Below are positions 1-64,000 of a stretch of DNA of 64,000 nt, in pieces (positions within the stretch are counted from its first letter, which is position 1; each line of letters begins with the position of its first letter). This DNA comes from Bombella pluederhausensis (GTDB taxonomy: Bacteria > Pseudomonadota > Alphaproteobacteria > Acetobacterales > Acetobacteraceae): the NCBI RefSeq assembly GCF_026385525.1, contig NZ_JANIDY010000004.1, positions 62,001 through 126,000 of the forward strand, in the 5' to 3' direction. The position numbers were made by a program, and so were the translations under genes. The notes below the pieces were generated by a model. It saw only the letters and a list, made by a program, of their open reading frames with translations. It searched no databases and was not told where the DNA came from.

Positions 1-611
1 GTGCCGAGAACAACATGCGGGTCTGTATGCCCTCCAGCCCGGCGAGCTTCTTCCATCTGCTCCGGCGACAGATCGCCCGCCGTTGCCGCAAGCCGCTGAT
101 CGTCTTCAGCCCCAAATCGCTCCTGCGGCACAAGCAGGCCGTCTCCCTGCTCAGCGATATGGGGCCACAGACACGCTTCATGCCCGTCATTGCTGATGCA
201 GCCTGCACGGCTGGAGCAAAACGGGTCATATTGTGCAGCGGCAAAGTCTATTACGACCTGCTCCAGAAACGGGATGAAGCTGGACTGAAACACTGCGCCA
301 TCATCCGGCTGGAGCAGCTCTATCCCTTCCCCCATCACGCCCTTGCCGAGGAGCTGGGCCACCACCCGCAGGCAAAGGACATCATCTGGTGTCAGGAAGA
401 GCCGGAAAATGGCGGGGCATGGCAGTTCGTGGACAGACGCATCGAAGCCTGCCTGCGTGAAGCGGGCCATACCTGTACTCGTCCTCATTATGCCGGACGC
501 AAAGCCTCCGCCTCCCCAGCGACCGGATTACCAAGCATCCATCAGGCCGAGCAGGAAACACTCGTCCGGCAGGCTCTGGGGCTGGAAGCGGCTCCCACAA
601 CCATCGACTGA
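1..611 (+). CDS. sucA: 2-oxoglutarate dehydrogenase E1 component, C-terminal part (5' end outside window)
   Basis: The reading frame is open from base 3, with A-E-N-N before the first internal Met, so the gene begins upstream of the window. About 202 residues remain. They carry the typical end of the ThDP-dependent E1 of the 2-oxoglutarate dehydrogenase complex: a PSSPASFFHLLRRQ segment, a CSGKVYYDL segment, an RLEQLYPFP segment and a CQEEPENGGAW segment, all recognisable in SucA/OdhA. E1 decarboxylates 2-oxoglutarate in the TCA cycle and passes the succinyl group to the E2 lipoyl domain. The gene after it is trpB, 30 bp away, not the E2 gene sucB that usually follows, so the complex must be completed from elsewhere or the locus is rearranged. 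Identification is confident; whether the upstream part is intact cannot be seen. Confidence 0.9.
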   Translation, partial: AENNMRVCMPSSPASFFHLLRRQIARRCRKPLIVFSPKSLLRHKQAVSLLSDMGPQTRFMPVIADAACTAGAKRVILCSGKVYYDLLQKRDEAGLKHCAIIRLEQLYPFPHHALAEELGHHPQAKDIIWCQEEPENGGAWQFVDRRIEACLREAGHTCTRPHYAGRKASASPATGLPSIHQAEQETLVRQALGLEAAPTTID

Positions 612-641
612 TCCTTCATTCAGAACGTAAAGACACACATC

Positions 642-1874
642 ATGCCAGCAGATACATCCATCACCAGCCAGCTCAATTCCCTCCGCACCGGGCCGGATGA
701 ACGGGGTCATTTCGGAATTCACGGGGGCCGTTTCGTGGCCGAAACCCTCATGCCCCTGATGCTGGAACTGGAAAAAGCCTACAACCACGCCAAAACTGAC
801 CCGCAGTTTCAGGAGGAGCTGGATTATTACCTCCGCCATTATGTGGGGCGCCCCAGCCCCCTCTGGCACGCAAAAAGACTGAGCGAAACACTCGGTGGGG
901 CGCAGATTTACCTCAAACGGGAGGAGCTGAATCATACAGGCTCCCACAAGCTGAACAACGTGATGGGACAGATTCTTCTGGCCCGCCGCATGGGCAAGAC
1001 CCGCATTGTGGCCGAGACCGGGGCCGGACAGCATGGCGTAGCCACCGCCACCGTCTGCGCCCTTTTCGGGCTGGAATGTGAAATCTACATGGGGGCCACC
1101 GATGTGGAGCGACAGAAGCCCAATGTCTTCCGCATGCATCTGCTGGGGGCCAAGGTACATCCCGTCACGGCGGGGGCTGGCACACTGAAAGATGCCATGA
1201 ATGAGGCCATGCGGGACTGGGTAGCCAATGTGGAGAACACCTACTTCCTTGTCGGCACGGTTGCCGGGCCGCACCCTTACCCGGCCATGGTGAGAGACTT
1301 CCAGTCCATCATCGGGACGGAAGCCCGTGAGCAAATACAGGAACAGACAGGCCGCCTGCCGGATGCCGTCATTGCCGCCATTGGGGGCGGGTCCAACGCC
1401 ATGGGTATCTTCCATCCCTTCCTTGATGATGCCGATGTCCCGCTTTACGGCGTGGAAGCCGCTGGTCTGGGACTGGATAGTGGCAAGACAGCCGCCTCCA
1501 TCGCTCGTGGCAAGCCCGGCGTCCTACATGGCAACCGCACCTATCTGCTTCAGGATGACCACGGGCAGATCACGGAAGCCCATTCCATCAGTGCCGGGCT
1601 GGATTATCCCGGTATCGGGCCGGAACATTCATGGCTCAACGACATTGGCCGGGTAAACTATGTCAGCGCCACGGACCAGCAGGCCCTTGAGGCATTCCAG
1701 ACCCTCACAAGGCTGGAGGGCATCATCCCGGCACTGGAAAGTGCCCATGCCGTGGCCCATGCCATCGTGATGGCCCCGACCATGAAAAAAGACCAGACCA
1801 TCATCGTCAATCTGTCTGGCCGGGGGGACAAAGATGTCCCCACCGTTGCGGCCCATCTGGGCGTGAAACTGTAA
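642..1874 (+). CDS. trpB: Tryptophan synthase beta chain
   Basis: TrpB (410 aa, normal length) joins indole and L-serine to make tryptophan using PLP. The PLP lysine lies in HTGSHKLNN (Lys103), followed by the GAGQHG segment and the glycine-rich phosphate-binding GGGSNA segment. The start ATG follows sucA by 30 bp and trpA follows 11 bp after the stop, so trpB and trpA are one operon encoding the alpha2-beta2 complex, in which indole passes from alpha to beta through an internal tunnel. In many alphaproteobacteria trpF precedes trpB; here sucA does. No leader peptide or attenuator is visible in the 30 bp upstream. Confidence 0.97.
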
Positions 1875-1885
1875 GGAGAGCCACC

Positions 1886-2701
1886 ATGAGCCGCATCAAA
1901 GCCTGTTTCGACCGCCTGAAAAAAGAGGGGCGTGGTGCCCTGCTTCCCTATCTGGAGGCTTTCGACCCGGACCGGGAAACCTCTCTGGCCCTGCTGCGCC
2001 AGATGCCCGAGGCCGGGGCCGATCTCATTGAAGTCGGTGTGCCTTTCTCCGACCCCTCTGCCGATGGCCCGACCATCCAGCTCGCCGCCCAGCGGGGCCT
2101 GAAGGCCGGAGCTACACTGAAGGGCGTTCTGGACCTCATCCATGAATTCCGGAAAGAGAATGACCACACACCCATCATCCTGATGGGCTACTACAACCCG
2201 ATTGACCGTTACGGTGTGGAGCGCTTCTGCAAGGATGCCCGTGCCGCCGATGTGGACGGGCTGATCGTAGTGGACCTGCCGCCTGAGGAATCCGAGGAGC
2301 TGGCCCCCTATGCCAGAGCGGAAGGGCTGGACATGATTACCCTGACCGCACCCACCACACCGGATGACCGGCTGAAAGCCATCCTCAAGGATGCCAGCGG
2401 CTTCGTCTATTATGTAAGCATCACGGGCATCACCGGCACACGCAGCGCTACGGAAGATCAGCTAAAAGCCGCCATGACCCGCCTGAAGGCTGCAACAGAC
2501 CTCCCTGTCGTGGCCGGTTTTGGCATCAGCACACCGGAACAGGCCCGCATTGCCTCCCGCATCAGTGACGGGGCGGTGGTGGCGTCCGCCATCATCAAGG
2601 ACATGGCCGCCACCTATGATGAACACGGCCACGCCACCGCCAAAAGCCTCCCCACAGCACTGGATAAAATCCGCTCTCTGGCCAAGGCCGTGCGGGGCTA
2701 A
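1886..2701 (+). CDS. trpA: Tryptophan synthase alpha chain
   Basis: TrpA (271 aa) is a TIM-barrel enzyme that cleaves indole-3-glycerol phosphate to indole and glyceraldehyde 3-phosphate. Visible hallmarks are LLPYLEAFDP near the N-terminus, DLIEVGVPFSDPSADGPTIQ (catalytic Glu region), ILMGYYNPI, the DLPPEE loop and the phosphate-binding GFGIS segment. A Shine-Dalgarno-like AAGGAGAG lies just before the ATG. It is cotranscribed with trpB. In many alphaproteobacteria accD and folC come directly next; here they are displaced to 9.6 kb by copA and the aromatic amino acid module. Confidence 0.97.
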   Translation: MSRIKACFDRLKKEGRGALLPYLEAFDPDRETSLALLRQMPEAGADLIEVGVPFSDPSADGPTIQLAAQRGLKAGATLKGVLDLIHEFRKENDHTPIILMGYYNPIDRYGVERFCKDARAADVDGLIVVDLPPEESEELAPYARAEGLDMITLTAPTTPDDRLKAILKDASGFVYYVSITGITGTRSATEDQLKAAMTRLKAATDLPVVAGFGISTPEQARIASRISDGAVVASAIIKDMAATYDEHGHATAKSLPTALDKIRSLAKAVRG

Positions 2702-2723
2702 GAACAGACAGCACAAAGAAAAA

Positions 2724-2745
2724 CCCCCGGCCTTCTGACCGGGGG
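2724..2745. terminator. Intrinsic terminator between trpA and the small minus-strand gene
   Basis: A perfect 7-bp stem (CCCCCGG at 2724-2730, CCGGGGG at 2739-2745) has an 8-nt loop. Read on the minus strand it is followed by a T-rich run (complement of AAAGAAAAA), so it best terminates the minus-strand gene ending at 2786. On the plus strand it can also end the trpBA message, although the following U-tract is poor. Confidence 0.75.
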
Positions 2746-2785
2746 CTTCCCTGATTGCATCTTTCGCAGGATGTGTCCTGAAGGA

Positions 2786-3031
2786 TCAGGATTTCAGCCA
2801 GCGGCCAATGGCGCAGAGGCCAGCCAGAGCGGCCACGATCACACCACCCCACAGCAGCGTGTGACCAACACACTGACAGCGGCTCTTGGGCTCTTTCAGC
2901 TCTTTACCGAGGGAGTTGACAGTTTCCTGAGCCTGCTTGGCATATTTATCTGCCTTAGCCTTCAGCTCGTCCGGATTGATGACCTGCTCAGCCTTGGCTT
3001 TGAGTTCATCGACATTGATAGCGTCTGCCAT
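2786..3031 (-). CDS. Small membrane-anchored protein with a DELKAKA repeat
   Basis: An 81-residue product starting at the ATG at 3031. This start has a strong ribosome site (GGGAGGA, 8 nt upstream), whereas a longer in-frame reading from 3202 has none. The N-terminal half is charged and alpha-helical with an 11-residue unit used twice (VDELKAKAEQV, PDELKAKADKY). The C-terminus has one hydrophobic segment of about 18 residues (TLLWGGVIVAALAGLCAIG) and a short basic tail. The layout resembles small helical stress proteins of the YqjD/ElaB (DUF883) kind with a C-terminal membrane anchor, but I do not recognise it as a family member. It is transcribed alone, convergent with trpA. Confidence 0.7.
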   Translation of the reverse strand: MADAINVDELKAKAEQVINPDELKAKADKYAKQAQETVNSLGKELKEPKSRCQCVGHTLLWGGVIVAALAGLCAIGRWLKS

Positions 3032-3226
3032 GAGGTTATCCTCCCTGAAACCTGTTTCCTCCACCATCACACCGGATAGCGACCATTTCAACAGGTTAAA
3101 TCTTACGTTTCCGTCAGAAAAATACTGACTGCCGGTAAACATAGCACTGATATTCCAGCCGATGAGCACTTTCCTTTCATGGGAGAGTCTCCTTTTCTGC
3201 ATATGTCAGCCATCATGATGCCATAG

Positions 3227-3295
3227 GAACCCTTTTGCATCGGGTTCATTCTATCTAGATACTGTTCCCCTGCTTGCACTGGCCCTCTGGCCAGT
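3227..3295 (+). promoter_or_regulatory. Two inverted repeats in the copA upstream region
   Basis: The 301 bp between the small gene (start 3031) and copA (start 3333) hold two perfect inverted repeats: GAACCC/GGGTTC (3227-3232 and 3242-3247, 9-nt spacer) and ACTGGCC/GGCCAGT (3278-3284 and 3289-3295, 4-nt loop). The second ends 37 bp before the copA start. Neither matches the usual CueR box. They could be an operator or hairpins in the 5' leader; nothing else is evident in this gap. Confidence 0.4.
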
Positions 3296-3332
3296 CTCAT
3301 CGCAGCCTCCATCACACCAAGGGACGCCGTTC

Positions 3333-5807
3333 ATGACTGCCACGCCACCCTTCCTGACTCTCCCCATTGAAGGGATGAGCTGCGCTGCCTGCTCCATGAG
3401 GGTGGAAAAAGCCTTACAGGACGTTCCAGGAGTCCGGACAGCCCGTGTCAATCTGGCAACCGGCACAGCACAAATCACAGGCACAGCCACGCATGAGGCC
3501 CTCATCATTGCCGTGGAACAGGCAGGCTACAGCGTTCCAACTCCCCCCATCCAGCTAAAAATCGGCGGGATGAGCTGCGCTGCCTGCTCAGTACGGGTCG
3601 AAAAGACCCTGAAGGATCTTCCGGGCGTCAGGACAGCCCATGTCAACCTGACAACCGGCATAGCCCGGATCACGGGTACAGCACCTGCCCAGACACTCAT
3701 CCACGCCGTACGGCAGACCGGATTTGAAGCAGATGCCATAGAGCAAAATAACGAACGGGACGCCATTCAGGAACATCAGACCCGGATGGTGCAGGAACTC
3801 CGTAACCTGAAACGGGACCTCCTCTTTTCCTTCATTCTCTGGCTCATCATCATGGCCATGGAACACGGGCCTGCCCTCATCCCCACTCATCTGCATGCCA
3901 TACTGCAATGGGCACTGGCCAGCATCGCCTTGCTGGGGCCGGGGCGGCGTTTCTACAAAGCGGGCATTCCAGCCCTGCTGCGCCGCCACCCCAACATGAA
4001 CTCCCTTGTCTCATTGGGGACTGGGGCCGCCTATCTCTATTCCAGCCTTGTCGTCTTCTTCCCCTCCCTCATGCCGGAAGGGACGCAGCATCTCTATTTC
4101 GAGTCCGTTCTGAGCATCATCACACTGGTGCTTCTGGGGCGGTTTCTGGAAGCCCGTGCAAAAGGCCGCACCTCCGCTGCTCTTGAGAAGCTGACACGCC
4201 TCCAGCCGCAGGAAGCCCATCTCCTTACCGATGGCCAATGCCGTGACGTGCCAATTGCACAGATACAGCCAGACGATCTCCTCCTCATCCGCCCCGGTGA
4301 GCGGGTGCCGCTGGATGGTGTGATTCTGGAGGGAGAAAGCCATCTGGACGAATCCCTGCTGACGGGAGAACCCATGCCCACCCTGCGCCGGTCGGGTGAC
4401 ATGATTATCGGCGGGACTGTTAATCAGGAAGGCGCTCTCACTGTTCGTGCCACGGCTACCGGAGCCGACACCATGCTTGCCCGTATCATCAGCATGGTAG
4501 CGCAAGCACAGGCGGGAAAACTGCCCATCCAGTCCCTTGTGGATAAGGTAACGCTCTGGTTTGTCCCGGCCATCATCCTGCTCGCTGCACTGACCTTCTG
4601 CCTCTGGCTGGTGCTGGGGCCACAGCCTGCGCTGGGTTACGCCGTTGCCAACACCATCGCCGTGCTGATTGCCGCCTGCCCCTGCGCCATGGGCCTCGCT
4701 ACCCCTACGGCCATCATGGTCGGTACGGGCAAAGCGGCGGAAATGGGGATTCTGTTCCGCAAGGGGGAAGCGCTCCAGACACTGGGAAGCGCCCGTCTTG
4801 TAGCGTTTGACAAGACCGGCACACTGACATGCGGACAACCACGCCTGACAGACATCTATCTTCTGGACAAAACAACGCCAGAAATACCCGTCAGGGCGAC
4901 TGAGAATCACCTTCTGGCCCTCGCTGCCGCCGTGGAACGTCAGTCAGATCATCCAATGGCCCTCGCCATCGTCAGAGCGGCCGAGGAGCGGAGTCTGCCC
5001 CCCGCCACGGTCGGCCATGCCCGCACGATCGCAGGACGAGGCATCGAAGCGCAGGACGAACATGGCAAGAGCCTGCATATCGGCAGCCGTGCCTACATGA
5101 AGACGCTTGGCGTCTATAACGCAGAGGCAAACCGTATTGCCGATTCCCTCAGCCAAAAAGGTGCCTCCCCGCTCTATATGGTTCATGATGGAAAACTGGT
5201 TGCCCTCATGGCCATTACCGACCCCGTTCGCCCTTCCGCCGTAAAAGCCATCACAGCCCTGAAGCTCAGAAATATCCGGACAGCCATGATTACCGGCGAT
5301 ATTGAGGCCACAGCCCAGCACATCGCCCATCTGACAGGCATAGAGGACGTCATCGCTCAGGTCATGCCGCAGGAGAAAGGCAATGCCATCAAGGACCTAC
5401 AGAAGATTCATGGTTCCGTGGCCTTCATAGGGGATGGCATCAACGATGCCCCGGCACTCGCACAGGCCGATACGGGGCTGGCCATCAGCCACGGTACGGA
5501 TATTGCCATAGAAGCAGCCGACCTTGTCCTGACAGGCGAGAACCTGATGAGCGTGCCTAATGCCATTACCCTCTCACGGGCAACGCTGACCATCATCCGG
5601 GAAAATCTTTTCTGGGCCTTCGCCTATAATATCGTGCTGCTGCCCGTAGCCGCCGGACTTCTCTATCCCTTTACCGGTACGCTCCTGTCGCCCGCCCTTG
5701 CGGCCGGGGCCATGGCCTTCTCCAGCATTTTCGTGCTGTGCAACACCTTGCGGCTTCTACGTTTCCGCCCTGTCGGGCAGGCAGATACCCCTGCCGGGAA
5801 TGGCTGA
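3333..5807 (+). CDS. copA: Copper-exporting P1B-type ATPase with two HMA domains
   Basis: This 824-aa inner-membrane pump uses ATP to export Cu(I). Two N-terminal heavy-metal-associated domains each carry GMSCAAC (Cys17/Cys20 and Cys82/Cys85). The rest has the P-type ATPase plan: membrane helices, the TGEPMP actuator loop, the transmembrane metal site ACPCAMG (Cys449-Pro-Cys451), the phosphorylation motif DKTGTLT (Asp493) and the hinge GDGINDAPAL. The CPC motif and the paired HMA domains favour CopA over Zn/Cd pumps. A ribosome site (AAGGGA) precedes the ATG. No cueR/copZ lies next to it, so regulation is probably by a distant factor. It sits inside an otherwise biosynthetic region, between trpA and accD. 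Confidence 0.95.
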   Translation: MTATPPFLTLPIEGMSCAACSMRVEKALQDVPGVRTARVNLATGTAQITGTATHEALIIAVEQAGYSVPTPPIQLKIGGMSCAACSVRVEKTLKDLPGVRTAHVNLTTGIARITGTAPAQTLIHAVRQTGFEADAIEQNNERDAIQEHQTRMVQELRNLKRDLLFSFILWLIIMAMEHGPALIPTHLHAILQWALASIALLGPGRRFYKAGIPALLRRHPNMNSLVSLGTGAAYLYSSLVVFFPSLMPEGTQHLYFESVLSIITLVLLGRFLEARAKGRTSAALEKLTRLQPQEAHLLTDGQCRDVPIAQIQPDDLLLIRPGERVPLDGVILEGESHLDESLLTGEPMPTLRRSGDMIIGGTVNQEGALTVRATATGADTMLARIISMVAQAQAGKLPIQSLVDKVTLWFVPAIILLAALTFCLWLVLGPQPALGYAVANTIAVLIAACPCAMGLATPTAIMVGTGKAAEMGILFRKGEALQTLGSARLVAFDKTGTLTCGQPRLTDIYLLDKTTPEIPVRATENHLLALAAAVERQSDHPMALAIVRAAEERSLPPATVGHARTIAGRGIEAQDEHGKSLHIGSRAYMKTLGVYNAEANRIADSLSQKGASPLYMVHDGKLVALMAITDPVRPSAVKAITALKLRNIRTAMITGDIEATAQHIAHLTGIEDVIAQVMPQEKGNAIKDLQKIHGSVAFIGDGINDAPALAQADTGLAISHGTDIAIEAADLVLTGENLMSVPNAITLSRATLTIIRENLFWAFAYNIVLLPVAAGLLYPFTGTLLSPALAAGAMAFSSIFVLCNTLRLLRFRPVGQADTPAGNG

Positions 5808-5851
5808 AAAACATCTGGGGAGATAGCCCCTCCCCAGACAAAACAAGCCCG

Positions 5852-7063
5852 TCAGTCTGCCAGCACGGCGGCCAGAGCCTCTACAACGGGCGGCAGATTG
5901 CGCTCATTCAGCCCTGCCATACAGACACGGCCACTACGCAGCACATAAACGCCATGCTCCTCCCTCAAACGATCCACCTGAGCGGGAGACAGCTTCATCA
6001 TGCTGAACATGCCACGCTGCTTCAGCAGATAGCGGAAATCCTGCCCCGGAAGACGGGCCGAAAGCTGCTCATGCAGCGTTTTACGCATCACCCGGATGCG
6101 GGCACCCATGGCCGCCACTTCTTCCCGCCAGAGCTGGGATAGACCCTGATCCCCCAGAACAGCATTCACAAGCTGCGCTCCACGAACGGGCGGGCTGGAA
6201 TAATTCCGCCGCACCGTCACTTTGAGCTGGCTCAGCACACGTTCCGCCGTGTCCCTGTCCCGGCACACAACCGACAATGCCCCGATCCGGTCTCCATACA
6301 GGGAGAAAATCTTAGAGAAAGAGTTGCTGAGCAGAAACTCCATTCCCGCATCCACAAGGGCACGGACAGCATAGACATCATCTTCCAGCCCGCTGCCCAG
6401 CCCCTGATAGGCAAGGTCCAGAAACGGGATCAGTTTCCGCTCTTTCAGGACTGCCACCAGTTCATCCCACTGCCTGTTCGTCAGGTCAGCACCTGTCGGG
6501 TTGTGACAGCACGGATGCAGAAGCACGACATGACCTTCCGGAATCTGACGGAGACAGGCCATCATGGCCTCAAAATCCACACCGCCCGTTGCCGGGTCGA
6601 AATACGGATAGCTGTGCGTCTTGAAACCAGCCCCGGAAAAGATGGAAATATGATTTTCCCATGTCGGATTACTGACCCACAATTCAGCCTGCGGAAAATA
6701 ACGGTGCAGGAAATCAGCCCCAATCTTCAGCGCACCAGACCCGCCAAGGCTCTGCACCGTGGCAATACGGCCTGACTGCACGGGTTCGCTGCCACGGCCA
6801 AAAAGCAGATGCTGGACAGCCTGCCTGTAGGAGGCCAGACCTTCCATCGGCAGGTACAGGTCGGGTCTATCCTGCTGGCCTGCCAGCGTCTCATAAGCCT
6901 TACGGATGCAGGCAAGCTGCGGCACATGACCTGCTTCATCATAATACAACCCGATGCTGAGATTGACCTTCTTCGCCCGATCATCCCGCTTGAAATCTTC
7001 CACCAGAGAAAGGATCGGATCCCCCGGAGACAGCTCAACAGACTGGAACATGGGCATCATCAT
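5852..7063 (-). CDS. Aromatic amino acid (tyrosine/aspartate-type) aminotransferase
   Basis: A 403-aa class I PLP aminotransferase of the AspC/TyrB type. Visible motifs are VNLSIGLYYDEAG near the N-terminus, the HPCCHNPTGAD segment, and SNSFSKIFSLYGDRIGAL with the PLP lysine. It would convert tyrosine, phenylalanine or tryptophan to the 2-oxo acid with 2-oxoglutarate as acceptor. Its ATG overlaps the stop of the upstream decarboxylase gene by 4 bp (ATGA), so the two are translationally coupled. This pairing suggests that the aminotransferase feeds arylpyruvates to the decarboxylase, though aspartate transamination cannot be excluded from sequence. It is convergent with copA, with only 44 bp between them. 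Confidence 0.88.
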   Translation of the reverse strand: MMMPMFQSVELSPGDPILSLVEDFKRDDRAKKVNLSIGLYYDEAGHVPQLACIRKAYETLAGQQDRPDLYLPMEGLASYRQAVQHLLFGRGSEPVQSGRIATVQSLGGSGALKIGADFLHRYFPQAELWVSNPTWENHISIFSGAGFKTHSYPYFDPATGGVDFEAMMACLRQIPEGHVVLLHPCCHNPTGADLTNRQWDELVAVLKERKLIPFLDLAYQGLGSGLEDDVYAVRALVDAGMEFLLSNSFSKIFSLYGDRIGALSVVCRDRDTAERVLSQLKVTVRRNYSSPPVRGAQLVNAVLGDQGLSQLWREEVAAMGARIRVMRKTLHEQLSARLPGQDFRYLLKQRGMFSMMKLSPAQVDRLREEHGVYVLRSGRVCMAGLNERNLPPVVEALAAVLAD

Positions 7064-8757
7064 CCTTTCTTCATGCTGCCATTGCGTGGGCCCTGCGGGC
7101 CGTAATCATAGTCCGCCACGACCATGCCGAACTTCTTCAAAGCTTCCGGAGCATCCATCTCCGGCAGAAGCACCTCAATAAATACGGCACGGTCGACTGT
7201 TTCCGCCTGCTTCAGGGCGTCTTCCAGTTCGCTGACCGTTTCCACCACAAGAGACAGAGCCTTATCATCACGGTCAAACGCACGGGGCAGGTCCGCATAG
7301 CGCCAATTGGCAATGTCATTATACTGGGAGCGTTCCCCCAGAATCAGACGTTCGATCGTATAGCCCCGGTTATTGAGCAGGAACATGATGGGCTTCTGAT
7401 TATGGCGCAGAATGGTGGAGAGCTCCTGCACGGTCAGCTGAAAAGACCCATCCCCGATGAAAAGCACATGGCGTCTCTCCGGGCTGCCACACTGAGACCC
7501 GAACAGGGCGGGCAACGTATACCCGATTGCCCCCCAGATCGGCTGGGAAATGTAATGTGTGTTCTTGGGGAAAGGCGTGCCCAACAGAGCCGTATTACTC
7601 GTCCCAGCCTCACCAATCACAACATCCCCTTCCTTCAGGAAGCGGGCCACACGGGGCCAGAGCATATCATGAGTGAGACGGTCCCCAGCCTCACCGGGCA
7701 GGGACGGTGCGGACACAGCCGGACGGGACGGCAACGTACGGGAGGATGGCTTCACCTGCGCCAGAAGGGCCTTCAACACCGCTCCGACAGGGGCCGCCGG
7801 AATGGAGCGCCCCGCCAGACTGACCTCATAAGCCAGAAGATTGATGAACGAATCGGGCTGAATATCATGCGTGAAGAAGCCCGTATTGATCTCCGTAAAA
7901 CGCAGGCCAATACCGATCACACAATCAGACTGACTGACCAGCTCCCTGATATCCGGGCGACTGGCCCCACCGACATATCCGCCCAGATAATAGGGGGCTG
8001 TCTCATCCAACACCGCCTTGGCTGGAGCCGCAGCCAGACAAGGAATGGCACAGCGCTCGGCCAGTTCAGCAATCGCCCCAGCAACGCCAAAGCGATCGGC
8101 ATCAGAATCGAGAATCATGACCGGAGACCGGGCCGCCGCCAAACGTGTGGCAATATGACTGGCCGCCAGCGCTACCTGTTCGGCATCACCCTGCGGGTCT
8201 GCAAAGACAAACGGTGCATCAGGCACTTCAATGCTCAGATGGGTGATGTCAGAGGGGAGCTGAAGATGAACGGGCCGCCGTTCCCGCCAGCAGGCCTGAA
8301 GAACACGGTCAATCTCGAACACAGCATTTTCTGGCGTCAGACGTGCCTGAGCAACCGTATATTCCGCCATGCACCGCCCGATATTGCCATAGCCACCATC
8401 GCCAAGCGTATGATGCAACAAGGCACGCCCCTCCACTGCATGCAGCGGCGGAATCCCCGTAATATGCACAAAGGGCACACGCTCGGCATAGGCCCCGGCA
8501 ATACCACTGATCGCCCCGAGATCACCCACGCCAAAGGTCGTCAGCAGGCCACACAGGCCAGACGTACGGGCATAACCATCTGCCGCATAAGCGGCATTCA
8601 GCTCGTTACAGTTCCCGATGAAGGTCAGGGACGGATCAGCCTCCACCTGCTCCAGAAAGGACAGGTTGAAATCCCCCGGAACACCGAAAAGATGGCTGAT
8701 TCCTGCCTCAGAAAGGCGGCGGGCCAGATAGGCCCCAATCTGCATACGCATGGTCAA
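7060..8757 (-). CDS. ThDP-dependent 2-oxo-acid decarboxylase, indolepyruvate/phenylpyruvate type
   Basis: A 565-aa member of the pyruvate/indolepyruvate decarboxylase family. FGVPGDFNLSFLEQ at the N-terminus, NCNELNAAYAADGYAR with the ThDP-activating Glu52, the catalytic pair His115-His116 in LLHHTLGDG, and the GDGS...NN cofactor motif near residue 430 are all present. The N-terminal wording (FGVPGDFNL, NELNAAYAADGYAR) is closer to indolepyruvate/branched-chain decarboxylases than to the Zymomonas-type pyruvate decarboxylase common in acetic acid bacteria. Cotranscription with an aromatic aminotransferase and a divergent Lrp/AsnC regulator supports an Ehrlich-type route from aromatic amino acids to aldehydes. 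The ATG has an AGGAG site 6 nt upstream. Pyruvate as substrate remains possible. Confidence 0.88.
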   Translation of the reverse strand: MTMRMQIGAYLARRLSEAGISHLFGVPGDFNLSFLEQVEADPSLTFIGNCNELNAAYAADGYARTSGLCGLLTTFGVGDLGAISGIAGAYAERVPFVHITGIPPLHAVEGRALLHHTLGDGGYGNIGRCMAEYTVAQARLTPENAVFEIDRVLQACWRERRPVHLQLPSDITHLSIEVPDAPFVFADPQGDAEQVALAASHIATRLAAARSPVMILDSDADRFGVAGAIAELAERCAIPCLAAAPAKAVLDETAPYYLGGYVGGASRPDIRELVSQSDCVIGIGLRFTEINTGFFTHDIQPDSFINLLAYEVSLAGRSIPAAPVGAVLKALLAQVKPSSRTLPSRPAVSAPSLPGEAGDRLTHDMLWPRVARFLKEGDVVIGEAGTSNTALLGTPFPKNTHYISQPIWGAIGYTLPALFGSQCGSPERRHVLFIGDGSFQLTVQELSTILRHNQKPIMFLLNNRGYTIERLILGERSQYNDIANWRYADLPRAFDRDDKALSLVVETVSELEDALKQAETVDRAVFIEVLLPEMDAPEALKKFGMVVADYDYGPQGPRNGSMKKG

Positions 8758-8890
8758 CTCCTGAAAGCCTCAGAAAGGCGGCACGGACCGGATTATCCAG
8801 TCTGGGGCAGGAGGATAGAAACCCCATACCGCAGAAAGCTCCTTTTAATATCTGATCATACCGTGTTTCTCATGCGCCCTGTGTGCAAAT

Positions 8891-8914
8891 AGAGTATAGA
8901 TCATCCCATACTCT
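8891..8914. promoter_or_regulatory. Inverted repeat AGAGTAT-N10-ATACTCT, probable Lrp-family operator
   Basis: A perfect 7-bp inverted repeat with a 10-nt spacer lies in the divergent region between the decarboxylase operon (start 8757) and the Lrp/AsnC gene, 13 bp before its ATG at 8928. Position and symmetry suit binding by a dimeric regulator, most simply the adjacent gene product, repressing itself and controlling the divergent operon. Assignment to that protein is inference. Confidence 0.55.
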
Positions 8915-8927
8915 GCACGGATCATGC

Positions 8928-9404
8928 ATGGATGTGCGTTTTATGGATCATCTTGACTGGAAACTTCTTGCCGCCCTGCACCGCAACGGACGGCTGACCA
9001 ACCGGGAACTGGGCGATACCATTGGTCTCTCCCCGTCTCAATGTTCCCGCCGCCGCCTCATGCTGGAGAAGGCTGGAATCATCCGGGGCTATGGTGTCAC
9101 GCTGGACACGCAGGCCATGGGGCTGAGCGTGATGGCCTTCGTGCAGATCATCATAAAAGATCATGCTGCCGGGGCGTTCGAGCGCTTTCAGGCTCTCATA
9201 AACAGCATCCCCATCATTCAGGAGGCTCATGCCGTCAGCGGCGATGCCGATTATATCCTCAAAGTCGTGACGAAAGACCTGCCCAGCCTCTCCGCCTTCG
9301 TTACAGACCGATTACTGGCACATGATACAATCGGCCATGTTAAATCCTACATTGCCCTGCGCCCCCTGAAGACAGACAGCCCTTTACCGCCATTCATGCC
9401 CTGA
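8928..9404 (+). CDS. Lrp/AsnC family transcriptional regulator
   Basis: About 158 residues (153 if the ATG at 8943, M-D-H-L-D-W, is used; neither start has a clear ribosome site). The N-terminal helix-turn-helix is typical: LDWKLLAALHRNGR, then LTNRELGDTIGLSPSQCSRR. The C-terminal half is the RAM/ligand-binding fold, with AHAVSGDADYILKV and a C-terminal strand. Such regulators sense amino acids and often control divergent amino acid catabolism genes. Here the divergent neighbours are the aromatic decarboxylase and aminotransferase, so aromatic amino acids are plausible effectors (inference). A perfect inverted repeat lies just upstream. Confidence 0.9.
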   Translation: MDVRFMDHLDWKLLAALHRNGRLTNRELGDTIGLSPSQCSRRRLMLEKAGIIRGYGVTLDTQAMGLSVMAFVQIIIKDHAAGAFERFQALINSIPIIQEAHAVSGDADYILKVVTKDLPSLSAFVTDRLLAHDTIGHVKSYIALRPLKTDSPLPPFMP

Positions 9405-9615
9405 AAAACGGCCGCACCGCCACGAACTCGCCCTTCTGCAAAAGAGAAAGCTGGCATCTTCCAGCAAGCCCGGATAAAGTCCCCCCACCTGTGATACCCC
9501 TTCCGGTCAGTGCCACGGTGCCCTCCTCTGCGGAGGCTCCCTGATCCTGCACGACAGACTGGCAGGCATGGGACCACCTGATGATGCACCACTGCTGGAG
9601 AGTGAACAGAACACC

Positions 9616-10500
9616 ATGAGCTGGCTGACCGAACATGTCCGTCCCAAATTGCGGAGCCTGCTACAGAGGGATGTGCCAGATAATCTCTGGACCAACTGTG
9701 AATCCTGCTCGCAGATGATGCTCACCAAAGAGCTGACCCGCAAAAAGAAGGTCTGCCCCCATTGCGGGCACCATATGAAGGCCTCAGCCCATGAGCGCAT
9801 GAAATGGACCTTTGATGAAGGGCACTATACCACCATCGAGCTCCCTGCCGTGCCCGCAGACCCGCTGCATTTCCGGGATTCCAAGCGCTATACGGACCGG
9901 CTGAAAGCAGCCCGCTCCAAATCCAGCCTTGAGGACTCCCTGCTTGTCGCTCATGGCAAGATTGGCGGGAAAGAAGCTGTTGTAGCTGTCATGGCGTTCG
10001 AGTTCATGGCCGGGACAATGGGCAGCGCCCTTGGGGAAGCCTTTCTGGCCGCCTGTCGTCTGGCCATTCTCCAGAAAGCCCCGCTCATCATCTTCACGGC
10101 TTCCGGCGGCGCTCGTATGCAGGAAGGTGTCGTCAGCCTGATGCAGATGCCCCGCACGACCATCGGCGTGGAAATGCTGCGTGAGGCAGGCCTGCCCTAT
10201 CTGGTCGTCCTTACCAACCCGACAACAGGCGGCGTATCGGCCTCCTTCGCCATGCTGGGCGACATCCACATCGCCGAGCCCAATGCCCTGATCGCCTTCG
10301 CTGGCCCTCGTGTCATCCGTGATACAGTGCGTGAAGAACTGCCTGAAGGTTTCCAGCGCTCTGAATATCTGAAAGAACACGGCATGGTGGACCTCATCGC
10401 CACCCGTGACGAACTCCCCGCCCTGCTCGGGCGGCTCATCGGCATGCTGACCCCTGCTGCCGACAAGGCTGCGGCTCCGTCAGATAGTGCCGCATCCTGA
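9616..10500 (+). CDS. accD: Acetyl-CoA carboxylase carboxyltransferase beta subunit
   Basis: AccD forms the carboxyltransferase with AccA and makes malonyl-CoA for fatty acid synthesis. The start at 9616 (MSWLTEHVRPK) matches the family N-terminus; an in-frame ATG at 9568 would add 16 atypical residues. The zinc ribbon is complete (Cys28, Cys31, Cys47, Cys50), followed by the crotonase-fold body with FTASGGARMQEG and NPTTGGVSASFAMLGD. Length is 294 aa, normal for the family. It is followed after 96 bp by folC, the standard alphaproteobacterial order. The 211 bp upstream of accD hold only a small CCTCC/GGAGG hairpin and no gene. Confidence 0.96.
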   Translation: MSWLTEHVRPKLRSLLQRDVPDNLWTNCESCSQMMLTKELTRKKKVCPHCGHHMKASAHERMKWTFDEGHYTTIELPAVPADPLHFRDSKRYTDRLKAARSKSSLEDSLLVAHGKIGGKEAVVAVMAFEFMAGTMGSALGEAFLAACRLAILQKAPLIIFTASGGARMQEGVVSLMQMPRTTIGVEMLREAGLPYLVVLTNPTTGGVSASFAMLGDIHIAEPNALIAFAGPRVIRDTVREELPEGFQRSEYLKEHGMVDLIATRDELPALLGRLIGMLTPAADKAAAPSDSAAS

Positions 10501-10596
10501 GTCCTGTCCCCGCCCTGTTGCTGCCACCCCGGCGGCAGGCAGGGCGGATAGGCTCATCCAGTTTCCCCCCTTCTGAGACAACCGGATTACACGATC

Positions 10597-11934
10597 ATGG
10601 CAACAGGCCAGCAGACCAGTACCCCGCAGGGTGAATTCCACGGGCGGACGGGTGAGGTGGTGCGCCGTTTGCAGGAACTGCACCCCAAGCTGATTGACCT
10701 CTCGCTGGACCGGCTGGAAATCCTGCTGGCCCGCCTCGGCCACCCGGAACGCTCCCTTCCCCCAACCATCCATGTGGCGGGCACCAACGGCAAAGGGAGC
10801 ACCTGCGCCAATCTGCGGGCCATCGGGGAAGCAGCAGGCCTGAAGGTCCATGTCATGACCAGCCCGCACCTGCTGAGCGTGACGGAACGCTTCCGGCTGG
10901 CCGGTCAGCTCGTCAGTGAGGACCAGCTTGTCGCCACATTGGAAGAAATCGAGCAGGTCAATGATGGGGCCCCCATCACTGTTTTCGAAGTCCTGACAGC
11001 CGCCGGTTTCCTGCTCTTTTCCCGTGTTCCGGCCGATCTTCTGGTTCTGGAGGTCGGGCTTGGGGGGCGGTTTGATGCCACCAACGTGATTCCCACCGCA
11101 CGAGCCTGCGTCATCACCTCCATCAGTCTGGATCATCAGGGCTTTCTGGGGGACGATCTGGCAGGCATTGCCCGGGAAAAAGCGGGCATCATCAAGCAGG
11201 GCGTGCCGGTTTTCGTGGCCCCCCAGCCTGAGCATGTCATGGCGGCCATCCGGGACATTGCCGATGCCCATAAAGCCCCCCTCTACCGACTGGGACACGA
11301 ATTCACCATTGCCCCGCAGGGTGATGGCCTCCGCTATCAGGACGAGACCGGCAGCCTGACCCTGCCTGCCCCGGCCCTGCATGGCCCCCATCAGGCGCAG
11401 AACTCTGCCCTCGCCGTGGCAGCCCTCCGCCATGCCGGACTGAACCTGCCAGACACGGCCTTTGCCGGTATTGGTAACACCTACTGGCCTGCCCGCCTCC
11501 AACCCCTGCATGGCACACTGACACATGACATGCCCTCCGACTGGGAGCTGATCCTTGATGGCGGCCATAATCCCGGTGCGGGCACCGCTCTGGCTGATGT
11601 CCTCACAACGTGGCAGGACCGCCCTCTGCATCTCATTGTCGGGCTGAAGGATAGCAAGGACGTACAGGGCTTCCTCCGCCCACTGATCCCTCATGCCACC
11701 TCCATACAGGCCGTGGCCGAAGACGGGCAGCATCTGGCCATGCCAGTTCAGACCATTCTGGATGCCGCAAAGGCGGCAGGTGGCACGGCCCACCCCGGGC
11801 CGGACATTCGTACCGCCCTGAAGCGCCTGCGTGAGGAAGCCGGAGACAATCCCGCACCGGCCCGGGTGCTGATCTGCGGCAGTCTCTATCTGGCAGGCTG
11901 CGCTCTGGCTCTGGATGGCGCCACACCCCGCTGA
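10597..11934 (+). CDS. folC: Bifunctional dihydrofolate synthase / folylpolyglutamate synthase
   Basis: A 445-aa Mur-ligase-family enzyme that adds glutamate to dihydropteroate and then extends the polyglutamate tail of folates. The P-loop is GTNGKGST in VAGTNGKGSTCANL, followed by TSPHLLSVTERF, the EVGLGGRFDATNV metal/substrate loop, and the C-terminal ILDGGHNPGA and LIVGLKDSKD segments. Together with pabB and pabC at 53-55 kb it supplies three steps of folate synthesis in this window. It lies between accD and dnaB on the same strand. Confidence 0.96.
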   Translation: MATGQQTSTPQGEFHGRTGEVVRRLQELHPKLIDLSLDRLEILLARLGHPERSLPPTIHVAGTNGKGSTCANLRAIGEAAGLKVHVMTSPHLLSVTERFRLAGQLVSEDQLVATLEEIEQVNDGAPITVFEVLTAAGFLLFSRVPADLLVLEVGLGGRFDATNVIPTARACVITSISLDHQGFLGDDLAGIAREKAGIIKQGVPVFVAPQPEHVMAAIRDIADAHKAPLYRLGHEFTIAPQGDGLRYQDETGSLTLPAPALHGPHQAQNSALAVAALRHAGLNLPDTAFAGIGNTYWPARLQPLHGTLTHDMPSDWELILDGGHNPGAGTALADVLTTWQDRPLHLIVGLKDSKDVQGFLRPLIPHATSIQAVAEDGQHLAMPVQTILDAAKAAGGTAHPGPDIRTALKRLREEAGDNPAPARVLICGSLYLAGCALALDGATPR

Positions 11935-12051
11935 TCTGCCTTCAGGCCATATGATGACCATAAAAGCCGGGCCACCATGCCCGGCTGAGGCCCGCCTGCG
12001 CCTCCTGCCCCTACAGGCACTGTCCCCATAACGGAGTAAGAACACACCATC

Positions 12052-13575
12052 ATGAGCGACCAGACGACTCCCACTCCGCCAGCCAGCAAAACGGACAGCA
12101 GCCCCTTGCAGGACCTTCTCCAGCGTACCCCTCCGGCCAATCTACAGGCCGAACAGGCTCTGCTGGGGGCGATCCTGACCAATAACAAGGCGTATGAAAG
12201 CGTATCGGACTTCCTTCATGCGTCCCATTTCGCCGATGCCGTTAATGCCCACATCTATGAGCTCATCACCAGACGTATTGAGCGGAATGGGGGCAAAGGC
12301 ACCATCGACATCATCACCATGCAGAGCGATTTCGAGGCGAGCCCCATCATAAGCGCTGCCGGGGGTGCTGAGTATATCGCCAAGCTGCTCAATGCCATGG
12401 TGGGGATCGTCAATGCCCGTGATTACGGGCAGGTCATTCATGACTGCTGGGTCCGCCGCCAGCTCATCGGCATCGGCACAGATATCGTCAATAACGCTCA
12501 TGGTGCCCGCCCTGATCTGGACGGGCCAGACCAGATTTCCGCCTCGGAAGAAGCCCTGTTCAATCTGGCTACAGACAAGGGGCAGGAAGGCGGCTTCCTT
12601 GTTTTCTCCAAGGCTCTGAAAAAGGCTCTCGACATTGCCGATCAGGCCTATCAGCACACAGGGGATATTGTCGGCCTGACCTCCGGCCTGCGGGACTTCG
12701 ACAAGAAAACCGGCGGGTTACACCCTTCCGACCTACTGATCCTTGCTGGCCGTCCCGCCATGGGTAAGACAGCCCTCGCCACGAAAATCGCTTTCTCCGC
12801 CGCCCAGTCCCTAATGAGGGAAGCGGAGGAAAAAGGCGATAGTAAACCCCGTGGCAGTGTGGCCATTTTCTCGCTGGAAATGTCCGCCGAACAGCTCGCC
12901 ACCCGTATCCTCTCCGAACAGGCTGAAGTCTCTGGTGAACGCATCCGCCGGGGCGATGTCGGGCCCAAGGAGTTTGACCGCTTTGTCCGTGTCGCCACGG
13001 AGCTGCAACGCCTGCCGCTGCATATTGACGACACGCCTGCCATTTCCCTCTCTGCCATGCGGACACGCTGCCGCCGTCTGGCCCGCACGCAGGGGCTAAG
13101 CCTTGTGGTGGTGGACTATCTCCAGCTCATGCGTCCCGCCGTGGGGACAAGACCCGACAGCCGTGTGCTGGAAATCTCGATGATTACGCAGGGGCTCAAG
13201 GCCATCGCCAAAGAGCTGGAAGTGCCCGTCATTGCGCTTTCTCAGCTTTCCCGTCAGGTGGAATCCCGTGACGACAAACGCCCGATGCTCTCCGACCTAC
13301 GTGAATCCGGCTCCATCGAGCAGGATGCTGATGCCGTCATGTTCGTCTATCGTGACGAATATTACCTGCAACAGCGCAAACCCAAGGAAGCCTCCTTCCC
13401 CAGCCCGGACAAGTATCAGATCGCCCTTGAGGAATGGCAGCGGAAAATGTCCCTCGTCCATAACAAGGCCGAGCTGATTCTGGAGAAACAGCGTCACGGG
13501 CCAACCGGCACTGTTCATCTCTACTTTGAAGGTGAGTTCACTCGCTTTGGCGATCTGGATACCTTCCACGAGTAA
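12052..13575 (+). CDS. dnaB: Replicative DNA helicase
   Basis: A 507-aa hexameric 5'-3' helicase that unwinds the fork. The N-terminal domain begins PPANLQAEQALLGAIL. The RecA-like domain contains LLILAGRPAMGKTALATKIA (Walker A), FSLEMSAEQLATRIL, the Walker B region LVVVDYLQLM and the SQLSRQVE(S)R region. There is no intein or insertion. A GGAG sequence precedes the ATG. folC lies 117 bp upstream on the same strand. Confidence 0.97.
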   Translation: MSDQTTPTPPASKTDSSPLQDLLQRTPPANLQAEQALLGAILTNNKAYESVSDFLHASHFADAVNAHIYELITRRIERNGGKGTIDIITMQSDFEASPIISAAGGAEYIAKLLNAMVGIVNARDYGQVIHDCWVRRQLIGIGTDIVNNAHGARPDLDGPDQISASEEALFNLATDKGQEGGFLVFSKALKKALDIADQAYQHTGDIVGLTSGLRDFDKKTGGLHPSDLLILAGRPAMGKTALATKIAFSAAQSLMREAEEKGDSKPRGSVAIFSLEMSAEQLATRILSEQAEVSGERIRRGDVGPKEFDRFVRVATELQRLPLHIDDTPAISLSAMRTRCRRLARTQGLSLVVVDYLQLMRPAVGTRPDSRVLEISMITQGLKAIAKELEVPVIALSQLSRQVESRDDKRPMLSDLRESGSIEQDADAVMFVYRDEYYLQQRKPKEASFPSPDKYQIALEEWQRKMSLVHNKAELILEKQRHGPTGTVHLYFEGEFTRFGDLDTFHE

Positions 13576-13585
13576 CCATCATCAT

Positions 13586-13601
13586 GGGGGCCGCAGCCCC
13601 C
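13586..13601 (+). terminator. GC hairpin after dnaB
   Basis: GGGGGC (13586-13591) pairs with GCCCCC (13596-13601) across a 4-nt CGCA loop, 10 bp after the dnaB stop and just before the convergent exporter gene's end. The U-tract is weak, so termination strength is uncertain. Confidence 0.5.
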
Positions 13602-13609
13602 TTACCCCC

Positions 13610-14587
13610 TCACTCGTGAGGTTTATCCTCTAGCGGTGGGGTGATGACAGCGGCAGGTGTGGCAGCGATGACCTCCGGTGTGGGCTTGCGCCGCCACCAC
13701 CAGCCACGATGCAGCATCTTCTCAAAGCGGATCTTCTGCCGCAGCCAGTTCAGCATCCCGGAAAGGGTAACAACGGCAATCCCAATCCCATCCCACATAT
13801 CCACGGGCTGGTTAAAGATGAAGTAGCTGAAGGCCACGATCCAAACCATCTGGCTATATTGCGGCAAGGCCACACGGTTCGCCGGAGCAATGGAAGCTGC
13901 CAGCATGAGCAGAAGCTGTCCCGCCGCTGCCAGAAAGCCATAACCGAACAGCAGCAGCCAGTCATTCAGCCCATGCGGCATGACAAAATGCTGCGCCATC
14001 AAAATACCATCCCCGACCAACGGCCCGAACAGGCTGGACCCATACAGAGTCAGACGGGAGGTTTCCTTACCTGCAAAACGATAGGCAATCACACTCACGG
14101 CAGACGCCATCGCCACCACAATGGCACAGACATGGCCAAACTGAAGGGCCTTCACGCCGGGGCGAAGGACGATCATCACACCAGCAAAGCCCATCAGAAC
14201 CGACAGCCATGCCCAACCCGTCACCTGCTCCTTGAGGAACAGCACGGACACGATGGTGACAAAAAACGGCATCAGGAACATCAGTGAAAGAGCTTCCGGC
14301 ATGGGCAGAAGCATGAAAGCCTCCACACTGCCCGCCGTGGCCACAAACACCGCCGCTGCCCGCACAAGCCAGAGCCACGGATGACTGGAGACAACCAGAA
14401 TCTTGTAGGATTCATTTGGCCGCTTCAATAGCGGCACGATCAGCAACCCGAATACGCCCCCGAAGAAAGCGACCTCAAAAGGGTCCAGCCGACCGGCCAA
14501 CCCCTTGGAACAGGCGTCACTGATGGAAAAAAACGCATATCCTATGAGGGCCAGCACAATGCCCGATGTAAACAGTATCTTCCTCAT
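13610..14587 (-). CDS. EamA/DMT-family membrane exporter
   Basis: A 325-aa integral membrane protein with about ten hydrophobic segments in two similar halves, the layout of the drug/metabolite transporter superfamily (two EamA repeats). Examples are ILFTSGIVLALIGYAFFSIS at the start, FVATAGSVEAFMLLPMPEAL in repeat one, and LLLFGYGFLAAAGQLLLML in repeat two. It ends in a basic, Pro/Ala-rich cytoplasmic tail. Substrate cannot be read from sequence; family members export amino acids, nucleosides or small metabolites. It is a monocistronic gene convergent with dnaB. Confidence 0.85.
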   Translation of the reverse strand: MRKILFTSGIVLALIGYAFFSISDACSKGLAGRLDPFEVAFFGGVFGLLIVPLLKRPNESYKILVVSSHPWLWLVRAAAVFVATAGSVEAFMLLPMPEALSLMFLMPFFVTIVSVLFLKEQVTGWAWLSVLMGFAGVMIVLRPGVKALQFGHVCAIVVAMASAVSVIAYRFAGKETSRLTLYGSSLFGPLVGDGILMAQHFVMPHGLNDWLLLFGYGFLAAAGQLLLMLAASIAPANRVALPQYSQMVWIVAFSYFIFNQPVDMWDGIGIAVVTLSGMLNWLRQKIRFEKMLHRGWWWRRKPTPEVIAATPAAVITPPLEDKPHE

Positions 14588-14710
14588 GTAATCCCGGTCC
14601 CCGATGCTTTGCCGTTACTGCGCTGCCTCAAGGGTAAGGGGTAACCTGGCAAAAAGAAACCGTTCAATCCCATCTCTACAGAATGGCAGGCTTGTGATGA
14701 AAGCCTGCCC

Positions 14711-16963
14711 TCACAGGGAGAGGGAGATACCCCCCATCACGCTGCGGCGCAGCCCATATTGCGGGGCCCCAACCCCGATACCACTGCCGTCTCGCAACAT
14801 ATAACGCCGGTCGAACAGATTGATGACATCCAGCCGGAGCTGCATGTTATGCCCCCCCAGCCATGCCATTTTCTTCAATGTCTGCACCAGCCCCAGATTG
14901 AAGGTGACATATTGCGGCACATGCGTCCCATTGGGGATAGTCTCACTGCCTGTCTCCTTATCCTTCCGCAGGCCGCTGCCGTAAATCATGGTGCCGGATA
15001 GCTGAAGGGGATGATTGGTTCTGTGAAAAAACGCATAAGACCCGCCAGCAGAAGCCGTTATCAGCTGATCGTGATCCAGATGCACCCAATGATTCCGCAT
15101 ATATTGAAGGTCATCCGTATCAAAATTCCACTGTGCCGAATTAATGTCTTTCCCCATGGCTCTTGAGACGGCCAGATTACCATAAAGGGTCAACGGCCCT
15201 GTACTGTAATCAGTCGTCAGCTCCACACCACGGACACGGCCCCGGCGATAATTATAGGCCGTCAGAATAACAGGGGCCCCGAACTGCCCTTCATCAATCA
15301 GGTTCTTTGCCTGCTTCCAATAGGCATCCAGCCCGACATGCCAGTGCCGGGTGATCTGCTGCATGAAGCCAATATCATAATAACTGTCCCGTTCCGCTTT
15401 CACACGGTCATTCTGATAATTGGCCGGAGCTGCGGAAGTATCTGCAAAACGGCTCAGCGATGTCGTACCGATCGTCTCGAAAGGTGGCGGTGTCAGGTAA
15501 CGGGCATACCCCACATGAAACCGCCCGCCATGCCACGGTGTCCAGACCAGCGACACACGGGGGCTGAGCTGATGGGCATGGACATATTCTTCCACACCAT
15601 CAAACCGCACTCCGCCATTAAGGACGAGAGAACGGGTCAGATGCCACTCATCCTGAAGATAGACCCCGTACAACGCCCCCGTCTTGCCGGATGAATCATG
15701 AACCGTCATGGGCTGAAGGGTGATGTTCCCTTCCTCATCCACCGGATAAACCTGTGAATTACTCTTGCTCACGGCCCGCTCGCCATAAGCCTGCACACCA
15801 CCCCGCACGGTATGCGCCCGACTGACACGCCATGTCACGTCACTCTGCACACCGCTGGAAAAGACCGACCGGGCCGCCTGTTGGGCAATTCCATTATAGA
15901 CGAGATCGCCCAGCCAGTCGGGCGAGTAGCGCATGGAGCTGTAACGCAGAATGGCGGATGTCTGGGCACTGATTTTCTCGTGATCTTCCTGCCATGAGAG
16001 AATGGCGAAATCCGTAATCTGCTGCTGATGCTCATCCAGATGGGCACTATCGGGTGCATCTTCCTGCACGGGCCGGTTATCTGCTTTGAAAAGCGGCGTG
16101 GCGAACTGATGCTGCTGGCCCGGATTGTTGGGCAACTGATACCACGCATTAGACACACCCGCCGTCAGGCTGAAGCGTGTCTCTGGCCGCAACGTGTACC
16201 GCACATGCCCCAGCACATGATACTGATTGGAAAGGTCATGAATGGCATTGTAACTGGATGTCGTATTCTCGATGCCTACCCGGTTATGAATGACATCCAC
16301 CGTGATGAACCCATCCCACTTCCCCCAATGCCCACCATACTGGATGGAAGGCTGCACATAATCCCGCACACCGCCATAACCGGAAACTGTTCCACCTTCA
16401 TCAGACACGCCGTTCTTGGTCTGGATGTCGATCACCCCGGCCTGCCGGAACCCATATTCTGCGGGCAGGACACCTGTTGTCAGGCTCATGGAGTGGGCAA
16501 AGCGGGTCATCAGGGCCTGCCCGAACACGTTCACCCCTTCCGGCAGTGCCACACCATCCAGCCGGAACTGGACGTTATTATGATCCCCCCGGATGTGAAT
16601 CTGCCCGTAACTGTCCTGCGTTACGCCGGGGGCCTGTAACAGGATGCTGTTCAGCGAAGCATTATCAGCGCCGGGATTGGCCTCGATGGCCTTGCGGGAA
16701 AAGTTTGTCTGCGTGGCACCAATGGCAGGCTGTAGAGCCGCACGGGCCTGATCCAGCCGCCGGGCCGTGACATGGATGTGCTCCTCTTTGCGGCTCTCAT
16801 GGTGAACAGACTCATCCCCGGATGTCCCATTCTGCTCCCCTGTGGAGATAACCGGCTTTTTCTGGCTTTCCGTTCCATCATCGGCCTGTGCTGTCTGAAA
16901 CAGCCCGCCAGACACCACCGCCAGAAGCACATAAACAGCCCCACCCCGCCCCTTCACCGCCAT
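14711..16963 (-). CDS. TonB-dependent outer-membrane receptor
   Basis: A 750-aa beta-barrel receptor. A Sec signal peptide (about 27 residues ending QTAQA) is followed by an acidic linker, then a plug domain (ALQPAIGATQTNFSRKAIEA; SLNSILLQAPGVTQDSYGQI; IHIRGDHNNVQFRLDGVALP) and a long barrel ending in the outer-membrane signature GISLSL with a terminal aromatic-poor strand. The receptor imports a bulky ligand using TonB/ExbB/ExbD energy, supplied here by the 29.5-32.4 kb operon. The ligand is not evident; no siderophore genes are adjacent. Overlapping palindromes upstream suggest tight transcriptional control. Confidence 0.9.
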   Translation of the reverse strand: MAVKGRGGAVYVLLAVVSGGLFQTAQADDGTESQKKPVISTGEQNGTSGDESVHHESRKEEHIHVTARRLDQARAALQPAIGATQTNFSRKAIEANPGADNASLNSILLQAPGVTQDSYGQIHIRGDHNNVQFRLDGVALPEGVNVFGQALMTRFAHSMSLTTGVLPAEYGFRQAGVIDIQTKNGVSDEGGTVSGYGGVRDYVQPSIQYGGHWGKWDGFITVDVIHNRVGIENTTSSYNAIHDLSNQYHVLGHVRYTLRPETRFSLTAGVSNAWYQLPNNPGQQHQFATPLFKADNRPVQEDAPDSAHLDEHQQQITDFAILSWQEDHEKISAQTSAILRYSSMRYSPDWLGDLVYNGIAQQAARSVFSSGVQSDVTWRVSRAHTVRGGVQAYGERAVSKSNSQVYPVDEEGNITLQPMTVHDSSGKTGALYGVYLQDEWHLTRSLVLNGGVRFDGVEEYVHAHQLSPRVSLVWTPWHGGRFHVGYARYLTPPPFETIGTTSLSRFADTSAAPANYQNDRVKAERDSYYDIGFMQQITRHWHVGLDAYWKQAKNLIDEGQFGAPVILTAYNYRRGRVRGVELTTDYSTGPLTLYGNLAVSRAMGKDINSAQWNFDTDDLQYMRNHWVHLDHDQLITASAGGSYAFFHRTNHPLQLSGTMIYGSGLRKDKETGSETIPNGTHVPQYVTFNLGLVQTLKKMAWLGGHNMQLRLDVINLFDRRYMLRDGSGIGVGAPQYGLRRSVMGGISLSL

Positions 16964-16995
16964 GCTGATCTTTGTCCCTTATGCGTGCTGTTATG

Positions 16996-17028
16996 ATACG
17001 CTACGTATGTTATGTTATAATATAACAT
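16996..17028. promoter_or_regulatory. Palindromes upstream of the TonB-dependent receptor gene
   Basis: ATGTTATA-A-TATAACAT (17012-17028) is a perfect 8-bp-arm palindrome with a single central base, and ATACG-CTA-CGTAT (16996-17008) is a second one beside it. They lie 33-65 bp upstream of the receptor start at 16963, where a promoter would be. This is the architecture of a dimeric repressor site (TetR, MarR or Fur-like); the sequence does not tell which. Confidence 0.5.
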
Positions 17029-17056
17029 TTGAGAAGCAGCTTTCTCCAGCCGCCAT

Positions 17057-17088
17057 AAAAAAAGCCGGGTCAGAAACCCGGCCTTTTT
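17057..17088. terminator. Bidirectional intrinsic terminator
   Basis: GCCGGGT (17064-17070) pairs with ACCCGGC (17076-17082) around a 5-nt loop. It is flanked by seven A on the left and CTTTTT on the right. On the minus strand it directly follows the stop codon of the TSUP transporter gene. Confidence 0.85.
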
Positions 17089-17855
17089 CAGATCATCTTC
17101 ACGCCAATCAACAACAATAAACTACCCAGAATGAGCCTCTGCCAACGTTCGGGACACCGCCCGACACAATGGGTTCCCAGCCAGATACCCGGCAGCGACC
17201 CGCTGAGCAGAAGCAGCAAGGTCGGCACCATGACATCGCCTTCCACCCAATGGCCTGCACCGGCAATCAGGGTCAGAGGAATGGCATGGGCGATGTCTAT
17301 GGCCACAAGTTCCCGCAGAGGGAGGGTCGGATAGAGCATTACCAGCACGGCCATACCAATCGCCCCGGCCCCAACAGAGGACAGGCTGACCATGCAGCCC
17401 AGCACGAACCCCAGCACGACCGTCAGAACCCGTGATCTCACCGGCCCACCCAACTGATGCCGTAACACCCATTCCTTGAGTGTCGGACGGAACAGGATAG
17501 CCGGAGCTGTCACCAGCAGGCAGATACCCAGCGACAGGCGGATGACATGAGCCATTTCCTGCGGGGACCCCAGATGGCGCAACCAGAGCAGGGCCACCGC
17601 TACACCGGGGAGGCTGCCTGCCATCATCCACAACACGATGGACCAGTGCACCGGCCCATATTTGCGATGAAGAACCGTGCCGAACAGCTTCGTCACAGCG
17701 GCATAGATCAAATCCGTTCCCACGGCAGCCTTGGGGTGAATCCCACAGAGCAGAATGAGCAGCGGCGTCATGAGCGACCCGCCGCCCACGCCTGTCATCC
17801 CTACCAGAAACCCGACCAGTGCGCCGGAGATGACATAAGCCAGATGCCCCATCAC
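17088..17855 (-). CDS. TSUP (TauE/SafE-like) membrane transporter
   Basis: A 255-aa protein with seven to eight hydrophobic segments and the TSUP opening GALVGFLVGMTGVGGGSLMTP, repeated in weaker form in the second half (VLGFVLGCMVSLSSVGAGAIG). Family members move sulfite, sulfoacetate, sulfate or other organosulfur anions across the inner membrane. It lies 156 bp downstream of the cysH-cysD-cysNC operon on the same strand, which makes sulfite or sulfate the likely substrate (inference). A terminator follows the stop codon immediately. Confidence 0.85.
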   Translation of the reverse strand: MMGHLAYVISGALVGFLVGMTGVGGGSLMTPLLILLCGIHPKAAVGTDLIYAAVTKLFGTVLHRKYGPVHWSIVLWMMAGSLPGVAVALLWLRHLGSPQEMAHVIRLSLGICLLVTAPAILFRPTLKEWVLRHQLGGPVRSRVLTVVLGFVLGCMVSLSSVGAGAIGMAVLVMLYPTLPLRELVAIDIAHAIPLTLIAGAGHWVEGDVMVPTLLLLLSGSLPGIWLGTHCVGRCPERWQRLILGSLLLLIGVKMI

Positions 17856-18011
17856 CTTATCCTTCTCCCGGAACGGGCAGAGCTTTTTTCAAACAAAGCT
17901 CCCCCTCCGGCATTTTCCTGCTGGAAAAACCGGGTTCCTGTTCCATTCTCTTTCAGAAACTAATGCCCGCCGGATCTCACCTTAGATAGGAAGACCCGAC
18001 AGAGCGGACTG

Positions 18012-19901
18012 TCAGCGTACGGCCTTATGCACGGCGTCCGTCAGATGACGGACACTCCGGGCCACGTCACCATCACCGGGGACGATAACATCCGGCTGTT
18101 CCGGCGGCTCATAGGCAGAGGACACGCCGGTGAACTCGGCAATCCGGCCTTCTTCCGCCTGAGCGTACAGTCCCTTCGGGTCACGGCTGCGACACAGCTC
18201 CGGAGCCGTATCCACGAACACCTCATGCCAGTCTTCTCCGATGATCGTCTTGGCCATTGCACGGTCCCTGACAAGCGGGGACACCAGAGCGACCAGAACG
18301 ATCTGGCCAGCATCCGCCAGAATACGAGCCACATGGGCCACACGGCGGATATTCTCCCGCCGGTCTTCCGGGGAGAAACCGAGGTCGCTGCACAGGCCGG
18401 AACGGACCGTATCGCCATCCAGCACGGTGACATGCAGCCCTTCACGGCTGAGGGCCTCCTCGGCATAGCGGGCAATGGTGCTTTTGCCAGCACCGGGCAG
18501 ACCCGTCATCCAGAACACGGCCCGGCCATGCCCCCGCAGGCCAGCCCGGACGGCATCACTCACGCCGCTGGCTGTCGGATGGATGGCATGGCTGCCTTCA
18601 GACAGAGCCGCCGGACCAATAAGCGGAGCACCACCGACAATCTTCTGGTGACGGTCCACCAGCACACCACGGCCATCCGGCATACCCGGTGCGAAGGGAT
18701 CGAACAGAATGTTGCGGGCCACGGCAAGGGTAATCTCGGCAAAGCCATCCGGGGGCACCTCATCCGCCGGGCTCAGGCTGAGATCATCAAGGTCCACCAC
18801 GGCATCAATGGCCGCCACGGTGACATCATATTCCGCTGTGGCAAGACGCAGGCGGAAGCTCTCACCCACACGCAGCGGCTCACCACGCAGCCAGAACAGC
18901 CGTGTTTTCAGGCGTGCCGCCTTCTGCGGAGCTGCCGCCTCATCCCCGGCAGGGAACAGCAGATCACCACGATCCGGCACCAGATCAGGCTCCAGCCGCA
19001 GGGCGATGGATTCACCAGCTCCGGCTACAGGGTGATGCGGAGCGTGCCAGCGGCAGACTTCGGCCACGGTGGCTTCCTGCCCCTGCCCGCCAATCACCAG
19101 ACGGTCACCTTCCCGCACCGTGCCACGCTCAATGCGGCCTGCCACATAGCGGATACCCTCAAAACGGTACACATCCTGCACCGGCATACGGAACGGCAGC
19201 GCATGACGAGATGCCGGCGGCTGAATGAGAGACAGAGCCTCCAGCAGGGTCGGCCCCTTATACCAGTCAGCCTTTTCAGAGCGTGTGGCAATGTTGTCGC
19301 CATCCCGTGCTGAAGCCGGAATAACCTGATTGACGTTGATCTCCAGCCGGGCCAGCAGCTGACGGATGTCACCTTCCACCTGCTTCAGCTTTGCTTCGTC
19401 AAACCCGATGCTGTCGGCCTTGTTCAGCAGGACAATCACATGATTGATGCCAATAAGCCGCAGCAACATGGCATGACGGCGGGTCTGCTCCCGCACACCC
19501 TCGGCGGCGTCCACCACCAGCACGGCGGCCTCGGCATCAGCAGCCCCGGTAATCATGTTGCGCAGGAACTGACGGTGCCCCGGTGCGTCCACAATCACGA
19601 AATCCCGGCCATTCAGCTGGAAGGGGATACGGGTGGAATCCACCGTCACACCCTGATCCCGCTCGATCTGGAGGGAATCAAGCAGGAAGCTCCACTCCAC
19701 GGCCAGACCACGCTTCCGGCTGCTTTCCACGATCTGGACAAGGCGGCCATCCGGCAGGCTATCCGTATCATAAAGCAGACGGCCGATCAGGGTGGATTTA
19801 CCGTGATCCACATGGCCCACAATCACAATCGGCGTGCTGACGCCGTGACGGACCTGCGATGATGGTGAATGAGTCTGTGTCATCGAAATAGGTCCCCTCA
19901 C
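18012..19901 (-). CDS. cysNC: Sulfate adenylyltransferase large subunit fused to adenylylsulfate kinase (CysN/CysC)
   Basis: A 629-aa fusion. The N-terminal part is an EF-Tu-like GTPase with GHVDHGKST (residues 29-37), DAPGHRQF and NKAD; it drives ATP sulfurylase (CysD) to make APS. From about residue 460 comes an APS kinase domain with Walker A GLPGAGKS (467-474) and [10 protein letters not shown], where most kinases read LDGDNVR. The start codon at 19901 overlaps the cysD stop by 4 bp; a second Met six codons on is possible. The product acts in the cytoplasm in sulfate activation. The kinase would yield PAPS, although the CysH encoded upstream has the cysteines of an APS reductase. Confidence 0.95.
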
Positions 19902-20716
19902 AGATAACCGGCAACACGAAGACGCTCGAACGCATCTTCTGATTCATGGTCCATGGCACGGCCTGCACGCTCGGAGGTGCGGCTCGTCTCAAGTTCGGCA
20001 ATCACTTCGGCCACGGTGGAAGCATTGCTCTCGATCGGGCTGGTGATGTCCTGATCGCCCAGCGAGCGGTACCGTTTGCCATCCTTCGCAAAATAGAGGT
20101 CCACGAGCGGAATATTCTCACGCTCGATATACCGCCAGATGTCCAGCTCCCGCCATGCCAGCAGCGGGTGGACACGCACATGCATACCATCCTCGTAAGG
20201 CGTGGCGTACTGATCCCAGAATTCCGGCGGCTGGTTGCGGACATCCCACTGATGGCTCGCCCCACGGGGACTGAAGACGCGCTCCTTGGCACGGGTGGCC
20301 TGCTCGTCACGCCGGATACCGGCCACAACGCCCCGGAATTTGTGTTTATCAATCAGGTTTGCCAGCCCGACCGTCTTACGAGCAGCAGAACGGGCCGCCG
20401 GTGGCAGGGAGGGGTCCATCTCCTCGACCGGGGGACAGTCCCCAAGGACGAGGTCCAGATTCCACTTCTTCGTGTATTCATCCCGGAAATCATACATCTC
20501 CGGAAACTTCTTGCCCGTATCCACATGCATGACAGGAAAAGGCACATGCCCCATGAAGGCCTTGCGAGCCAGCCAGACCATCACATTGCTGTCCTTGCCC
20601 AGTGACCAGAGCAAGGCCATGGGTTTCAGCTTGCGATAGGCTTCCCGCAGAATAAAGATACTCTGGGCCTCAAGCTGGTCCAGACCATCCATGGTACGTG
20701 CTTCTTCCAGAGCCAT
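19898..20716 (-). CDS. cysD: Sulfate adenylyltransferase small subunit
   Basis: CysD (272 aa from the start chosen) is the PP-loop ATP sulfurylase subunit that forms APS from sulfate and ATP with CysN. The SLGKDSNVM loop, [20 protein letters not shown] and [21 protein letters not shown] are characteristic. I chose the ATG at 20716 ([11 protein letters not shown]) because AAAGGGAG lies 6 nt upstream. An alternative ATG at 20761 overlaps the cysH stop as ATGA and would add 15 residues. It overlaps cysNC by 4 bp at its end, so the two subunits are coupled. Confidence 0.93.
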
Positions 20717-20757
20717 GACTGCTCCCTTTCTCTCCTGATGAGCCATCTGGCCCAGTG

Positions 20758-21531
20758 TCATCGTGCAGGCCGCTCTGCAATCAGGGCAGCGGCTGAAACT
20801 TCTTCGACATTGGCATCGGGTGGTGCTGTAACGGGGCGGTGCAGGCCACATTCCGTCTTTGCCAACCCGGCCCAGCGTCCAGCCCGACTATCCTCGCCTT
20901 CACCAACGGGCCGTGTGCAGGGCTCACAGCCAATGGAACGATAGCCCTGCGCCACCAGCGGATGAGGTGGCAGGGACTTTTCTTCCATGAAACGGGCAAT
21001 CTGCGCCTCACTCCAGCCTGCCAGAGGATTCAGCTTCACACTGCCATCCTCCTGCCGTTCCGCCACGGGCAGAGCCGCCCGGGTGGCTGCCTGCATCCGC
21101 TTGCGCCCTGTCACCCAGATGTCGAACTCTGGTAGCACCACTTCCAGCGGCTCCACCTTCCTCAGGGCACAGCAGGCATCCGGGTCGAACGCCACAAGCT
21201 GGCCTTCCGGGTCCCGGTACTCTACCTCGGCACGGGCGGGCCGCAGGGTACGCACATCCTTCAAACCCAGATGACGGGTCAGCTCATCCCGATAAGCCAA
21301 TGTTTCAGGAAAATGCCGCTCCGTATCGAGAAAAAAGACAGGCACGGCTTTGTCCTGTGCCGCCACCTGCGCCAGCAGCACGGCTGATTCCGCTCCGAAA
21401 GATGAGATCACCGCCACACGCCCCGGAAACCGGGCCAACACGGAAGACAGTACACGGCCTGTTTCCTCCTCCGAGGCAGCTATGTCTCCCTGCTGGGGCA
21501 GGGCCTGGAACTCAGCGTCCGATATCGCCAT
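20758..21531 (-). CDS. cysH: Adenylylsulfate / phosphoadenylylsulfate reductase
   Basis: A 257-aa thioredoxin-dependent reductase that turns activated sulfate into sulfite. It has the PP-loop-like SSFGAESAVLL, the FLDTERHFPET segment, and the catalytic ECGLH (Cys228). It also carries both iron-sulfur pairs (Cys120-Cys121 and Cys202-x2-Cys205), which classically mark the [4Fe-4S] APS reductases rather than the cluster-free PAPS reductases. It is first in the operon cysH-cysD-cysNC. A GGAGC site precedes the ATG. No sulfite reductase gene is in the window. Confidence 0.93.
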   Translation of the reverse strand: MAISDAEFQALPQQGDIAASEEETGRVLSSVLARFPGRVAVISSFGAESAVLLAQVAAQDKAVPVFFLDTERHFPETLAYRDELTRHLGLKDVRTLRPARAEVEYRDPEGQLVAFDPDACCALRKVEPLEVVLPEFDIWVTGRKRMQAATRAALPVAERQEDGSVKLNPLAGWSEAQIARFMEEKSLPPHPLVAQGYRSIGCEPCTRPVGEGEDSRAGRWAGLAKTECGLHRPVTAPPDANVEEVSAAALIAERPAR

Positions 21532-21566
21532 GTGATCTGCTCCTGCGGCAAAATACGATGATGGGG

Positions 21567-21615
21567 AAAGTAATTACATATTTAACTGGCTTCAATGTTG
21601 ATTTTTGAAAAATCA
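21567..21615 (-). promoter_or_regulatory. Candidate cysH promoter with an upstream palindrome
   Basis: On the minus strand TTGAAG (21595-21590) and TACTTT (21572-21567) are spaced by 17 bp, a fair -35/-10 pair ending 36 bp before the cysH start. Immediately upstream of the -35 is a palindrome with 8-bp arms and a single central base, TGATTTTT-G-AAAAATCA (21599-21615). Its position suits an activator of sulfur assimilation; the identity of the factor is unknown. Confidence 0.45.
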
Positions 21616-21758
21616 TCACTTTTTTATGACATAAACATATATTTATAAGCTCTGTTTATATATGAAACACACAAAAATCCCTTGGAAAACAGCCAAAAAT
21701 ATATAATGAAAGCGAGAGGAAAATGACTCTCACAATTTACTATCTAAAAAAGTTATTT

Positions 21759-23480
21759 TTAAAAACGGAGCGTGATGGTCGAGAGCATATAGGTGCCATT
21801 CTGTCCCCCGGCCCGTCTCATACGATGGGTCATTAGAATCGCACCACCATCAATCTGCCAATTAATATGCTGCTGAAGCTGGAACTGCACCTGCCCCTGT
21901 GGCTGCCACCCTACAGCTCTCCCTGCCTGTCGCAGCTTAGCCCCAGACAGAAACGAAAAAGGCGATGAGGAATTATAGAGCCCATCATTCATGCTCTGCC
22001 GCCAGAGGTAAGGCACCCTGATGCGGATATTCATGAAAGGCCGAGGCGCAATGCTCACAAGCGGCCCTGCACTGATGATATTCGCTCTGGCAATCGTCCG
22101 GGTGAGGTCAAACGTGCCATTACGAGGCGAGAAGGGCGCCGAGAATGTCCCGACTGTTCCTTCCTTCCGGCGGTTGTCACCTCCGCTATAGGCCTCAGCC
22201 TGCACACCCAGAAAGGGATGCAGGGAAGATGATGAATGGCGCCAGCCCAGAACACTCCGCACAGCCCATGCACTCACGGGACGACTGGCCACTGTAGAAC
22301 TGCCGGGGTGGAACCGTCCCCCCTGATACACGCCCCCCAGCTCATACTCGAAAGATGGCGCCGACCCGTACCAACGGAACCCGCCATTCTGGCGTGTCTG
22401 CGTTCCTGCCTGCGACCCTTTATACAGAGCCACGGCGGCAGACTTCCCACCATAATGAAAGCCCATCCAAAACAGGTCCAGAAAGGAATGAACCTGCTCC
22501 CCCGCAATGGAGAACGGCTTCAGGGCAATGCCGATATTTCCCCCATAAAGGCGGGTGCCATCATCAAAGCCGCCACCCATGATGGTATCTTTCGTCACCT
22601 GCGTACCAACGAAATTATAGAGGTCCAGCCTGATCCGGTTCCACATGGCATAGCCACGGGCACCATTCCATGAAAGCGGGACGTTGGGCGTCTCCCGCAT
22701 ATAAACAAGCCATGACGGAGCATCGAGAAACTGCTGCCGCCCGACCATAACGCCGGTTTTTGCACCAAGCAGCTTACGTTCATAACCAACAAAAAGCTGC
22801 TGCACGCCCAGCCTGCGCCGCCATGTGCTGTTATAGCCATAATAGTTCCAGCCTGCAGCCTCACCATTATTCAGCTGGCCGAATACCCGCCAATGCTGCC
22901 CCAGATGAAGATCAGCACCAAACAGGTTACGCACTGTAAACCGGCCAGAATGCTGTTTGCCCGCCGTACCCAGTTGGGGGTTGGATTCATACCAGTTGCG
23001 GATACGGGATTCACCGGAAAGGGACAGCCAGATGCTGCCGGATTCATTCAGACGGATGGCCTTCAGCGGGTCGAGAAAATCCGTGCGGTTCTTGGGGTCT
23101 TTCTTGCTGCTCCAGTCTTCGGCCCATGGAGCGGCCCCGTAGGTACCGACTGGCCCGAACCCGGCAAACTCACCATTGCCCCAGTTGAAAGCCCCCCAGT
23201 CCCCCTGATGCCGCTTACGGGAACGGTTCTGCTCTGCCGGGATACGGCGTGGCTGACCGATCACCCCCGCCCCCGGCATGGTCTCCACGGTTGGCGGGAC
23301 TTTTTCAGCAATCTGAGCATCTGCCCGCTTCTGCCCCACCAGAAAAACAGAAGCCATTAAAGCCGCTGACGCCCACGGCACCCACCGTTTCTTCTCCGGC
23401 AAGACAGCACCACAGCCTGCCACAAACAGGTCCGGCTTCTTCCGCTTCGTCACGCACCACGACTGCCTGCCTGTCTGCAT
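21759..23480 (-). CDS. Outer-membrane beta-barrel protein, alginate-export type
   Basis: A 573-aa protein with a long basic N-terminus, a hydrophobic stretch (WASAALMASVFLVG) and an AQKRADAQ-like cleavage region, then strongly alternating aromatic strands ending in the outer-membrane Phe (STITLRF). Segments such as SLSGESRIRNWYESNPQLG, RVFGQLNNGE and VGRQQFLDAPSWLVY resemble the alginate-export barrel family (AlgE-like, PF13372), which in acetic acid bacteria is often annotated only as an alginate export domain protein. It probably passes a sugar, polysaccharide or small polar solute. AT-rich stretches flank it (21.56-21.76 and 23.48-23.58 kb), a possible sign of transfer. It is alone on its transcript. 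Confidence 0.75.
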   Translation of the reverse strand: MQTGRQSWCVTKRKKPDLFVAGCGAVLPEKKRWVPWASAALMASVFLVGQKRADAQIAEKVPPTVETMPGAGVIGQPRRIPAEQNRSRKRHQGDWGAFNWGNGEFAGFGPVGTYGAAPWAEDWSSKKDPKNRTDFLDPLKAIRLNESGSIWLSLSGESRIRNWYESNPQLGTAGKQHSGRFTVRNLFGADLHLGQHWRVFGQLNNGEAAGWNYYGYNSTWRRRLGVQQLFVGYERKLLGAKTGVMVGRQQFLDAPSWLVYMRETPNVPLSWNGARGYAMWNRIRLDLYNFVGTQVTKDTIMGGGFDDGTRLYGGNIGIALKPFSIAGEQVHSFLDLFWMGFHYGGKSAAVALYKGSQAGTQTRQNGGFRWYGSAPSFEYELGGVYQGGRFHPGSSTVASRPVSAWAVRSVLGWRHSSSSLHPFLGVQAEAYSGGDNRRKEGTVGTFSAPFSPRNGTFDLTRTIARANIISAGPLVSIAPRPFMNIRIRVPYLWRQSMNDGLYNSSSPFSFLSGAKLRQAGRAVGWQPQGQVQFQLQQHINWQIDGGAILMTHRMRRAGGQNGTYMLSTITLRF

Positions 23481-23595
23481 GGAGTATCCATTTACTACAA
23501 TTTAAAATAGTTATTTACTATTAAATATCCTTTTATTCCCATTGTGAAGACGTGAATTGTTTTTATCAAAAAACTGTCACACTTCATCCGGCCTC

Positions 23596-23623
23596 GTCAG
23601 GTGCATCATATTCTGCACCTGAC
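23596..23623. terminator. Perfect hairpin downstream of rdgB
   Basis: GTCAGGTGCA (23596-23605) and TGCACCTGAC (23614-23623) form a 10-bp stem with an 8-nt loop, 18 bp past the rdgB stop. There is no U-tract on either strand, so it may protect the mRNA end or act with Rho rather than terminate by itself. Confidence 0.5.
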
Positions 23624-23640
23624 TGCTCTAGGATGACCGA

Positions 23641-24261
23641 TCAGCCCACACAGTCCTTCAGGAACTGCGTCATGGCCTGCCCACGATGGCTGAAACGGTT
23701 CTTTTCCGTTTCAGCCATCTCGGCAAAGGTGCGACTTTCCCCTTCCGGGATGAAAATCGGGTCATAACCATGGCCATGCTCCCCTCTCGGTGGCCATGAG
23801 ACCTGCCCCCGGCACTCTCCCCGCACGAAATGATGAGTTCCATCCGGCCACGCCAGACACAGCACCACTACAAAGGATGCCGCTTTATCATCTGACCCGC
23901 TGGCCTGCATTTCCTCATGCACACGGCTCATTGCCAGTGTCATATCCCGCTGCGGCCCTGCCCAGCGGGCAGAATAGACACCCGGCCTGCCATCCAGTGC
24001 AGCAACACAGAAACCGGAATCATCGGCCAATGCAGGCAGGCCGGTTGCCTTGGCTGCTGCTTCTGCCTTGATAAGGGCGTTGCCTTCAAAGTCAGTCGCT
24101 GTTTCTTCCGGCTCTGGCAGATTCAGCTCGGCAGCCGAGCGGACGGTGATGCCGCTCTCGGCAAGAAGCAGCGAAAACTCACGCAGCTTGCCTTTGTTAT
24201 GGCTCGCCAGAACAATCTCACTGCCACGTTCAAGACACCGGGTACCGTTCTGTCCGCTCAT
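23641..24261 (-). CDS. rdgB: XTP/dITP diphosphatase (non-canonical purine NTP pyrophosphatase)
   Basis: A 206-aa Ham1-family enzyme that hydrolyses ITP/XTP and dITP to keep deaminated purines out of DNA and RNA. The N-terminal [14 protein letters not shown] is the substrate-binding signature, followed by [27 protein letters not shown] and RWAGPQRD. The C-terminus has [17 protein letters not shown] and FSHRGQAM. Its ATG overlaps the rph stop by 4 bp, the common rph-rdgB arrangement of alphaproteobacteria. Confidence 0.96.
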
Positions 24262-24983
24262 TCTGCGCTTCTCTTTCGATTGGCCAGAGCTTCATTCTGC
24301 ACGGCGAACAGGGCCTTCGTCCCCTTCTGGGCCAGATCAAACAGAATCTGGAACTCCTCGGGACGGAAAGGACGTTCTTCAGCCGTGCCCTGAATCTCCA
24401 CAATGCCGCCATCAGCCGTCAGGACGAAATTGGTATCAGCCTGTGCGCTGCTATCTTCTTCATAATCAAGATCCAGCACCGGGCCAGCATCAGTCAGGCC
24501 ACAGGACACGGCAGCAACCTGCCCCGTCAGAGCCTTAGACTTGCCCATACCTTCCAGAGCGATGGCCAGTGCCACCCACGCCCCGGTGATGGAAGCGCAA
24601 CGTGTGCCGCCATCGGCATTCAGCACGTCACAATCCAGCGTAATCATGCATTCGCCTAGAGCCTTGAGGTCCACGCAGGCTCGCAGAGAGCGGCCGATGA
24701 GACGCTGAATTTCCTGCGTGCGGCCGGACTGCTTGCCACGGGCAGCCTCACGGGAACCACGGGTGTGAGTCGCACGGGGGAGCATCCCATATTCTGCCGT
24801 CACCCAGCCCTGACCCTGCCCCCGCAGGAACGGCGGCACACGTGTCTCAACCGAAGCCGTGCAGAGCACTTCCGTCCCTCCGACACGAATCAGGGCAGAA
24901 CCTTCCGCATGGGTGGAAAAGCCGGTCTCGATCGTAACCGGGCGAAGGGCATCATCCGTGCGGCCAGAAGGGCGGTCAAACAT
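24258..24983 (-). CDS. rph: Ribonuclease PH
   Basis: A 241-aa phosphorolytic 3'-exoribonuclease that trims tRNA 3' ends. R-P-V-T-I-E-T-G-F near the N-terminus, [17 protein letters not shown], the [20 protein letters not shown] segment, [13 protein letters not shown] and [21 protein letters not shown] are diagnostic. An AAGGA site lies upstream of the ATG at 24983. It is translationally coupled to rdgB. In many relatives hrcA is divergent here; in this window the divergent neighbour is a PBP1A gene, 173 bp away. Confidence 0.97.
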
Positions 24984-25156
24984 GAAATATGATCCTTAAA
25001 ACTTTGCAGAAAATTCACATGAGGCAGGCTGGGCACGCCCCTCATGCCGGAACACCACCATAGGCAGCCCCTGCCCTGCCGACCATCCCCACGCGCAAAA
25101 AACAGGCAACAGGCTGCTTCTTCCCGTTCTTTTGCAGGCCATGTTATAGGGAGGGC

Positions 25157-27715
25157 ATGAAGCGTTCCCCCATGCTGCCAGACAGCCCGCCCTCACCATC
25201 CCAGAAACCCCGTTTCCGCCGCTGGCGGTTTCTGATGGGGGCTGCCCTCGGCCTTGGTACACTGGCCATTTCCGGCACTATTCTTGCCGGTGTAGGCATG
25301 TATGCCCATCTCAGCGCCAACCTGCCCAGCGTGGACGCTCTCCAGCATTACAAACCCCCCGTGGTCAGCCGCCTTTATACGTCTGACGACCAGCTCATGG
25401 CCGAGCTGTCTCACGAGCGGCGCATCTATGTGCCCATCCGGGCTATTCCTCCCCTTGTCCGTAATGCCTTCATCGCCGCGGAGGACCAGAACTTCTATTC
25501 CCACGGCGGTGTGGACCCTCTGGCCATGCTGCGGGCGGGCGTGACGGATATTGTCAGCATCCTCACCCATCAGGGGAAACGGCCACTGGGGGCCTCGACC
25601 ATCACGCAGCAGGTGGCCAAGGTCATGCTGCTGAACAATAACAGCCTGACCATCGACCGGAAAATCCGTGAGGCCCTGCTCGCCATGCGGATCGAGCATA
25701 CGCTCTCCAAGGATCGTATTCTGGAAATCTACCTGAATGGCATCTATCTGGGGAACGGTGCTTACGGGGTCGAAGCGGCAGCACAGACCTACTTCAACAA
25801 GACGCTGGACCAGCTGAGCGATGCTGAGGCCGCCATGCTTGCCAGCATGCCCAAATCGCCCAGCAACTATAACCCGTTCCTCCACCCCAAGGCTGCCATG
25901 TGGCGGCGCAACTGGGTGCTGGACCGAATGGGCGAAACCCACGCCATCCCCATGGACGAGGCCCAGCAGGCCAAGCAGGAACCGCTCGTGCCGCAAGGGC
26001 AGGTCCGCTTCGGCCCTCTTGCCAATTCCGAATGGTTCGCTGCGGAAGTACGCCGCCAGCTCACATCCCTCTATAGTGAGGAACAGACAACCGAGGGTGG
26101 GCTGGATGTCCATACCAGTCTGGACCCGCATCTTCAGCAGGTCAGTACGAAACTTCTGCGGGAAGGGCTGATGGCCTATGCCCGTACTCATGAGGGCTGG
26201 CATGGTGCTATAGGCCGTCTTGACAGCGCCGCCATGGCGGACTGGCAAACCAGCATGAGCCAGCAGAAAAATCCAGCCGGGATGCTCTCTACATGGCGCC
26301 TTGCCGTTGTCCTTTCCTCCGAACCGGGTGTCCGTGTCGGCTGGGTAAAGAATCATGAGGCCCATACAGCCGCACTCCGTAAGACAGACGAAACATGGAG
26401 CCACCGCACCCATCCGCTCCAGACGGGCGATCTCGTGATGATCGAGCCACAGGATGATGGATCCGCCGCACTGGAACAGATTCCACTGGTGGAAGGAGCA
26501 ACCGTCACGCTGGATGCCCATACGGGGCGTGTCCTTGCCCTCGTGGGGGGCTGGTCCTTCCAGCAGAGCCAGTTCAACCGTGTGACGCAGGCCCAGCGGC
26601 AGCCGGGCTCCTCCTTCAAGCCGCTGGTCTATCTGGCTGCCATGGAGCGGGACATTTCCCCTTCCGAAACCTTTGAGGATTCCCCCATCAGTTTCGGGGA
26701 CTGGAAGCCGCAGAATTACGAGCATGATAACTGGGGCCCTACCACCCTGCATGATGCTCTGCGGGAAAGCCGCAACCTCGTGACCATCCGTGTGGCCGCC
26801 CATCTGGGCATGAAGGCTGTCAGCGACATGGCCGTGCGCTCTGGCATGGTCGATAACATGCCACCTTACCTGCCTGCCGCCCTCGGTGCTGTGGAAACCA
26901 CTGTCCTGCGGGAAGCCGGAGCCTACGCCGCCATTGCCAATGGGGGCCATAGCATCACCCCCAGTCTGATCGACTACATCCAGAACCCGGATGGAACCAT
27001 CATCTGGCGCAATCAGGCCAACAAGCGCACGGTGACGACCGAGAACGGCCTGCCCGTCATTCATGATGGTCGCCCGGTTCTGGCCTCACCCCAGAGCGCA
27101 TTCCAGATCACCACCATGATGCGGGATGTCATCGCCCGTGGGACTGGCGTGCGGGCTGGTGTCGGAATCGACCGGCCCATCGCCGGGAAAACCGGCACCA
27201 GTCAGGATTATCATGACGCATGGTTCGCCGGTTTCTCACCCGATACCGTCACCGTGGTGTGGATCGGCTATGACGCCCCCCGCAGTCTGGGCAAGAACGA
27301 GACAGGCGGGCATCTGGCTGGCCCCATCTGGAATGGCATCATGAAAGCCGTCTTCGCCACCCGCCCCCGGCTGGAATTCCCCGTGCCAGACGGCGTCACG
27401 CTGGCAGAGTATGATACCGGGCGCATCCGGGCCATTGATGCTTTCAAGACCGATCAGATTCCTGGGGCTTCCGTGCCGCTGCATGGCTTTGGTGCTGGAA
27501 CACAAGCCCTTACCGCTGCCGATACTGGTGCGGATATGATCCCTGATTCCGAAACAGATATGCCCAGCTCCGCTCCCACAGGCGACCACTCTGGCAAACC
27601 TGATTCACTGGATAGCGGCGCAGGCACTCACTCCACCACCACGCCGGCTTCCCCGACACAGGGGCAGGCAAACCCGGCAGAGGGAGGTGACATTGGTGTC
27701 GGTGGTCTATACTAA
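25157..27715 (+). CDS. mrcA: Penicillin-binding protein 1A (bifunctional transglycosylase/transpeptidase)
   Basis: An 852-aa class A PBP that polymerises and crosslinks peptidoglycan. A basic N-terminus and one membrane helix (about residues 28-52) precede the GT51 transglycosylase with AAEDQNFYSHGGVD, GASTITQQVAK and EIYLNGIYLGNGAYGVEAAA. The transpeptidase has RQPGSSFKPLVY (the SxxK serine), an SRN-type ESRNLV motif and GKTGTSQDYHDAWF (KTG). The C-terminal 90 residues are a Ser/Pro/Thr-rich low-complexity tail. The ribosome site AGGGAGG lies unusually close to the ATG. Confidence 0.96.
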   Translation: MKRSPMLPDSPPSPSQKPRFRRWRFLMGAALGLGTLAISGTILAGVGMYAHLSANLPSVDALQHYKPPVVSRLYTSDDQLMAELSHERRIYVPIRAIPPLVRNAFIAAEDQNFYSHGGVDPLAMLRAGVTDIVSILTHQGKRPLGASTITQQVAKVMLLNNNSLTIDRKIREALLAMRIEHTLSKDRILEIYLNGIYLGNGAYGVEAAAQTYFNKTLDQLSDAEAAMLASMPKSPSNYNPFLHPKAAMWRRNWVLDRMGETHAIPMDEAQQAKQEPLVPQGQVRFGPLANSEWFAAEVRRQLTSLYSEEQTTEGGLDVHTSLDPHLQQVSTKLLREGLMAYARTHEGWHGAIGRLDSAAMADWQTSMSQQKNPAGMLSTWRLAVVLSSEPGVRVGWVKNHEAHTAALRKTDETWSHRTHPLQTGDLVMIEPQDDGSAALEQIPLVEGATVTLDAHTGRVLALVGGWSFQQSQFNRVTQAQRQPGSSFKPLVYLAAMERDISPSETFEDSPISFGDWKPQNYEHDNWGPTTLHDALRESRNLVTIRVAAHLGMKAVSDMAVRSGMVDNMPPYLPAALGAVETTVLREAGAYAAIANGGHSITPSLIDYIQNPDGTIIWRNQANKRTVTTENGLPVIHDGRPVLASPQSAFQITTMMRDVIARGTGVRAGVGIDRPIAGKTGTSQDYHDAWFAGFSPDTVTVVWIGYDAPRSLGKNETGGHLAGPIWNGIMKAVFATRPRLEFPVPDGVTLAEYDTGRIRAIDAFKTDQIPGASVPLHGFGAGTQALTAADTGADMIPDSETDMPSSAPTGDHSGKPDSLDSGAGTHSTTTPASPTQGQANPAEGGDIGVGGLY

Positions 27716-27754
27716 GGCAGCAACACTAACCTGAAGGAAACAGGAGAACGCCTG

Positions 27755-28886
27755 ATGTCGGCTGAGACCGAAGCCCTCTCCGAACAGATCAAGCAGTCGG
27801 TGGCACTGCTGAGGAGGCATCTTTGACTGGGATGTCGCCAAAACACGCCTTGCCGAACTGAATCATCTCTCTGAAGACCCGGAGCTCTGGAATAATCCGG
27901 ACGCCGCCCAGAAACTGATGCGTGAGCGCACCATGCTCGCCAATCAGATTGAAGGGGTCGAGGCTCTGGAAGCCGATGTGCAGGACACGCTGGACCTTGT
28001 CGAGCTGGCCGAGATGGAGAATGACGAGGCTGTCGTGCAGGAGGGGCTCACCACCCTGCGCAGCCTCGCCGCTCAGGCCCAACAGCGTGAAACAGAAAGC
28101 CTGCTCTCTGGCGAAGCTGACAGCAATGACTGCTATCTTGAGGTCAATGCCGGTGCCGGTGGTACGGAGGCACAGGACTGGGCAGAGATGCTTCTGCGCA
28201 TGTACACACGCTGGTCCGAAAAGCACGGCTATAAAGTGACCATGATGGAAAGCAGCGAAGGTGAGCAGGCCGGACTGAAATCCGCCACCATCCTCGTCAG
28301 CGGTCCCAACGCCTATGGCTGGCTGAAGACGGAAGCCGGGGTGCATCGCCTTGTGCGCATCTCCCCCTTCGACTCCGCAGCACGGCGGCAGACTTCCTTT
28401 GCCTCCATCTATATCTCCCCTGTTGTGGATGATTCCATCGAGATCGAGATCATCGATTCCGACCTGCGGGTGGATACGTTCCGGGCCTCCGGGGCTGGTG
28501 GGCAGCACGTCAACAAAACAGACTCTGCCATCCGTATCACCCACATCCCGACCGGCATCGTTGTGGCCTGCCAGACGGACCGTTCCCAGCACCGCAACCG
28601 GGCCACGGCCATGGAAATGCTGAAAGCCCGCCTCTATGAGGCTGAACTTCAGAAGCGGGAAGCTGAGGCCTCTGCTGCCGAAGCCGCCAAGACAGACATT
28701 GGCTGGGGTCATCAGATCCGTTCTTACGTTCTGGCCCCATACCAGCTCGTCAAGGACCTGCGGACCAACATTGAGAAGGGCAATCCTGATGCCGTTCTTG
28801 ATGGCGATCTGGATGAGTTCATGGCTGCTTCTCTGGCCCAGCGTGTGAGCGCCACACGGTCCGAGGCCAGCGCTACGGCTCAGTAA
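27755..28886 (+). CDS. prfB: Peptide chain release factor 2, made by programmed +1 frameshift
   Basis: RF2 recognises UGA and UAA and releases the finished protein. The gene is join(27755..27823, 27825..28886), 376 aa. Frame one runs 23 codons from ATG at 27755 to CTT, then in-frame TGA at 27824; skipping one base gives GAC TGG GAT and continues as RF2. The second frame shows the stop-codon-reading tripeptide in [14 protein letters not shown] and the peptidyl-hydrolysis loop [14 protein letters not shown] (GGQ). A caller ignoring the shift would start at an internal ATG at 27918 and lose the N-terminus. A strong terminator follows. No other prfB-like gene is seen. Confidence 0.95.
27812..27826 (+). 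other. RF2 autoregulatory +1 frameshift site
   Basis: An internal Shine-Dalgarno AGGAGG (27812-27817), 3-nt spacing CAT, then the slippery CTT and TGA followed by C (27821-27827). This is the classic prfB recoding signal: low RF2 lets the ribosome pause at TGA and shift +1 on CUU, raising RF2 synthesis. The SD here is the full AGGAGG rather than the AGGGGG of E. coli. Confidence 0.96.
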
Positions 28887-28914
28887 GGCCAGCGATAGAA
28901 CGATTACCGACAGG

Positions 28915-28951
28915 AAGGGGCATGATCTCGAACAGGATCATGCCCCTTTTT
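28915..28951 (+). terminator. Intrinsic terminator of prfB
   Basis: A 13-bp stem, AAGGGGCATGATC (28915-28927) with GATCATGCCCCTT (28936-28948), 8-nt loop, followed by TTT. It starts 28 bp after the prfB stop. Confidence 0.9.
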
Positions 28952-29215
28952 CATCGTCATATTTCTGTCATTTTCACGACAGCATGACGTTACTTATGAA
29001 GAAATCCTGCCATTTGACCAAAAATTTCTGTTATTTTCATAGGGACGACCAACCAAAACAATTCACAGATACATCCCTGTCTTCAACAGGATTTTTACCC
29101 AAAAAAGTGCAGAAAACTGCTGATCCTGACAAAGACTGAAAAAATATCCACATCACGACCCTTTTTTATCCACAAAAGAACCTGCGAAAGAGTCGCATAA
29201 CACTACTTGCATCCA

Positions 29216-29330
29216 AGGGGCAGCTTGGGCCATTGGTAAAGAGAGCAGCATGGGAGTAATCCCGGGCTGATCCGCTGGCTCTCTCCTCCGGAAAATGGCG
29301 CTCCGTGGGAGATAGGTCAGCGCTGCCCCT
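29216..29330 (+). ncRNA. Candidate structured RNA, three-helix junction (class unknown)
   Basis: The 590-bp gap between prfB and tonB holds no convincing gene. Bases 28952-29215 are AT-rich with no clear structure, but 29216-29330 is GC-rich and folds well. Helix A: AGGGGCAGC (29216-29224) with GCTGCCCCT (29322-29330), 9 perfect pairs. Helix B: 29240-29249 with 29274-29284, 10 pairs and one bulged G at 29277, capped by a small GGG/CCC hairpin. Helix C: CCTCCGG (29285-29291) with CCGTGGG (29303-29309), one mismatch and one G-U pair, 11-nt loop. I recognise no known riboswitch consensus and no U-tract follows. The strand is not proven, as the minus strand folds equally. tonB starts 146 bp downstream. 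Confidence 0.4.
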
Positions 29331-29476
29331 ACACCGTATGACACGGGCACACATCGTCCCCTCCCACCTGTATGGGCACTGCCCTCATGTGGAGGAACCA
29401 GTCACACTGGCAGATCCGCTCTGCCAAAAACAACGCCAGATCAGACGGCGTGGGAAAAGGGTAAGAAGGTTCTAGA

Positions 29477-30169
29477 ATGAGAAGCTATGCCGTCCAGCAA
29501 CGCAAGCCGACAGACTATATAGTCGCTGTTGTCGTGGCTTTTCTGGCCATCGGACTGGTGGTCTATGCCCTGACCCTCACAAGGGCGGAAAAGCCTGCGC
29601 CCGCACATCCGCCTATCCAGACACGGGTTATTACGGAGGCACCACCTCCGCCGCCGCCCCCACCACCACCTCAGCCGGTGATGGTCCAACCGCCGCCGCC
29701 TTATATTCCTCCGCCAAAGATCAGGGTGGCACCACCGCCAAAGCCGCCGATCACGCACAGCCATCAGAAGGCGCCCAAACCGAAGGCGGCCGTCACCCAG
29801 CCTGCACCGTCTGCTCCGGCGCAGTCTTCTTCCACGGCGGCACCGGCGGCCAGCTCCAACACCAGCTCATCCGAGAATGACCATTCTGCTGGGGCTACGC
29901 CTATCAATAATGTGCGCCCGGAATATCCAGAGGAAGCACAGGAGGAAAACCGTGAAGGTTCCGTAACGGCCTCCTGCGACATTCTCACCAATGGCAGACC
30001 CGCCAACTGTAAGCTGCTGAATGTCAAAGGTGGGCACGACTTCGCCGAGAGTGCTCTAGACTTCCTCGAGCATTCCGCCGTCCGCTATCAGCCTGCCGTG
30101 GTTGGAGGGCAGCCGGTCGTGGAACATAACCACGTCCTGCATGTGGACTTCACCCTCGGTGACGACTGA
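29477..30169 (+). CDS. tonB: TonB-type energy transducer
   Basis: A 230-aa periplasm-spanning protein. It has a short cytoplasmic start, one membrane helix at about residues 14-34 (YIVAVVVAFLAIGLVVYALT), a very proline-rich linker including an uninterrupted run of about ten prolines, an Ala/Ser-rich stretch, and a C-terminal TonB domain (NNVRPEYPEEAQEENREGSV through VEHNHVLHVDFTL). It delivers proton-motive energy from ExbB/ExbD to outer-membrane receptors such as the one at 14.7-17.0 kb. AAGG precedes the ATG. It opens the operon with exbB, two exbD genes and a TPR protein. The C-terminal domain has two cysteines (CDIL, CKLL) that may form a disulfide. Confidence 0.92.
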   Translation: MRSYAVQQRKPTDYIVAVVVAFLAIGLVVYALTLTRAEKPAPAHPPIQTRVITEAPPPPPPPPPPQPVMVQPPPPYIPPPKIRVAPPPKPPITHSHQKAPKPKAAVTQPAPSAPAQSSSTAAPAASSNTSSSENDHSAGATPINNVRPEYPEEAQEENREGSVTASCDILTNGRPANCKLLNVKGGHDFAESALDFLEHSAVRYQPAVVGGQPVVEHNHVLHVDFTLGDD

Positions 30170-30287
30170 AGCCAGCATCATTCTGTCCCTGTCCCCCTCA
30201 TAAACACCTTTGAGGGAACAGGCAGCAGACCGTTTTCACATTGTCCCATCCAGCCATGAATGGCAGGAATAAAGGGAAAACTGACAT

Positions 30288-30332
30288 GGGAGGCTCCCCT
30301 CCCGCAGGCGCACCTCAGAACGGGTGCTTTTT
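30288..30332 (+). promoter_or_regulatory. Two hairpins before exbB, second with a T5 tail
   Basis: GGGAGG/CCTCCC (30288-30293, 30298-30303; 4-nt loop) is followed by GCACC/GGTGC (30310-30314, 30323-30327; 8-nt loop) and TTTTT at 30328-30332. The second hairpin has the form of a weak intrinsic terminator and ends 20 bp before the chosen exbB ATG, so it may lower exbB expression relative to tonB or act as an attenuator. If translation began further upstream these bases would be coding. Confidence 0.45.
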
Positions 30333-30351
30333 AGACAAGGATATGGGTTTC

Positions 30352-31401
30352 ATGACCAGACTGTTCCGCCTCCCCGTAACTGCTGCTGCGCCCAAGGCGC
30401 GCGCTGTCTATGGCACGGCCCTGGCCCTGACTCTGGCAGCCATGCCGCTGGCCTCCGCTGCTTTCGCACAGGATGCCGCACCCGCCGTTCCGCCAGCCGG
30501 GGCTACGATGTCAGCCCAGCCCCCCGCTGGGGCAACACCTGCTGTCCCTCCAGCTGGCACAACGCCCGCCATTGCCCCCGCAGGCACCACCCCTGCCGTA
30601 CCCCCGGCCGGTGCTGAAGGTGGCACCCCCGTCACAGCCACACCGGTGAGCGACAAACCTGCCGAGACAGCCCCCAAGGAAAACCCCTACGGGTTGGGCG
30701 CACTGTGGAAGAACGGTGACATCATCGCCCGTGGCGTGCTGCTCATTATGGCCATCATGTCTCTGGGGACATGGATCATCATGATCAGCAAGTTCATCGA
30801 ACAGTCACGCCTGTTCAGTGCCTCCAGAGCCGTCAACCAGAACTTCTGGACACAGAAAACCATTCAGGATGGCGCACAGACACTGAAGGCCGATTCCCCT
30901 TTCCGCTACATTGCAGAAACGGGCATCGTTGCTGCACGTCATCATGAAGGCTCCATGCGGGATTCCATCGACCTCCAGTCATGGACAGCCATGTCCATCC
31001 AGCGTGCGCTGGAGACCATCAATACACGCCTTCAGGGTGGGCTGGCCTTCCTTGGTACGGTGGGCTCCACCTCTCCCTTTATCGGTCTGTTCGGTACGGT
31101 CTGGGGTATTTACCACGCTCTGACGGCTATCGGGATTGCCGGTCAGGCTTCCATCGATAAGGTCGCCGGTCCGGTTGGTGAATCCCTCATCATGACAGCG
31201 ATCGGTCTGGCCACTGCCGTCCCTGCCGTGCTGGGCTATAACCTCCTCGTCCGCCGCAACAAGGGTGCTATGGACCGGGTCCGCAACTTCGGGTCTGACC
31301 TGCATTCCGTCCTGATCGGTGGTTATCGCCATGAGGCCGGTTTTGCCGAAGGCGTCAAGGATAACAGCCCGACCACCACAACAACCAACGAACGGGTCTG
31401 A
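30352..31401 (+). CDS. exbB: ExbB/TolQ/MotA-family proton channel with N-terminal signal and Pro/Ala/Gly repeat
   Basis: About 349 aa from the ATG at 30352 (MTRLFRLPVTAAA), chosen because AAGGA lies about 10 nt upstream and a signal-peptide-like segment follows, ending ASAAFAQ. Earlier in-frame ATGs at 30343 and 30241 exist. After the signal comes a periplasmic stretch of 9-residue PPAGTTPAV-like repeats, then three membrane helices: WKNGDIIARGVLLIMAIMSL, GLAFLGTVGSTSPFIGLFGT and LIMTAIGLATAVPAVLGYNL. The last two form the MotA/TolQ/ExbB core. With ExbD it converts proton flow to TonB motion. The Pro/Ala N-terminal extension is the long ExbB form known from several alpha- and gammaproteobacteria. 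Confidence 0.92.
   Translation: MTRLFRLPVTAAAPKARAVYGTALALTLAAMPLASAAFAQDAAPAVPPAGATMSAQPPAGATPAVPPAGTTPAIAPAGTTPAVPPAGAEGGTPVTATPVSDKPAETAPKENPYGLGALWKNGDIIARGVLLIMAIMSLGTWIIMISKFIEQSRLFSASRAVNQNFWTQKTIQDGAQTLKADSPFRYIAETGIVAARHHEGSMRDSIDLQSWTAMSIQRALETINTRLQGGLAFLGTVGSTSPFIGLFGTVWGIYHALTAIGIAGQASIDKVAGPVGESLIMTAIGLATAVPAVLGYNLLVRRNKGAMDRVRNFGSDLHSVLIGGYRHEAGFAEGVKDNSPTTTTTNERV
30484..30618 (+). repeat. Degenerate 27-bp tandem repeats coding PPAGxTPAx units in exbB
   Basis: About four to five in-frame units encode PPAGATMSAQ, PPAGATPAV, PPAGTTPAI, APAGTTPAV and PPAGAEGG. Units differ at third positions, so this is an old, in-frame expansion in the periplasmic linker of ExbB rather than a fresh duplication. 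Confidence 0.75.
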
Positions 31402-31405
31402 GATC

Positions 31406-31828
31406 ATGGCATTCAACACCGGAGACATAGGTGATGATGGCGAGGTGGTATCAGCCATCAACACGACACCACTCGTTGACGTCATGCTGGTGCTGCTCAT
31501 CATCTTCCTCATCACCATTCCGGTGGCCACGCATACCGTAAAGGTCAAGCTGCCGGTGGACCGCAACCAGCCGACCCAGACCAAACCGGGCAACATCGTG
31601 CTGGCTGTAACGGCTGATGGGCAGACTTACTGGAATACCCAGCCCATCAGCGACCACAAGGAGCTCATCAGCCGCCTTATGGAAGCCGCACGTATGCAGC
31701 CACAGCCACAGATTCAGATCCGTGGTGACGGCTCAGCCCAGTACATGCCGGTCGGCAAGATCGTGGCTGCCTGTCAAGAAGCGGGCATCCAGCATGTGGA
31801 CTTCATCACGGAGCAGCCACACGACTGA
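31406..31828 (+). CDS. exbD: ExbD/TolR-family protein, first copy
   Basis: About 140 aa from the ATG at 31406, 4 bp after the exbB stop. It has a short cytoplasmic N-terminus, one membrane helix carrying the proton-relay aspartate in SAINTTPLVDVMLVLLIIFL, and a periplasmic ExbD domain ending with the AGIQHVDFITE segment. It works in the inner membrane with ExbB and TonB. A similar but distinct copy follows 117 bp downstream, an arrangement in which one copy may serve TonB and the other a different partner. Confidence 0.92.
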   Translation: MAFNTGDIGDDGEVVSAINTTPLVDVMLVLLIIFLITIPVATHTVKVKLPVDRNQPTQTKPGNIVLAVTADGQTYWNTQPISDHKELISRLMEAARMQPQPQIQIRGDGSAQYMPVGKIVAACQEAGIQHVDFITEQPHD

Positions 31829-31945
31829 CCTTTTCTCTCCTGCCTCCGGTTTGTTCACCAGAGGCAGGAGAGCTGTTATTTCTTTCTCCCCGTCCGGCTC
31901 CTGCCGGTCTCTCATCCGGGGCAGACCGTTTCTGGAGATTTCTTC

Positions 31946-32386
31946 ATGGCCATGAACGTCGGTGCAGAACCCACCCACGAAGATGAAGCCATTGTCGACA
32001 TCAACACCACGCCACTGATTGACGTGATGCTGGTGCTGCTCATCATGCTCATCATTACCATCCCGCTCCAGACCCATTCCGTGGCGATTGACCTGCCACA
32101 GGGTGATCCACCACCTTCTACCGTCCAGCCGCAGGTCGCCACCATCAGCATCAATTACGATAACACGCTGACATGGAATGACACCCCCATCACCTCCGAG
32201 GATGATCTTCAGGCCCGCCTGAATGAGGCCGTGCATCCTGCCACGGGGGAACAGCCGGAAATCCATATCCGTCCCGATCGTCTTGCCACCTATAAAACCG
32301 TGGCCCATGTCATGGCCGATGCCCAGCGCCTTGGTGTGACCAAGCTCGGCATTGTCGGTCTGGACCAGTATGTAGAAGGACAGTAA
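31946..32386 (+). CDS. ExbD/TolR-family protein, second copy
   Basis: 146 aa, start ATG at 31946 after a GGAGA site. The membrane helix again contains the functional Asp in DINTTPLIDVMLVLLIMLII. The periplasmic domain includes TISINYDNTLTWNDTPIT and ends near TKLGIVGLDQYVEG. It differs clearly from the first ExbD in the periplasmic domain, so this is an old duplication. The 117-bp space between the two exbD genes contains no recognisable gene or terminator. Tandem exbD genes after exbB are known from other TonB clusters. Confidence 0.92.
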   Translation: MAMNVGAEPTHEDEAIVDINTTPLIDVMLVLLIMLIITIPLQTHSVAIDLPQGDPPPSTVQPQVATISINYDNTLTWNDTPITSEDDLQARLNEAVHPATGEQPEIHIRPDRLATYKTVAHVMADAQRLGVTKLGIVGLDQYVEGQ

Positions 32387-32389
32387 GCC

Positions 32390-33676
32390 ATGAGCCTGCC
32401 GCATCTGAAACACTCACATAAATGGCTTATGGCCGGGATGCTCGGCCTTTCTGCCATGGCCTGCCTTCCCGCTGTTTCTGCCGTTTCCCCTGCCCGCCTG
32501 CTCGTCAATGCAGCACAGGCGGAAGATGAGCTGGGGCCAGATGTCGGCAAGCAGCTTCAACAGGCTCAGGCCGCACTGGCCAGCCATCACGCTGCCAAGG
32601 CTCTGGAATATGTCAATGCTGCCGATGCCGTAGCGAATAAGAGCGACTATGAAAGCTACGTCATCGCCCAGATGCGGGCAGCAGCGGCCAGTCAGGCAGG
32701 TAATGTCCCTGCAGCCCTGAAGGCCTATGACGTTCTCATCAAGAGCAGCCGCACAACACCAGCCGCACGGCAACAGATGCTCATGGCACAGGCCAGCATG
32801 GCCTATGGCGTGCGTGACTATGATGCAGCAGCTCAGGCCGCCAGCCGGTATCTTCAGGAAGCAGGCCCCAACCAGCAGATGCAGACCCTCCTGCTCCAGT
32901 GTCATTATCTGAAGCAGGATTGGAAGGGCGTAGTCGAAGCTGGTCATGCCATCCTCGCTGCCGATCAGAAGGCCAATCAGATTCCGGCAGAAAACCAGCT
33001 CCAGATGATAGCGACCGCCTATGATCAGCTGCATGACAGCGCTGGCAAGACGAGCACCTACGTCAAGCTGGTGAAATATCATGCCCATCCGCAATACTGG
33101 CAGATGCTGATTCATGATCTGACAGCGGACCGTTCCCTCACGCCTCGCATGGTGTTCAACCTGCAACGGCTGCGCCTGAGCACCGGCTTGCTCACCAGCC
33201 CGGCAGAATTTCAGGACATGGCCGAACGGGCCGTACAGATGGAACTGCCACAGCTCGCCCTGAACCTACTGGATGAAGGCTATGCCCGTCACCTTCTGGG
33301 CACAGGGGCTGATGCAGCCGCACAGGCCCATTTCCGGGCCTTTGTGGCCCAGCGTGCCGTAGAAACCCGCACCAACCTGCCTGCCGCCGTGGAGAAAGCT
33401 AAAGCCTCTCCCGATGCTGGCCCTTCTCTGACAGCAGGGTATAATCTCGTCCTTAACGGGCAGGTCAATCAGGGGATTGCCCTGATGCAGCAAGGGCTGA
33501 CAAAGCACCCCCATCAGCCAGCTCTGGCTCAGCTGACGCTTGGCATGGCCCTGATGGATGGCGGCCGTAATGCGGAAGCTATTCAGCTCCTCAGCGGCAT
33601 GGATGGAGATGGTACCGCCAATAATCTGGCTCAGCTCTGGGCTGTACAGCTTTCCTCCCGCCCAACGGCCCACTAA
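32390..33676 (+). CDS. Periplasmic tetratricopeptide-like protein of the TonB operon
   Basis: A 428-aa protein starting 3 bp after exbD2, so cotranscribed. A hydrophobic N-terminal segment (LMAGMLGLSAMACLPAVSAV) and an Ala-rich cleavage region suggest export to the periplasm. The rest is Ala/Leu/Gln-rich helical repeats (for example QQAQAALASHHAAKALEYVN, YDAAAQAASRYLQEAGPNQQ and GIALMQQGLTKHPHQPALAQ), typical of TPR solenoids. It may assemble or brace the ExbB-ExbD-TonB complex, as TPR proteins do in the TtpC-type systems of Vibrio, but it is not a recognised homologue of those. Specific function is unknown. Confidence 0.75.
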   Translation: MSLPHLKHSHKWLMAGMLGLSAMACLPAVSAVSPARLLVNAAQAEDELGPDVGKQLQQAQAALASHHAAKALEYVNAADAVANKSDYESYVIAQMRAAAASQAGNVPAALKAYDVLIKSSRTTPAARQQMLMAQASMAYGVRDYDAAAQAASRYLQEAGPNQQMQTLLLQCHYLKQDWKGVVEAGHAILAADQKANQIPAENQLQMIATAYDQLHDSAGKTSTYVKLVKYHAHPQYWQMLIHDLTADRSLTPRMVFNLQRLRLSTGLLTSPAEFQDMAERAVQMELPQLALNLLDEGYARHLLGTGADAAAQAHFRAFVAQRAVETRTNLPAAVEKAKASPDAGPSLTAGYNLVLNGQVNQGIALMQQGLTKHPHQPALAQLTLGMALMDGGRNAEAIQLLSGMDGDGTANNLAQLWAVQLSSRPTAH

Positions 33677-33905
33677 AACACCTCCCAACCGGACCATCAG
33701 GTCCAGCATGGAAAACGATACCGCTCTCTCCGCTCAGATCATGCAGGGAGAGCGGCATGCATGACGTTTTCCCTTTCAGCGAGATGCGCTGACCTGCAGA
33801 AATTAAAATCCTTTTCATGAAACTTTGTCTTAAAATCGCACAAATGTTTTGAGAGAAGGGCGCCAGAGCATTTCATTTCCATCGCCTTTGGAGAGACATA
33901 TCCAC

Positions 33906-36338
33906 ATGACTGACAGAATATTGCGCCCCATAAGGGGGGCCGGTCTGGGTCTGCGCCAGCTATTGCCAGCCTTTTTACTGGCCTGCTTGGCTCTGCTCAG
34001 CCCTACACTAGCCCATGCAGACACCCCGGCTGCCTCCACGCCAGCTGGCACTGGCCTGTCTGCCGATCAGGCCCATCAGCTCATCACAGTCCTAAGTGAT
34101 GATGCCCAGCGTCAGAAATTTCTGACAACACTCCAGAATCTGACACAGGCCCAGCAGACAACAGCGCACACATCTATCATTGATCTGGCCCGTGACAATC
34201 TGGCGACCTTTGGTGACCGGGCTCTCCAGCAGCTTCGTATCCTGCATCAGAACATCATTGATTTCGGTGCCATCGGACCATGGGTTCATGACCTGATCCG
34301 CAATCCGGCTCTGCAAACCAATATTGCACAGATCACCCTGCGCGTGATCGTCATGCTTATTGGCAGCTACCTGCTGTTCTACGGCATGCGCTTCCTGCTT
34401 CTGCCGCTCTATAAACGCATCAGCAACATGGCGAAGACGCACGATCACAAGGTCTTCCACCATGAAGCCGAGAAACTGCGCCAAGCCCGTGCAGAAGCTG
34501 AAGAAGCCGCCGAAAGCACCGTGCGAGAGGCCGCAACCCGAAAAGAGAACATCAAGGAAGATGCTGCCTCTGCACAGGCCAGTGCCGAAGATAGCCTCCG
34601 CCATCAGGGGGCACTCACGCAGCTCATGCTCTGCCTGCGCCGTGCGCCCTACACGCTGGCCTGCGCCTTTCTGGAACTCATCACCATCGTGACCTTCCCG
34701 CTGGTCGCCCTGCTGATTGAAACGCTGGACCCCGCCTTCATCCCGGAAGCTGGTCATGCCATCTGGAGCATCGCTTGGCTGATCGGTATTGGTCTTGGTG
34801 TCTGGACGATCATCCTGCGCATTTTCCTGGCACCGGAAACACCATGGCTGCGGCTCAGTATTCTGCGTGACAGCTCCTCCAGCTTCATCTTCCGTTATTT
34901 CCGGCGGATCGGTGTGATTCTTGCCTGGGGCTTTTCCCTGCTATCCGTTCTCCATGCCATGACACTTCCGGCCCCCGTGTCCAACGGATTGCAGAAGATC
35001 CTGCTGCTGGTGGTCCATCTTTTCCTGGCGGTCATGATTATCCGCTCCCGCAAGAGGGTGCAGCATACCTGCCAGCATATTGGTGCGACTAATCACCGCC
35101 TCCAGTCTGTCATGACATTGGTGTCCCGCAGCTGGTGGGTCGTAGCACTGTTCTTTGATCTCGCCGTATGGCTGGTCTGGGCGGCTGATATTGCAGGCGG
35201 GTACCAGCTGATTCTCCAGCTTTTCATCCGCACAATGGTGGCACTGGTTGCTGTCCGTATCATCAGCATCCTGTCCTATGGTGGGCTGGAGCGCTTTATG
35301 CGGGCATTGGACAGCTGGAAACTCAATGAGGAAACACTGGCCCGCATCCGCCGCTACTACCCGGCAGCAACGGTCATCATCCGCATCATCATGGCCGTGC
35401 TCACCATTCTGGCGCTGGCGCTGGCATGGGGTGCCCCCGTATATATGCTGTTCGGGCATAATACGCTTGGGCCTCGTATCTTCCAGGCAGCCATTACCAT
35501 TCTGGTGGCACTGATTATCGGTGTTCTCGCCTGGGAAGTGGCCAATGTGACCATAGAACACCACATCCGCCGTCTTGGTGAAGATGATAGCCGGGACGTG
35601 CAGATCCGTATCGCCCGCCTCCAGACACTGACACCAATGTTCCGCATCCTGTTCCTTCTGGTTCTGGCTGTTATCATTGGGCTGACGGTTCTGTCCCAGT
35701 TGGGCATCGACACAGGGCCGCTGATTGCCAGTGCGTCAATCTTCGGTGTGGCGCTTGGCTTTGGTTCGCAGAAGCTTGTTCAGGACTTCATCAGCGGTAT
35801 CTTCCTGCTGCTGGAAAATGCCCTGACAGTCGGTGACAGCGTAACGCTGAATGGCACCTATGGCGTGATTGAACGCCTGTCCCTGCGCTCTGTTCATGTC
35901 CGTGCCAATGATGGCTCAATGAACATCTTCTCCTTCAGCTCTCTCAGCCAGGTGACCAACTATAACCGTGACTTCTCCCGTGCGATGATCCTCGCCACGG
36001 TAGATATCGACAGTGACACGGATCAGGTGGCGGCCATTCTGGTCGAGATTGGTAAGGAAATGCGCAATGAAGCTCCTTACAAAGACCTCATCCTTGCAGA
36101 TTTCGACCTGTGGGGTGTGTCTGCCATTGGTGAGTCCTCGGTCTCTGTTAAGGGCGTCTATCCCACCACGAATGCCGGTCGCTGGACCGTGGAATGGGAG
36201 TTCAACCGCCGTATGAAGAAACGGTTCGAAAAAGCCGGTATCCAGTATCCCCGTGAAGTCGTGGATATTCAGGGGCCTGCTCTGGACAGACTCATCGGCA
36301 ATGCAGCCTCCGCCAAAGTGACGGATAAGCAGGACTAA
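33906..36338 (+). CDS. Large MscS-family mechanosensitive channel
   Basis: About 810 aa from the ATG at 33906, which has GGAGAG upstream; an in-frame start at 33849 would add 19 residues. A signal-like helix ends HADTPAAST. A periplasmic alpha-helical region, a charged coiled-coil segment (EKLRQARAEAEEAAESTVRE) and about ten membrane helices follow. The conserved MscS core comes last: LTVLSQLGIDTGPLIASASI pore helix, GVALGFGSQKLVQDFISGIF, then the cytoplasmic beta domain with GDSVTLNGTYGVIERLSLRS. Long MscK/YbdG-like channels relieve osmotic stress. It lies 230 bp after the TPR gene and ends in a strong terminator. Confidence 0.92.
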   Translation: MTDRILRPIRGAGLGLRQLLPAFLLACLALLSPTLAHADTPAASTPAGTGLSADQAHQLITVLSDDAQRQKFLTTLQNLTQAQQTTAHTSIIDLARDNLATFGDRALQQLRILHQNIIDFGAIGPWVHDLIRNPALQTNIAQITLRVIVMLIGSYLLFYGMRFLLLPLYKRISNMAKTHDHKVFHHEAEKLRQARAEAEEAAESTVREAATRKENIKEDAASAQASAEDSLRHQGALTQLMLCLRRAPYTLACAFLELITIVTFPLVALLIETLDPAFIPEAGHAIWSIAWLIGIGLGVWTIILRIFLAPETPWLRLSILRDSSSSFIFRYFRRIGVILAWGFSLLSVLHAMTLPAPVSNGLQKILLLVVHLFLAVMIIRSRKRVQHTCQHIGATNHRLQSVMTLVSRSWWVVALFFDLAVWLVWAADIAGGYQLILQLFIRTMVALVAVRIISILSYGGLERFMRALDSWKLNEETLARIRRYYPAATVIIRIIMAVLTILALALAWGAPVYMLFGHNTLGPRIFQAAITILVALIIGVLAWEVANVTIEHHIRRLGEDDSRDVQIRIARLQTLTPMFRILFLLVLAVIIGLTVLSQLGIDTGPLIASASIFGVALGFGSQKLVQDFISGIFLLLENALTVGDSVTLNGTYGVIERLSLRSVHVRANDGSMNIFSFSSLSQVTNYNRDFSRAMILATVDIDSDTDQVAAILVEIGKEMRNEAPYKDLILADFDLWGVSAIGESSVSVKGVYPTTNAGRWTVEWEFNRRMKKRFEKAGIQYPREVVDIQGPALDRLIGNAASAKVTDKQD

Positions 36339-36398
36339 ACAACAGCCTTGCTCGTCCTCCCTCTCGTTCCGGCAATGCCGGGACGGGGATCAGGCATG

Positions 36399-36434
36399 AA
36401 AAAACCCCCTGTCCTTTCGGGCAGGGGGTTTTTT
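36399..36434. terminator. Strong bidirectional terminator
   Basis: AAAAAACCCCCTG (36399-36411) pairs with CAGGGGGTTTTTT (36422-36434), extended inside by CC/GG. It serves the mscS-type gene on the plus strand and the small Pmp3-like gene on the minus strand. Confidence 0.92.
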
Positions 36435-36452
36435 CGCACCTGACTGAAAAGA

Positions 36453-36620
36453 TCAGTGGGTTTCATCATAAGAGCGCAGAGCCAGCAGCGCCCAGATGGC
36501 AGCCGGCACCCAGCCCAGAATGGTGATCTGGAGCAGCAGGCAGATGATTCCCGCAATCGGACGACCGATTGTGAAGAAGGTCAGCCAAGGCACGAAAAAA
36601 GCGATCAGAATACGGATCAT
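36453..36620 (-). CDS. Pmp3/YqaE-family small membrane protein
   Basis: A 55-aa protein with two hydrophobic helices (MIRILIAFFVPWLTFFTIGR; IAGIICLLLQITILGWVPAA) joined by a short charged turn, then IWALLALRSYDETH. This matches the YqaE/Pmp3 (PF01679) layout of stress-inducible membrane proteolipids in bacteria, plants and yeast; the TILGWVPAAIWAL segment is the best match. The start ATG at 36620 has GGAGG 7 nt upstream; a longer in-frame start at 36638 lacks one. It is a monocistronic gene. Confidence 0.85.
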   Translation of the reverse strand: MIRILIAFFVPWLTFFTIGRPIAGIICLLLQITILGWVPAAIWALLALRSYDETH

Positions 36621-36855
36621 GATTATTCCTCCATGCAATCAGGAATGACTGCAAAAACAGTGTCCTTCCAGACCGGAAGGATACACCCCTACATCCTTAA
36701 AAAAAATGCCCATATTATGAAAGTGTTATTCTCCTTCCCCCACCATCCAGCCCAGACCGGACTGGTTGTTTCTTTCAGAAAGAGACTGCTAAGGATGAAC
36801 CATCTCCCGACCTTACGGAGATGCTCTTACTGGACCAGAAGAAAGTATTTTCAGC

Positions 36856-37143
36856 ATGATTATCGCCGAAGTTTCCTACCTCGCCTCCCCGGAAGATGTT
36901 CAGGCCCAGCGCCCTGCACATAGGGCTTTTCTCGCAACATTGTTCGAGCGTCACATTCTGCTTGCCTCCGGTCCCAAAACATCCGGTAACGGTGGCATCC
37001 TTGTCGTGCGTGATGGCATTACCCAGCCAGAGCTGGAAGCCCTGCTGGCAGAAGACCCCTTCATCACCTCTGGTGTGGGGCAGTACAGTTTCACCGAGTT
37101 CCGCACAGCCCAACTCGCCCCGGAACTGACAAAAGCCTCCTGA
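36856..37143 (+). CDS. YciI-like protein
   Basis: A 95-aa protein of the YciI/DGPF dimeric alpha-beta barrel family. The N-terminal strand MIIAEVSYLA, the HRAFLATLFERHILLASGP segment with its conserved His, and the GGILVVRDGI and DPFITSGVGQYSFTEF segments fit. Family members include chlorohydrolase-like and unassigned proteins; function here is unknown. It has its own region of about 235 bp upstream, AT-rich and without a clear operator, and a perfect hairpin downstream. Confidence 0.8.
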   Translation: MIIAEVSYLASPEDVQAQRPAHRAFLATLFERHILLASGPKTSGNGGILVVRDGITQPELEALLAEDPFITSGVGQYSFTEFRTAQLAPELTKAS

Positions 37144-37160
37144 CAGCCTCCCCCATCCCT

Positions 37161-37200
37161 ATCAGCCCTGCATAAGCCATCCCTTAAAAGCAGGGCTGAT
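37161..37200 (+). terminator. Perfect 11-bp hairpin after the YciI gene
   Basis: ATCAGCCCTGC (37161-37171) pairs with GCAGGGCTGAT (37190-37200) across an 18-nt loop, 17 bp after the stop codon. No U-tract follows (AATCAATGATT), so Rho-independent ending is doubtful. Confidence 0.5.
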
Positions 37201-37299
37201 AATCAATGATTAACTTATTTATGTGCTCGCAAGGGTCGTGCCCTGTCCTATTCTGGACATCTGTCCCCGATGGATAGACCTTATCCAGGAGCCATTACC

Positions 37300-38181
37300 A
37301 TGGAAGATTTTCTCTCCACAAAAGCTGTTAATCGCCCTTCCGTTGTTATTGGAGCTGGCACAATGGGCGCCCGTATTGCCCTGATGCTGGCCACACGAGG
37401 CGGACATGTCCGCATCTTCAACCGGCGGGAAGAAACCGCCCTCAAGGCCCGTGCCTATGTGGAAGAAACGCTGCCATCAGTCGTAGCCTCCATTGAACAT
37501 GGACAGGCTGGCACGATCGAAACCTTCACAGACCTTGAACAGGCCGTAAAGGATGCGTGGCTTGTCATTGAGGCCCTTCCCGAAAAACTGGAACTGAAAA
37601 CCGACATGTTCGGTCAGCTGGACCAGCTCGCTCCTGAAGATGCCATTCTGGCCACCACATCATCATCCTTCCTCTCCCGCCAGATCATCGGGAATGTGAA
37701 ACACACAAACCGCGTCCTCAATGCACATTTCATGATGCCACCAAAAAAGCTGGCTGTAGAAATCATGTCCTGTGGCAGCACGGATCAGAACATCATGGAC
37801 AATCTGGCCCATTATTTCCGCCAGCTTGGTCTGTCTCCCTATATTCTGAAAAAAGAAAGCATGGGCTTCATCGAAAACCGCATCTGGGCGGCTATCAAGC
37901 GTGAAGCACTCTGTGTCGCCGCAGAAGGTGTCTCCGACCCGGAAACGATCGACCGCATTTATTGCGAGACACAGGGAACACCAACAGGGCCATTCCGGCT
38001 TATGGATCAGGTAGGTCTTGATATCGTTCTACAGATTGAAGAACATTACGCTGAAGTCTTCCCCCATCTGCCAGAAGCGCCTCGCACGCTGCTCCGCAAG
38101 ATGATTGCGGAAAATCGTCTGGGCGTGAAAACAGGCCGTGGCTTTTATGATTATGACAGCACCCCAACCAAAACAGCCTGA
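37300..38181 (+). CDS. 3-hydroxyacyl-CoA dehydrogenase-like protein, copy 1
   Basis: A 293-aa NAD-dependent dehydrogenase from the ATG at 37300, which has AGGAG upstream. The Rossmann motif VVIGAGTMGARIALMLATRG (Gly18, Gly20, Gly23) and the late IENRI, GPFRLMDQVGLD and KTGRGFYDYD segments mark the 3-hydroxyacyl-CoA/3-hydroxybutyryl-CoA dehydrogenase family. The usual active-site HFFNP is replaced by His143-F-M-M-P-P, so the conserved Asn is missing while His and a following Glu (VEIM) remain. Substrate is uncertain; L-gulonate- or lambda-crystallin-like activity is possible. A paralogue follows at 38939 with the divergent doxX gene between. Confidence 0.82.
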   Translation: MEDFLSTKAVNRPSVVIGAGTMGARIALMLATRGGHVRIFNRREETALKARAYVEETLPSVVASIEHGQAGTIETFTDLEQAVKDAWLVIEALPEKLELKTDMFGQLDQLAPEDAILATTSSSFLSRQIIGNVKHTNRVLNAHFMMPPKKLAVEIMSCGSTDQNIMDNLAHYFRQLGLSPYILKKESMGFIENRIWAAIKREALCVAAEGVSDPETIDRIYCETQGTPTGPFRLMDQVGLDIVLQIEEHYAEVFPHLPEAPRTLLRKMIAENRLGVKTGRGFYDYDSTPTKTA

Positions 38182-38193
38182 TAGATAAATGAA

Positions 38194-38224
38194 AAAGCCC
38201 GTCAGAATGGTTCTGACGGGCTTT
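38194..38224. terminator. Bidirectional terminator after the first HAD gene
   Basis: A 14-bp stem AAAGCCCGTCAGAA (38194-38207) / TTCTGACGGGCTTT (38211-38224) with a 3-nt loop lies 12 bp after the stop of the plus-strand gene and 31 bp before the end of the minus-strand doxX gene. Confidence 0.9.
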
Positions 38225-38255
38225 CTATTACATCCGATACGACCATCGGATCATT

Positions 38256-38672
38256 TCATGCGTTATTACGGCCTGTCAGGGCGTAGCGGCCTGCACCTGC
38301 CACGGCAAGGGCGACCATCCCACCAGCAATACTCATATTCTTGTAAAAATGAATATGGGCGTCATATTCCGGGAAGCCAGCAGGCATTGTCCAATAATGA
38401 TGGCCAATAACCCCGCTGACAATCGTATAGATAGCCAGAAGCAGCGCAACCGGGGTCGTAAAGACACCAAACAGAATGGCCAACCCACCGCCCAGCTCAG
38501 CAATAATGGCAACGATAGTGGCAACGGCAGGCATGGGTACCTGAAGGCTCTTTAGATAGCCGACTGCCATGTCAAAGCCTGTAATCTTTTCCCATCCCAT
38601 GATGATGAAAAGGGAGGCAAGCAGCATGCGGGCAGCGAGAAGCAGCACATCTCTCTGTGACTGGGTAATCAT
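38256..38672 (-). CDS. DoxX-family membrane protein
   Basis: A 138-aa protein with four hydrophobic helices: LLLAARMLLASLFIIMGWEK, ATIVAIIAELGGGLAILFGV, LLLAIYTIVSGVIGHH and SIAGGMVALAVAGAGRY. The RMLLASLFI..GWEKI motif near the N-terminus, the AELGGGLAILFG segment and the closing GRYALTGR are typical DoxX/YphA. DoxX proteins are membrane partners in redox systems, for example with SodA and a thiosulfate-quinone oxidoreductase, but function here is open. I chose the ATG at 38672 with AAAGGA upstream. It is divergent from the second HAD gene, and the promoter region contains palindromes. Confidence 0.85.
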   Translation of the reverse strand: MITQSQRDVLLLAARMLLASLFIIMGWEKITGFDMAVGYLKSLQVPMPAVATIVAIIAELGGGLAILFGVFTTPVALLLAIYTIVSGVIGHHYWTMPAGFPEYDAHIHFYKNMSIAGGMVALAVAGAGRYALTGRNNA

Positions 38673-38747
38673 TGATTCAGGTCCTTTCTGGTCCGAGTTT
38701 GTAAGCAACTGATATGACAAATCGCTCGGAAGGTAGCTAGTAAAGAT

Positions 38748-38764
38748 GGAAATATAATATTTCC
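38748..38764. promoter_or_regulatory. Palindrome GGAAATAT-A-ATATTTCC upstream of doxX
   Basis: A perfect 8-bp-arm palindrome with a single central base, 76 bp upstream of the doxX ATG. It lies in the 266-bp AT-rich divergent region with the second dehydrogenase gene. It suits a dimeric regulator such as MarR, HxlR or TetR; no such gene is adjacent. Confidence 0.5.
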
Positions 38765-38856
38765 CTTACTTAAGGGGTGCGTAACAGGCTAAGCACCCTT
38801 GCTTGCCCCTCATCCTCTCATGGCGGGCTTCGTTATTAATATTCTGATATAAAATG

Positions 38857-38875
38857 TAATATTAGCAAAATATTA
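38857..38875. promoter_or_regulatory. Inverted repeat TAATATT-N5-AATATTA upstream of the second HAD gene
   Basis: A perfect 7-bp inverted repeat with a 5-nt spacer, ending 63 bp before the ATG at 38939. A related AATATT occurs at about 38837. Together with the doxX palindrome it marks the divergent region as regulated. Confidence 0.45.
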
Positions 38876-38938
38876 TCGTATCATTCCTAGAAATAGTCAG
38901 GGACTGGAATCATCCTGCCCATTCATGGGGAAAATATC

Positions 38939-39811
38939 ATGGAAGATTTTCTGACGACAAAAGCACTAAAACGACCAGCCGTAGTCCTTGGCGCCGGTAC
39001 AATGGGCTCCCGGATCGCCCTGATGCTGGCCACGCGTGGCGGTGAAGTCCGCATATTTGACCGGCAGGAACAGACGGCCCAAAAGGCCATCGCCTATATT
39101 GAGAAAAACCTGCCTACTATTGTCTCCACGACCAAGGATGGAAAAGCAGGGTCCGTCACTGTTTCCCCAACACTTGAAGACGCCCTGACCAATGCATGGC
39201 TTGTTATTGAGGCCCTGCCAGAAAAACTGGACCTCAAGACAGCCATCTTCACCCAGCTGGACCAGCTCGCCCCCGATGATGCCATTCTGGCAACCAATTC
39301 CTCCTCTTTCCCGTCCAGCCGGCTCGTCAGCGGCGTGAAACGTAAGAACCGTGTTCTCAACACACACTTCATGATGCCTCCGGAGAAAAGGGCCGTAGAG
39401 CTCATGTCCTGTGGTGCTACGGACCAGAACATCATGGAGAATCTGGCGCATTATTTCCACGAGGTCGGGCTTTCCCCCTATCTTGTCAAAAAAGAGAGCA
39501 TGGGCTTCATCGAGAACCGCATCTGGGCAGCTATCAAACGTGAAGCCCTCTGCGTTGCCGCTGAAGGTATTGCCGACCCGGAAACAGTCGACCGCCTCTA
39601 TTGCGAAACACAGGGTACCCCTGCCGGGCCTTTCAAGCTTATGGATCAGGTTGGTCTCGACATCGTCCTTCAAATTGAGGAACACTATGCTGAGGTCTTC
39701 CCGCAACTCCCCGAAGCCCCCCGCACACTGCTGCGCAAAATGATTGCTGAGAACAGGCTGGGCGTGAAAAGCGGTCGTGGCTTCTACGACTATAATGAAA
39801 AGACATCATGA
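38939..39811 (+). CDS. 3-hydroxyacyl-CoA dehydrogenase-like protein, copy 2
   Basis: A 290-aa paralogue of the 37300 gene. By eye the proteins are roughly three-quarters identical overall and about nine-tenths identical over the last 100 residues, including KKESMGFIENRIWAAIK and GLDIVLQIEEHYAEVFP. The N-terminal GAGTMGSRIAL NAD site is intact, the active-site segment is again HFMMPPEK, and copy 2 keeps ATNSSSF where copy 1 has ATTSSSF. It ends in an ATGA overlap with the next gene. Both copies are intact, so dosage or different regulation is the likeliest reason for duplication. Confidence 0.82.
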   Translation: MEDFLTTKALKRPAVVLGAGTMGSRIALMLATRGGEVRIFDRQEQTAQKAIAYIEKNLPTIVSTTKDGKAGSVTVSPTLEDALTNAWLVIEALPEKLDLKTAIFTQLDQLAPDDAILATNSSSFPSSRLVSGVKRKNRVLNTHFMMPPEKRAVELMSCGATDQNIMENLAHYFHEVGLSPYLVKKESMGFIENRIWAAIKREALCVAAEGIADPETVDRLYCETQGTPAGPFKLMDQVGLDIVLQIEEHYAEVFPQLPEAPRTLLRKMIAENRLGVKSGRGFYDYNEKTS

Positions 39812-40695
39812 ATCAGGAAACACGTCTTTACTCGCTTGAGCTCACCCCCGCTCGGATCACGGCCCTCTCCATCAGGGAGGGCCGTGCCCTGTCTCACATA
39901 GAGATAGGCTGGGGCAAGCCGGACGGCATATGGATAGACGCCACAGAAGGGCGCATCTACTGGACCAACATGGGCAGGGAAGACACCGCTGCCGATGGCA
40001 CCATAGAATCAAGCCTTCTGGATGGCAGCGATCATAAGCTGCTTGTTGGTCATGGTCTGGTCGTAACGCCCAAGCAGCTAACCTCCGCACCGGGATGCGC
40101 CCATCTTTACTGGTGCGACCGTGAAGGCATGCGCATCATGCGGTGCCGCCGTGACGGCAGCGATGTGGAAGTTCTGCTACAGACCGGCACCTATCCAGAC
40201 GACCTGAAAAACCTCTCCCTCCAATGCGTAGGAATCGCACTGGATACCGAGGGCGGCTATCTGTACTGGACACAGAAAGGCCCCCCGAAAGGTGGAGTCG
40301 GACGCATCTTCCGTATGAAGATGGACCTGCCCGCTGGCATGGACCCCGCCAAACGCACGGATATTGAGCTACTGGCTGACCATCTGCCTGAACCGATTGA
40401 CCTGCACATCTCGCACGCTCTGGGTAAGCTCTGGTGGACAGACCGTGGCGCCCCACCAGATGGCAACAGCCTGAACGTGGCCCGTGTGGACAGTCAGGGG
40501 CTTCACAGCCACGAAGTCATCCTGCGTGGGCTGAATGAAGCTATTGGACTAGCCGTTGATGATAAAGGAACACTCGCCTTTGTCAGCGATCTGGGTGGTT
40601 CCATCCGGGAAGTCATTCTCGAAAGTGGTCAGGCTCGTCTCATCACGAAACAGGCCCCTACAACAGGCATTTGCCTGTTCACCCCCAAAGGTTAA
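39808..40695 (+). CDS. YWTD-repeat beta-propeller protein
   Basis: A 295-aa protein without a signal peptide, so probably cytoplasmic. It repeats the low-density-lipoprotein-receptor class B signature at about 50-residue spacing: GRIYWTN, HLYWCD, GYLYWTQ, KLWWTD. This predicts a six-bladed beta-propeller of the LDLR YWTD/SMP-30 kind. Its ATG overlaps the stop of the second dehydrogenase gene (ATGA), so the two are made together and may form a complex or act in sequence, for example with the propeller as a lactonase-like hydrolase. The exact function is unknown. A 12-bp inverted repeat follows. Confidence 0.8.
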   Translation: MNQETRLYSLELTPARITALSIREGRALSHIEIGWGKPDGIWIDATEGRIYWTNMGREDTAADGTIESSLLDGSDHKLLVGHGLVVTPKQLTSAPGCAHLYWCDREGMRIMRCRRDGSDVEVLLQTGTYPDDLKNLSLQCVGIALDTEGGYLYWTQKGPPKGGVGRIFRMKMDLPAGMDPAKRTDIELLADHLPEPIDLHISHALGKLWWTDRGAPPDGNSLNVARVDSQGLHSHEVILRGLNEAIGLAVDDKGTLAFVSDLGGSIREVILESGQARLITKQAPTTGICLFTPKG

Positions 40696-40711
40696 CCGGC
40701 CCTCCTGAAGG

Positions 40712-40756
40712 TTATGGCCGCTCAAGACCGGACAATCTCCAGTAGAGCGGCCATAA
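40712..40756 (+). terminator. Perfect 12-bp inverted repeat after the YWTD gene
   Basis: TTATGGCCGCTC (40712-40723) pairs with GAGCGGCCATAA (40745-40756) across 21 nt, 16 bp after the stop. There is no U-tract, so it is either a Rho-assisted end or an mRNA-stabilising hairpin. Confidence 0.5.
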
Positions 40757-40827
40757 TGGCCAGACCTTATATTCACGAGACGTTATATTCCTTTATCATT
40801 AACTGTTCATGTCATCATCTCTTTACC

Positions 40828-40916
40828 TTGACAGAATGGAGTGACCCGCTAAAAACACTTCCCACGCACGGCCATCCCCTGTCAGGATGGGGCAGTGCGC
40901 ACCCTGGCGGTGCTTT
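40828..40916 (+). promoter_or_regulatory. Candidate metQNI promoter and structured leader
   Basis: TTGACA (40828-40833) is followed after 16 bp by TAAAAA (40850-40855), a plausible sigma-70 pair. The likely 5' leader of about 120 nt contains CGCAC/GTGCG (40865-40869, 40895-40899) enclosing CCATCC/GGATGG (40872-40877, 40885-40890), then GCACC/GGTGC (40899-40903, 40909-40913) and TTT. The last hairpin resembles a weak terminator. I find no match to SAM-I, SAM-II or SAH riboswitch cores. Confidence 0.45.
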
Positions 40917-40981
40917 CCTACGACTGTAGAAGCGTTTATGATACCGTACTGATCCACTCCTGAATGTTGAAAGGTACTACC

Positions 40982-41812
40982 ATGTCCCGGTCTTTCTCCC
41001 TTTCCCGGCGTCGTTTTATGAGCCTTTCAACCGGATTAGCCAGTGCCGCCACGCTCGGCCTGACCCTCCCCGGTCTTGCTCATGCCGACCCTCGCACGCT
41101 GAAAATCGGCATCATGTCCGGCGAGGATGAAGATATCTGGCGTGTTGTCAGCCAGAACGCCGCACAGCGTGGCCTGACACTGAAGATCATTCCGTTCTCC
41201 GACTACAACACCCCCAATGAGGCCCTGTCCGAGCATGATGTGGACGCCAATGCCTTCCAGCATCGTCCCTTCCTTGATGCCCAGATAAAGGCTCATGGCT
41301 ATAAGATCGTCCCGGTTGGTGACACCTACTTCCAGCCGATTGGTCTCTATTCCCGCAAATGGCACTCCGTTGCGGATATTCCGCAGAATGCCCGCATTGG
41401 CATCCCCAACGACCCCAGCAATGAAGGCCGTGCCCTGCATGTTCTGGAAACTCTGGGATTGATCCGCCTGCCAGCCGATTCCGGCCTGTTCCCCACGGCT
41501 CTGGACATCACCGACAACCCTCGTAAGATTTCCATTGAGGAGCTGGATGCCGGTGTGGTCGGGCGCTCCCTGCCTGATCTGGACGCAGCCGTGGTCAATA
41601 TGGACTGGGCCCGCAAAGCTGGCATCACTGAGCAGGAACGCATCGGTGTCGAAGGGCTACAGAATAACCCTTACGTCAACTTCATCTCCGTCAATGAGAG
41701 TGACGCCAGTGCCGACTGGGTCAAGCCGCTGGTGGAGAGCTATCACCAGCCGAATGTCCGTCAGGTCATTCTGGACATCTATCACGGTACAGTCACGCCT
41801 GCGTGGTCATGA
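40982..41812 (+). CDS. metQ: Methionine ABC transporter substrate-binding protein
   Basis: A 276-aa NlpA/MetQ-family protein starting at the ATG at 40982 (AAAGG 8 nt upstream). The N-terminus carries twin arginines (SRRRFMSLSTGLASAATLGL) and an AHA cleavage site, so Tat or Sec export to the periplasm is expected; there is no lipobox Cys. The body has LKIGIMSGEDEDIW, HDVDANAFQHRPFLDAQ and the NPYVNFISV segment typical of the family. It captures L- or D-methionine for MetNI. Its stop overlaps the metN start (ATGA). Confidence 0.93.
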   Translation: MSRSFSLSRRRFMSLSTGLASAATLGLTLPGLAHADPRTLKIGIMSGEDEDIWRVVSQNAAQRGLTLKIIPFSDYNTPNEALSEHDVDANAFQHRPFLDAQIKAHGYKIVPVGDTYFQPIGLYSRKWHSVADIPQNARIGIPNDPSNEGRALHVLETLGLIRLPADSGLFPTALDITDNPRKISIEELDAGVVGRSLPDLDAAVVNMDWARKAGITEQERIGVEGLQNNPYVNFISVNESDASADWVKPLVESYHQPNVRQVILDIYHGTVTPAWS

Positions 41813-42846
41813 ACCCCATCCTTGATATCCAGCATGTAACCCATACATTCGGTCAGCATACGGCCCTTCAGGACATCTCCTTCTCTGTGCAGCAGGGGGA
41901 AGTTGTGGGGCTTATTGGCCGCTCCGGAGCCGGGAAATCCACCCTGCTCCGGTGCCTCTGTGCGCTGGAACGCCCCCAACAAGGCCATATCCTGCTTGAT
42001 GGCGTAGACCTCACAACCCAGCCGGAGCGGCAGCTTGTCCGCATCCGCCGCAAGATCGGCCTTGTCTTTCAGCACTTCAATCTGCTGACATCCCGCACCG
42101 TGGCGGGCAACATCGCCCTGCCGCTCCAGATCGCCGGATGCCCCCGCAAGGAACAGGCCGATCGCATTGCCGAACTGCTGGAACTTGTCGGGCTGAAGGG
42201 CTTCGAGAAAAAATACCCGTCCCAGCTTTCTGGCGGGCAGAAGCAGCGTGTCGGCATTGCCCGTGCTCTTGCTGCCAACCCCACGCTACTGCTCTGTGAT
42301 GAAGCCACCTCTGCGCTGGATCCTGAATCAACCAGCTCCATTCTCAACCTGCTGGCTGACATCAACAAAAAGCTGGGGCTGACCATCGTTCTCATCACGC
42401 ATGAGATGGATGTGGTGCGCCGTTTTGCCCAGAGAATTCTGGTACTCGATCACGGCCGCCTTGTCGAAGACGGCACCCTGCTGGACTTCCTACGGGATGG
42501 GCAGAATAACCGGACACTCCAGACGCTTCTGGCCGACATCCGCCCCTCTTTACCCGCTTTTCTTACCGAGACACTGGCCTCCGCACCGCAACAAGGCCAC
42601 AACAAGGCAATCATCCGGCTTGTCCTCAGCGGTGATAATGCCAGCGAACCTCTTTTCAGCGCTCTGCATGAACAGTTCAATGTACGGACGGCCCTGCTAC
42701 AGGGCGGCGTAACAACCGTTGGCGAGCATCTGAGCGGTGACATGATCCTCAGCCTTGAGGGAGAGAAAACGGAACAGGCTCTGAGCCACCTGAAAACGGC
42801 AGCGCAGAACATGGAGGTTCTGGGATATGTCCCCTCTCATTCTTAA
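41809..42846 (+). CDS. metN: Methionine ABC transporter ATP-binding protein
   Basis: A 345-aa cytoplasmic ATPase of the methionine importer. It has Walker A LIGRSGAGKSTLLR, the LSGGQKQRVGIARAL signature, Walker B LLLCDEATSALD and the H-loop ITHEM. The C-terminal region (about residues 260-345; IIRLVLSGDNASEPLFSALH and onward) is the NIL domain that binds methionine and inhibits transport. The start is the ATG overlapping metQ's stop. Its end overlaps metI by 20 bp. Confidence 0.96.
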   Translation: MNPILDIQHVTHTFGQHTALQDISFSVQQGEVVGLIGRSGAGKSTLLRCLCALERPQQGHILLDGVDLTTQPERQLVRIRRKIGLVFQHFNLLTSRTVAGNIALPLQIAGCPRKEQADRIAELLELVGLKGFEKKYPSQLSGGQKQRVGIARALAANPTLLLCDEATSALDPESTSSILNLLADINKKLGLTIVLITHEMDVVRRFAQRILVLDHGRLVEDGTLLDFLRDGQNNRTLQTLLADIRPSLPAFLTETLASAPQQGHNKAIIRLVLSGDNASEPLFSALHEQFNVRTALLQGGVTTVGEHLSGDMILSLEGEKTEQALSHLKTAAQNMEVLGYVPSHS

Positions 42847-43477
42847 GCTGATTCTCCATTCCACATGGCAGACGCTGGAGATGGTCGTGGCCTCCACGGC
42901 CCTTTCTGTCATTCTGGGGCTACCTCTGGCCCTGTTTATGATCGCCACAGGCCCGCAGGGGCTGTACCGCCTGCCATTCGCCGCCCGCCTGATGGGCATG
43001 GTGGTGGATGCTGTCCGAGCCGTGCCCTTCATCATTCTGCTGGTACTGCTCATCCCCGTGACACGCTTCATTGCCGGAACATCTCTGGGAACAGAAGCCG
43101 CCATCGTGCCGCTTTCCATTGCCGGGATTCCCTATTTCGCCCGTATTGCGGAGATGGCCCTGCGTGAAGTGGATTCCGGTCTTGTGGATGCCGTCCGGGC
43201 CATGGGTGGCACACGCATGACCATCATCCGCTCCGTCCTGATCGCCGAGGCCCTGCCGGGGCTGGTCACAGGCGTGACAGTCACACTCATCACCATGGTA
43301 GGGGCTTCTGCCATGGCAGGCGTCATCGGGGCTGGTGGGCTGGGTGACCTCGCCATCCGTTATGGCTACCAGCGCTTCAACACCACGGTCATGTTTGGCG
43401 TGGTGGTGGTTCTCATCATCATGGTCAGCCTAATGCAGGTCATTGGCAACAGTCTGGCCCGCTGGCTGAAACACTGA
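42827..43477 (+). CDS. metI: Methionine ABC transporter permease
   Basis: A 216-aa inner-membrane permease with about five helices and the coupling EAA-type loop (DAVRAMGGTRMTIIRSVLIAE; ...PGLVTGVTVT). It forms the transport path of the MetNIQ importer. The start lies inside the last 20 bp of metN, indicating tight coupling. A bidirectional terminator closes the operon 20 bp later. Confidence 0.96.
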   Translation: MSPLILKLILHSTWQTLEMVVASTALSVILGLPLALFMIATGPQGLYRLPFAARLMGMVVDAVRAVPFIILLVLLIPVTRFIAGTSLGTEAAIVPLSIAGIPYFARIAEMALREVDSGLVDAVRAMGGTRMTIIRSVLIAEALPGLVTGVTVTLITMVGASAMAGVIGAGGLGDLAIRYGYQRFNTTVMFGVVVVLIIMVSLMQVIGNSLARWLKH

Positions 43478-43497
43478 CGTTTTCTTCACTGTATAAG

Positions 43498-43533
43498 AAA
43501 AAGCCCGTCCCTCTTATGAGAGACGGGCTTTTT
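43498..43533. terminator. Bidirectional terminator between metI and the trans-sulfuration gene
   Basis: AAAAAGCCCGTC (43498-43509) pairs with GACGGGCTTTTT (43522-43533), extended by CTC/GAG inside. It ends metQNI on plus and the converging gene on minus. Confidence 0.92.
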
Positions 43534-43537
43534 TATA

Positions 43538-44821
43538 TCAGGCAGCAGTCAGAGCCTGTTTCACATCCACCAGCAGATCATCAATATGCTCCACACCGAT
43601 GGAAAGACGCACGGTAGAGGACGTCACACCAATACGCTCCCGCACTTCTTTCGGCACACCGGAATGCGTCATCGTAGCTGGATGACTGGCTAAAGACTCG
43701 GTTCCCCCCAGACTGACAGCCAGCTTCATGACCTTCAATGCATTGAGGAAACGGAACGCTGCGGGTTCACCCCCTTCAATATCAAAGGAGAAGGTTGAGC
43801 CTGCACCACTGCACTGGCGGGCATAGACCTTACCCTCAGCAGAACCAGACTCATAAAATGGCGGGAAATGCACCTTATTGACCTTAGGATGATCCTTCAG
43901 AAGCTCCGCCACACGCTGCGCATTGAGCGTAGCCCGCTCCATACGCAGCCCCAGTGTCTCCAGAGACCGGCCCAACATCCAACAGCTATGCGGGTCAAGA
44001 TGAGTCCCAATCGCCCCACGGAGCTGACGCACCGGGCGGGTCATGGCATCACTGCCCAGCACGGCCCCAGCCACGAGGTCAGAATGGCCGCCAACATATT
44101 TGGTCAGGGAATAGAGAGAAAGATCAGCCCCATGTTTCAGCGGATGCTGATAGAGCGGGCCAAGCAATGTATTGTCACAGGCAATGACAGGGCGGCTGCC
44201 CTGCTTAGCGTCAATTTCTTCAGCAATACGGCGCACCAGTCCCAGATCAACCAGCCCATTGGTCGGATTGGCAGGAGTCTCAATCAGGATCAGGGACACA
44301 CGGCCCTCTGCAACGGCCTGTTCTGCAGCCTTCCGCATAATGGCCTCATCCACACCGCAGCTTCCCAGCCCCACGGACTTGATACCAAATGAGGCCATCG
44401 TTTTGGTCAGCAGCGTCTCCGTACCACCATAAAGCGGCTGGGAATGCAGAATCACATCACCGGGGCGGGCATAGGCCAACAACGTGGTCGCAATAGCCGA
44501 CATACCAGATGAGAACAGAACACCCCGTTCCGTATCCTCATAGATCGCCAGACGGTCTTCCACGATCTCACTATTAGGGTGATTGAAGCGGGAATAAACC
44601 AGCCCCTGCCCTTTGCCTTCTGGCGGTTCTTTCCGGCCTGACACATAGTCAAAAAAATCACGGCCATCTTCTGCCGTGGGAAAGACAAAGGTTGAGGTCA
44701 GGAACACAGGCGGCTTTACAGCCCCTTCCGAAAGGGCAGGGTCATAGCCGTAATTCAACATCTGTGTGTCGGGATGCAGCTTATGGCTGCCGATATGGGT
44801 CTTCTTGTGATCTGACGCCAT
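43538..44821 (-). CDS. Cystathionine gamma-synthase-family trans-sulfuration enzyme
   Basis: A 427-aa PLP enzyme starting at the ATG at 44821, with AAGGAAA upstream. It shows [20 protein letters not shown], the SSGMSAI segment, [11 protein letters not shown], and the PLP lysine in [19 protein letters not shown], followed by [10 protein letters not shown] near the C-terminus. This is the Cys/Met metabolism PLP family: cystathionine gamma-synthase, O-acylhomoserine sulfhydrylase, cystathionine gamma-lyase or methionine gamma-lyase. Which reaction cannot be read from sequence. Convergence with metQNI places it in methionine/cysteine metabolism. Confidence 0.85.
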
Positions 44822-44922
44822 TGGGATTTCCTTCAGCGGGTACCTAGCCTGTATGCGATCCACCACCCAGCTTCATGACTACCAGATGGTGCCCCATCCA
44901 GCACCACAGCAACCGGCCTGGA

Positions 44923-44962
44923 AAGCAGGAAAAGGATATGCTTTCACCCTTATATCCTGCTT
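44923..44962 (-). promoter_or_regulatory. Competing stem-loops upstream of the trans-sulfuration gene
   Basis: Within the 250-bp gap between cytochrome b561 and the trans-sulfuration gene, AAGCAGGA (44923-44930) can pair with TCCTGCTT (44955-44962), or GGATAT (44934-44939) with ATATCC (44952-44957). The two pairings share 44955-44957 and exclude each other. They lie 102-141 nt upstream of the ATG at 44821, in a plausible leader. No known riboswitch motif was recognised. Confidence 0.3.
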
Positions 44963-45032
44963 ATTTTCGCCGATTGATACCACATCCCCCTGAAGGGATA
45001 AAGAAATATGAGCAAACCGCCCTACCCCGGAA

Positions 45033-45062
45033 AGCACCCTCATGCCCAATCATGAAGGTGCT
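45033..45062. terminator. Hairpin terminator of the cytochrome b561 gene
   Basis: A 12-bp stem (AGCACCCTCATG at 45033-45044, CATGAAGGTGCT at 45051-45062, one G-U pair, 6-nt loop) lies 9 bp after the cytochrome b561 stop on the minus strand and is followed by TTT. Confidence 0.65.
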
Positions 45063-45071
45063 GTTCACACG

Positions 45072-45635
45072 TCAGTGCTCAGAACCATGACGGGGCAGAA
45101 TACGCTGCACCACCTGATCTTTCCGGATGAAACGATGATAAAGGGCTGCCAGCACATGCAGGGCAATAAAACCACCGAAGGTCCATGCAAGCCAATTATG
45201 AATCTCCGGCATAATCTCGGCCAGCGTACCACTATCCATCACACTCTGTGGCAGCGGGATCAACGGCCATGATACCAGACCAAACAGTACGATCGGCATA
45301 GCCATAGCAGAGACCATCAGCCAGCCCGTTACAGGCAGGAAAATCTGATACAGATAGAGGAGCCCCTCCATCCCACCAGCCACCATACGCTGAGCCGCTG
45401 GCATATCCTTCGGCAAGGCCGGAGCCTTGTGCGTCAGACGCCAGAGAACACGCACCACGATCAACAGCATGGTCACAATGCCGACAGACTTGTGAAGCTG
45501 ATGCAATGGAGTCGGATCATTGACAGGAACATGATCCATATACAGGCCCAGGCCGATCATAAAGAGGACCAGCAGTGCAATCACCCAATGCAGGAGGATG
45601 GCCACGGCATTGTACCGTGCTGGCTCGCCAGTCAT
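45072..45635 (-). CDS. Cytochrome b561-type membrane cytochrome
   Basis: A 187-aa protein from the ATG at 45635 (MTGEPARYNAVAILLHW); a longer reading from 45737 would run into the upstream terminator. Four hydrophobic helices carry the family's histidines: HW in helix one, the QLHKSVGIVTML segment, and ALHVLAALYHRFIRKD in the last. RYNAVAILLHWVIALLVLFM and the H-KSVG motif define prokaryotic cytochrome b561 (CybB), a di-heme quinol-linked electron carrier implicated in oxidising superoxide or quinol. It lies downstream of pseudoazurin and katG, which fits periplasmic oxidant handling. Confidence 0.9.
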   Translation of the reverse strand: MTGEPARYNAVAILLHWVIALLVLFMIGLGLYMDHVPVNDPTPLHQLHKSVGIVTMLLIVVRVLWRLTHKAPALPKDMPAAQRMVAGGMEGLLYLYQIFLPVTGWLMVSAMAMPIVLFGLVSWPLIPLPQSVMDSGTLAEIMPEIHNWLAWTFGGFIALHVLAALYHRFIRKDQVVQRILPRHGSEH

Positions 45636-45689
45636 CGTTTTCACTTTCTCTGACACGCTTTGTCTCCATGGGTCATGGAATAAAAAAAA

Positions 45690-45729
45690 TCGGCCCCTCC
45701 GCTCATCATGAGACGGAGAAAAGGGCCGA
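45690..45729 (-). terminator. Intrinsic terminator between pseudoazurin and cytochrome b561
   Basis: TCGGCCC (45690-45696) pairs with GGGCCGA (45723-45729), with further inner TCCG/CGGA and CTCAT/ATGAG pairs. On the minus strand it is followed by a run of eight T (complement of 45682-45689). Cytochrome b561 therefore probably has its own promoter or depends on readthrough. Confidence 0.88.
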
Positions 45730-45770
45730 CCTAACAATAAGCAGTCTCTAGCCCTCAGGCCAGAACTCTC

Positions 45771-46214
45771 TTACTTGCCGTTCTTGCTGTCCACTTCCTG
45801 AAACAGCTCATTGAAGCGCCGCTTGGCAGCCCCATACATGGGAGCCTTGCGTGCCTGAGCCTCATTGTTGGCATTATCGACAACAATCAGCCCTACCATG
45901 CCCAGAGCAAAATGCGGCAGGCATTTATACCCATACAGGCCCGGCTTGGTGAACTGGATGGTCTTTTCCTGACTGAAAGGCACGTTGATGGGATCGGCAC
46001 CATCAGGCGTCATACCAGGAACGGACTGTGCATTATGCCCTTTATCCGTTGGGATAAAATGCACGCTATCACCGGAATGAATATAAACGACGGCCGGCTC
46101 GAAAGAAAAACCATGGCTGCCATGGCTGAGCATCTGGACATCAACCGTAGCCGCCGTGGCGGAAAAGGCTGTTGCCATGAACAGGGCGAGGGCACCACCA
46201 GCAAATTTCAACAT
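45771..46214 (-). CDS. Pseudoazurin-like blue copper protein
   Basis: A 147-aa exported cupredoxin; the ATG at 46214 has GGAGG 5 nt upstream. A Sec signal peptide (MLKFAGGALALFMATAFSAT..A) precedes the copper domain. Type-1 copper ligands are visible: His60 (KGHNAQS), Cys98 (YKCLPH), His101 and Met106 (ALGMVG). Pseudoazurins carry single electrons in the periplasm, for example to reductases or peroxidases. A C-terminal helix (KAPMYGAAKRRFNELFQEV) is typical of the group. It sits 84 bp downstream of katG on the same strand. Confidence 0.92.
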   Translation of the reverse strand: MLKFAGGALALFMATAFSATAATVDVQMLSHGSHGFSFEPAVVYIHSGDSVHFIPTDKGHNAQSVPGMTPDGADPINVPFSQEKTIQFTKPGLYGYKCLPHFALGMVGLIVVDNANNEAQARKAPMYGAAKRRFNELFQEVDSKNGK

Positions 46215-46237
46215 ACTATCCTCCACTTCTTACCAAA

Positions 46238-46260
46238 CCGCCGGGGACGAGCCCCGGCGG
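46238..46260 (-). terminator. GC hairpin between katG and pseudoazurin
   Basis: CCGCCGGGG (46238-46246) pairs with CCCCGGCGG (46252-46260) around a 5-nt loop; on the minus strand TTTGG follows. It lies 39 bp after the katG stop and could end katG transcripts partly or fully. Confidence 0.65.
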
Positions 46261-46298
46261 AATGTTGTTCTGATTTTCCTTTACAGAAAAGTCAGACC

Positions 46299-48542
46299 TT
46301 AGCGCTGCAGATCGAAGCGATCGAGGTTCATCACCTTCGTCCAAGCCTTCACGAAGTCGTTGTAGAACTTCTCCTTGGCATCGTCAGAAGCATAAACCTC
46401 AGCAACGGCACGCAGCTCTGGGTTAGCACCGAAGACCAGGTCAACATCTGTGGCTGTCCACAGCTTCTGGCCTGTCGCGCGGTCGAAGCCCTCATAGAGG
46501 TCTTCATGACCCGGAACCTTCTGCCAGCGTGTGTCCATTGTCAGCACGTTGGTGAAGAAGTCCGTGCTCAGCACACCCGGATTCTTCGTCAGCACACCGG
46601 CTGCAGAGTGACCGCTGTTGACATCCAGAGTACGCAGACCACCCAGCAGGACTGTCATCTCAGGGATGGTCAGACCCAGCGTGTCAGCCTTGTCCACCAT
46701 AGCGTTCAGAGGCGGTGTGTTGTCCGCATCTGCACGATAGTAGTTACGGAAGGCGTCAGCTGTCGGCTCCAGCAGGTTGAAGGAGTTGACGTCTGTCTGT
46801 TCCTGAGTGGCATCGCCACGGCCCGGAGCAAACGGCACCTGAATCTTCACACCAGCCTTCTTGGCAGCATCTTCGATACCAACGCTACCGCCGAGGACGA
46901 TGACGTCAGCCAGAGACACTGTGCGGGCCTTGTGGGTGCTGTTGAACTTGTCACGGACCTGCTGCAGCTTCGGCAGGATTGTCTGCAGTTCCTGCGGGTC
47001 GTTCACGGCCCAGCCATTCTGCGGCATCAGAGCCAGACGGCCACCGTTAGCACCACCGCGGTGGTCGGTCACACGATGAGAGGATGCAGCAGCCCATGCT
47101 GTCTTGATCAGCTCACGATCGGACAGACCGGAAGCGGCGATCAGCTTCTTCAGCTCACGCACTTCACCCTGACCAATCGGCTTGGCCGGCATGTTGACCG
47201 GATCCTGCCACACGAATGTTTCCTTCGGAACTTCACTACCGAAGTAGCGAGTCTTCGGACCCATGTCGCGGACAACCAGCTTGAACCATGCACGAGCGAA
47301 GGCATCAGCGAACTCGTTCGGATGCTCAGCCCAACGGGCAAGGATCTTGTGGTAGACCGGATCGGTCTTCAGGGCGATGTCCGTTGTGAACATCATGATC
47401 GGACGCATCTTGGACGGATCGTTCGGGTTTGCCGGATCCGGAGCAATCTTGTCGTCCGTCTTGGTGTGCCACTGATGAGCACCTGTCGGGCTTGTGCCCA
47501 GCACCCAGTCATTGTTCAGCAGGTTGTCAATGTACTGCGTGGTGAAGTGGATCGGATCAGCAGACCAGGAGCCTTCCAGACCACTGGTGGAAGCATCGTC
47601 AGCCGTCTGCTTACCCTTGATGCAGTGGTTGACCCAGCCCAGACCCTGCTGTTCCACACCGTTAGCAACCGGCGGACCACTCAGGCAGGAGTTCGGATGA
47701 GCACCGTGAGCCTTACCGAAGGTATGACCACCGGCGATCAGCGCCACAGTTTCCTCGTCATTCATGGCCATACGACCGAATGCCAGACGGATCATCTGAG
47801 CAGACTTAGCAGGATCAGGATCGCCGTTCGGCCCTTCCGGGTTCACATAGATCAGACCCATGTGGGTAGCAGCCAGCGGGTGCTTCAGGGAGCCGCCCTG
47901 ACCAACCTGGAAGGAGCCCTTGTTCGGGAAGAACGTGGTGCCCGGACCCCAGTAGATCAGCTCGGACTGCCAGTCATCCGGACGGCCACCAACGAAACCG
48001 AGGGTCTTGAAGCCCATCTGGTTCAGAGCAACGTCACCTGTCAGGACGATAAGGTCACCCCAGGAGAGCTTCTCACCGTACTTCTTCTTGACGGGCCACA
48101 GAAGACGCTTGGCCTTATCGAGGCTGGCGTTATCCGGCCAGTCATTCAGCTGAGCGAAGCGCTGCTGAGCACCTTCTTCACCACCACGACCGTCAATGGC
48201 ACGGTATGTACCGGCATTGTGCCATGCCATACGGATGAAGAACGGACCATAGTTGCCGTAGTCAGCCGGCCACCAGGGCTGAGAGGTCAGCATGACCTTC
48301 TCGATGTCCTTGCGGACTTCCTGAAGGTTCAGCTGTTCGAACTTCTTGTGATAGTTCGTGTAATAATCTGCACCGTACGGATCAGACTCAGAGTCATGAG
48401 CGCGCAGCTTGGCCAGATTCATGCCCTTCGGCCAGTAGTACTGGTTCGGGCTCGGAACATCGGCTGCAAAAGCAGCAGAGGCGAAAGATGTCAGGGTCGT
48501 GCTGGCAATCAGCAGAGCTGCCCCGAAATTCTTCAATTTCAT
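46299..48542 (-). CDS. katG: Catalase-peroxidase with Sec signal peptide
   Basis: A 747-aa bifunctional catalase-peroxidase. From the ATG at 48542 the N-terminus ([20 protein letters not shown] ... AAFA) is a clear export signal, so the enzyme should act in the periplasm, unlike the usual cytoplasmic KatG; in-frame ATGs at 48563 and 48587 lie upstream. Distal heme residues Arg104, Trp107 and His108 (RMAWH), the Trp-Tyr-Met crosslink residues (Trp107, Tyr232, Met258) and the proximal His273 ([10 protein letters not shown]) are all conserved. Both KatG domain halves are present. It is followed by pseudoazurin and cytochrome b561 genes. Confidence 0.95.
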
Positions 48543-49017
48543 CCTGATCAGTTCCCTATTCATGGATAAGATCTCGACAGATTGCATAGCAACAACGAGC
48601 CAAGCACGATCTGATCAGAACCGTACCACACGCCACTACTACACATCGCAGGATTTATATTATCGATGGGGGGCAGAACAAGTAAATCGTTATTTTTAAT
48701 AACTCTTATAGGTCATTTCTTTTCAGAATGACCCCTCTTTATATATGAGGGTTAATATATACACAAGAAAAATTAGTATATAATCTGCAAAAAAGCCGCT
48801 TTTTCCCATTTTATGGCTTTTTCCAGCCACGTTTTTCACACACGGCCTACAGGAAACCTTCCCCAGAACTGCCTTTTAGCATGAAAGCCACAGCTCAATC
48901 TCTCGGAATAAAGAGATAACCCCGCAACAGCCTGTTAAATATTTACCTAAAAAAACAGTACCAGAAAGTAACGATATGTCGTTCTGAAGTAACTTATTAG
49001 CTTTTCGGGAAAAATGT
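48543..49017. other. AT-rich gap between katG and the tRNA genes
   Basis: 475 bp without a convincing protein gene. It contains the katG promoter region, a CCCTC/GAGGG inverted repeat (48733-48737, 48747-48751), and a hairpin AAAAAGCC/GGCTTTTT (48790-48797, 48815-48822) whose minus-strand side ends in a T6 run. The latter could terminate the tRNA transcript or an unrecognised small RNA of about 150 nt. I recognise no OxyR or Fur site. Confidence 0.4.
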
Positions 49018-49104
49018 TGGTGCCCAGAAGAAGACTCGAACTTCCACGTCCTTGCGGACACAGGCACCTGAAGCCTGCGCGTCTACCAATTCCGCCATCT
49101 GGGC
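49018..49104 (-). tRNA. tRNA-Leu (anticodon CAG)
   Basis: The minus strand reads an 87-nt tRNA with a 7-bp acceptor stem (GCCCAGA/TCTGGGC), a D-loop TAGACGCG region, anticodon stem CAGGC/GCCTG with loop UUCAGGU (CAG at positions 34-36), a long variable arm typical of leucine tRNA, a TTCGAGT T-loop and an encoded CCA end. It lies 17 bp after tRNA-Lys, in the same transcript. Confidence 0.95.
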
Positions 49105-49121
49105 ACACACTCTTACGAGTA

Positions 49122-49197
49122 TGGTGAACCGGCTGGGACTCGAACCCAGGACCATTCGATTAAAAGTCGAATGCTCTACCAACTGAGCTACCGGTTC
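49122..49197 (-). tRNA. tRNA-Lys (anticodon UUU)
   Basis: A 76-nt tRNA on the minus strand: acceptor GAACCGG/CCGGTTC, D-arm AGCTCAGTTGGTAGAGC, anticodon stem TTCGA/TCGAA with loop CUUUUAA (UUU), T-loop TTCGAGT, discriminator A and encoded CCA. It is first in the pair with tRNA-Leu. Confidence 0.96.
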
Positions 49198-49338
49198 ACT
49201 TGATGAGGCTATCTACCCGCTCACCGGGGGAGCGTCAACCCCGACCGGGGGAGAAAACGCCTTCCTTACGATTTTCTTTACCTGCACGGAGCAGAAACCC
49301 CGCACAGGTAAAGAATCATCGAGTTTCAGACAATTATG

Positions 49339-49938
49339 TCAGTCCTCGATATAAGCCTTGATGATGTGATCCGGATTCTGAACCATACCGGAAGCACCAG
49401 AGCCACGCTTGATCTTGTCCACATGCTCCATGCCCTCGATCACCTGACCGGCAATGGTGTACTGGCCATCCAGTGACGGCACACGGTCGAACATGATGAA
49501 GAACTGGCTGTTGGCAGAGTTCGGGTCCATCGTACGGGCCATACCCAGCGTGCCACGGTCAAATGTAGCCGTCTGGCTGAACTCGGCAGGCAGGTCCGGG
49601 TAAGAGCTACCACCTGTGCCTGTGCCGGTCGGGTCACCGCTCTGTGCCATGAAGCCCTCGATCACACGATGGAACTTCACACCATTATAGAAGCCCTCAT
49701 TGGCCAGCGTCTCCAGACGCTCAACAGCCTTGGGAGCCAGATCAGGACGCAGGAGAATGACCACCTTGCCATCCTTCAGTTCCAGAACCAGCTTCTTGCC
49801 TGTTGTTGTACCTGTCATTGTCGTGCTCTCCTTGAGCTGATCGTTACCATCCTGCTCACTGGCCCGTGCCTGTGTCAGGGTTCCGCTGGTCATGGCAGAA
49901 ACTGCCGCAAGACCAGCAATAAAATGCCGCCGTCTCAT
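49339..49938 (-). CDS. Cyclophilin-type peptidyl-prolyl cis-trans isomerase, exported
   Basis: A 199-aa protein. The N-terminus ([20 protein letters not shown]) has a twin-arginine-like signal, so periplasmic location is likely. The cyclophilin core shows FYNGVKFHRVIEGFMAQSGD (catalytic Arg), GTGTGGSSYPDLPAEF, GTLGMARTMDPNSANSQFFI and FGRVIEG-like QVIEGMEHVDKI. It accelerates proline isomerisation during folding. It is third in gyrA-coaD-ppi, with an ATGA overlap with coaD, the usual order in alphaproteobacteria. Confidence 0.94.
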   Translation of the reverse strand: MRRRHFIAGLAAVSAMTSGTLTQARASEQDGNDQLKESTTMTGTTTGKKLVLELKDGKVVILLRPDLAPKAVERLETLANEGFYNGVKFHRVIEGFMAQSGDPTGTGTGGSSYPDLPAEFSQTATFDRGTLGMARTMDPNSANSQFFIMFDRVPSLDGQYTIAGQVIEGMEHVDKIKRGSGASGMVQNPDHIIKAYIED

Positions 49939-50441
49939 GTCTGTTCTCCTGTCAGTTTTGCCCGTACGAGACGGGCCGTCATCGGGCTGACGAACGGGGA
50001 AATATCCCCCCCAAGACGGGCAATTTCCTTCACGATCCGGCTGGCGGTCGTGCGGTGGCTTTCGGAAGCCAGAAGGAAAACCGTTTCAATCTCCGGGGCC
50101 AGACGCCGCAACGCCCCGGAAAGCTGGGTCTCGAAATCGAAATCACCGGCAGAACGCAGCCCCCGGATCACCGTCCCTGCCCCGGCCTGCCTTACGGCAT
50201 CCACCAGCAACGTATCAAACCCGGTGACGGAAATACGATCCTTATGGGGGAGCGTGGCAACTTCCTGCTCCAGCAGTTCCCGCCGCTCCTCAAACCCCAG
50301 CAGCGGCCCCTTGGCATCGTTGATCGCCACCCCGACCACGACATGATCGAACAGGGCCGCCGCCCGGTCGATCACATCCAGATGACCGAATGTGACCGGG
50401 TCGAACGTACCGGGATAGAAACCGATGCGCCGGTCAATCAT
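49935..50441 (-). CDS. coaD: Phosphopantetheine adenylyltransferase
   Basis: A 168-aa enzyme that transfers AMP to 4'-phosphopantetheine in coenzyme A synthesis. From the ATG at 50441 it starts [20 protein letters not shown], including the T/HxGH nucleotidyltransferase motif; an upstream in-frame reading from 50540 would only add gyrA antiframe residues. [26 protein letters not shown] and [22 protein letters not shown] are typical. It overlaps the gyrA stop by 8 bp and the PPIase start by 4 bp. Confidence 0.95.
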
Positions 50442-53274
50442 CCGCCTTGTCACCATTCGCTGAAGGGGCAGGTGCAGCCTCTCCGCTTTCCGTGCTGGCG
50501 GTGGTCTCGGCCTCCGCACCGTCTTCCGTCTCTGCATCATCTTCCATCACAGGGAAGACGCTGATGATGCGCTCATCACCATCCACACGGAACAGCGTCA
50601 CCCCCCCCGCCTGACGAGACATCACACGCACCTGCTCCACTGGCAGACGGATGAGGCGGCCCGTATCGGTCACCATCATCACATCCGTTCCATCCAGCGT
50701 CACCAGAGTGCCCACGACCTCACGGCCACGGCGGGCATTGGAGAAGGTCATGTTGTTAATGCCCTGCCCACCACGGCCAGAGACACGGTAATCATAGGCC
50801 GAGGAGCGCCGCCCAAAGCCCGTATCCGTTACGGTCAGAAGAAGCTGCTCCTGCGCTTCAAGCTCGGCATAGCGTTCCTCACTCAGCGGGCTGTCGGCCA
50901 GAATCTCCTCCAGCCCTTCCTCATCAGAAGCCAGCTCGCTGCCATCCTCGAGTTCCTCCTCAAGCCCTTCATCACCGGGCTGAGCGGCAAGGACGCGGCG
51001 GTGCGCATTGGCAGCACGCAGGTAAGCCGCCCGTTCCTCAACATTGGCTTCAACATGGTTCAGCACGGCAAGGGACACAACACGGTCGCCTTCAGCAAGG
51101 CGGATACCCCGCACGCCCGTGCTGCCACGCCCTGCAAAGACACGCAGCACATCATCCGTGATCTGGAAACGAATGGCCCGGGCATTGCGGGTGGCAAGGA
51201 ACACATCCTGCCCCTCACGGCACGTTGCCACGCCAATCAGAAGGTCATTCTCATCCAGCTTCATGGCAATCAGGCCGGAAGACCGGATATTACGGAAATC
51301 GCTCAGACGGTTACGCCGCACGTTACCGCTTGCCGTGGCGAAGACGAGATGCAGGTCTTCCCACAAATCTTCATCCTGCGGCAGGGGCAGAACAGCGGTG
51401 ATGGTGTCTTCACCAAGCTCTGGCAGCAGGTTGACCAGCGCCCGCCCCTTGGCTGTCGGAGCAGCTTCCGGCAGGTGCCAGACCTTCATACGGTAGGCTT
51501 TCCCACCAGAGGAGAAGAACAGCACCCATTGATGCGTATGGGCATTGAAGCTGCGGATGACGATATCATCCCCACGCCGCCCCGCTGCCGTACGGCCACG
51601 GCCACCACGATTCTGCGAGCGGAACAGCTCCAGCGGTGTCCGCTTGATGAAGCCGTCCCGTGTGATGGTCACCACCATCTGCCCCGGCTCAATCAGGCTT
51701 TCATCAGACTGATCGCCCAGCGCATCGGAGATTTCCGTACAACGTGGATCGGCCAGAGCCTCACGGGCAGCCTGAAGTTCTTCCCGCATGACCTCCATGC
51801 GGCGTACATGGCTGCCGATGATCTCCAGAAGCTCGGTGATACGGGCGCTGACTTCTGCCAGCTCTGCCTGAATCTTCTCACGTTCCAGACCCGTCAGACG
51901 CTGAAGACGCAGCTCCAGAATGCCACGGGCTTGGGCTTCTGTCAGATGGACACGGCCATCAACAATCACATTACCTTCGTCATGGATCAGCTCCAGCAGC
52001 GGCTCCACATCAGCAGCAGGCCATGTGCGGGTCATGAGCTGTTCACGGGCCGTGGCAGCATCCGGGGCAGAACGGATGAGGGCAATGACCTCATCAATAT
52101 TGGCGACAGCCAGCACCAGACCAACCAGCAGATGCCCCCGGTCTCTCGCCTTATTCAGGTCAAACCGGGCACGGCGAAGAATCACATCCTCACGGAAGCG
52201 GATGAAGGCATCCAGCACATCCCGCAGCCCCATCGTGCGGGGGCGGCCTTCATCCAGCGCCAGCATGTTGACGCTGAAACTCGTCTGAAGCTGGGTAAAA
52301 CGGTAAAGCTGGTTCAGCACCACTTCCGGCGTGGCGTCACGCTTCAGCTCGATCACCACCCGCATACCGGAACGGTCACTTTCGTCCCGGATATCGGAAA
52401 TGCCTTCAATGTCCTTGGAACGGACGAGATCGGCAATCTTCTCCTGAAGCGTGGCCTTGTTGACCTGATACGGAATCTCCGTCACCACGATGGCGAAGCG
52501 GTCCTTGCGGATTTCCTCAATCTCGGCACGGGCACGGACAGGGATGGAGCCACGGCCCGTCTCATAAGCCTGCCGGATGCCCCGGCGCCCCATGATGATC
52601 CCCCCGGTCGGGAAGTCCGGCCCCGGGACGATCTGCATCAATTCTTCCAGCGTCATGTCCGGATTGGCAATCAGGGCCAGAACGGCGTCAATCACCTCAC
52701 CCGGATTATGGGGCGGAATGTTGGTGGCCATACCCACCGCAATACCAGACGCCCCATTGACCAGAAGATTGGGGAAAGCCGCCGGAAGAACCTGCGGCTC
52801 CTGCTCGCTTTCATCATAATTAGGCTGGAAGGCAACCGTATCCCGGTCAATATCATCCAGCAGAAAAGAGGAGGACTTCGCCAGCCGGGCCTCGGTGTAA
52901 CGCATGGCCGCCGGACTATCGCCATCCACGGACCCAAAGTTACCCTGACCATCCACCAGCCGCACACGCATGGACCACGACTGCGCCATGCGGACCATAG
53001 CGTCATAGATGGAACTGTCGCCGTGCGGGTGATATTTACCCATCACGTCACCGACTGCACGAGCCGATTTGCGGTAGGGCTTATCCGCCGTAAAGCCGCT
53101 CTCCCGCATGGCGTACAGGATACGCCGATGCACGGGCTTGAGGCCATCACGCACATCTGGCAGCGCACGGGAAACGATCACCGACATCGCATAGGCCAGA
53201 TAGGAGGAACGCATTTCCTCCTCAATCGTCACCGGGAGGCGGTCGGAAGGCAAAATATCGTGCGGCTCGCTCAA
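50434..53274 (-). CDS. gyrA: DNA gyrase subunit A
   Basis: A 946-aa type II topoisomerase subunit that cuts and rejoins DNA to add negative supercoils. The catalytic tyrosine is Tyr126 in AAMRYTEAR; the quinolone region [10 protein letters not shown] has Ser87 and Asp91, the unmutated residues equivalent to E. coli Ser83 and Asp87. The GyrA box is represented by QNRGGRGR. The C-terminal beta-pinwheel carries an acidic insertion at about residues 767-808 ([20 protein letters not shown] region) and an acidic, Ala/Thr-rich tail. It leads the operon with coaD and a cyclophilin. Confidence 0.97.
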
Positions 53275-53334
53275 GACAGGTCCACCCGTTTTCTATAAAT
53301 GGTTAGTGTTTCAGCATAACCTATTCTGCATCAG

Positions 53335-54690
53335 GTGCCTAGTTTGTTCCTGCCCGCCCTCCCTTCCGCACCTTACGTCACTGAACTGCCATGGCAGCCC
53401 CCAGAGCAGCTCTTTCCCCTCTGCCGGGATGAAGACAACTCCGTCTTTCTTGATAGTGGCGGGCCAGCAGAACAGGACCGGCACCGCTGGAGCTTCCTCT
53501 GCCCACGTCCTGCCGGGCAGCTGATCCTCCCCCTGGCGAAGATGCATCTTTTCCCCCAGCATCTGCGGCAATTTCTGGCAGACCATACGCCAGTAAACGG
53601 ACCTTCCACTCCCTTTCCCAACCTGCCCTTTGTCGGTGGCGTGATCGGTTTGCTCAGCTATGAAGCCGGCATGGCTCGTGAAGGACTCACGTCCCGCCAC
53701 GAGACAGACTGCCCTGCCTTCAACGCTCTAGCCTGTCGGGACCTGTTCATTTTCGACAGGCTGGAGCGAAGGCTCTGGTGGGCCAGTGCTGATGGGCTTC
53801 CAGCGCCAGATTTGCCTCCCACTACCGCACCTTCAGCAGCCCCCCAGCTCCGCATCACACCCGTGGCAGAACAGGACGCCACAACATGGCAGGCCGCCGT
53901 ACAGACCGTACGGGATTACATTGCAGCCGGAGACATCTTTCAGGCCAACCTGACCATGCGTTGGGTTGCCACCCGCCCCGAAGGGCTGGACCTGCACGAC
54001 CTGTATGAACAACTCCGCACGACCTGCCCGGCGCCTTTCGGGGCATGGTTTCATACACCGGACTTCACACTCCTCAGTGCCTCGGTTGAGCGATTCCTGT
54101 CGCTGAACCGTCAGGGTCAGATCGAGACACGCCCTATCAAAGGCACTTGCCCCATCAGCCCCGATCCCCAGAAAAATGACGCCCTAAAAGACGCCCTCCG
54201 TCATGATGAGAAAGAACTGGCCGAGAATCTGATGATTACCGACCTGATGCGCCACGATATCGGGCGGGTCTGCCAGCTGGGCAGCGTGGAGGTTCCTCAG
54301 CTTTTTGCTGTGGAGCGTTTTGCTCATGTTCATCATCTCGTCTCCAGCATCACAGGGCAGCTACAGGCTGGATATGATGCTGCCGACCTGCTGGCCGCCA
54401 CCATCCCCCCCGGCTCTGTCACAGGCGCCCCGAAATACCGGGCGATGGAAATCATTGATGAGGTCGAGACCTCCGCCAGAGGGGCCTATTGCGGAACGCT
54501 GTTCCGGCTGGGCTGGGATGGAGCGCTCGACAGCGCCGTCATCATCCGCAGCATCAGCGCAACATCACATTATCTGCGGGTAGGCGCTGGCGGCGGCATC
54601 ACCTATCCATCCCACCCGGAACGGGAATATGATGAAATGTGCCTCAAAGCCGCTCCACTACTGGACGTGCTGCACCGTTACGGACACTAA
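53335..54690 (+). CDS. pabB: Aminodeoxychorismate synthase component I (PabB-type)
   Basis: A 451-aa chorismate-using enzyme; the reading frame starts with GTG at 53335. The C-terminal chorismate domain is clear: AAGDIFQANLTMRW, ETRPIKGTCP (PIKGT motif), HDEKELAENLMITDLMRHDI, PPGSVTGAPKYRAMEIIDEV and the closing YDEMCLKAAPLL. PabB uses ammonia from PabA glutaminase to form 4-amino-4-deoxychorismate for folate; TrpE is related, but the PIKGT motif and the pabC gene 3 bp downstream favour PabB. No ribosome site is obvious, so the exact start is unsure. No pabA is in the window. Confidence 0.9.
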   Translation: MPSLFLPALPSAPYVTELPWQPPEQLFPLCRDEDNSVFLDSGGPAEQDRHRWSFLCPRPAGQLILPLAKMHLFPQHLRQFLADHTPVNGPSTPFPNLPFVGGVIGLLSYEAGMAREGLTSRHETDCPAFNALACRDLFIFDRLERRLWWASADGLPAPDLPPTTAPSAAPQLRITPVAEQDATTWQAAVQTVRDYIAAGDIFQANLTMRWVATRPEGLDLHDLYEQLRTTCPAPFGAWFHTPDFTLLSASVERFLSLNRQGQIETRPIKGTCPISPDPQKNDALKDALRHDEKELAENLMITDLMRHDIGRVCQLGSVEVPQLFAVERFAHVHHLVSSITGQLQAGYDAADLLAATIPPGSVTGAPKYRAMEIIDEVETSARGAYCGTLFRLGWDGALDSAVIIRSISATSHYLRVGAGGGITYPSHPEREYDEMCLKAAPLLDVLHRYGH

Positions 54691-54693
54691 ATC

Positions 54694-55515
54694 ATGACAT
54701 CATCGCCATGCCCTTTCCTCTGGTTTAATGATGATCTTCTCCTGGCAGACAGGCCCATCGTGACGGCACAGGACCGGGGCCTCCTGCTGGGTGATGGGCT
54801 TTTTGAGACCATGCAGCTCCGCAACGGGACGGTACCCTTTCTGGCAAACCATCTTTCCCGGCTGGAAGAAGGCTGCCGCATCCTGCACCTGCCATCCCCT
54901 GACCGGAACATGATTCATGCCGCTCTGGGCCGTCTGGCCGCCGCCAACAGCCTGACGGATGGCTCCGTCCGCCTGACTCTCACACGGGGCCCCGGCCCAC
55001 GGGGACTGACACCGCCCGCCACACCCCACACCACGCTGCTCATCACCACAGCCCCTTCACCCGGCCATGCTCCTCACCCTGTCCGCCTGCACATAAGCGC
55101 ACAGAGGCGGGACCGGCAGGCCGTGCTGAACCGGGTGAAGTCTCTCAACGCCCTGCCCGCCATCCTTGCCCGCATGGAAGCACAGGAACAGGGAGCCGAT
55201 GACGCCCTCTGGCTGACCCATGAAGGCGAGATTGCCGAGGCCACCGCTGCCAGCTTTCTGGCCCTGATGGATGGGCAGATTGTCACGCCGCCCCTTTCTG
55301 CCGGGATTCTGCCCGGTATCTCCCGTGCCCGCCTGCTGGAAGCCGGACTCTGTACAGAACACACCCTGACAGAAACCGACATTCCCCATCTTCAGGGGGC
55401 ATGGCTCGTCACGGCCCTGAGCCTGACACCCGTCACGGCCATAGGAGCGCAAGACATGTCCCCCCAGCCAGAACTGACGGCCCGCCTGCGGGATTTTCTG
55501 TATGACAGCCCGTGA
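54694..55515 (+). CDS. pabC: 4-amino-4-deoxychorismate lyase
   Basis: A 273-aa fold-type IV PLP enzyme that releases pyruvate and p-aminobenzoate. LLGDGLFETMQLRNG near the N-terminus, RVKSLNALPAILARMEAQEQ (PLP lysine in VKSLN), DALWLTHEGEIAEATAASFL and PPLSAGILPGISR are characteristic. The start follows the pabB stop by 3 bp, so the two form an operon supplying p-aminobenzoate for folC's pathway. A branched-chain aminotransferase is the alternative family member, less likely in this context. Confidence 0.92.
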   Translation: MTSSPCPFLWFNDDLLLADRPIVTAQDRGLLLGDGLFETMQLRNGTVPFLANHLSRLEEGCRILHLPSPDRNMIHAALGRLAAANSLTDGSVRLTLTRGPGPRGLTPPATPHTTLLITTAPSPGHAPHPVRLHISAQRRDRQAVLNRVKSLNALPAILARMEAQEQGADDALWLTHEGEIAEATAASFLALMDGQIVTPPLSAGILPGISRARLLEAGLCTEHTLTETDIPHLQGAWLVTALSLTPVTAIGAQDMSPQPELTARLRDFLYDSP

Positions 55516-55568
55516 CGCCACCATCTGAACCATTGAATCCCCCCAGACCAACCGCCACATCTCCTTTC

Positions 55569-57716
55569 ATGACTTCTGATAAACACACCCCCATCGCCCC
55601 CGCTCTGCCCAAGGCCCCCGTGGCCCGGCGCAATCCCATCGTTCTGGAACAGCTTGGCCGTACCCGCACAGATGCCTATGCATGGATGAAGGATGAAAAC
55701 TGGCAGAAAGTCCTGCGTGATCCTTCTGTCCTGCGTGACGACATCCGCAGCCACCTGAAGCAGGAAAATGCCTATACGGATGCCGTACTGGCCGAAACGG
55801 TGCCGCTTCAGGAAGAACTCTTTAAAGAGATGGTTGGCCGCATCCCACCAGCAGAAGAATCCGTTCCCCTGCCGAGTGGCCCGTGGCTCTACAGCCTGCG
55901 CTACGAGAAGGACGCCCAGTATCCGCTCCATGTCCGCCGTCCCCGCAAGGCCGGTACCAACGAGGCCGATGGGCCGGAAGAAATCCTCCTGAACGTGAAC
56001 GAGCTTGCTGCCCAGCACAGCTTCTACAGCCTCGCTCAGGCCGCCCATACAGAAGACCACCGCTATTACGTCTATGCTGAAGACGTGCAGGGTTCGGAAG
56101 TGTACCGGATTCAGGTCAAGGACCTCTCCACGGGTACGCTCTGCGCCCCCACCGTGGAAAGCAGCACGGGCAGCTTCACCCTCTCACCGGACAGCCAGTA
56201 TCTTTTCTGGATTTACCGGGACGATCATGGCCGTCCCTCCCGCATCTACCGCCGCCCGCTTCTGGGAGGTGAGGACACGCTCATCTTCGATGAGACAGAC
56301 CCCGGCTTCTTCCTCAGCATTGGCGTCAGCGCCTCCCGGAAATGGATCGCCATTGAACGGGGCGATCATGACACGAACGAGACCCTGCTCATCCCCGCTG
56401 CTGACCCGACAGCCATGCCCAGGGTGGCGGCACCACTGGTACGGGGCGAACGCTATAGCCTGACCCACTGGCATGACCGCTTCATCATCCTGACCAATGC
56501 AGGCGGGGCCATCGACTTCAAACTGATGACCGCCCCAGAAGCCACGCCAGACCGTGCCCACTGGCAGGAATTCCTGCCCCATGAGGATGGGCACTTCCTG
56601 CTTGGTGTCAGCGCTGGAAGGGACCATCTGGCATGGATTGAGCGGCGCAACGGCAATACGGAAATCTTCACCCTCAGCCGCAGTGATGCTGACAAGGGCG
56701 ACATCCGCCGCCATGCCCACCATATCAGCATGGATGAGCCCGCCTATACGCTCAGCCTGCTGGGTGTTCTGGAATATGAACAGCCTGTCCTGCGCTATAT
56801 CTACCAGTCCCCCACCACACCGGCGCATTGGTATGATTACGACATGCAGACCGGCGAGAAGATGCTCCGCAAGATACGGGATGTCCCCTCCGGGCATGAC
56901 CCGGCTGCCTATGAGACACGCCGCCTTTTCGCACAGGCTGATGACGGGGCTCTGATACCCATCACCCTCCTGATGAAGAAAGGCACAGAGCTAAATGGAA
57001 AGAATCCCATGCTGCTCTATGGCTATGGGTCTTACGGTATCTCCATGGAGGCCAGCTTCTCCACCACAGCCCTCAGCCTCGTTGATCGTGGCGTGATTCA
57101 CGCTACGGCCCATGTGCGAGGTGGCAGTGAGAAAGGCTGGAACTGGTTCCTTGAAGGCCGAGCCACCAAGAAGACCAACAGCTTCACCGACTTCATCAGC
57201 TGCGCCCGCCATCTGATTGCCGAGAAATACACCGCCGCCCGCCACATCGTGGCGCATGGCGGTTCAGCCGGTGGCCTGCTGATGGGCGCTATTGCCAACA
57301 TGGCGCCAGAACTTTTTGCAGGCATTGCCGCACAGGTGCCCTTTGTGGACATGCTCAACACCATGTCCGACACATCCCTGCCTCTCACACCGCCAGAGTG
57401 GCCGGAATGGGGTAACCCGCTGACAGACCCGGAGGCTTATGACCTCATCGCCAGCTACTCCCCCTATGACAATATCCGCCCGGTAGCCTATCCGGCGATT
57501 CTGGCAATGGGTGGCCTGTCCGACCCCCGTGTGACCTACTGGGAGCCTGCCAAATGGATCGCCCGCCTGCGGGAAGAAGCACGCGGTGGCCCCTTCCTCT
57601 GCCAGATCAACATGGAGGCAGGCCATGGCGGGTCTTCAGGCCGTTTTGCCCGCCTGAAGGAAGTTGCCCTCGTGCAGGCCTTCGCCCTCTGGAGCCTGAA
57701 ACGGGCAGCGCACTGA
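55569..57716 (+). CDS. ptrB: Oligopeptidase B (prolyl oligopeptidase family, S9A)
   Basis: A 715-aa serine peptidase that cleaves short peptides, typically after Lys/Arg. I took the ATG at 55569; a GTG at 55512 overlapping the pabC stop would add 19 residues. The N-terminal beta-propeller begins with ARRNPIVLEQLGRTRTDAYA and WMKDENW. The catalytic domain shows the NPMLLYGYGSYG segment, the nucleophile Ser566 in HGGSAGGLLMG, and His686 in EAGHGGSSGR, with an Asp before it. It has no signal peptide. A strong terminator follows the stop by 15 bp. Confidence 0.94.
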   Translation: MTSDKHTPIAPALPKAPVARRNPIVLEQLGRTRTDAYAWMKDENWQKVLRDPSVLRDDIRSHLKQENAYTDAVLAETVPLQEELFKEMVGRIPPAEESVPLPSGPWLYSLRYEKDAQYPLHVRRPRKAGTNEADGPEEILLNVNELAAQHSFYSLAQAAHTEDHRYYVYAEDVQGSEVYRIQVKDLSTGTLCAPTVESSTGSFTLSPDSQYLFWIYRDDHGRPSRIYRRPLLGGEDTLIFDETDPGFFLSIGVSASRKWIAIERGDHDTNETLLIPAADPTAMPRVAAPLVRGERYSLTHWHDRFIILTNAGGAIDFKLMTAPEATPDRAHWQEFLPHEDGHFLLGVSAGRDHLAWIERRNGNTEIFTLSRSDADKGDIRRHAHHISMDEPAYTLSLLGVLEYEQPVLRYIYQSPTTPAHWYDYDMQTGEKMLRKIRDVPSGHDPAAYETRRLFAQADDGALIPITLLMKKGTELNGKNPMLLYGYGSYGISMEASFSTTALSLVDRGVIHATAHVRGGSEKGWNWFLEGRATKKTNSFTDFISCARHLIAEKYTAARHIVAHGGSAGGLLMGAIANMAPELFAGIAAQVPFVDMLNTMSDTSLPLTPPEWPEWGNPLTDPEAYDLIASYSPYDNIRPVAYPAILAMGGLSDPRVTYWEPAKWIARLREEARGGPFLCQINMEAGHGGSSGRFARLKEVALVQAFALWSLKRAAH

Positions 57717-57731
57717 CCGTCTAAAAGAAAA

Positions 57732-57766
57732 GCCCCTGCTCCTTTTTATGGGACAGGGGCTTTTTT
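57732..57766. terminator. Terminator after oligopeptidase B
   Basis: GCCCCTG (57732-57738) pairs with CAGGGGC (57754-57760), with a 15-nt loop able to form inner pairs, followed by six T. On the minus strand it lies 18 bp beyond the end of the hypothetical gene and is followed by an A-tract complement, so it can serve both. Confidence 0.88.
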
Positions 57767-57784
57767 CATGACGGGTTCATCACG

Positions 57785-58246
57785 TCACTGTAAATCATCG
57801 CTCTGTTCATCCGAATCGAGTTCGGAAAGCTGAGCGCATATTTTACCCAACCGGGCATTCTGTCCCGCAGCACCACCTTCGCAGGCTGTCTGAGCGTCCT
57901 TGCCACAGCTCGACACCACGCTCTCCATGTCCGATTCCAGCACATCTCGCAGAAGACCGACATCAAAGCTACGCTGGGCTGTTTCTTCCACATCAAGCTG
58001 TTTCTGCACCTTGTGCATCTCATCCAGATTCTTCAGGCAGAGTTTGCCCGCAGAACTGGGGCTGACCCGCAGAACGGCAAGGATGTTGTTCACCACGACA
58101 CCCTTGGCATTCACGTTGGGGTCATCATCATCCGTCCGGGCAGAGCCTCCAGCCCATGCCGGGCTGGCAAGACAGGCCGCACCCAGAAGCAGGGCAAACC
58201 CGGCAGAACGGACGCGCACGGAAAAAAAAGAAGAAGACTGGCTCAT
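57785..58246 (-). CDS. Secreted hypothetical protein with an acidic C-terminus
   Basis: A 153-aa protein from the ATG at 58246. A Sec signal peptide (FALLLGAACLASPAWAGG) ends near residue 35, followed by an Asp-rich stretch (TDDDDPN) and a helical domain with four cysteines (KLCLKNL, SSCGKDAQTACEGG, KICAQL) that could make two disulfides in the periplasm. The last 12 residues are acidic. I do not recognise the family. It is transcribed divergently from rpmJ, with 187 bp between them. Confidence 0.7.
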   Translation of the reverse strand: MSQSSSFFSVRVRSAGFALLLGAACLASPAWAGGSARTDDDDPNVNAKGVVVNNILAVLRVSPSSAGKLCLKNLDEMHKVQKQLDVEETAQRSFDVGLLRDVLESDMESVVSSCGKDAQTACEGGAAGQNARLGKICAQLSELDSDEQSDDLQ

Positions 58247-58433
58247 GCCGGGCACCATAATCGGAAACAGATCAGGGGGAAATGGGGCTTTTCCTCTCCA
58301 TAACCTTGACTCACCCCTACCTGACAGGGTATGCGGACGCCAAGTTTCGCGGGCGTTTTCAGCCCTGCATTATGAGAGCCGCTGCCCAACAGGGTAGACT
58401 GGCCTGTCTTTTCTGTCGGGGAGCCTGAACATC

Positions 58434-58559
58434 ATGAAGATCCGTAACAGCCTGAAGTCCGCTAAGGTTCGTGACAAGAACTGCCGCATCGTGCGCCGTC
58501 GTGGTCGCGTGTATGTCATCAACAAGCAGAACCCGCGCATGAAGGCCCGTCAGGGCTGA
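58434..58559 (+). CDS. rpmJ: 50S ribosomal protein L36
   Basis: A 41-aa basic protein, [20 protein letters not shown] then [21 protein letters not shown], clearly L36 of the long form common in alphaproteobacteria. This type lacks the zinc-binding cysteine set of the short L36; only one Cys is present. GGGGAG lies 11 nt upstream of the ATG. It is a single-gene unit; a pair of related hairpins with a T7 run follows about 80 bp downstream. Confidence 0.97.
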
Positions 58560-58571
58560 GCTGACAGACCA

Positions 58572-59309
58572 ATGAGACGGTGCGGCATGTCCACGGCTCC
58601 GCTGCACCGCTCTGTCTGTCACGCTTTCCAGCGTGCAGCCTCCTTCGGGGGGCTGAAGCCTCCTGCCTTGCGGCTGGGGGCTTTTTTTGTGGTGGTTTTC
58701 GGTAGCTTCTGCGTCATGTCTTCCGCCACTATGGCGGCCTCACCGCCCGCACATGAACAAGGCCACAATACCACTTCCCACGACAAACAGGCTCCATCTC
58801 CTCCTAAAAAACCACACAGGCCAAGCCTGAAAGAAAAACTGGAACAGACCGAGCAGACCATTGCCAGCGAGCAGGACGACCAGAAAGCCCAGAGCCTGAT
58901 GAAAAAGGCCGAGACCCTGCGCCTCTATAGCGTAAAAAATAGTGGCCGCATCCTGCTCAACGAAGCACAGGATGAGCTCAAACAGGGCCACACCAGTGAG
59001 GCAGAAAAAGACCTCTCCGCTGCCCTGACCCTCCAGCCTGATAATGCCTTTCTCCGCCGCCAACGGGCGGCTGTCCGCTTCCTCGGCAATGATCTGACAG
59101 GCGCCGTACAGGATTTACAGGTCGCTCTGGTGGGTGATCCCGGCGATGCCCAAAGCTGGGACCTTCTGACACGCACACAGGAACAGCTCCATCACCCGCA
59201 TCAGGCCCTCCATGCCTATACCGAGGCCCTGACACACGCCCCCCTGCTCCCCAATGGGCAGAAACGCTACAGGCAGCTTGAGCAACAGGCCAACGGCATC
59301 CCGGACTGA
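58572..59309 (+). CDS. TPR-type exported protein (start uncertain)
   Basis: An open frame of up to 245 aa. The C-terminal 150 residues contain tetratricopeptide-like repeats (ILLNEAQDELKQGHTSEAEK DLSAALTLQPDN, then DLTGAVQDLQVALVGDPGDA and HHPHQALHAYTEALTHAPLL). A hydrophobic segment (LGAFFVVVFGSFCVMSSATMA) followed by AASPPAH looks like a signal peptide, but its natural n-region would start at the TTG at 58668, after the rpmJ terminator hairpins; ATGs at 58572 and 58587 give an unusual long leader and lack good ribosome sites. The middle is charged (PPKKPHRPSLKEKLEQTEQT). A scaffold role in the periplasm is plausible, but function is unknown. Confidence 0.7.
   Translation: MRRCGMSTAPLHRSVCHAFQRAASFGGLKPPALRLGAFFVVVFGSFCVMSSATMAASPPAHEQGHNTTSHDKQAPSPPKKPHRPSLKEKLEQTEQTIASEQDDQKAQSLMKKAETLRLYSVKNSGRILLNEAQDELKQGHTSEAEKDLSAALTLQPDNAFLRRQRAAVRFLGNDLTGAVQDLQVALVGDPGDAQSWDLLTRTQEQLHHPHQALHAYTEALTHAPLLPNGQKRYRQLEQQANGIPD
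58637..58688 (+). terminator. Tandem hairpins AGCCTCC...GGGGGCT (rpmJ terminator/possible attenuator)
   Basis: The same 7-bp stem occurs twice in a row. The first is AGCCTCC-TTCG-GGGGGCT (58637-58654, UUCG tetraloop). The second is AGCCTCC (58657-58663), 12-nt loop, GGGGGCT (58676-58682), then T to 58688. Each left arm can pair with either right arm, so alternative folds compete. The T-run makes the second hairpin an intrinsic terminator for rpmJ. It lies inside the 58572 open frame. Confidence 0.8.
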
Positions 59310-59325
59310 TCACGCCCCTCCGGCT

Positions 59326-61575
59326 CTACATGAAAGAAACCGGGTCCACATCCACATCAATACGGGCATCATTCTTGCGTGGAGCCCCGTCCAGCCACCG
59401 CCGCAGCAGGGGCTGAAGGGCAATATTACGATGGGTCCGCAACAGAAGACGGTAACGATAACGGTCTCTCAATAAAGCCAGCGGAGCCGGAGCCGGTCCC
59501 AGAACCTGAATCCCTTCCCCCCGTGGTGCATGGAGTGCCAGAAGACGGGCCAGCTCCTCAGCCTGCCGCTCCTTTGGTGCACTGACGATCACCGCGGCCA
59601 GACGCCCGTAAGGCGGCCAGAAGCCGGGGCGTCTCTGGGCGGCTTCCTGCTCCATGAAGCTGATGAAGTCATTGGCCAGAAGGGCCTTCATCACCGGGTG
59701 ATCGCCCGCATAGCTCTGCAACATCACCTGCCCCGGCTTCGTGCCACGCCCCGCACGGCCTGCCACCTGATGAAGAAGCTGCATGGTCCGTTCTGCTGCC
59801 CGCAGATCACCACCACCCAGCCCCAGATCAGCATCCACCACGCCAACAAGGGTCAGGTCCGGGAAGTGCCACCCCTTGGCCACGACCTGCGTGCCAATAA
59901 TCAGGTCCACTTCCTTATTGGAGATTTTCCGCACGGCTTCTTCCATAGCTGTAGGAGAGGTCAGCGTATCGGAGGCCATGCTCAACAGCCGGGCATCGGG
60001 AAAACGGGCCTGCGCTTCCTCGTGAATCCGCTCTACGCCCGGCCCGATCGGCACGAGACTGTCCTGCGCCCCACAGGATGAACAGGCACTGATGAGCGGC
60101 TGGGTATATTCACAATGATGACAGGCCAGAATCCGCCGCCGCCTGTGTTCCACCATCCATGCCGAGCAGTGCGGGCATTGCAGACGATACCCGCAGGCCC
60201 GGCAGAGCGTCATCGGTGCATAGCCACGCCGGTTGAGAAACAGCATACTCTGCTCACCGGCCTGCATCCGCTCCTCAATACTCTCGCAGAGCAGAGGAGA
60301 CAGGAACTGCCCCCGCTCCGGGCCATGCTCCTTCATGTCGATCAGGATGATTTCCGGCATCTGTGCTGCCCCATGCCGGGCCTCCAGCACTTCATGACGG
60401 AAACGGCCTTTCTGCACATTGACCAGCGTTTCCATAGAGGGAGTGGCAGAGACAAGAATGACCGCCGCCTGCACCAGACGGGCCCGCACGATGGCCATAT
60501 CCCGCCCGTGATAAAGCACACCTTCTTCCTGCTTGTAGGTGTTCTCATGCTCCTCATCGACCACCACAAGCCCAAGGCGGGCAAAGGGCAGGAACAGGGC
60601 AGAGCGTGCCCCCACAACAACCTGCTGCCGTCCCTCCGCAATGGCACACCATGTTTCCCGCCGTGTCTTCTTCCCTAGCTCGGAGTGCCAGACAGCAGGC
60701 CGGATGCCAAAACGCCGCTCAAACCGTTCTGTCCACTGGGCCGTCAGGACAATCTCCGGCAGAAGCACCAGCACCTGCCGCCCCTGTTTCAGACACGCCG
60801 CTACAGCCTCGAAATAGACTTCCGTCTTACCGGAACCTGTCACCCCTTCCAGCAGCGTGACATTAAAGGCCCGTGCCTTCACCCCGGCCACCAGAGCCTC
60901 AGCCGCCTCAGCCTGTTCCTCGGACAGAACCGGCGGAGCATGCTCGGGGTTGGCCTGCTCGGAGGGAGATGATGCCTCCATGAGGCATTCTTCCAGAACG
61001 CCCGCATTGGCCAGACCACGAATCACCGCCGCGCTGGCTCCACTTGCCGCACTCAGCATCGCCGTGCTGCTGGGACTCCGGGCCTCCAGAGCCGCCAGAA
61101 CAGCCTTACGGGCCGGTGTCAGACGCACGGACTCCGGCAGAGAGCCGGGTTTCCGTACCCACCCCATGGCAGGCTTCATCCCACCTGCCTGCGCTGGAAC
61201 ACGCAGGGCAATTGCCAGAACCATACCCGGCGCACTCAGCCCATAGGCTGCCACCCAATCAATGAACCGGCGTAGATCATCCGGCAGGGGCGGGACATGC
61301 TCCAGCACCCCCGTGATGGACCGCAGCTTCTCGAAAGCAATCACCCGCCCTTTAGCGGGCGGACGAAAATCAGGCGGAAGATGGGTAGGCTGGCTGTCCC
61401 AGACACAGCCTGTCAGCTCCTGCCGCCCCAGCGGCACACGCACCAGCGTACCCGGTGCCAGAGGCCTGTCAGACCGATAATCCAGCGGGCCATCAAAAGG
61501 GCGCGGCACCAGAACGGAAAGACGATGACCGGCTTCCATTCTCCTGCTATGGGGGGAGAGGCTGTTGTCTGCCAT
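59326..61575 (-). CDS. priA: Primosomal protein N' (PriA helicase)
   Basis: A 749-aa replication-restart helicase that reloads DnaB at collapsed forks. The N-terminal 3'-DNA-binding domain (RLSVLVPRPFDGPLDYRSDR, GTLVRVPLGRQELTGCVW) is followed by the SF2 helicase with GVTGSGKTEVYFEA, VVVDEEHENTYKQEEG and VVVGARSALFLPFARL. A zinc-binding cysteine cluster follows (CRACGYRLQCPHC, CHHCEYTQPLISACSSCG), then the QVAGRAGRG motif. It is divergent from xerC, with only 34 bp between the two start codons. Confidence 0.96.
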   Translation of the reverse strand: MADNSLSPHSRRMEAGHRLSVLVPRPFDGPLDYRSDRPLAPGTLVRVPLGRQELTGCVWDSQPTHLPPDFRPPAKGRVIAFEKLRSITGVLEHVPPLPDDLRRFIDWVAAYGLSAPGMVLAIALRVPAQAGGMKPAMGWVRKPGSLPESVRLTPARKAVLAALEARSPSSTAMLSAASGASAAVIRGLANAGVLEECLMEASSPSEQANPEHAPPVLSEEQAEAAEALVAGVKARAFNVTLLEGVTGSGKTEVYFEAVAACLKQGRQVLVLLPEIVLTAQWTERFERRFGIRPAVWHSELGKKTRRETWCAIAEGRQQVVVGARSALFLPFARLGLVVVDEEHENTYKQEEGVLYHGRDMAIVRARLVQAAVILVSATPSMETLVNVQKGRFRHEVLEARHGAAQMPEIILIDMKEHGPERGQFLSPLLCESIEERMQAGEQSMLFLNRRGYAPMTLCRACGYRLQCPHCSAWMVEHRRRRILACHHCEYTQPLISACSSCGAQDSLVPIGPGVERIHEEAQARFPDARLLSMASDTLTSPTAMEEAVRKISNKEVDLIIGTQVVAKGWHFPDLTLVGVVDADLGLGGGDLRAAERTMQLLHQVAGRAGRGTKPGQVMLQSYAGDHPVMKALLANDFISFMEQEAAQRRPGFWPPYGRLAAVIVSAPKERQAEELARLLALHAPRGEGIQVLGPAPAPLALLRDRYRYRLLLRTHRNIALQPLLRRWLDGAPRKNDARIDVDVDPVSFM

Positions 61576-61609
61576 GCTTCCATCCTAACCTCTCCGGCGG
61601 GGAAATACC

Positions 61610-62614
61610 ATGAGCCTTCCTTCTGGAAGCCCCACCTCAGGCTCCGTGAACATCCATACCGCCCATGAGGCTCTGACAGCATGGCAGGACTGGTTGACCT
61701 ACGAAAAACGGGCCAGCAAGGCCACACGAACAGCCTATCTACATGATGTCTCTCTCGCTCTTGGGTTCTTCAGCCGTCATTTTGGTGGCGACCTGCCCCT
61801 GACAGCACTGGGCGAGCTGAAACTGGCTGATTTTCGCTCATGGCTGGCCCATGAGACAACCCGTGCCGAGAAAGCAGCCCGCCTCTATCCCGGTGGCCGC
61901 CATACGCCGGATGGCCACGCCCGCAGCCGGGCCCGCCGCATCTCCGCCCTGCGGGCCTTTTACCGCTATCTGGAAAAAGAACACCGCATCACCAATCCTG
62001 CCCTTGCCCTCCTCCGCAGCCCCCGCCTGAAGACCCGTCTCCCCCGCCCTCTAACGCCAGAAGCCGCCCGGATGGCCCCGGAAGGCATTGCCGAACAGAC
62101 CATCAATAACGGTTTTGCCCTGCGGGATGCCGCCCTGTTCACCCTGCTTTACGGGGCTGGACTACGCATCAGCGAAGGGCTGGACCTTAATGTCGGAGAC
62201 ATAGAAAAAATCAGCGATGATATCCTGTTCGTCACGGGGAAAGGCGGGAAAGAACGAGCCGTACCCATTCTGCCGCAGGTCCGGCAGGCCCTGAATGACT
62301 GGCTGGCTGTTCATCCGTCCCCTCATGCCAATGCTCCGCTTTTCTGCGGTGTACGGGGCGGACGACTCAATCCGGGCGTAGCCCAGCGGGCCATGAGGCA
62401 GTGGCGCATGTCCGAAGGGCTGCCCGATTCTGCCACACCCCACGCCCTACGCCACGCCTTTGCGTCCCATCTCCTCCAGAATGGTGCTGACCTGCGCACG
62501 ATTCAGGAGCTTCTGGGCCATGCCAGCCTCTCCAGCACACAGATATACACGCTGGCCGATGAACAGCACCTTATGGAGGTCTGGCAGAAAGCCCATCCCC
62601 GTGCCGATCGCTGA
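61610..62614 (+). CDS. xerC: Tyrosine recombinase XerC
   Basis: A 334-aa site-specific recombinase that, with XerD, resolves chromosome dimers at dif. The N-terminal SAM-like domain has WLTYEKRASKATRTAYLHDV. The catalytic set is complete: Arg186 (GLRISEGL), Lys in GKGGKERAVPI, His278 and Arg281 (PHALRHAFASHLL), His304 (LLGHASLSST) and Tyr313 (QIYT). GGGGA lies 8 nt before the ATG. It could be mistaken for a phage integrase, but context next to priA and the length fit XerC. Confidence 0.93.
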   Translation: MSLPSGSPTSGSVNIHTAHEALTAWQDWLTYEKRASKATRTAYLHDVSLALGFFSRHFGGDLPLTALGELKLADFRSWLAHETTRAEKAARLYPGGRHTPDGHARSRARRISALRAFYRYLEKEHRITNPALALLRSPRLKTRLPRPLTPEAARMAPEGIAEQTINNGFALRDAALFTLLYGAGLRISEGLDLNVGDIEKISDDILFVTGKGGKERAVPILPQVRQALNDWLAVHPSPHANAPLFCGVRGGRLNPGVAQRAMRQWRMSEGLPDSATPHALRHAFASHLLQNGADLRTIQELLGHASLSSTQIYTLADEQHLMEVWQKAHPRADR

Positions 62615-62668
62615 CAGTACCTGACCTTTCTTTTCTCTGACGCCATTTCCGGGCAGACCCATTACCTC

Positions 62669-63616
62669 ATGACTACGCACACCACCCGTTTTCTTCCTGT
62701 CCTTTCCGGCCTGCTGCTGGCTTTCCACTGTTTCCTGTCTTCCTCTGCGGCTCTGGCCTCCGGGCCTGAATCAGCCTGCCGCCAGACGCACATCACCACG
62801 CTCCCCCTCAAGGAAACGGGATATTACCTGACAACCGTGGCGCAGATTCATGGCCGCTCCCTCTCCATGATTGTCGATACAGGGTCGGAAGGCAGCCTAC
62901 TGACGCCGGATGCCATTGGTCGGCTGCATCTCACACCCAATGAAGAAGACGCCACCATCATCTCCGGGCCGGACGGGCGAGGCCATGTCGTGCCGACCAT
63001 ACAGCTGGCCTCCATCACGCTGGGGCAACTCACCTATCATCATCCCATCCTGCCACTGGGCGCCCTGCCGGGCTTCCCTGCCATACAGCCGCCCGTGCTG
63101 GGGCTGATCGGCATGGATCTGCTCGGTCATTATGATCTGGACCTCGACCTCCCCCATCACAGGCTAAGCCTGTGGGAAATTCGCAGCAGTTCCATCCTCT
63201 GCCGCCAGCCACCCTTCTGGTCCCGGCCGGGGCAGAAACTCGTCTCCCAGCGCATCCGCAATCGCTTCTTCATTCCCTTTACGCTGGATGGTCAGACAGG
63301 CCTTGCGCTGATCGACAGCGGTGCCCGCTCCCACATCATCAGCAAGGACTTCGTGCACAGGCTGGGCATCACGAAAGAGGAGCTGGACCGCGACCCCGGT
63401 GGCACAAGCGCCGGTATTGGCGACAGGGAACACCGCTATCACTGGCATCGTTTTAACCGCCTCACCCTTGGCGGTCAGACACAACTTCACCCGGTGCTTA
63501 CCGTAACCTCCCTGCATGAGCAGGCCGATATGCTTTTAGGCGCCGACTGGCTGCTCCATCATCAGCTCTGGCTCTCGGCAGGGCCGGAACGCGCTGTTTT
63601 CATACAAAAACCCTGA
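62669..63616 (+). CDS. Secreted protein with two retropepsin-like aspartic protease domains
   Basis: A 315-aa protein with a Sec signal (VLSGLLLAFHCFLSSSAALA). Two aspartic-protease active-site motifs are visible: Asp70-Thr-Gly (SMIVDTGSEGSLL) and Asp216-Ser-Gly (LALIDSGARSHII), each followed by the family's hydrophobic-Gly end (LIGMDLLGH; LLGADWLLHH). So the chain looks like a fused dimer of retropepsin-like/clan AA domains (gag-pre/ASP_protease type), mimicking pepsin's two lobes. The sites are about 146 residues apart. Proteolytic activity is likely but unproven, and the substrate is unknown. It may be cotranscribed with xerC. Confidence 0.82.
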   Translation: MTTHTTRFLPVLSGLLLAFHCFLSSSAALASGPESACRQTHITTLPLKETGYYLTTVAQIHGRSLSMIVDTGSEGSLLTPDAIGRLHLTPNEEDATIISGPDGRGHVVPTIQLASITLGQLTYHHPILPLGALPGFPAIQPPVLGLIGMDLLGHYDLDLDLPHHRLSLWEIRSSSILCRQPPFWSRPGQKLVSQRIRNRFFIPFTLDGQTGLALIDSGARSHIISKDFVHRLGITKEELDRDPGGTSAGIGDREHRYHWHRFNRLTLGGQTQLHPVLTVTSLHEQADMLLGADWLLHHQLWLSAGPERAVFIQKP

Positions 63617-63737
63617 AAGAGGATCTTCATGAAGAAAAACGTAAAAAAGTGATATTTCTCTATTGCCATCATCCCCGTATCCCGCTAGATAGACGCCATC
63701 CCAAGGGAACAACGCTTTCACAGAAAAGCGAAAGACT

Positions 63738-63808
<71 letters not shown>

Positions 63809-63814
<6 letters not shown>

Positions 63815-63846
63815 CTCCTTTCTCAGAAAAGGGTGGCGCTTTTTTT
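63809..63846 (+). terminator. Terminator overlapping the 3' end of tRNA-Asp
   Basis: GCGCCA (63809-63814, the last bases of the tRNA) pairs with TGGCGC (63834-63839), with an inner CCTTT/AAAGG, and is followed by seven T. The stem thus uses the tRNA's own CCA end; processing and termination compete for the same bases. Confidence 0.9.
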
Positions 63847-63955
63847 ATCCCTTCCCCCACCATATAATCTGACCTTGCACCGGAATGAGCATTTCATTCT
63901 TCCCGGCGCAAGAAAACCCTTGCATCCTGAGCGCAGCTGCCCGACATCTCTGCCC

Positions 63956-64000
63956 ATGCCTTATACTGTCAAGGAACTATTCGCCACATTGCAGGGTGAA
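63956..64000 (+). CDS. queE: 7-carboxy-7-deazaguanine synthase, N-terminal start (truncated by window)
   Basis: The last 45 bases read M-P-Y-T-V-K-E-L-F-A-T-L-Q-G-E from the ATG at 63956. The KELFATLQGE wording is the typical opening of QueE, a radical-SAM enzyme of queuosine biosynthesis. Only 15 codons are visible, so the CxxxCxxC cluster lies outside the window. The 110 bp upstream show no recognisable preQ1 riboswitch. Confidence 0.75.
   Translation, partial: MPYTVKELFATLQGE

Follow-up and report, generated by a model that had tools for sequence, protein, structure and literature searches.

We conclude that the block at 29216-29330 of the window, the 64,000-nt stretch of DNA that was analysed, is most probably part of the promoter of the tonB-exbB-exbD-exbD operon joined to the start of its 5′ leader, and not one folded RNA. 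As judged from related sequences, the first ~21 bases of the block would represent the spacer and the -10 end of the promoter, transcription would start at about 29240-29247, the transcript would begin with the hairpin P2, and the remainder of the block would form the beginning of an operon leader of about 230 nt. The analysis thereby exchanges a doubtful structured-RNA candidate for a promoter-plus-leader model of the acetic acid bacterial TonB system, in which CTTGACA-N17-CCCA marks the tonB promoter in several genera. Such a promoter with a structured leader is largely ordinary; the model does not account for an unusual pair of DnaA-box-like sites in the same gap. The features discussed below are collected in Table 1.

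Table 1. Features of the prfB-tonB region, in window coordinates
Feature	Position	Strand	Basis or remark
prfB (peptide chain release factor 2) ORF	27918-28886	+	Pfam PCRF and RF-1 domains
Terminator-like hairpin and T5 3′ of prfB (GGGGCATGATC / GATCATGCCCC TTTTT)	28917-28951	+	Read by eye
DnaA-box-like site 1, ATATCCACA, one mismatch to TTATNCACA	29144-29152	+	Tandem pair in 11/11 genus genomes
DnaA-box-like site 2, TTATCCACA, 22 bp from site 1	29166-29174	+	Sequence match, relatives
Candidate operator TGCGAAAGAGTCGCA, an imperfect palindrome close to the -35 on its 5′ side	29183-29197	+	Conserved in genus loci
-35 element CTTGCAT (CTTGACA in L048 and other genera)	29206-29212	+	Motif comparison across relatives
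5′ arm of closing helix (P1), AGGGGCAGC	29216-29224	+	Within promoter spacer; helix unsupported
-10 region CCATTGG, spaced 17 nt from CTTGCAT; other genera have CCCA	29230-29236	+	Motif comparison; lax Gluconobacter oxydans -10
Hairpin P2, at about the predicted tonB mRNA 5′ end	29243-29272	+	Core GGGA-NNNN-TCCC in seven aligned genomes
Second leader helix P3 and inner helix	29274-29321	+	Seven genus members with alignable leaders
3′ arm of closing helix (P1), GCTGCCCCT	29322-29330	+	Helix unsupported
tonB	29477-30169	+	Pfam TonB_C 1.4e-14
exbB	30241-31401 (ORF extent, start approximate)	+	Pfam MotA_ExbB
exbD 1	31319-31828 (ORF extent; true start probably internal)	+	Pfam ExbD
exbD 2	31946-32386	+	Pfam ExbD

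The window comes from a 2.0 Mb Acetobacteraceae genome. As had been described, prfB and tonB enclose a gene-free gap of 590 bp (28887-29476), and prfB adjoins tonB in all 11 genus genomes. The terminator-like hairpin after prfB suggests that tonB has a promoter of its own; this hairpin is absent from the output of our promoter and terminator scan, and comparable inverted repeats occupy its position in alignment A1. Both A1 and a second alignment, A2, comprise the well-aligning gaps from seven genus genomes, the window included. The most conserved run in these seven gaps is not the closing helix of the proposed RNA, but the stretch from 29144 to about 29240, which holds two sites of the TATNCACA type together with the palindrome TGCGAAAGAGTCGCA and the sequences CTTGCATC and GGCCATTGGTAAA. 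A leader peptide was considered and rejected, because the aligned relatives do not retain an ATG that is present in the leader of the window, as read from A1. A separate hairpin, ACGCC/GGCGT (29433-29451), lies just 5′ of the tonB ribosome-binding site, is largely kept in the seven aligned relatives, and is terminator-like when read on the minus strand. The gap from Parasaccharibacter apium (L122) shows no difference from those of G007 and G008 across the 351 nt compared.

The promoter motif emerged from comparison with other genera. CTTGACA-N17-CC was first seen on reading the gaps of L050-L052, which are from other genera, and of G010 (L048), and CTTGACA-N17-CCCAATC was then found in three of three further genera, namely Komagataeibacter (L123), Gluconobacter (L124), and Acetobacter (L125). 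The prfB-exbB interval holds each of these last three motifs, and a TonB was detected for L124 and L125 but not for L123; the Acetobacter stretch covered 1100 nt after prfB, running past the tonB start at 824 nt, and its motif precedes that start. The corresponding sequence of the window is CTTGCAT-N17-CCAT (29206-29233). When written to accommodate these variants, as CTTG[AC][CA][AT]-N17-CC[CA][AT], the motif is present in 17 of 18 post-prfB gaps (the sole miss is L049) against 0.05 expected per set from 200 mononucleotide shuffles, where the pattern was fitted to these same gaps and two of them, L045 and L047, have identical sequence.

Because the pattern had been fitted to known gaps, we ran a position-free test of CTTGACA-N17-CCCAA on 200 family genomes, which gave 42 matches in 37 genomes, versus 24 for the reversed pattern (both totals were summed by eye). 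Of 30 motif loci examined, 11 sit elsewhere and 19 fall into the prfB-exbB interval in the same orientation, TonB being detected in 16 of the 19; the 12 matches without a retrieved locus consist of the known G018 gap (L052) and 11 that were left out. Genomes whose gap had not previously been read contributed 17 of the 19 prfB-exbB loci, and two had been read already. Several genera of the family thus have elements resembling -35 and -10 sequences, held at a fixed spacing, between prfB and tonB, and in these genera the stretch is a promoter-like motif that belongs to the tonB operon. We infer that CTTGCAT-N17-CCAT is a working promoter in the window.

A generic sigma-70 scan for TTGACA/TATAAT found no promoter in the gap, and the tonB -10 region is far from TATAAT. 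A study on Gluconobacter oxydans 621H describes promoters with a ttGnnn -35 and a weak -10, nAtnnn, whose first base is t or c (PMC5756330). CATTGG (29231-29236), separated from TTGCAT by an 18-nt spacer, fits this weak -10. The tonB motif therefore shares the ttGnnn -35 and the weak -10 of those lax promoters, which have spacers of 16-23; in contrast, CTTGACA-N17-CCCA is more constant than the 621H consensus (PMC5756330).

The position of this motif bears directly on the 9-bp helix that was originally predicted to close a 115-nt RNA. The two arms, AGGGGCAGC and GCTGCCCCT, are indeed fully complementary. Shuffling also yields at least one perfect 9-bp inverted pair (loop up to 150), at a rate of 3.2% for the block (500 shuffles), 8.8% for 29200-29476, and 19% for the whole gap, and by itself the helix is only mildly unusual. 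Conservation, which selection on the RNA structure had led one to expect, was not borne out: across the seven sequences of A2, 55.6% of 63 cells are paired versus 56.4% in shuffled columns, changes on both sides occur in one of nine pairs, and the outermost pair is missing in six of the seven. The 5′ arm is enclosed by the conserved -35 and -10, so RNA initiated at that promoter would lack it, and with a start at about 29240-29247 the arm would be untranscribed spacer DNA. The closing helix looks like chance pairing with promoter DNA.

The folding energy of the block is nevertheless low, as claimed. On the plus strand it amounts to -58.6 kcal/mol (z -3.48), and one of 200 dinucleotide shuffles folds as well; on the minus strand z is -3.11, and none of 200 does. 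These energies and the perfect arms are real features, but most likely the block is not one RNA. A free sRNA, or a 115-nt structured RNA closed by the 9-bp helix, would be in keeping with the low energy on either strand, yet we consider it highly improbable, given that the closing helix is not conserved, that its 5′ arm falls inside the promoter spacer, and that the scan found no terminator-like site after the block on the plus strand. Of the two roles first put forward, a tonB/exb leader most likely applies to part of the block, and the free sRNA is unsupported. The contrast in GC content likewise survived in part. There is an AT-rich stretch at about 28946-29181 (34-41% GC in 59-nt bins), but the rest of the gap is not all AT-rich, as 29359-29417 has 61% GC and matches the block in richness. 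With 57-60% GC in the 2-kb bins around it, the block has the ordinary GC content of the genome and lies beside an AT-rich upstream stretch.

As had been surmised for riboswitch cores, the block fits no known RNA family, in that no Rfam model matched it at gathering score. At the same score, the whole window yielded three tRNAs only, and 10 related loci yielded no match; four sub-threshold matches in the gap, such as SR1 (minus strand, 28914-29035), lie off the block and correspond to no fitting family. We also looked for a second genomic copy of the block and rejected it, as a DNA search gave one full copy and ten short matches. A mobile element with terminal inverted repeats was ruled out by the single copy and by synteny in relatives, and a search for plasmid relatives gave no match for 28950-29500.

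When the leader is folded from 29238, 29242, or 29246, P2 and P3 form and the closing helix is absent, and both helices fit a tonB 5′ leader. Their conservation was assessed by a covariation test on the seven genus sequences of A2, scored against 500 shuffles. In P2, pairing holds for 80.2% of cells and four base pairs have changes on both sides, a covariation that is not significant in these seven genomes (74 of 500 shuffles reach its score), and an ungapped comparison of L045 with L046 revealed no clear compensatory changes in P2. For P3 the paired share of cells is 97.1%, and for its inner helix 69.5%. Both P2 and P3 thus persist among the seven. For the whole predicted fold, including the closing helix, 75.2% of cells are paired versus 73.7% in shuffles, and only 15 of 500 shuffles attain its covariation score, which leaves room for possible selection on some of the RNA pairing in the leader.

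Folding stability near the 5′ end was compared across 31 distinct leaders. The original 33 entries were reduced by dropping L221 and L223, which are duplicates over the first 60 nt, and the set is also without L047 (identical to L045) and without L230 and L231 (from the same genomes as L051 and L050). Averaged over the set, z was -1.21 in the 60 nt that follow the motif, -0.19 in the 60 nt beyond those, and -0.35 in a 60-nt stretch upstream. The corresponding values were -1.86, +0.27, and +0.33 for the 10 genus leaders, and -0.89, -0.42, and -0.68 for the 21 leaders from outside the genus. The predicted 5′ hairpin is a feature of the genus and is weak outside it. A common GCATATCGGGTATGT directly follows the motif in three leaders, one from Gluconobacter (L124) and two from G063 and G211 (L222 and L224); this 5′ element differs from that of the window's genus.

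The leader helices were also captured in a covariance model, R1, made from A2 minus the closing helix. Under strict filters, R1 recovered the tonB leaders of the three genus genomes among 150 family genomes and no tonB leader outside the genus. Further hits were obtained at G000:C1:30992-31066 in the genome of the window itself (E 0.0015), in G002 (E 0.026), and in G109 (E 0.026). The first two were considered as second copies and rejected, since on reading they proved to be terminator-like hairpins of another intergenic region, and the weak hit in G109 was discarded because it lies in unlike sequence. Applied to 24 sources, R1 recovered the window, L045, L047, and L122, and weakly L048 and L046, together with one window stretch at E 0.87; it matched none of 18 loci from other genera.

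These data also allow one to weigh the idea that P2 and P3 constitute a cis-regulatory RNA, either riboswitch-like or a protein-binding leader, which senses iron status or another ligand. Such an RNA is compatible with the promoter, to which it would simply add a sensing step, and it would accord with the pairing of P2 and P3 in A2, with the whole-fold covariation score, and with the stability of the genus leaders relative to shuffles over their first 60 nt. We nonetheless consider it improbable: the G006-G008 leaders are too short to contain P3, no alternative structures of the kind that switch a ribosome-binding site or a terminator were identified, Rfam gave no match at threshold, and R1 did not reach a tonB leader beyond the genus in the 150 genomes and the 18 other-genus loci searched. 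Within the promoter-plus-leader model, the 5′-proximal P2 may instead protect or tune the 5′ end of the mRNA. E. coli ompA carries a stabilising hairpin at the 5′ end of its mRNA, and P2 would resemble hairpins of this type in being stable and located at about the first transcribed bases.

Initiation at the tonB promoter would, in the same model, be set by two putative operators upstream of the -35, one being the palindrome at 29183-29197 and the other the tandem of DnaA-box-like sites at 29144-29174. In a scan of 10 genus loci, with L047 left out as identical to L045, the palindrome TGCGAAAGAGTCGCA is identical in eight, one base off in L039, and absent in L048. Palindrome-like sites with up to two mismatches numbered 28, 38, and 24 in G000, G007, and G003, against 43, 66, and 49 for the reversed control; because the sites are rarer than the control in all three genomes, no palindrome regulon could be drawn. 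Fur would be a plausible regulator, given that a study on the acetic acid bacterium Gluconacetobacter diazotrophicus reports, for tonB-exbB-exbD1-exbD2, a predicted Fur box in the -35/-10 spacer, some 300 bp 5′ of the tonB start codon (PMC9368920). The operon layout, the long distance from promoter to start codon, and the presence of a candidate operator at the promoter are the same there as here, whereas the candidate palindrome of the window lies upstream of the -35.

The second putative operator is the tandem pair of DnaA-box-like sites. TTATNCACA-type boxes are present in the gap, with one mismatch in site 1 of the window, and the fifth base of site 2 is A, C, or G in relatives, which is the degenerate position of TTATNCACA. 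Every one of the 11 genus genomes has a single copy of the tandem TATNCACA-N14-NATNCACA, without exception in the prfB-tonB gap, and the reversed control has no hits; as the pattern was drawn from these same sequences, only its uniqueness counts as a result. Strict TTATNCACA pairs 4-30 bases apart are found in four of the 11 genus genomes, once each and only upstream of tonB, and in G006-G008 the two sites are joined by a third perfect box, which lies 84 bp upstream. Single TTATNCACA sites number 54 in G007 versus 28 reversed controls and 30 in G000 versus 17; within the window TTATNCACA is not over-represented (two found, 0.9 expected).

It is therefore conceivable that the gap is also a DnaA-binding control site acting on the tonB promoter, either as a titrating or recharging locus or as a DnaA-regulated promoter, which would not be exclusive of the promoter-plus-leader model. 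The uniqueness and constant location of the pair, the permitted variation of its fifth base, the strict pairs, and the third box all speak for this tentative reading, which on balance we do not favour: the pattern derives from the sequences on which it was tried, site 1 of the window has its mismatch and site 2 of G002 reads CCATCCACA, the repeats could serve other transcription factors, and in 23 other-genus loci no perfect box was seen over the 200 bp that precede the motif. As to function, it is unlikely, though worth stating, that DnaA would bind this genome-unique tandem site and either tie the energy supply for taking up iron and nutrients to the cell cycle or use the site as a titrating or recharging locus. 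Should the pair prove genuine, TonB-dependent uptake in the genus would be connected with the control of replication. Among the matches listed in a search of the open literature, no paper dealt with a DnaA box at tonB or with this tonB leader of acetic acid bacteria.

An AT-rich gap that holds DnaA-box-like sites in tandem also suggested oriC, against which the GC skew speaks. Every one of the 32 bins of the window has negative skew. In G003, where C1 is the contig sampled (1.17 of about 2.0 Mb, in 20 stretches of 15 kb), the sole skew switch lies between the stretches at 300-315 and 360-375 kb, with the gap at 1079 kb. Given the negative skew across the window and the distance of the switch in G003, the gap is not a simple origin. 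In G003, dnaA itself (C1 305339-305545; L232) lies close to this plus-to-minus switch, which by the usual rule is the terminus side. The DnaA-box clusters of E. coli, datA and DARS, resemble the gap in having TTATNCACA-type boxes in an intergenic location away from a skew switch, but here there are only two or three predicted boxes, which stand as a direct tandem 22 bp apart at a promoter. The sequence of site 2, TTATCCACA, also occurs with a nearby TTTTCCACA in both G000 and G002, at G000:C1 near 30992 and G002:C12 near 188284 (L239 and L240, 1301-1530), where the site is intergenic and has a terminator-like hairpin after an ORF resembling TolC (name read from the ORF).
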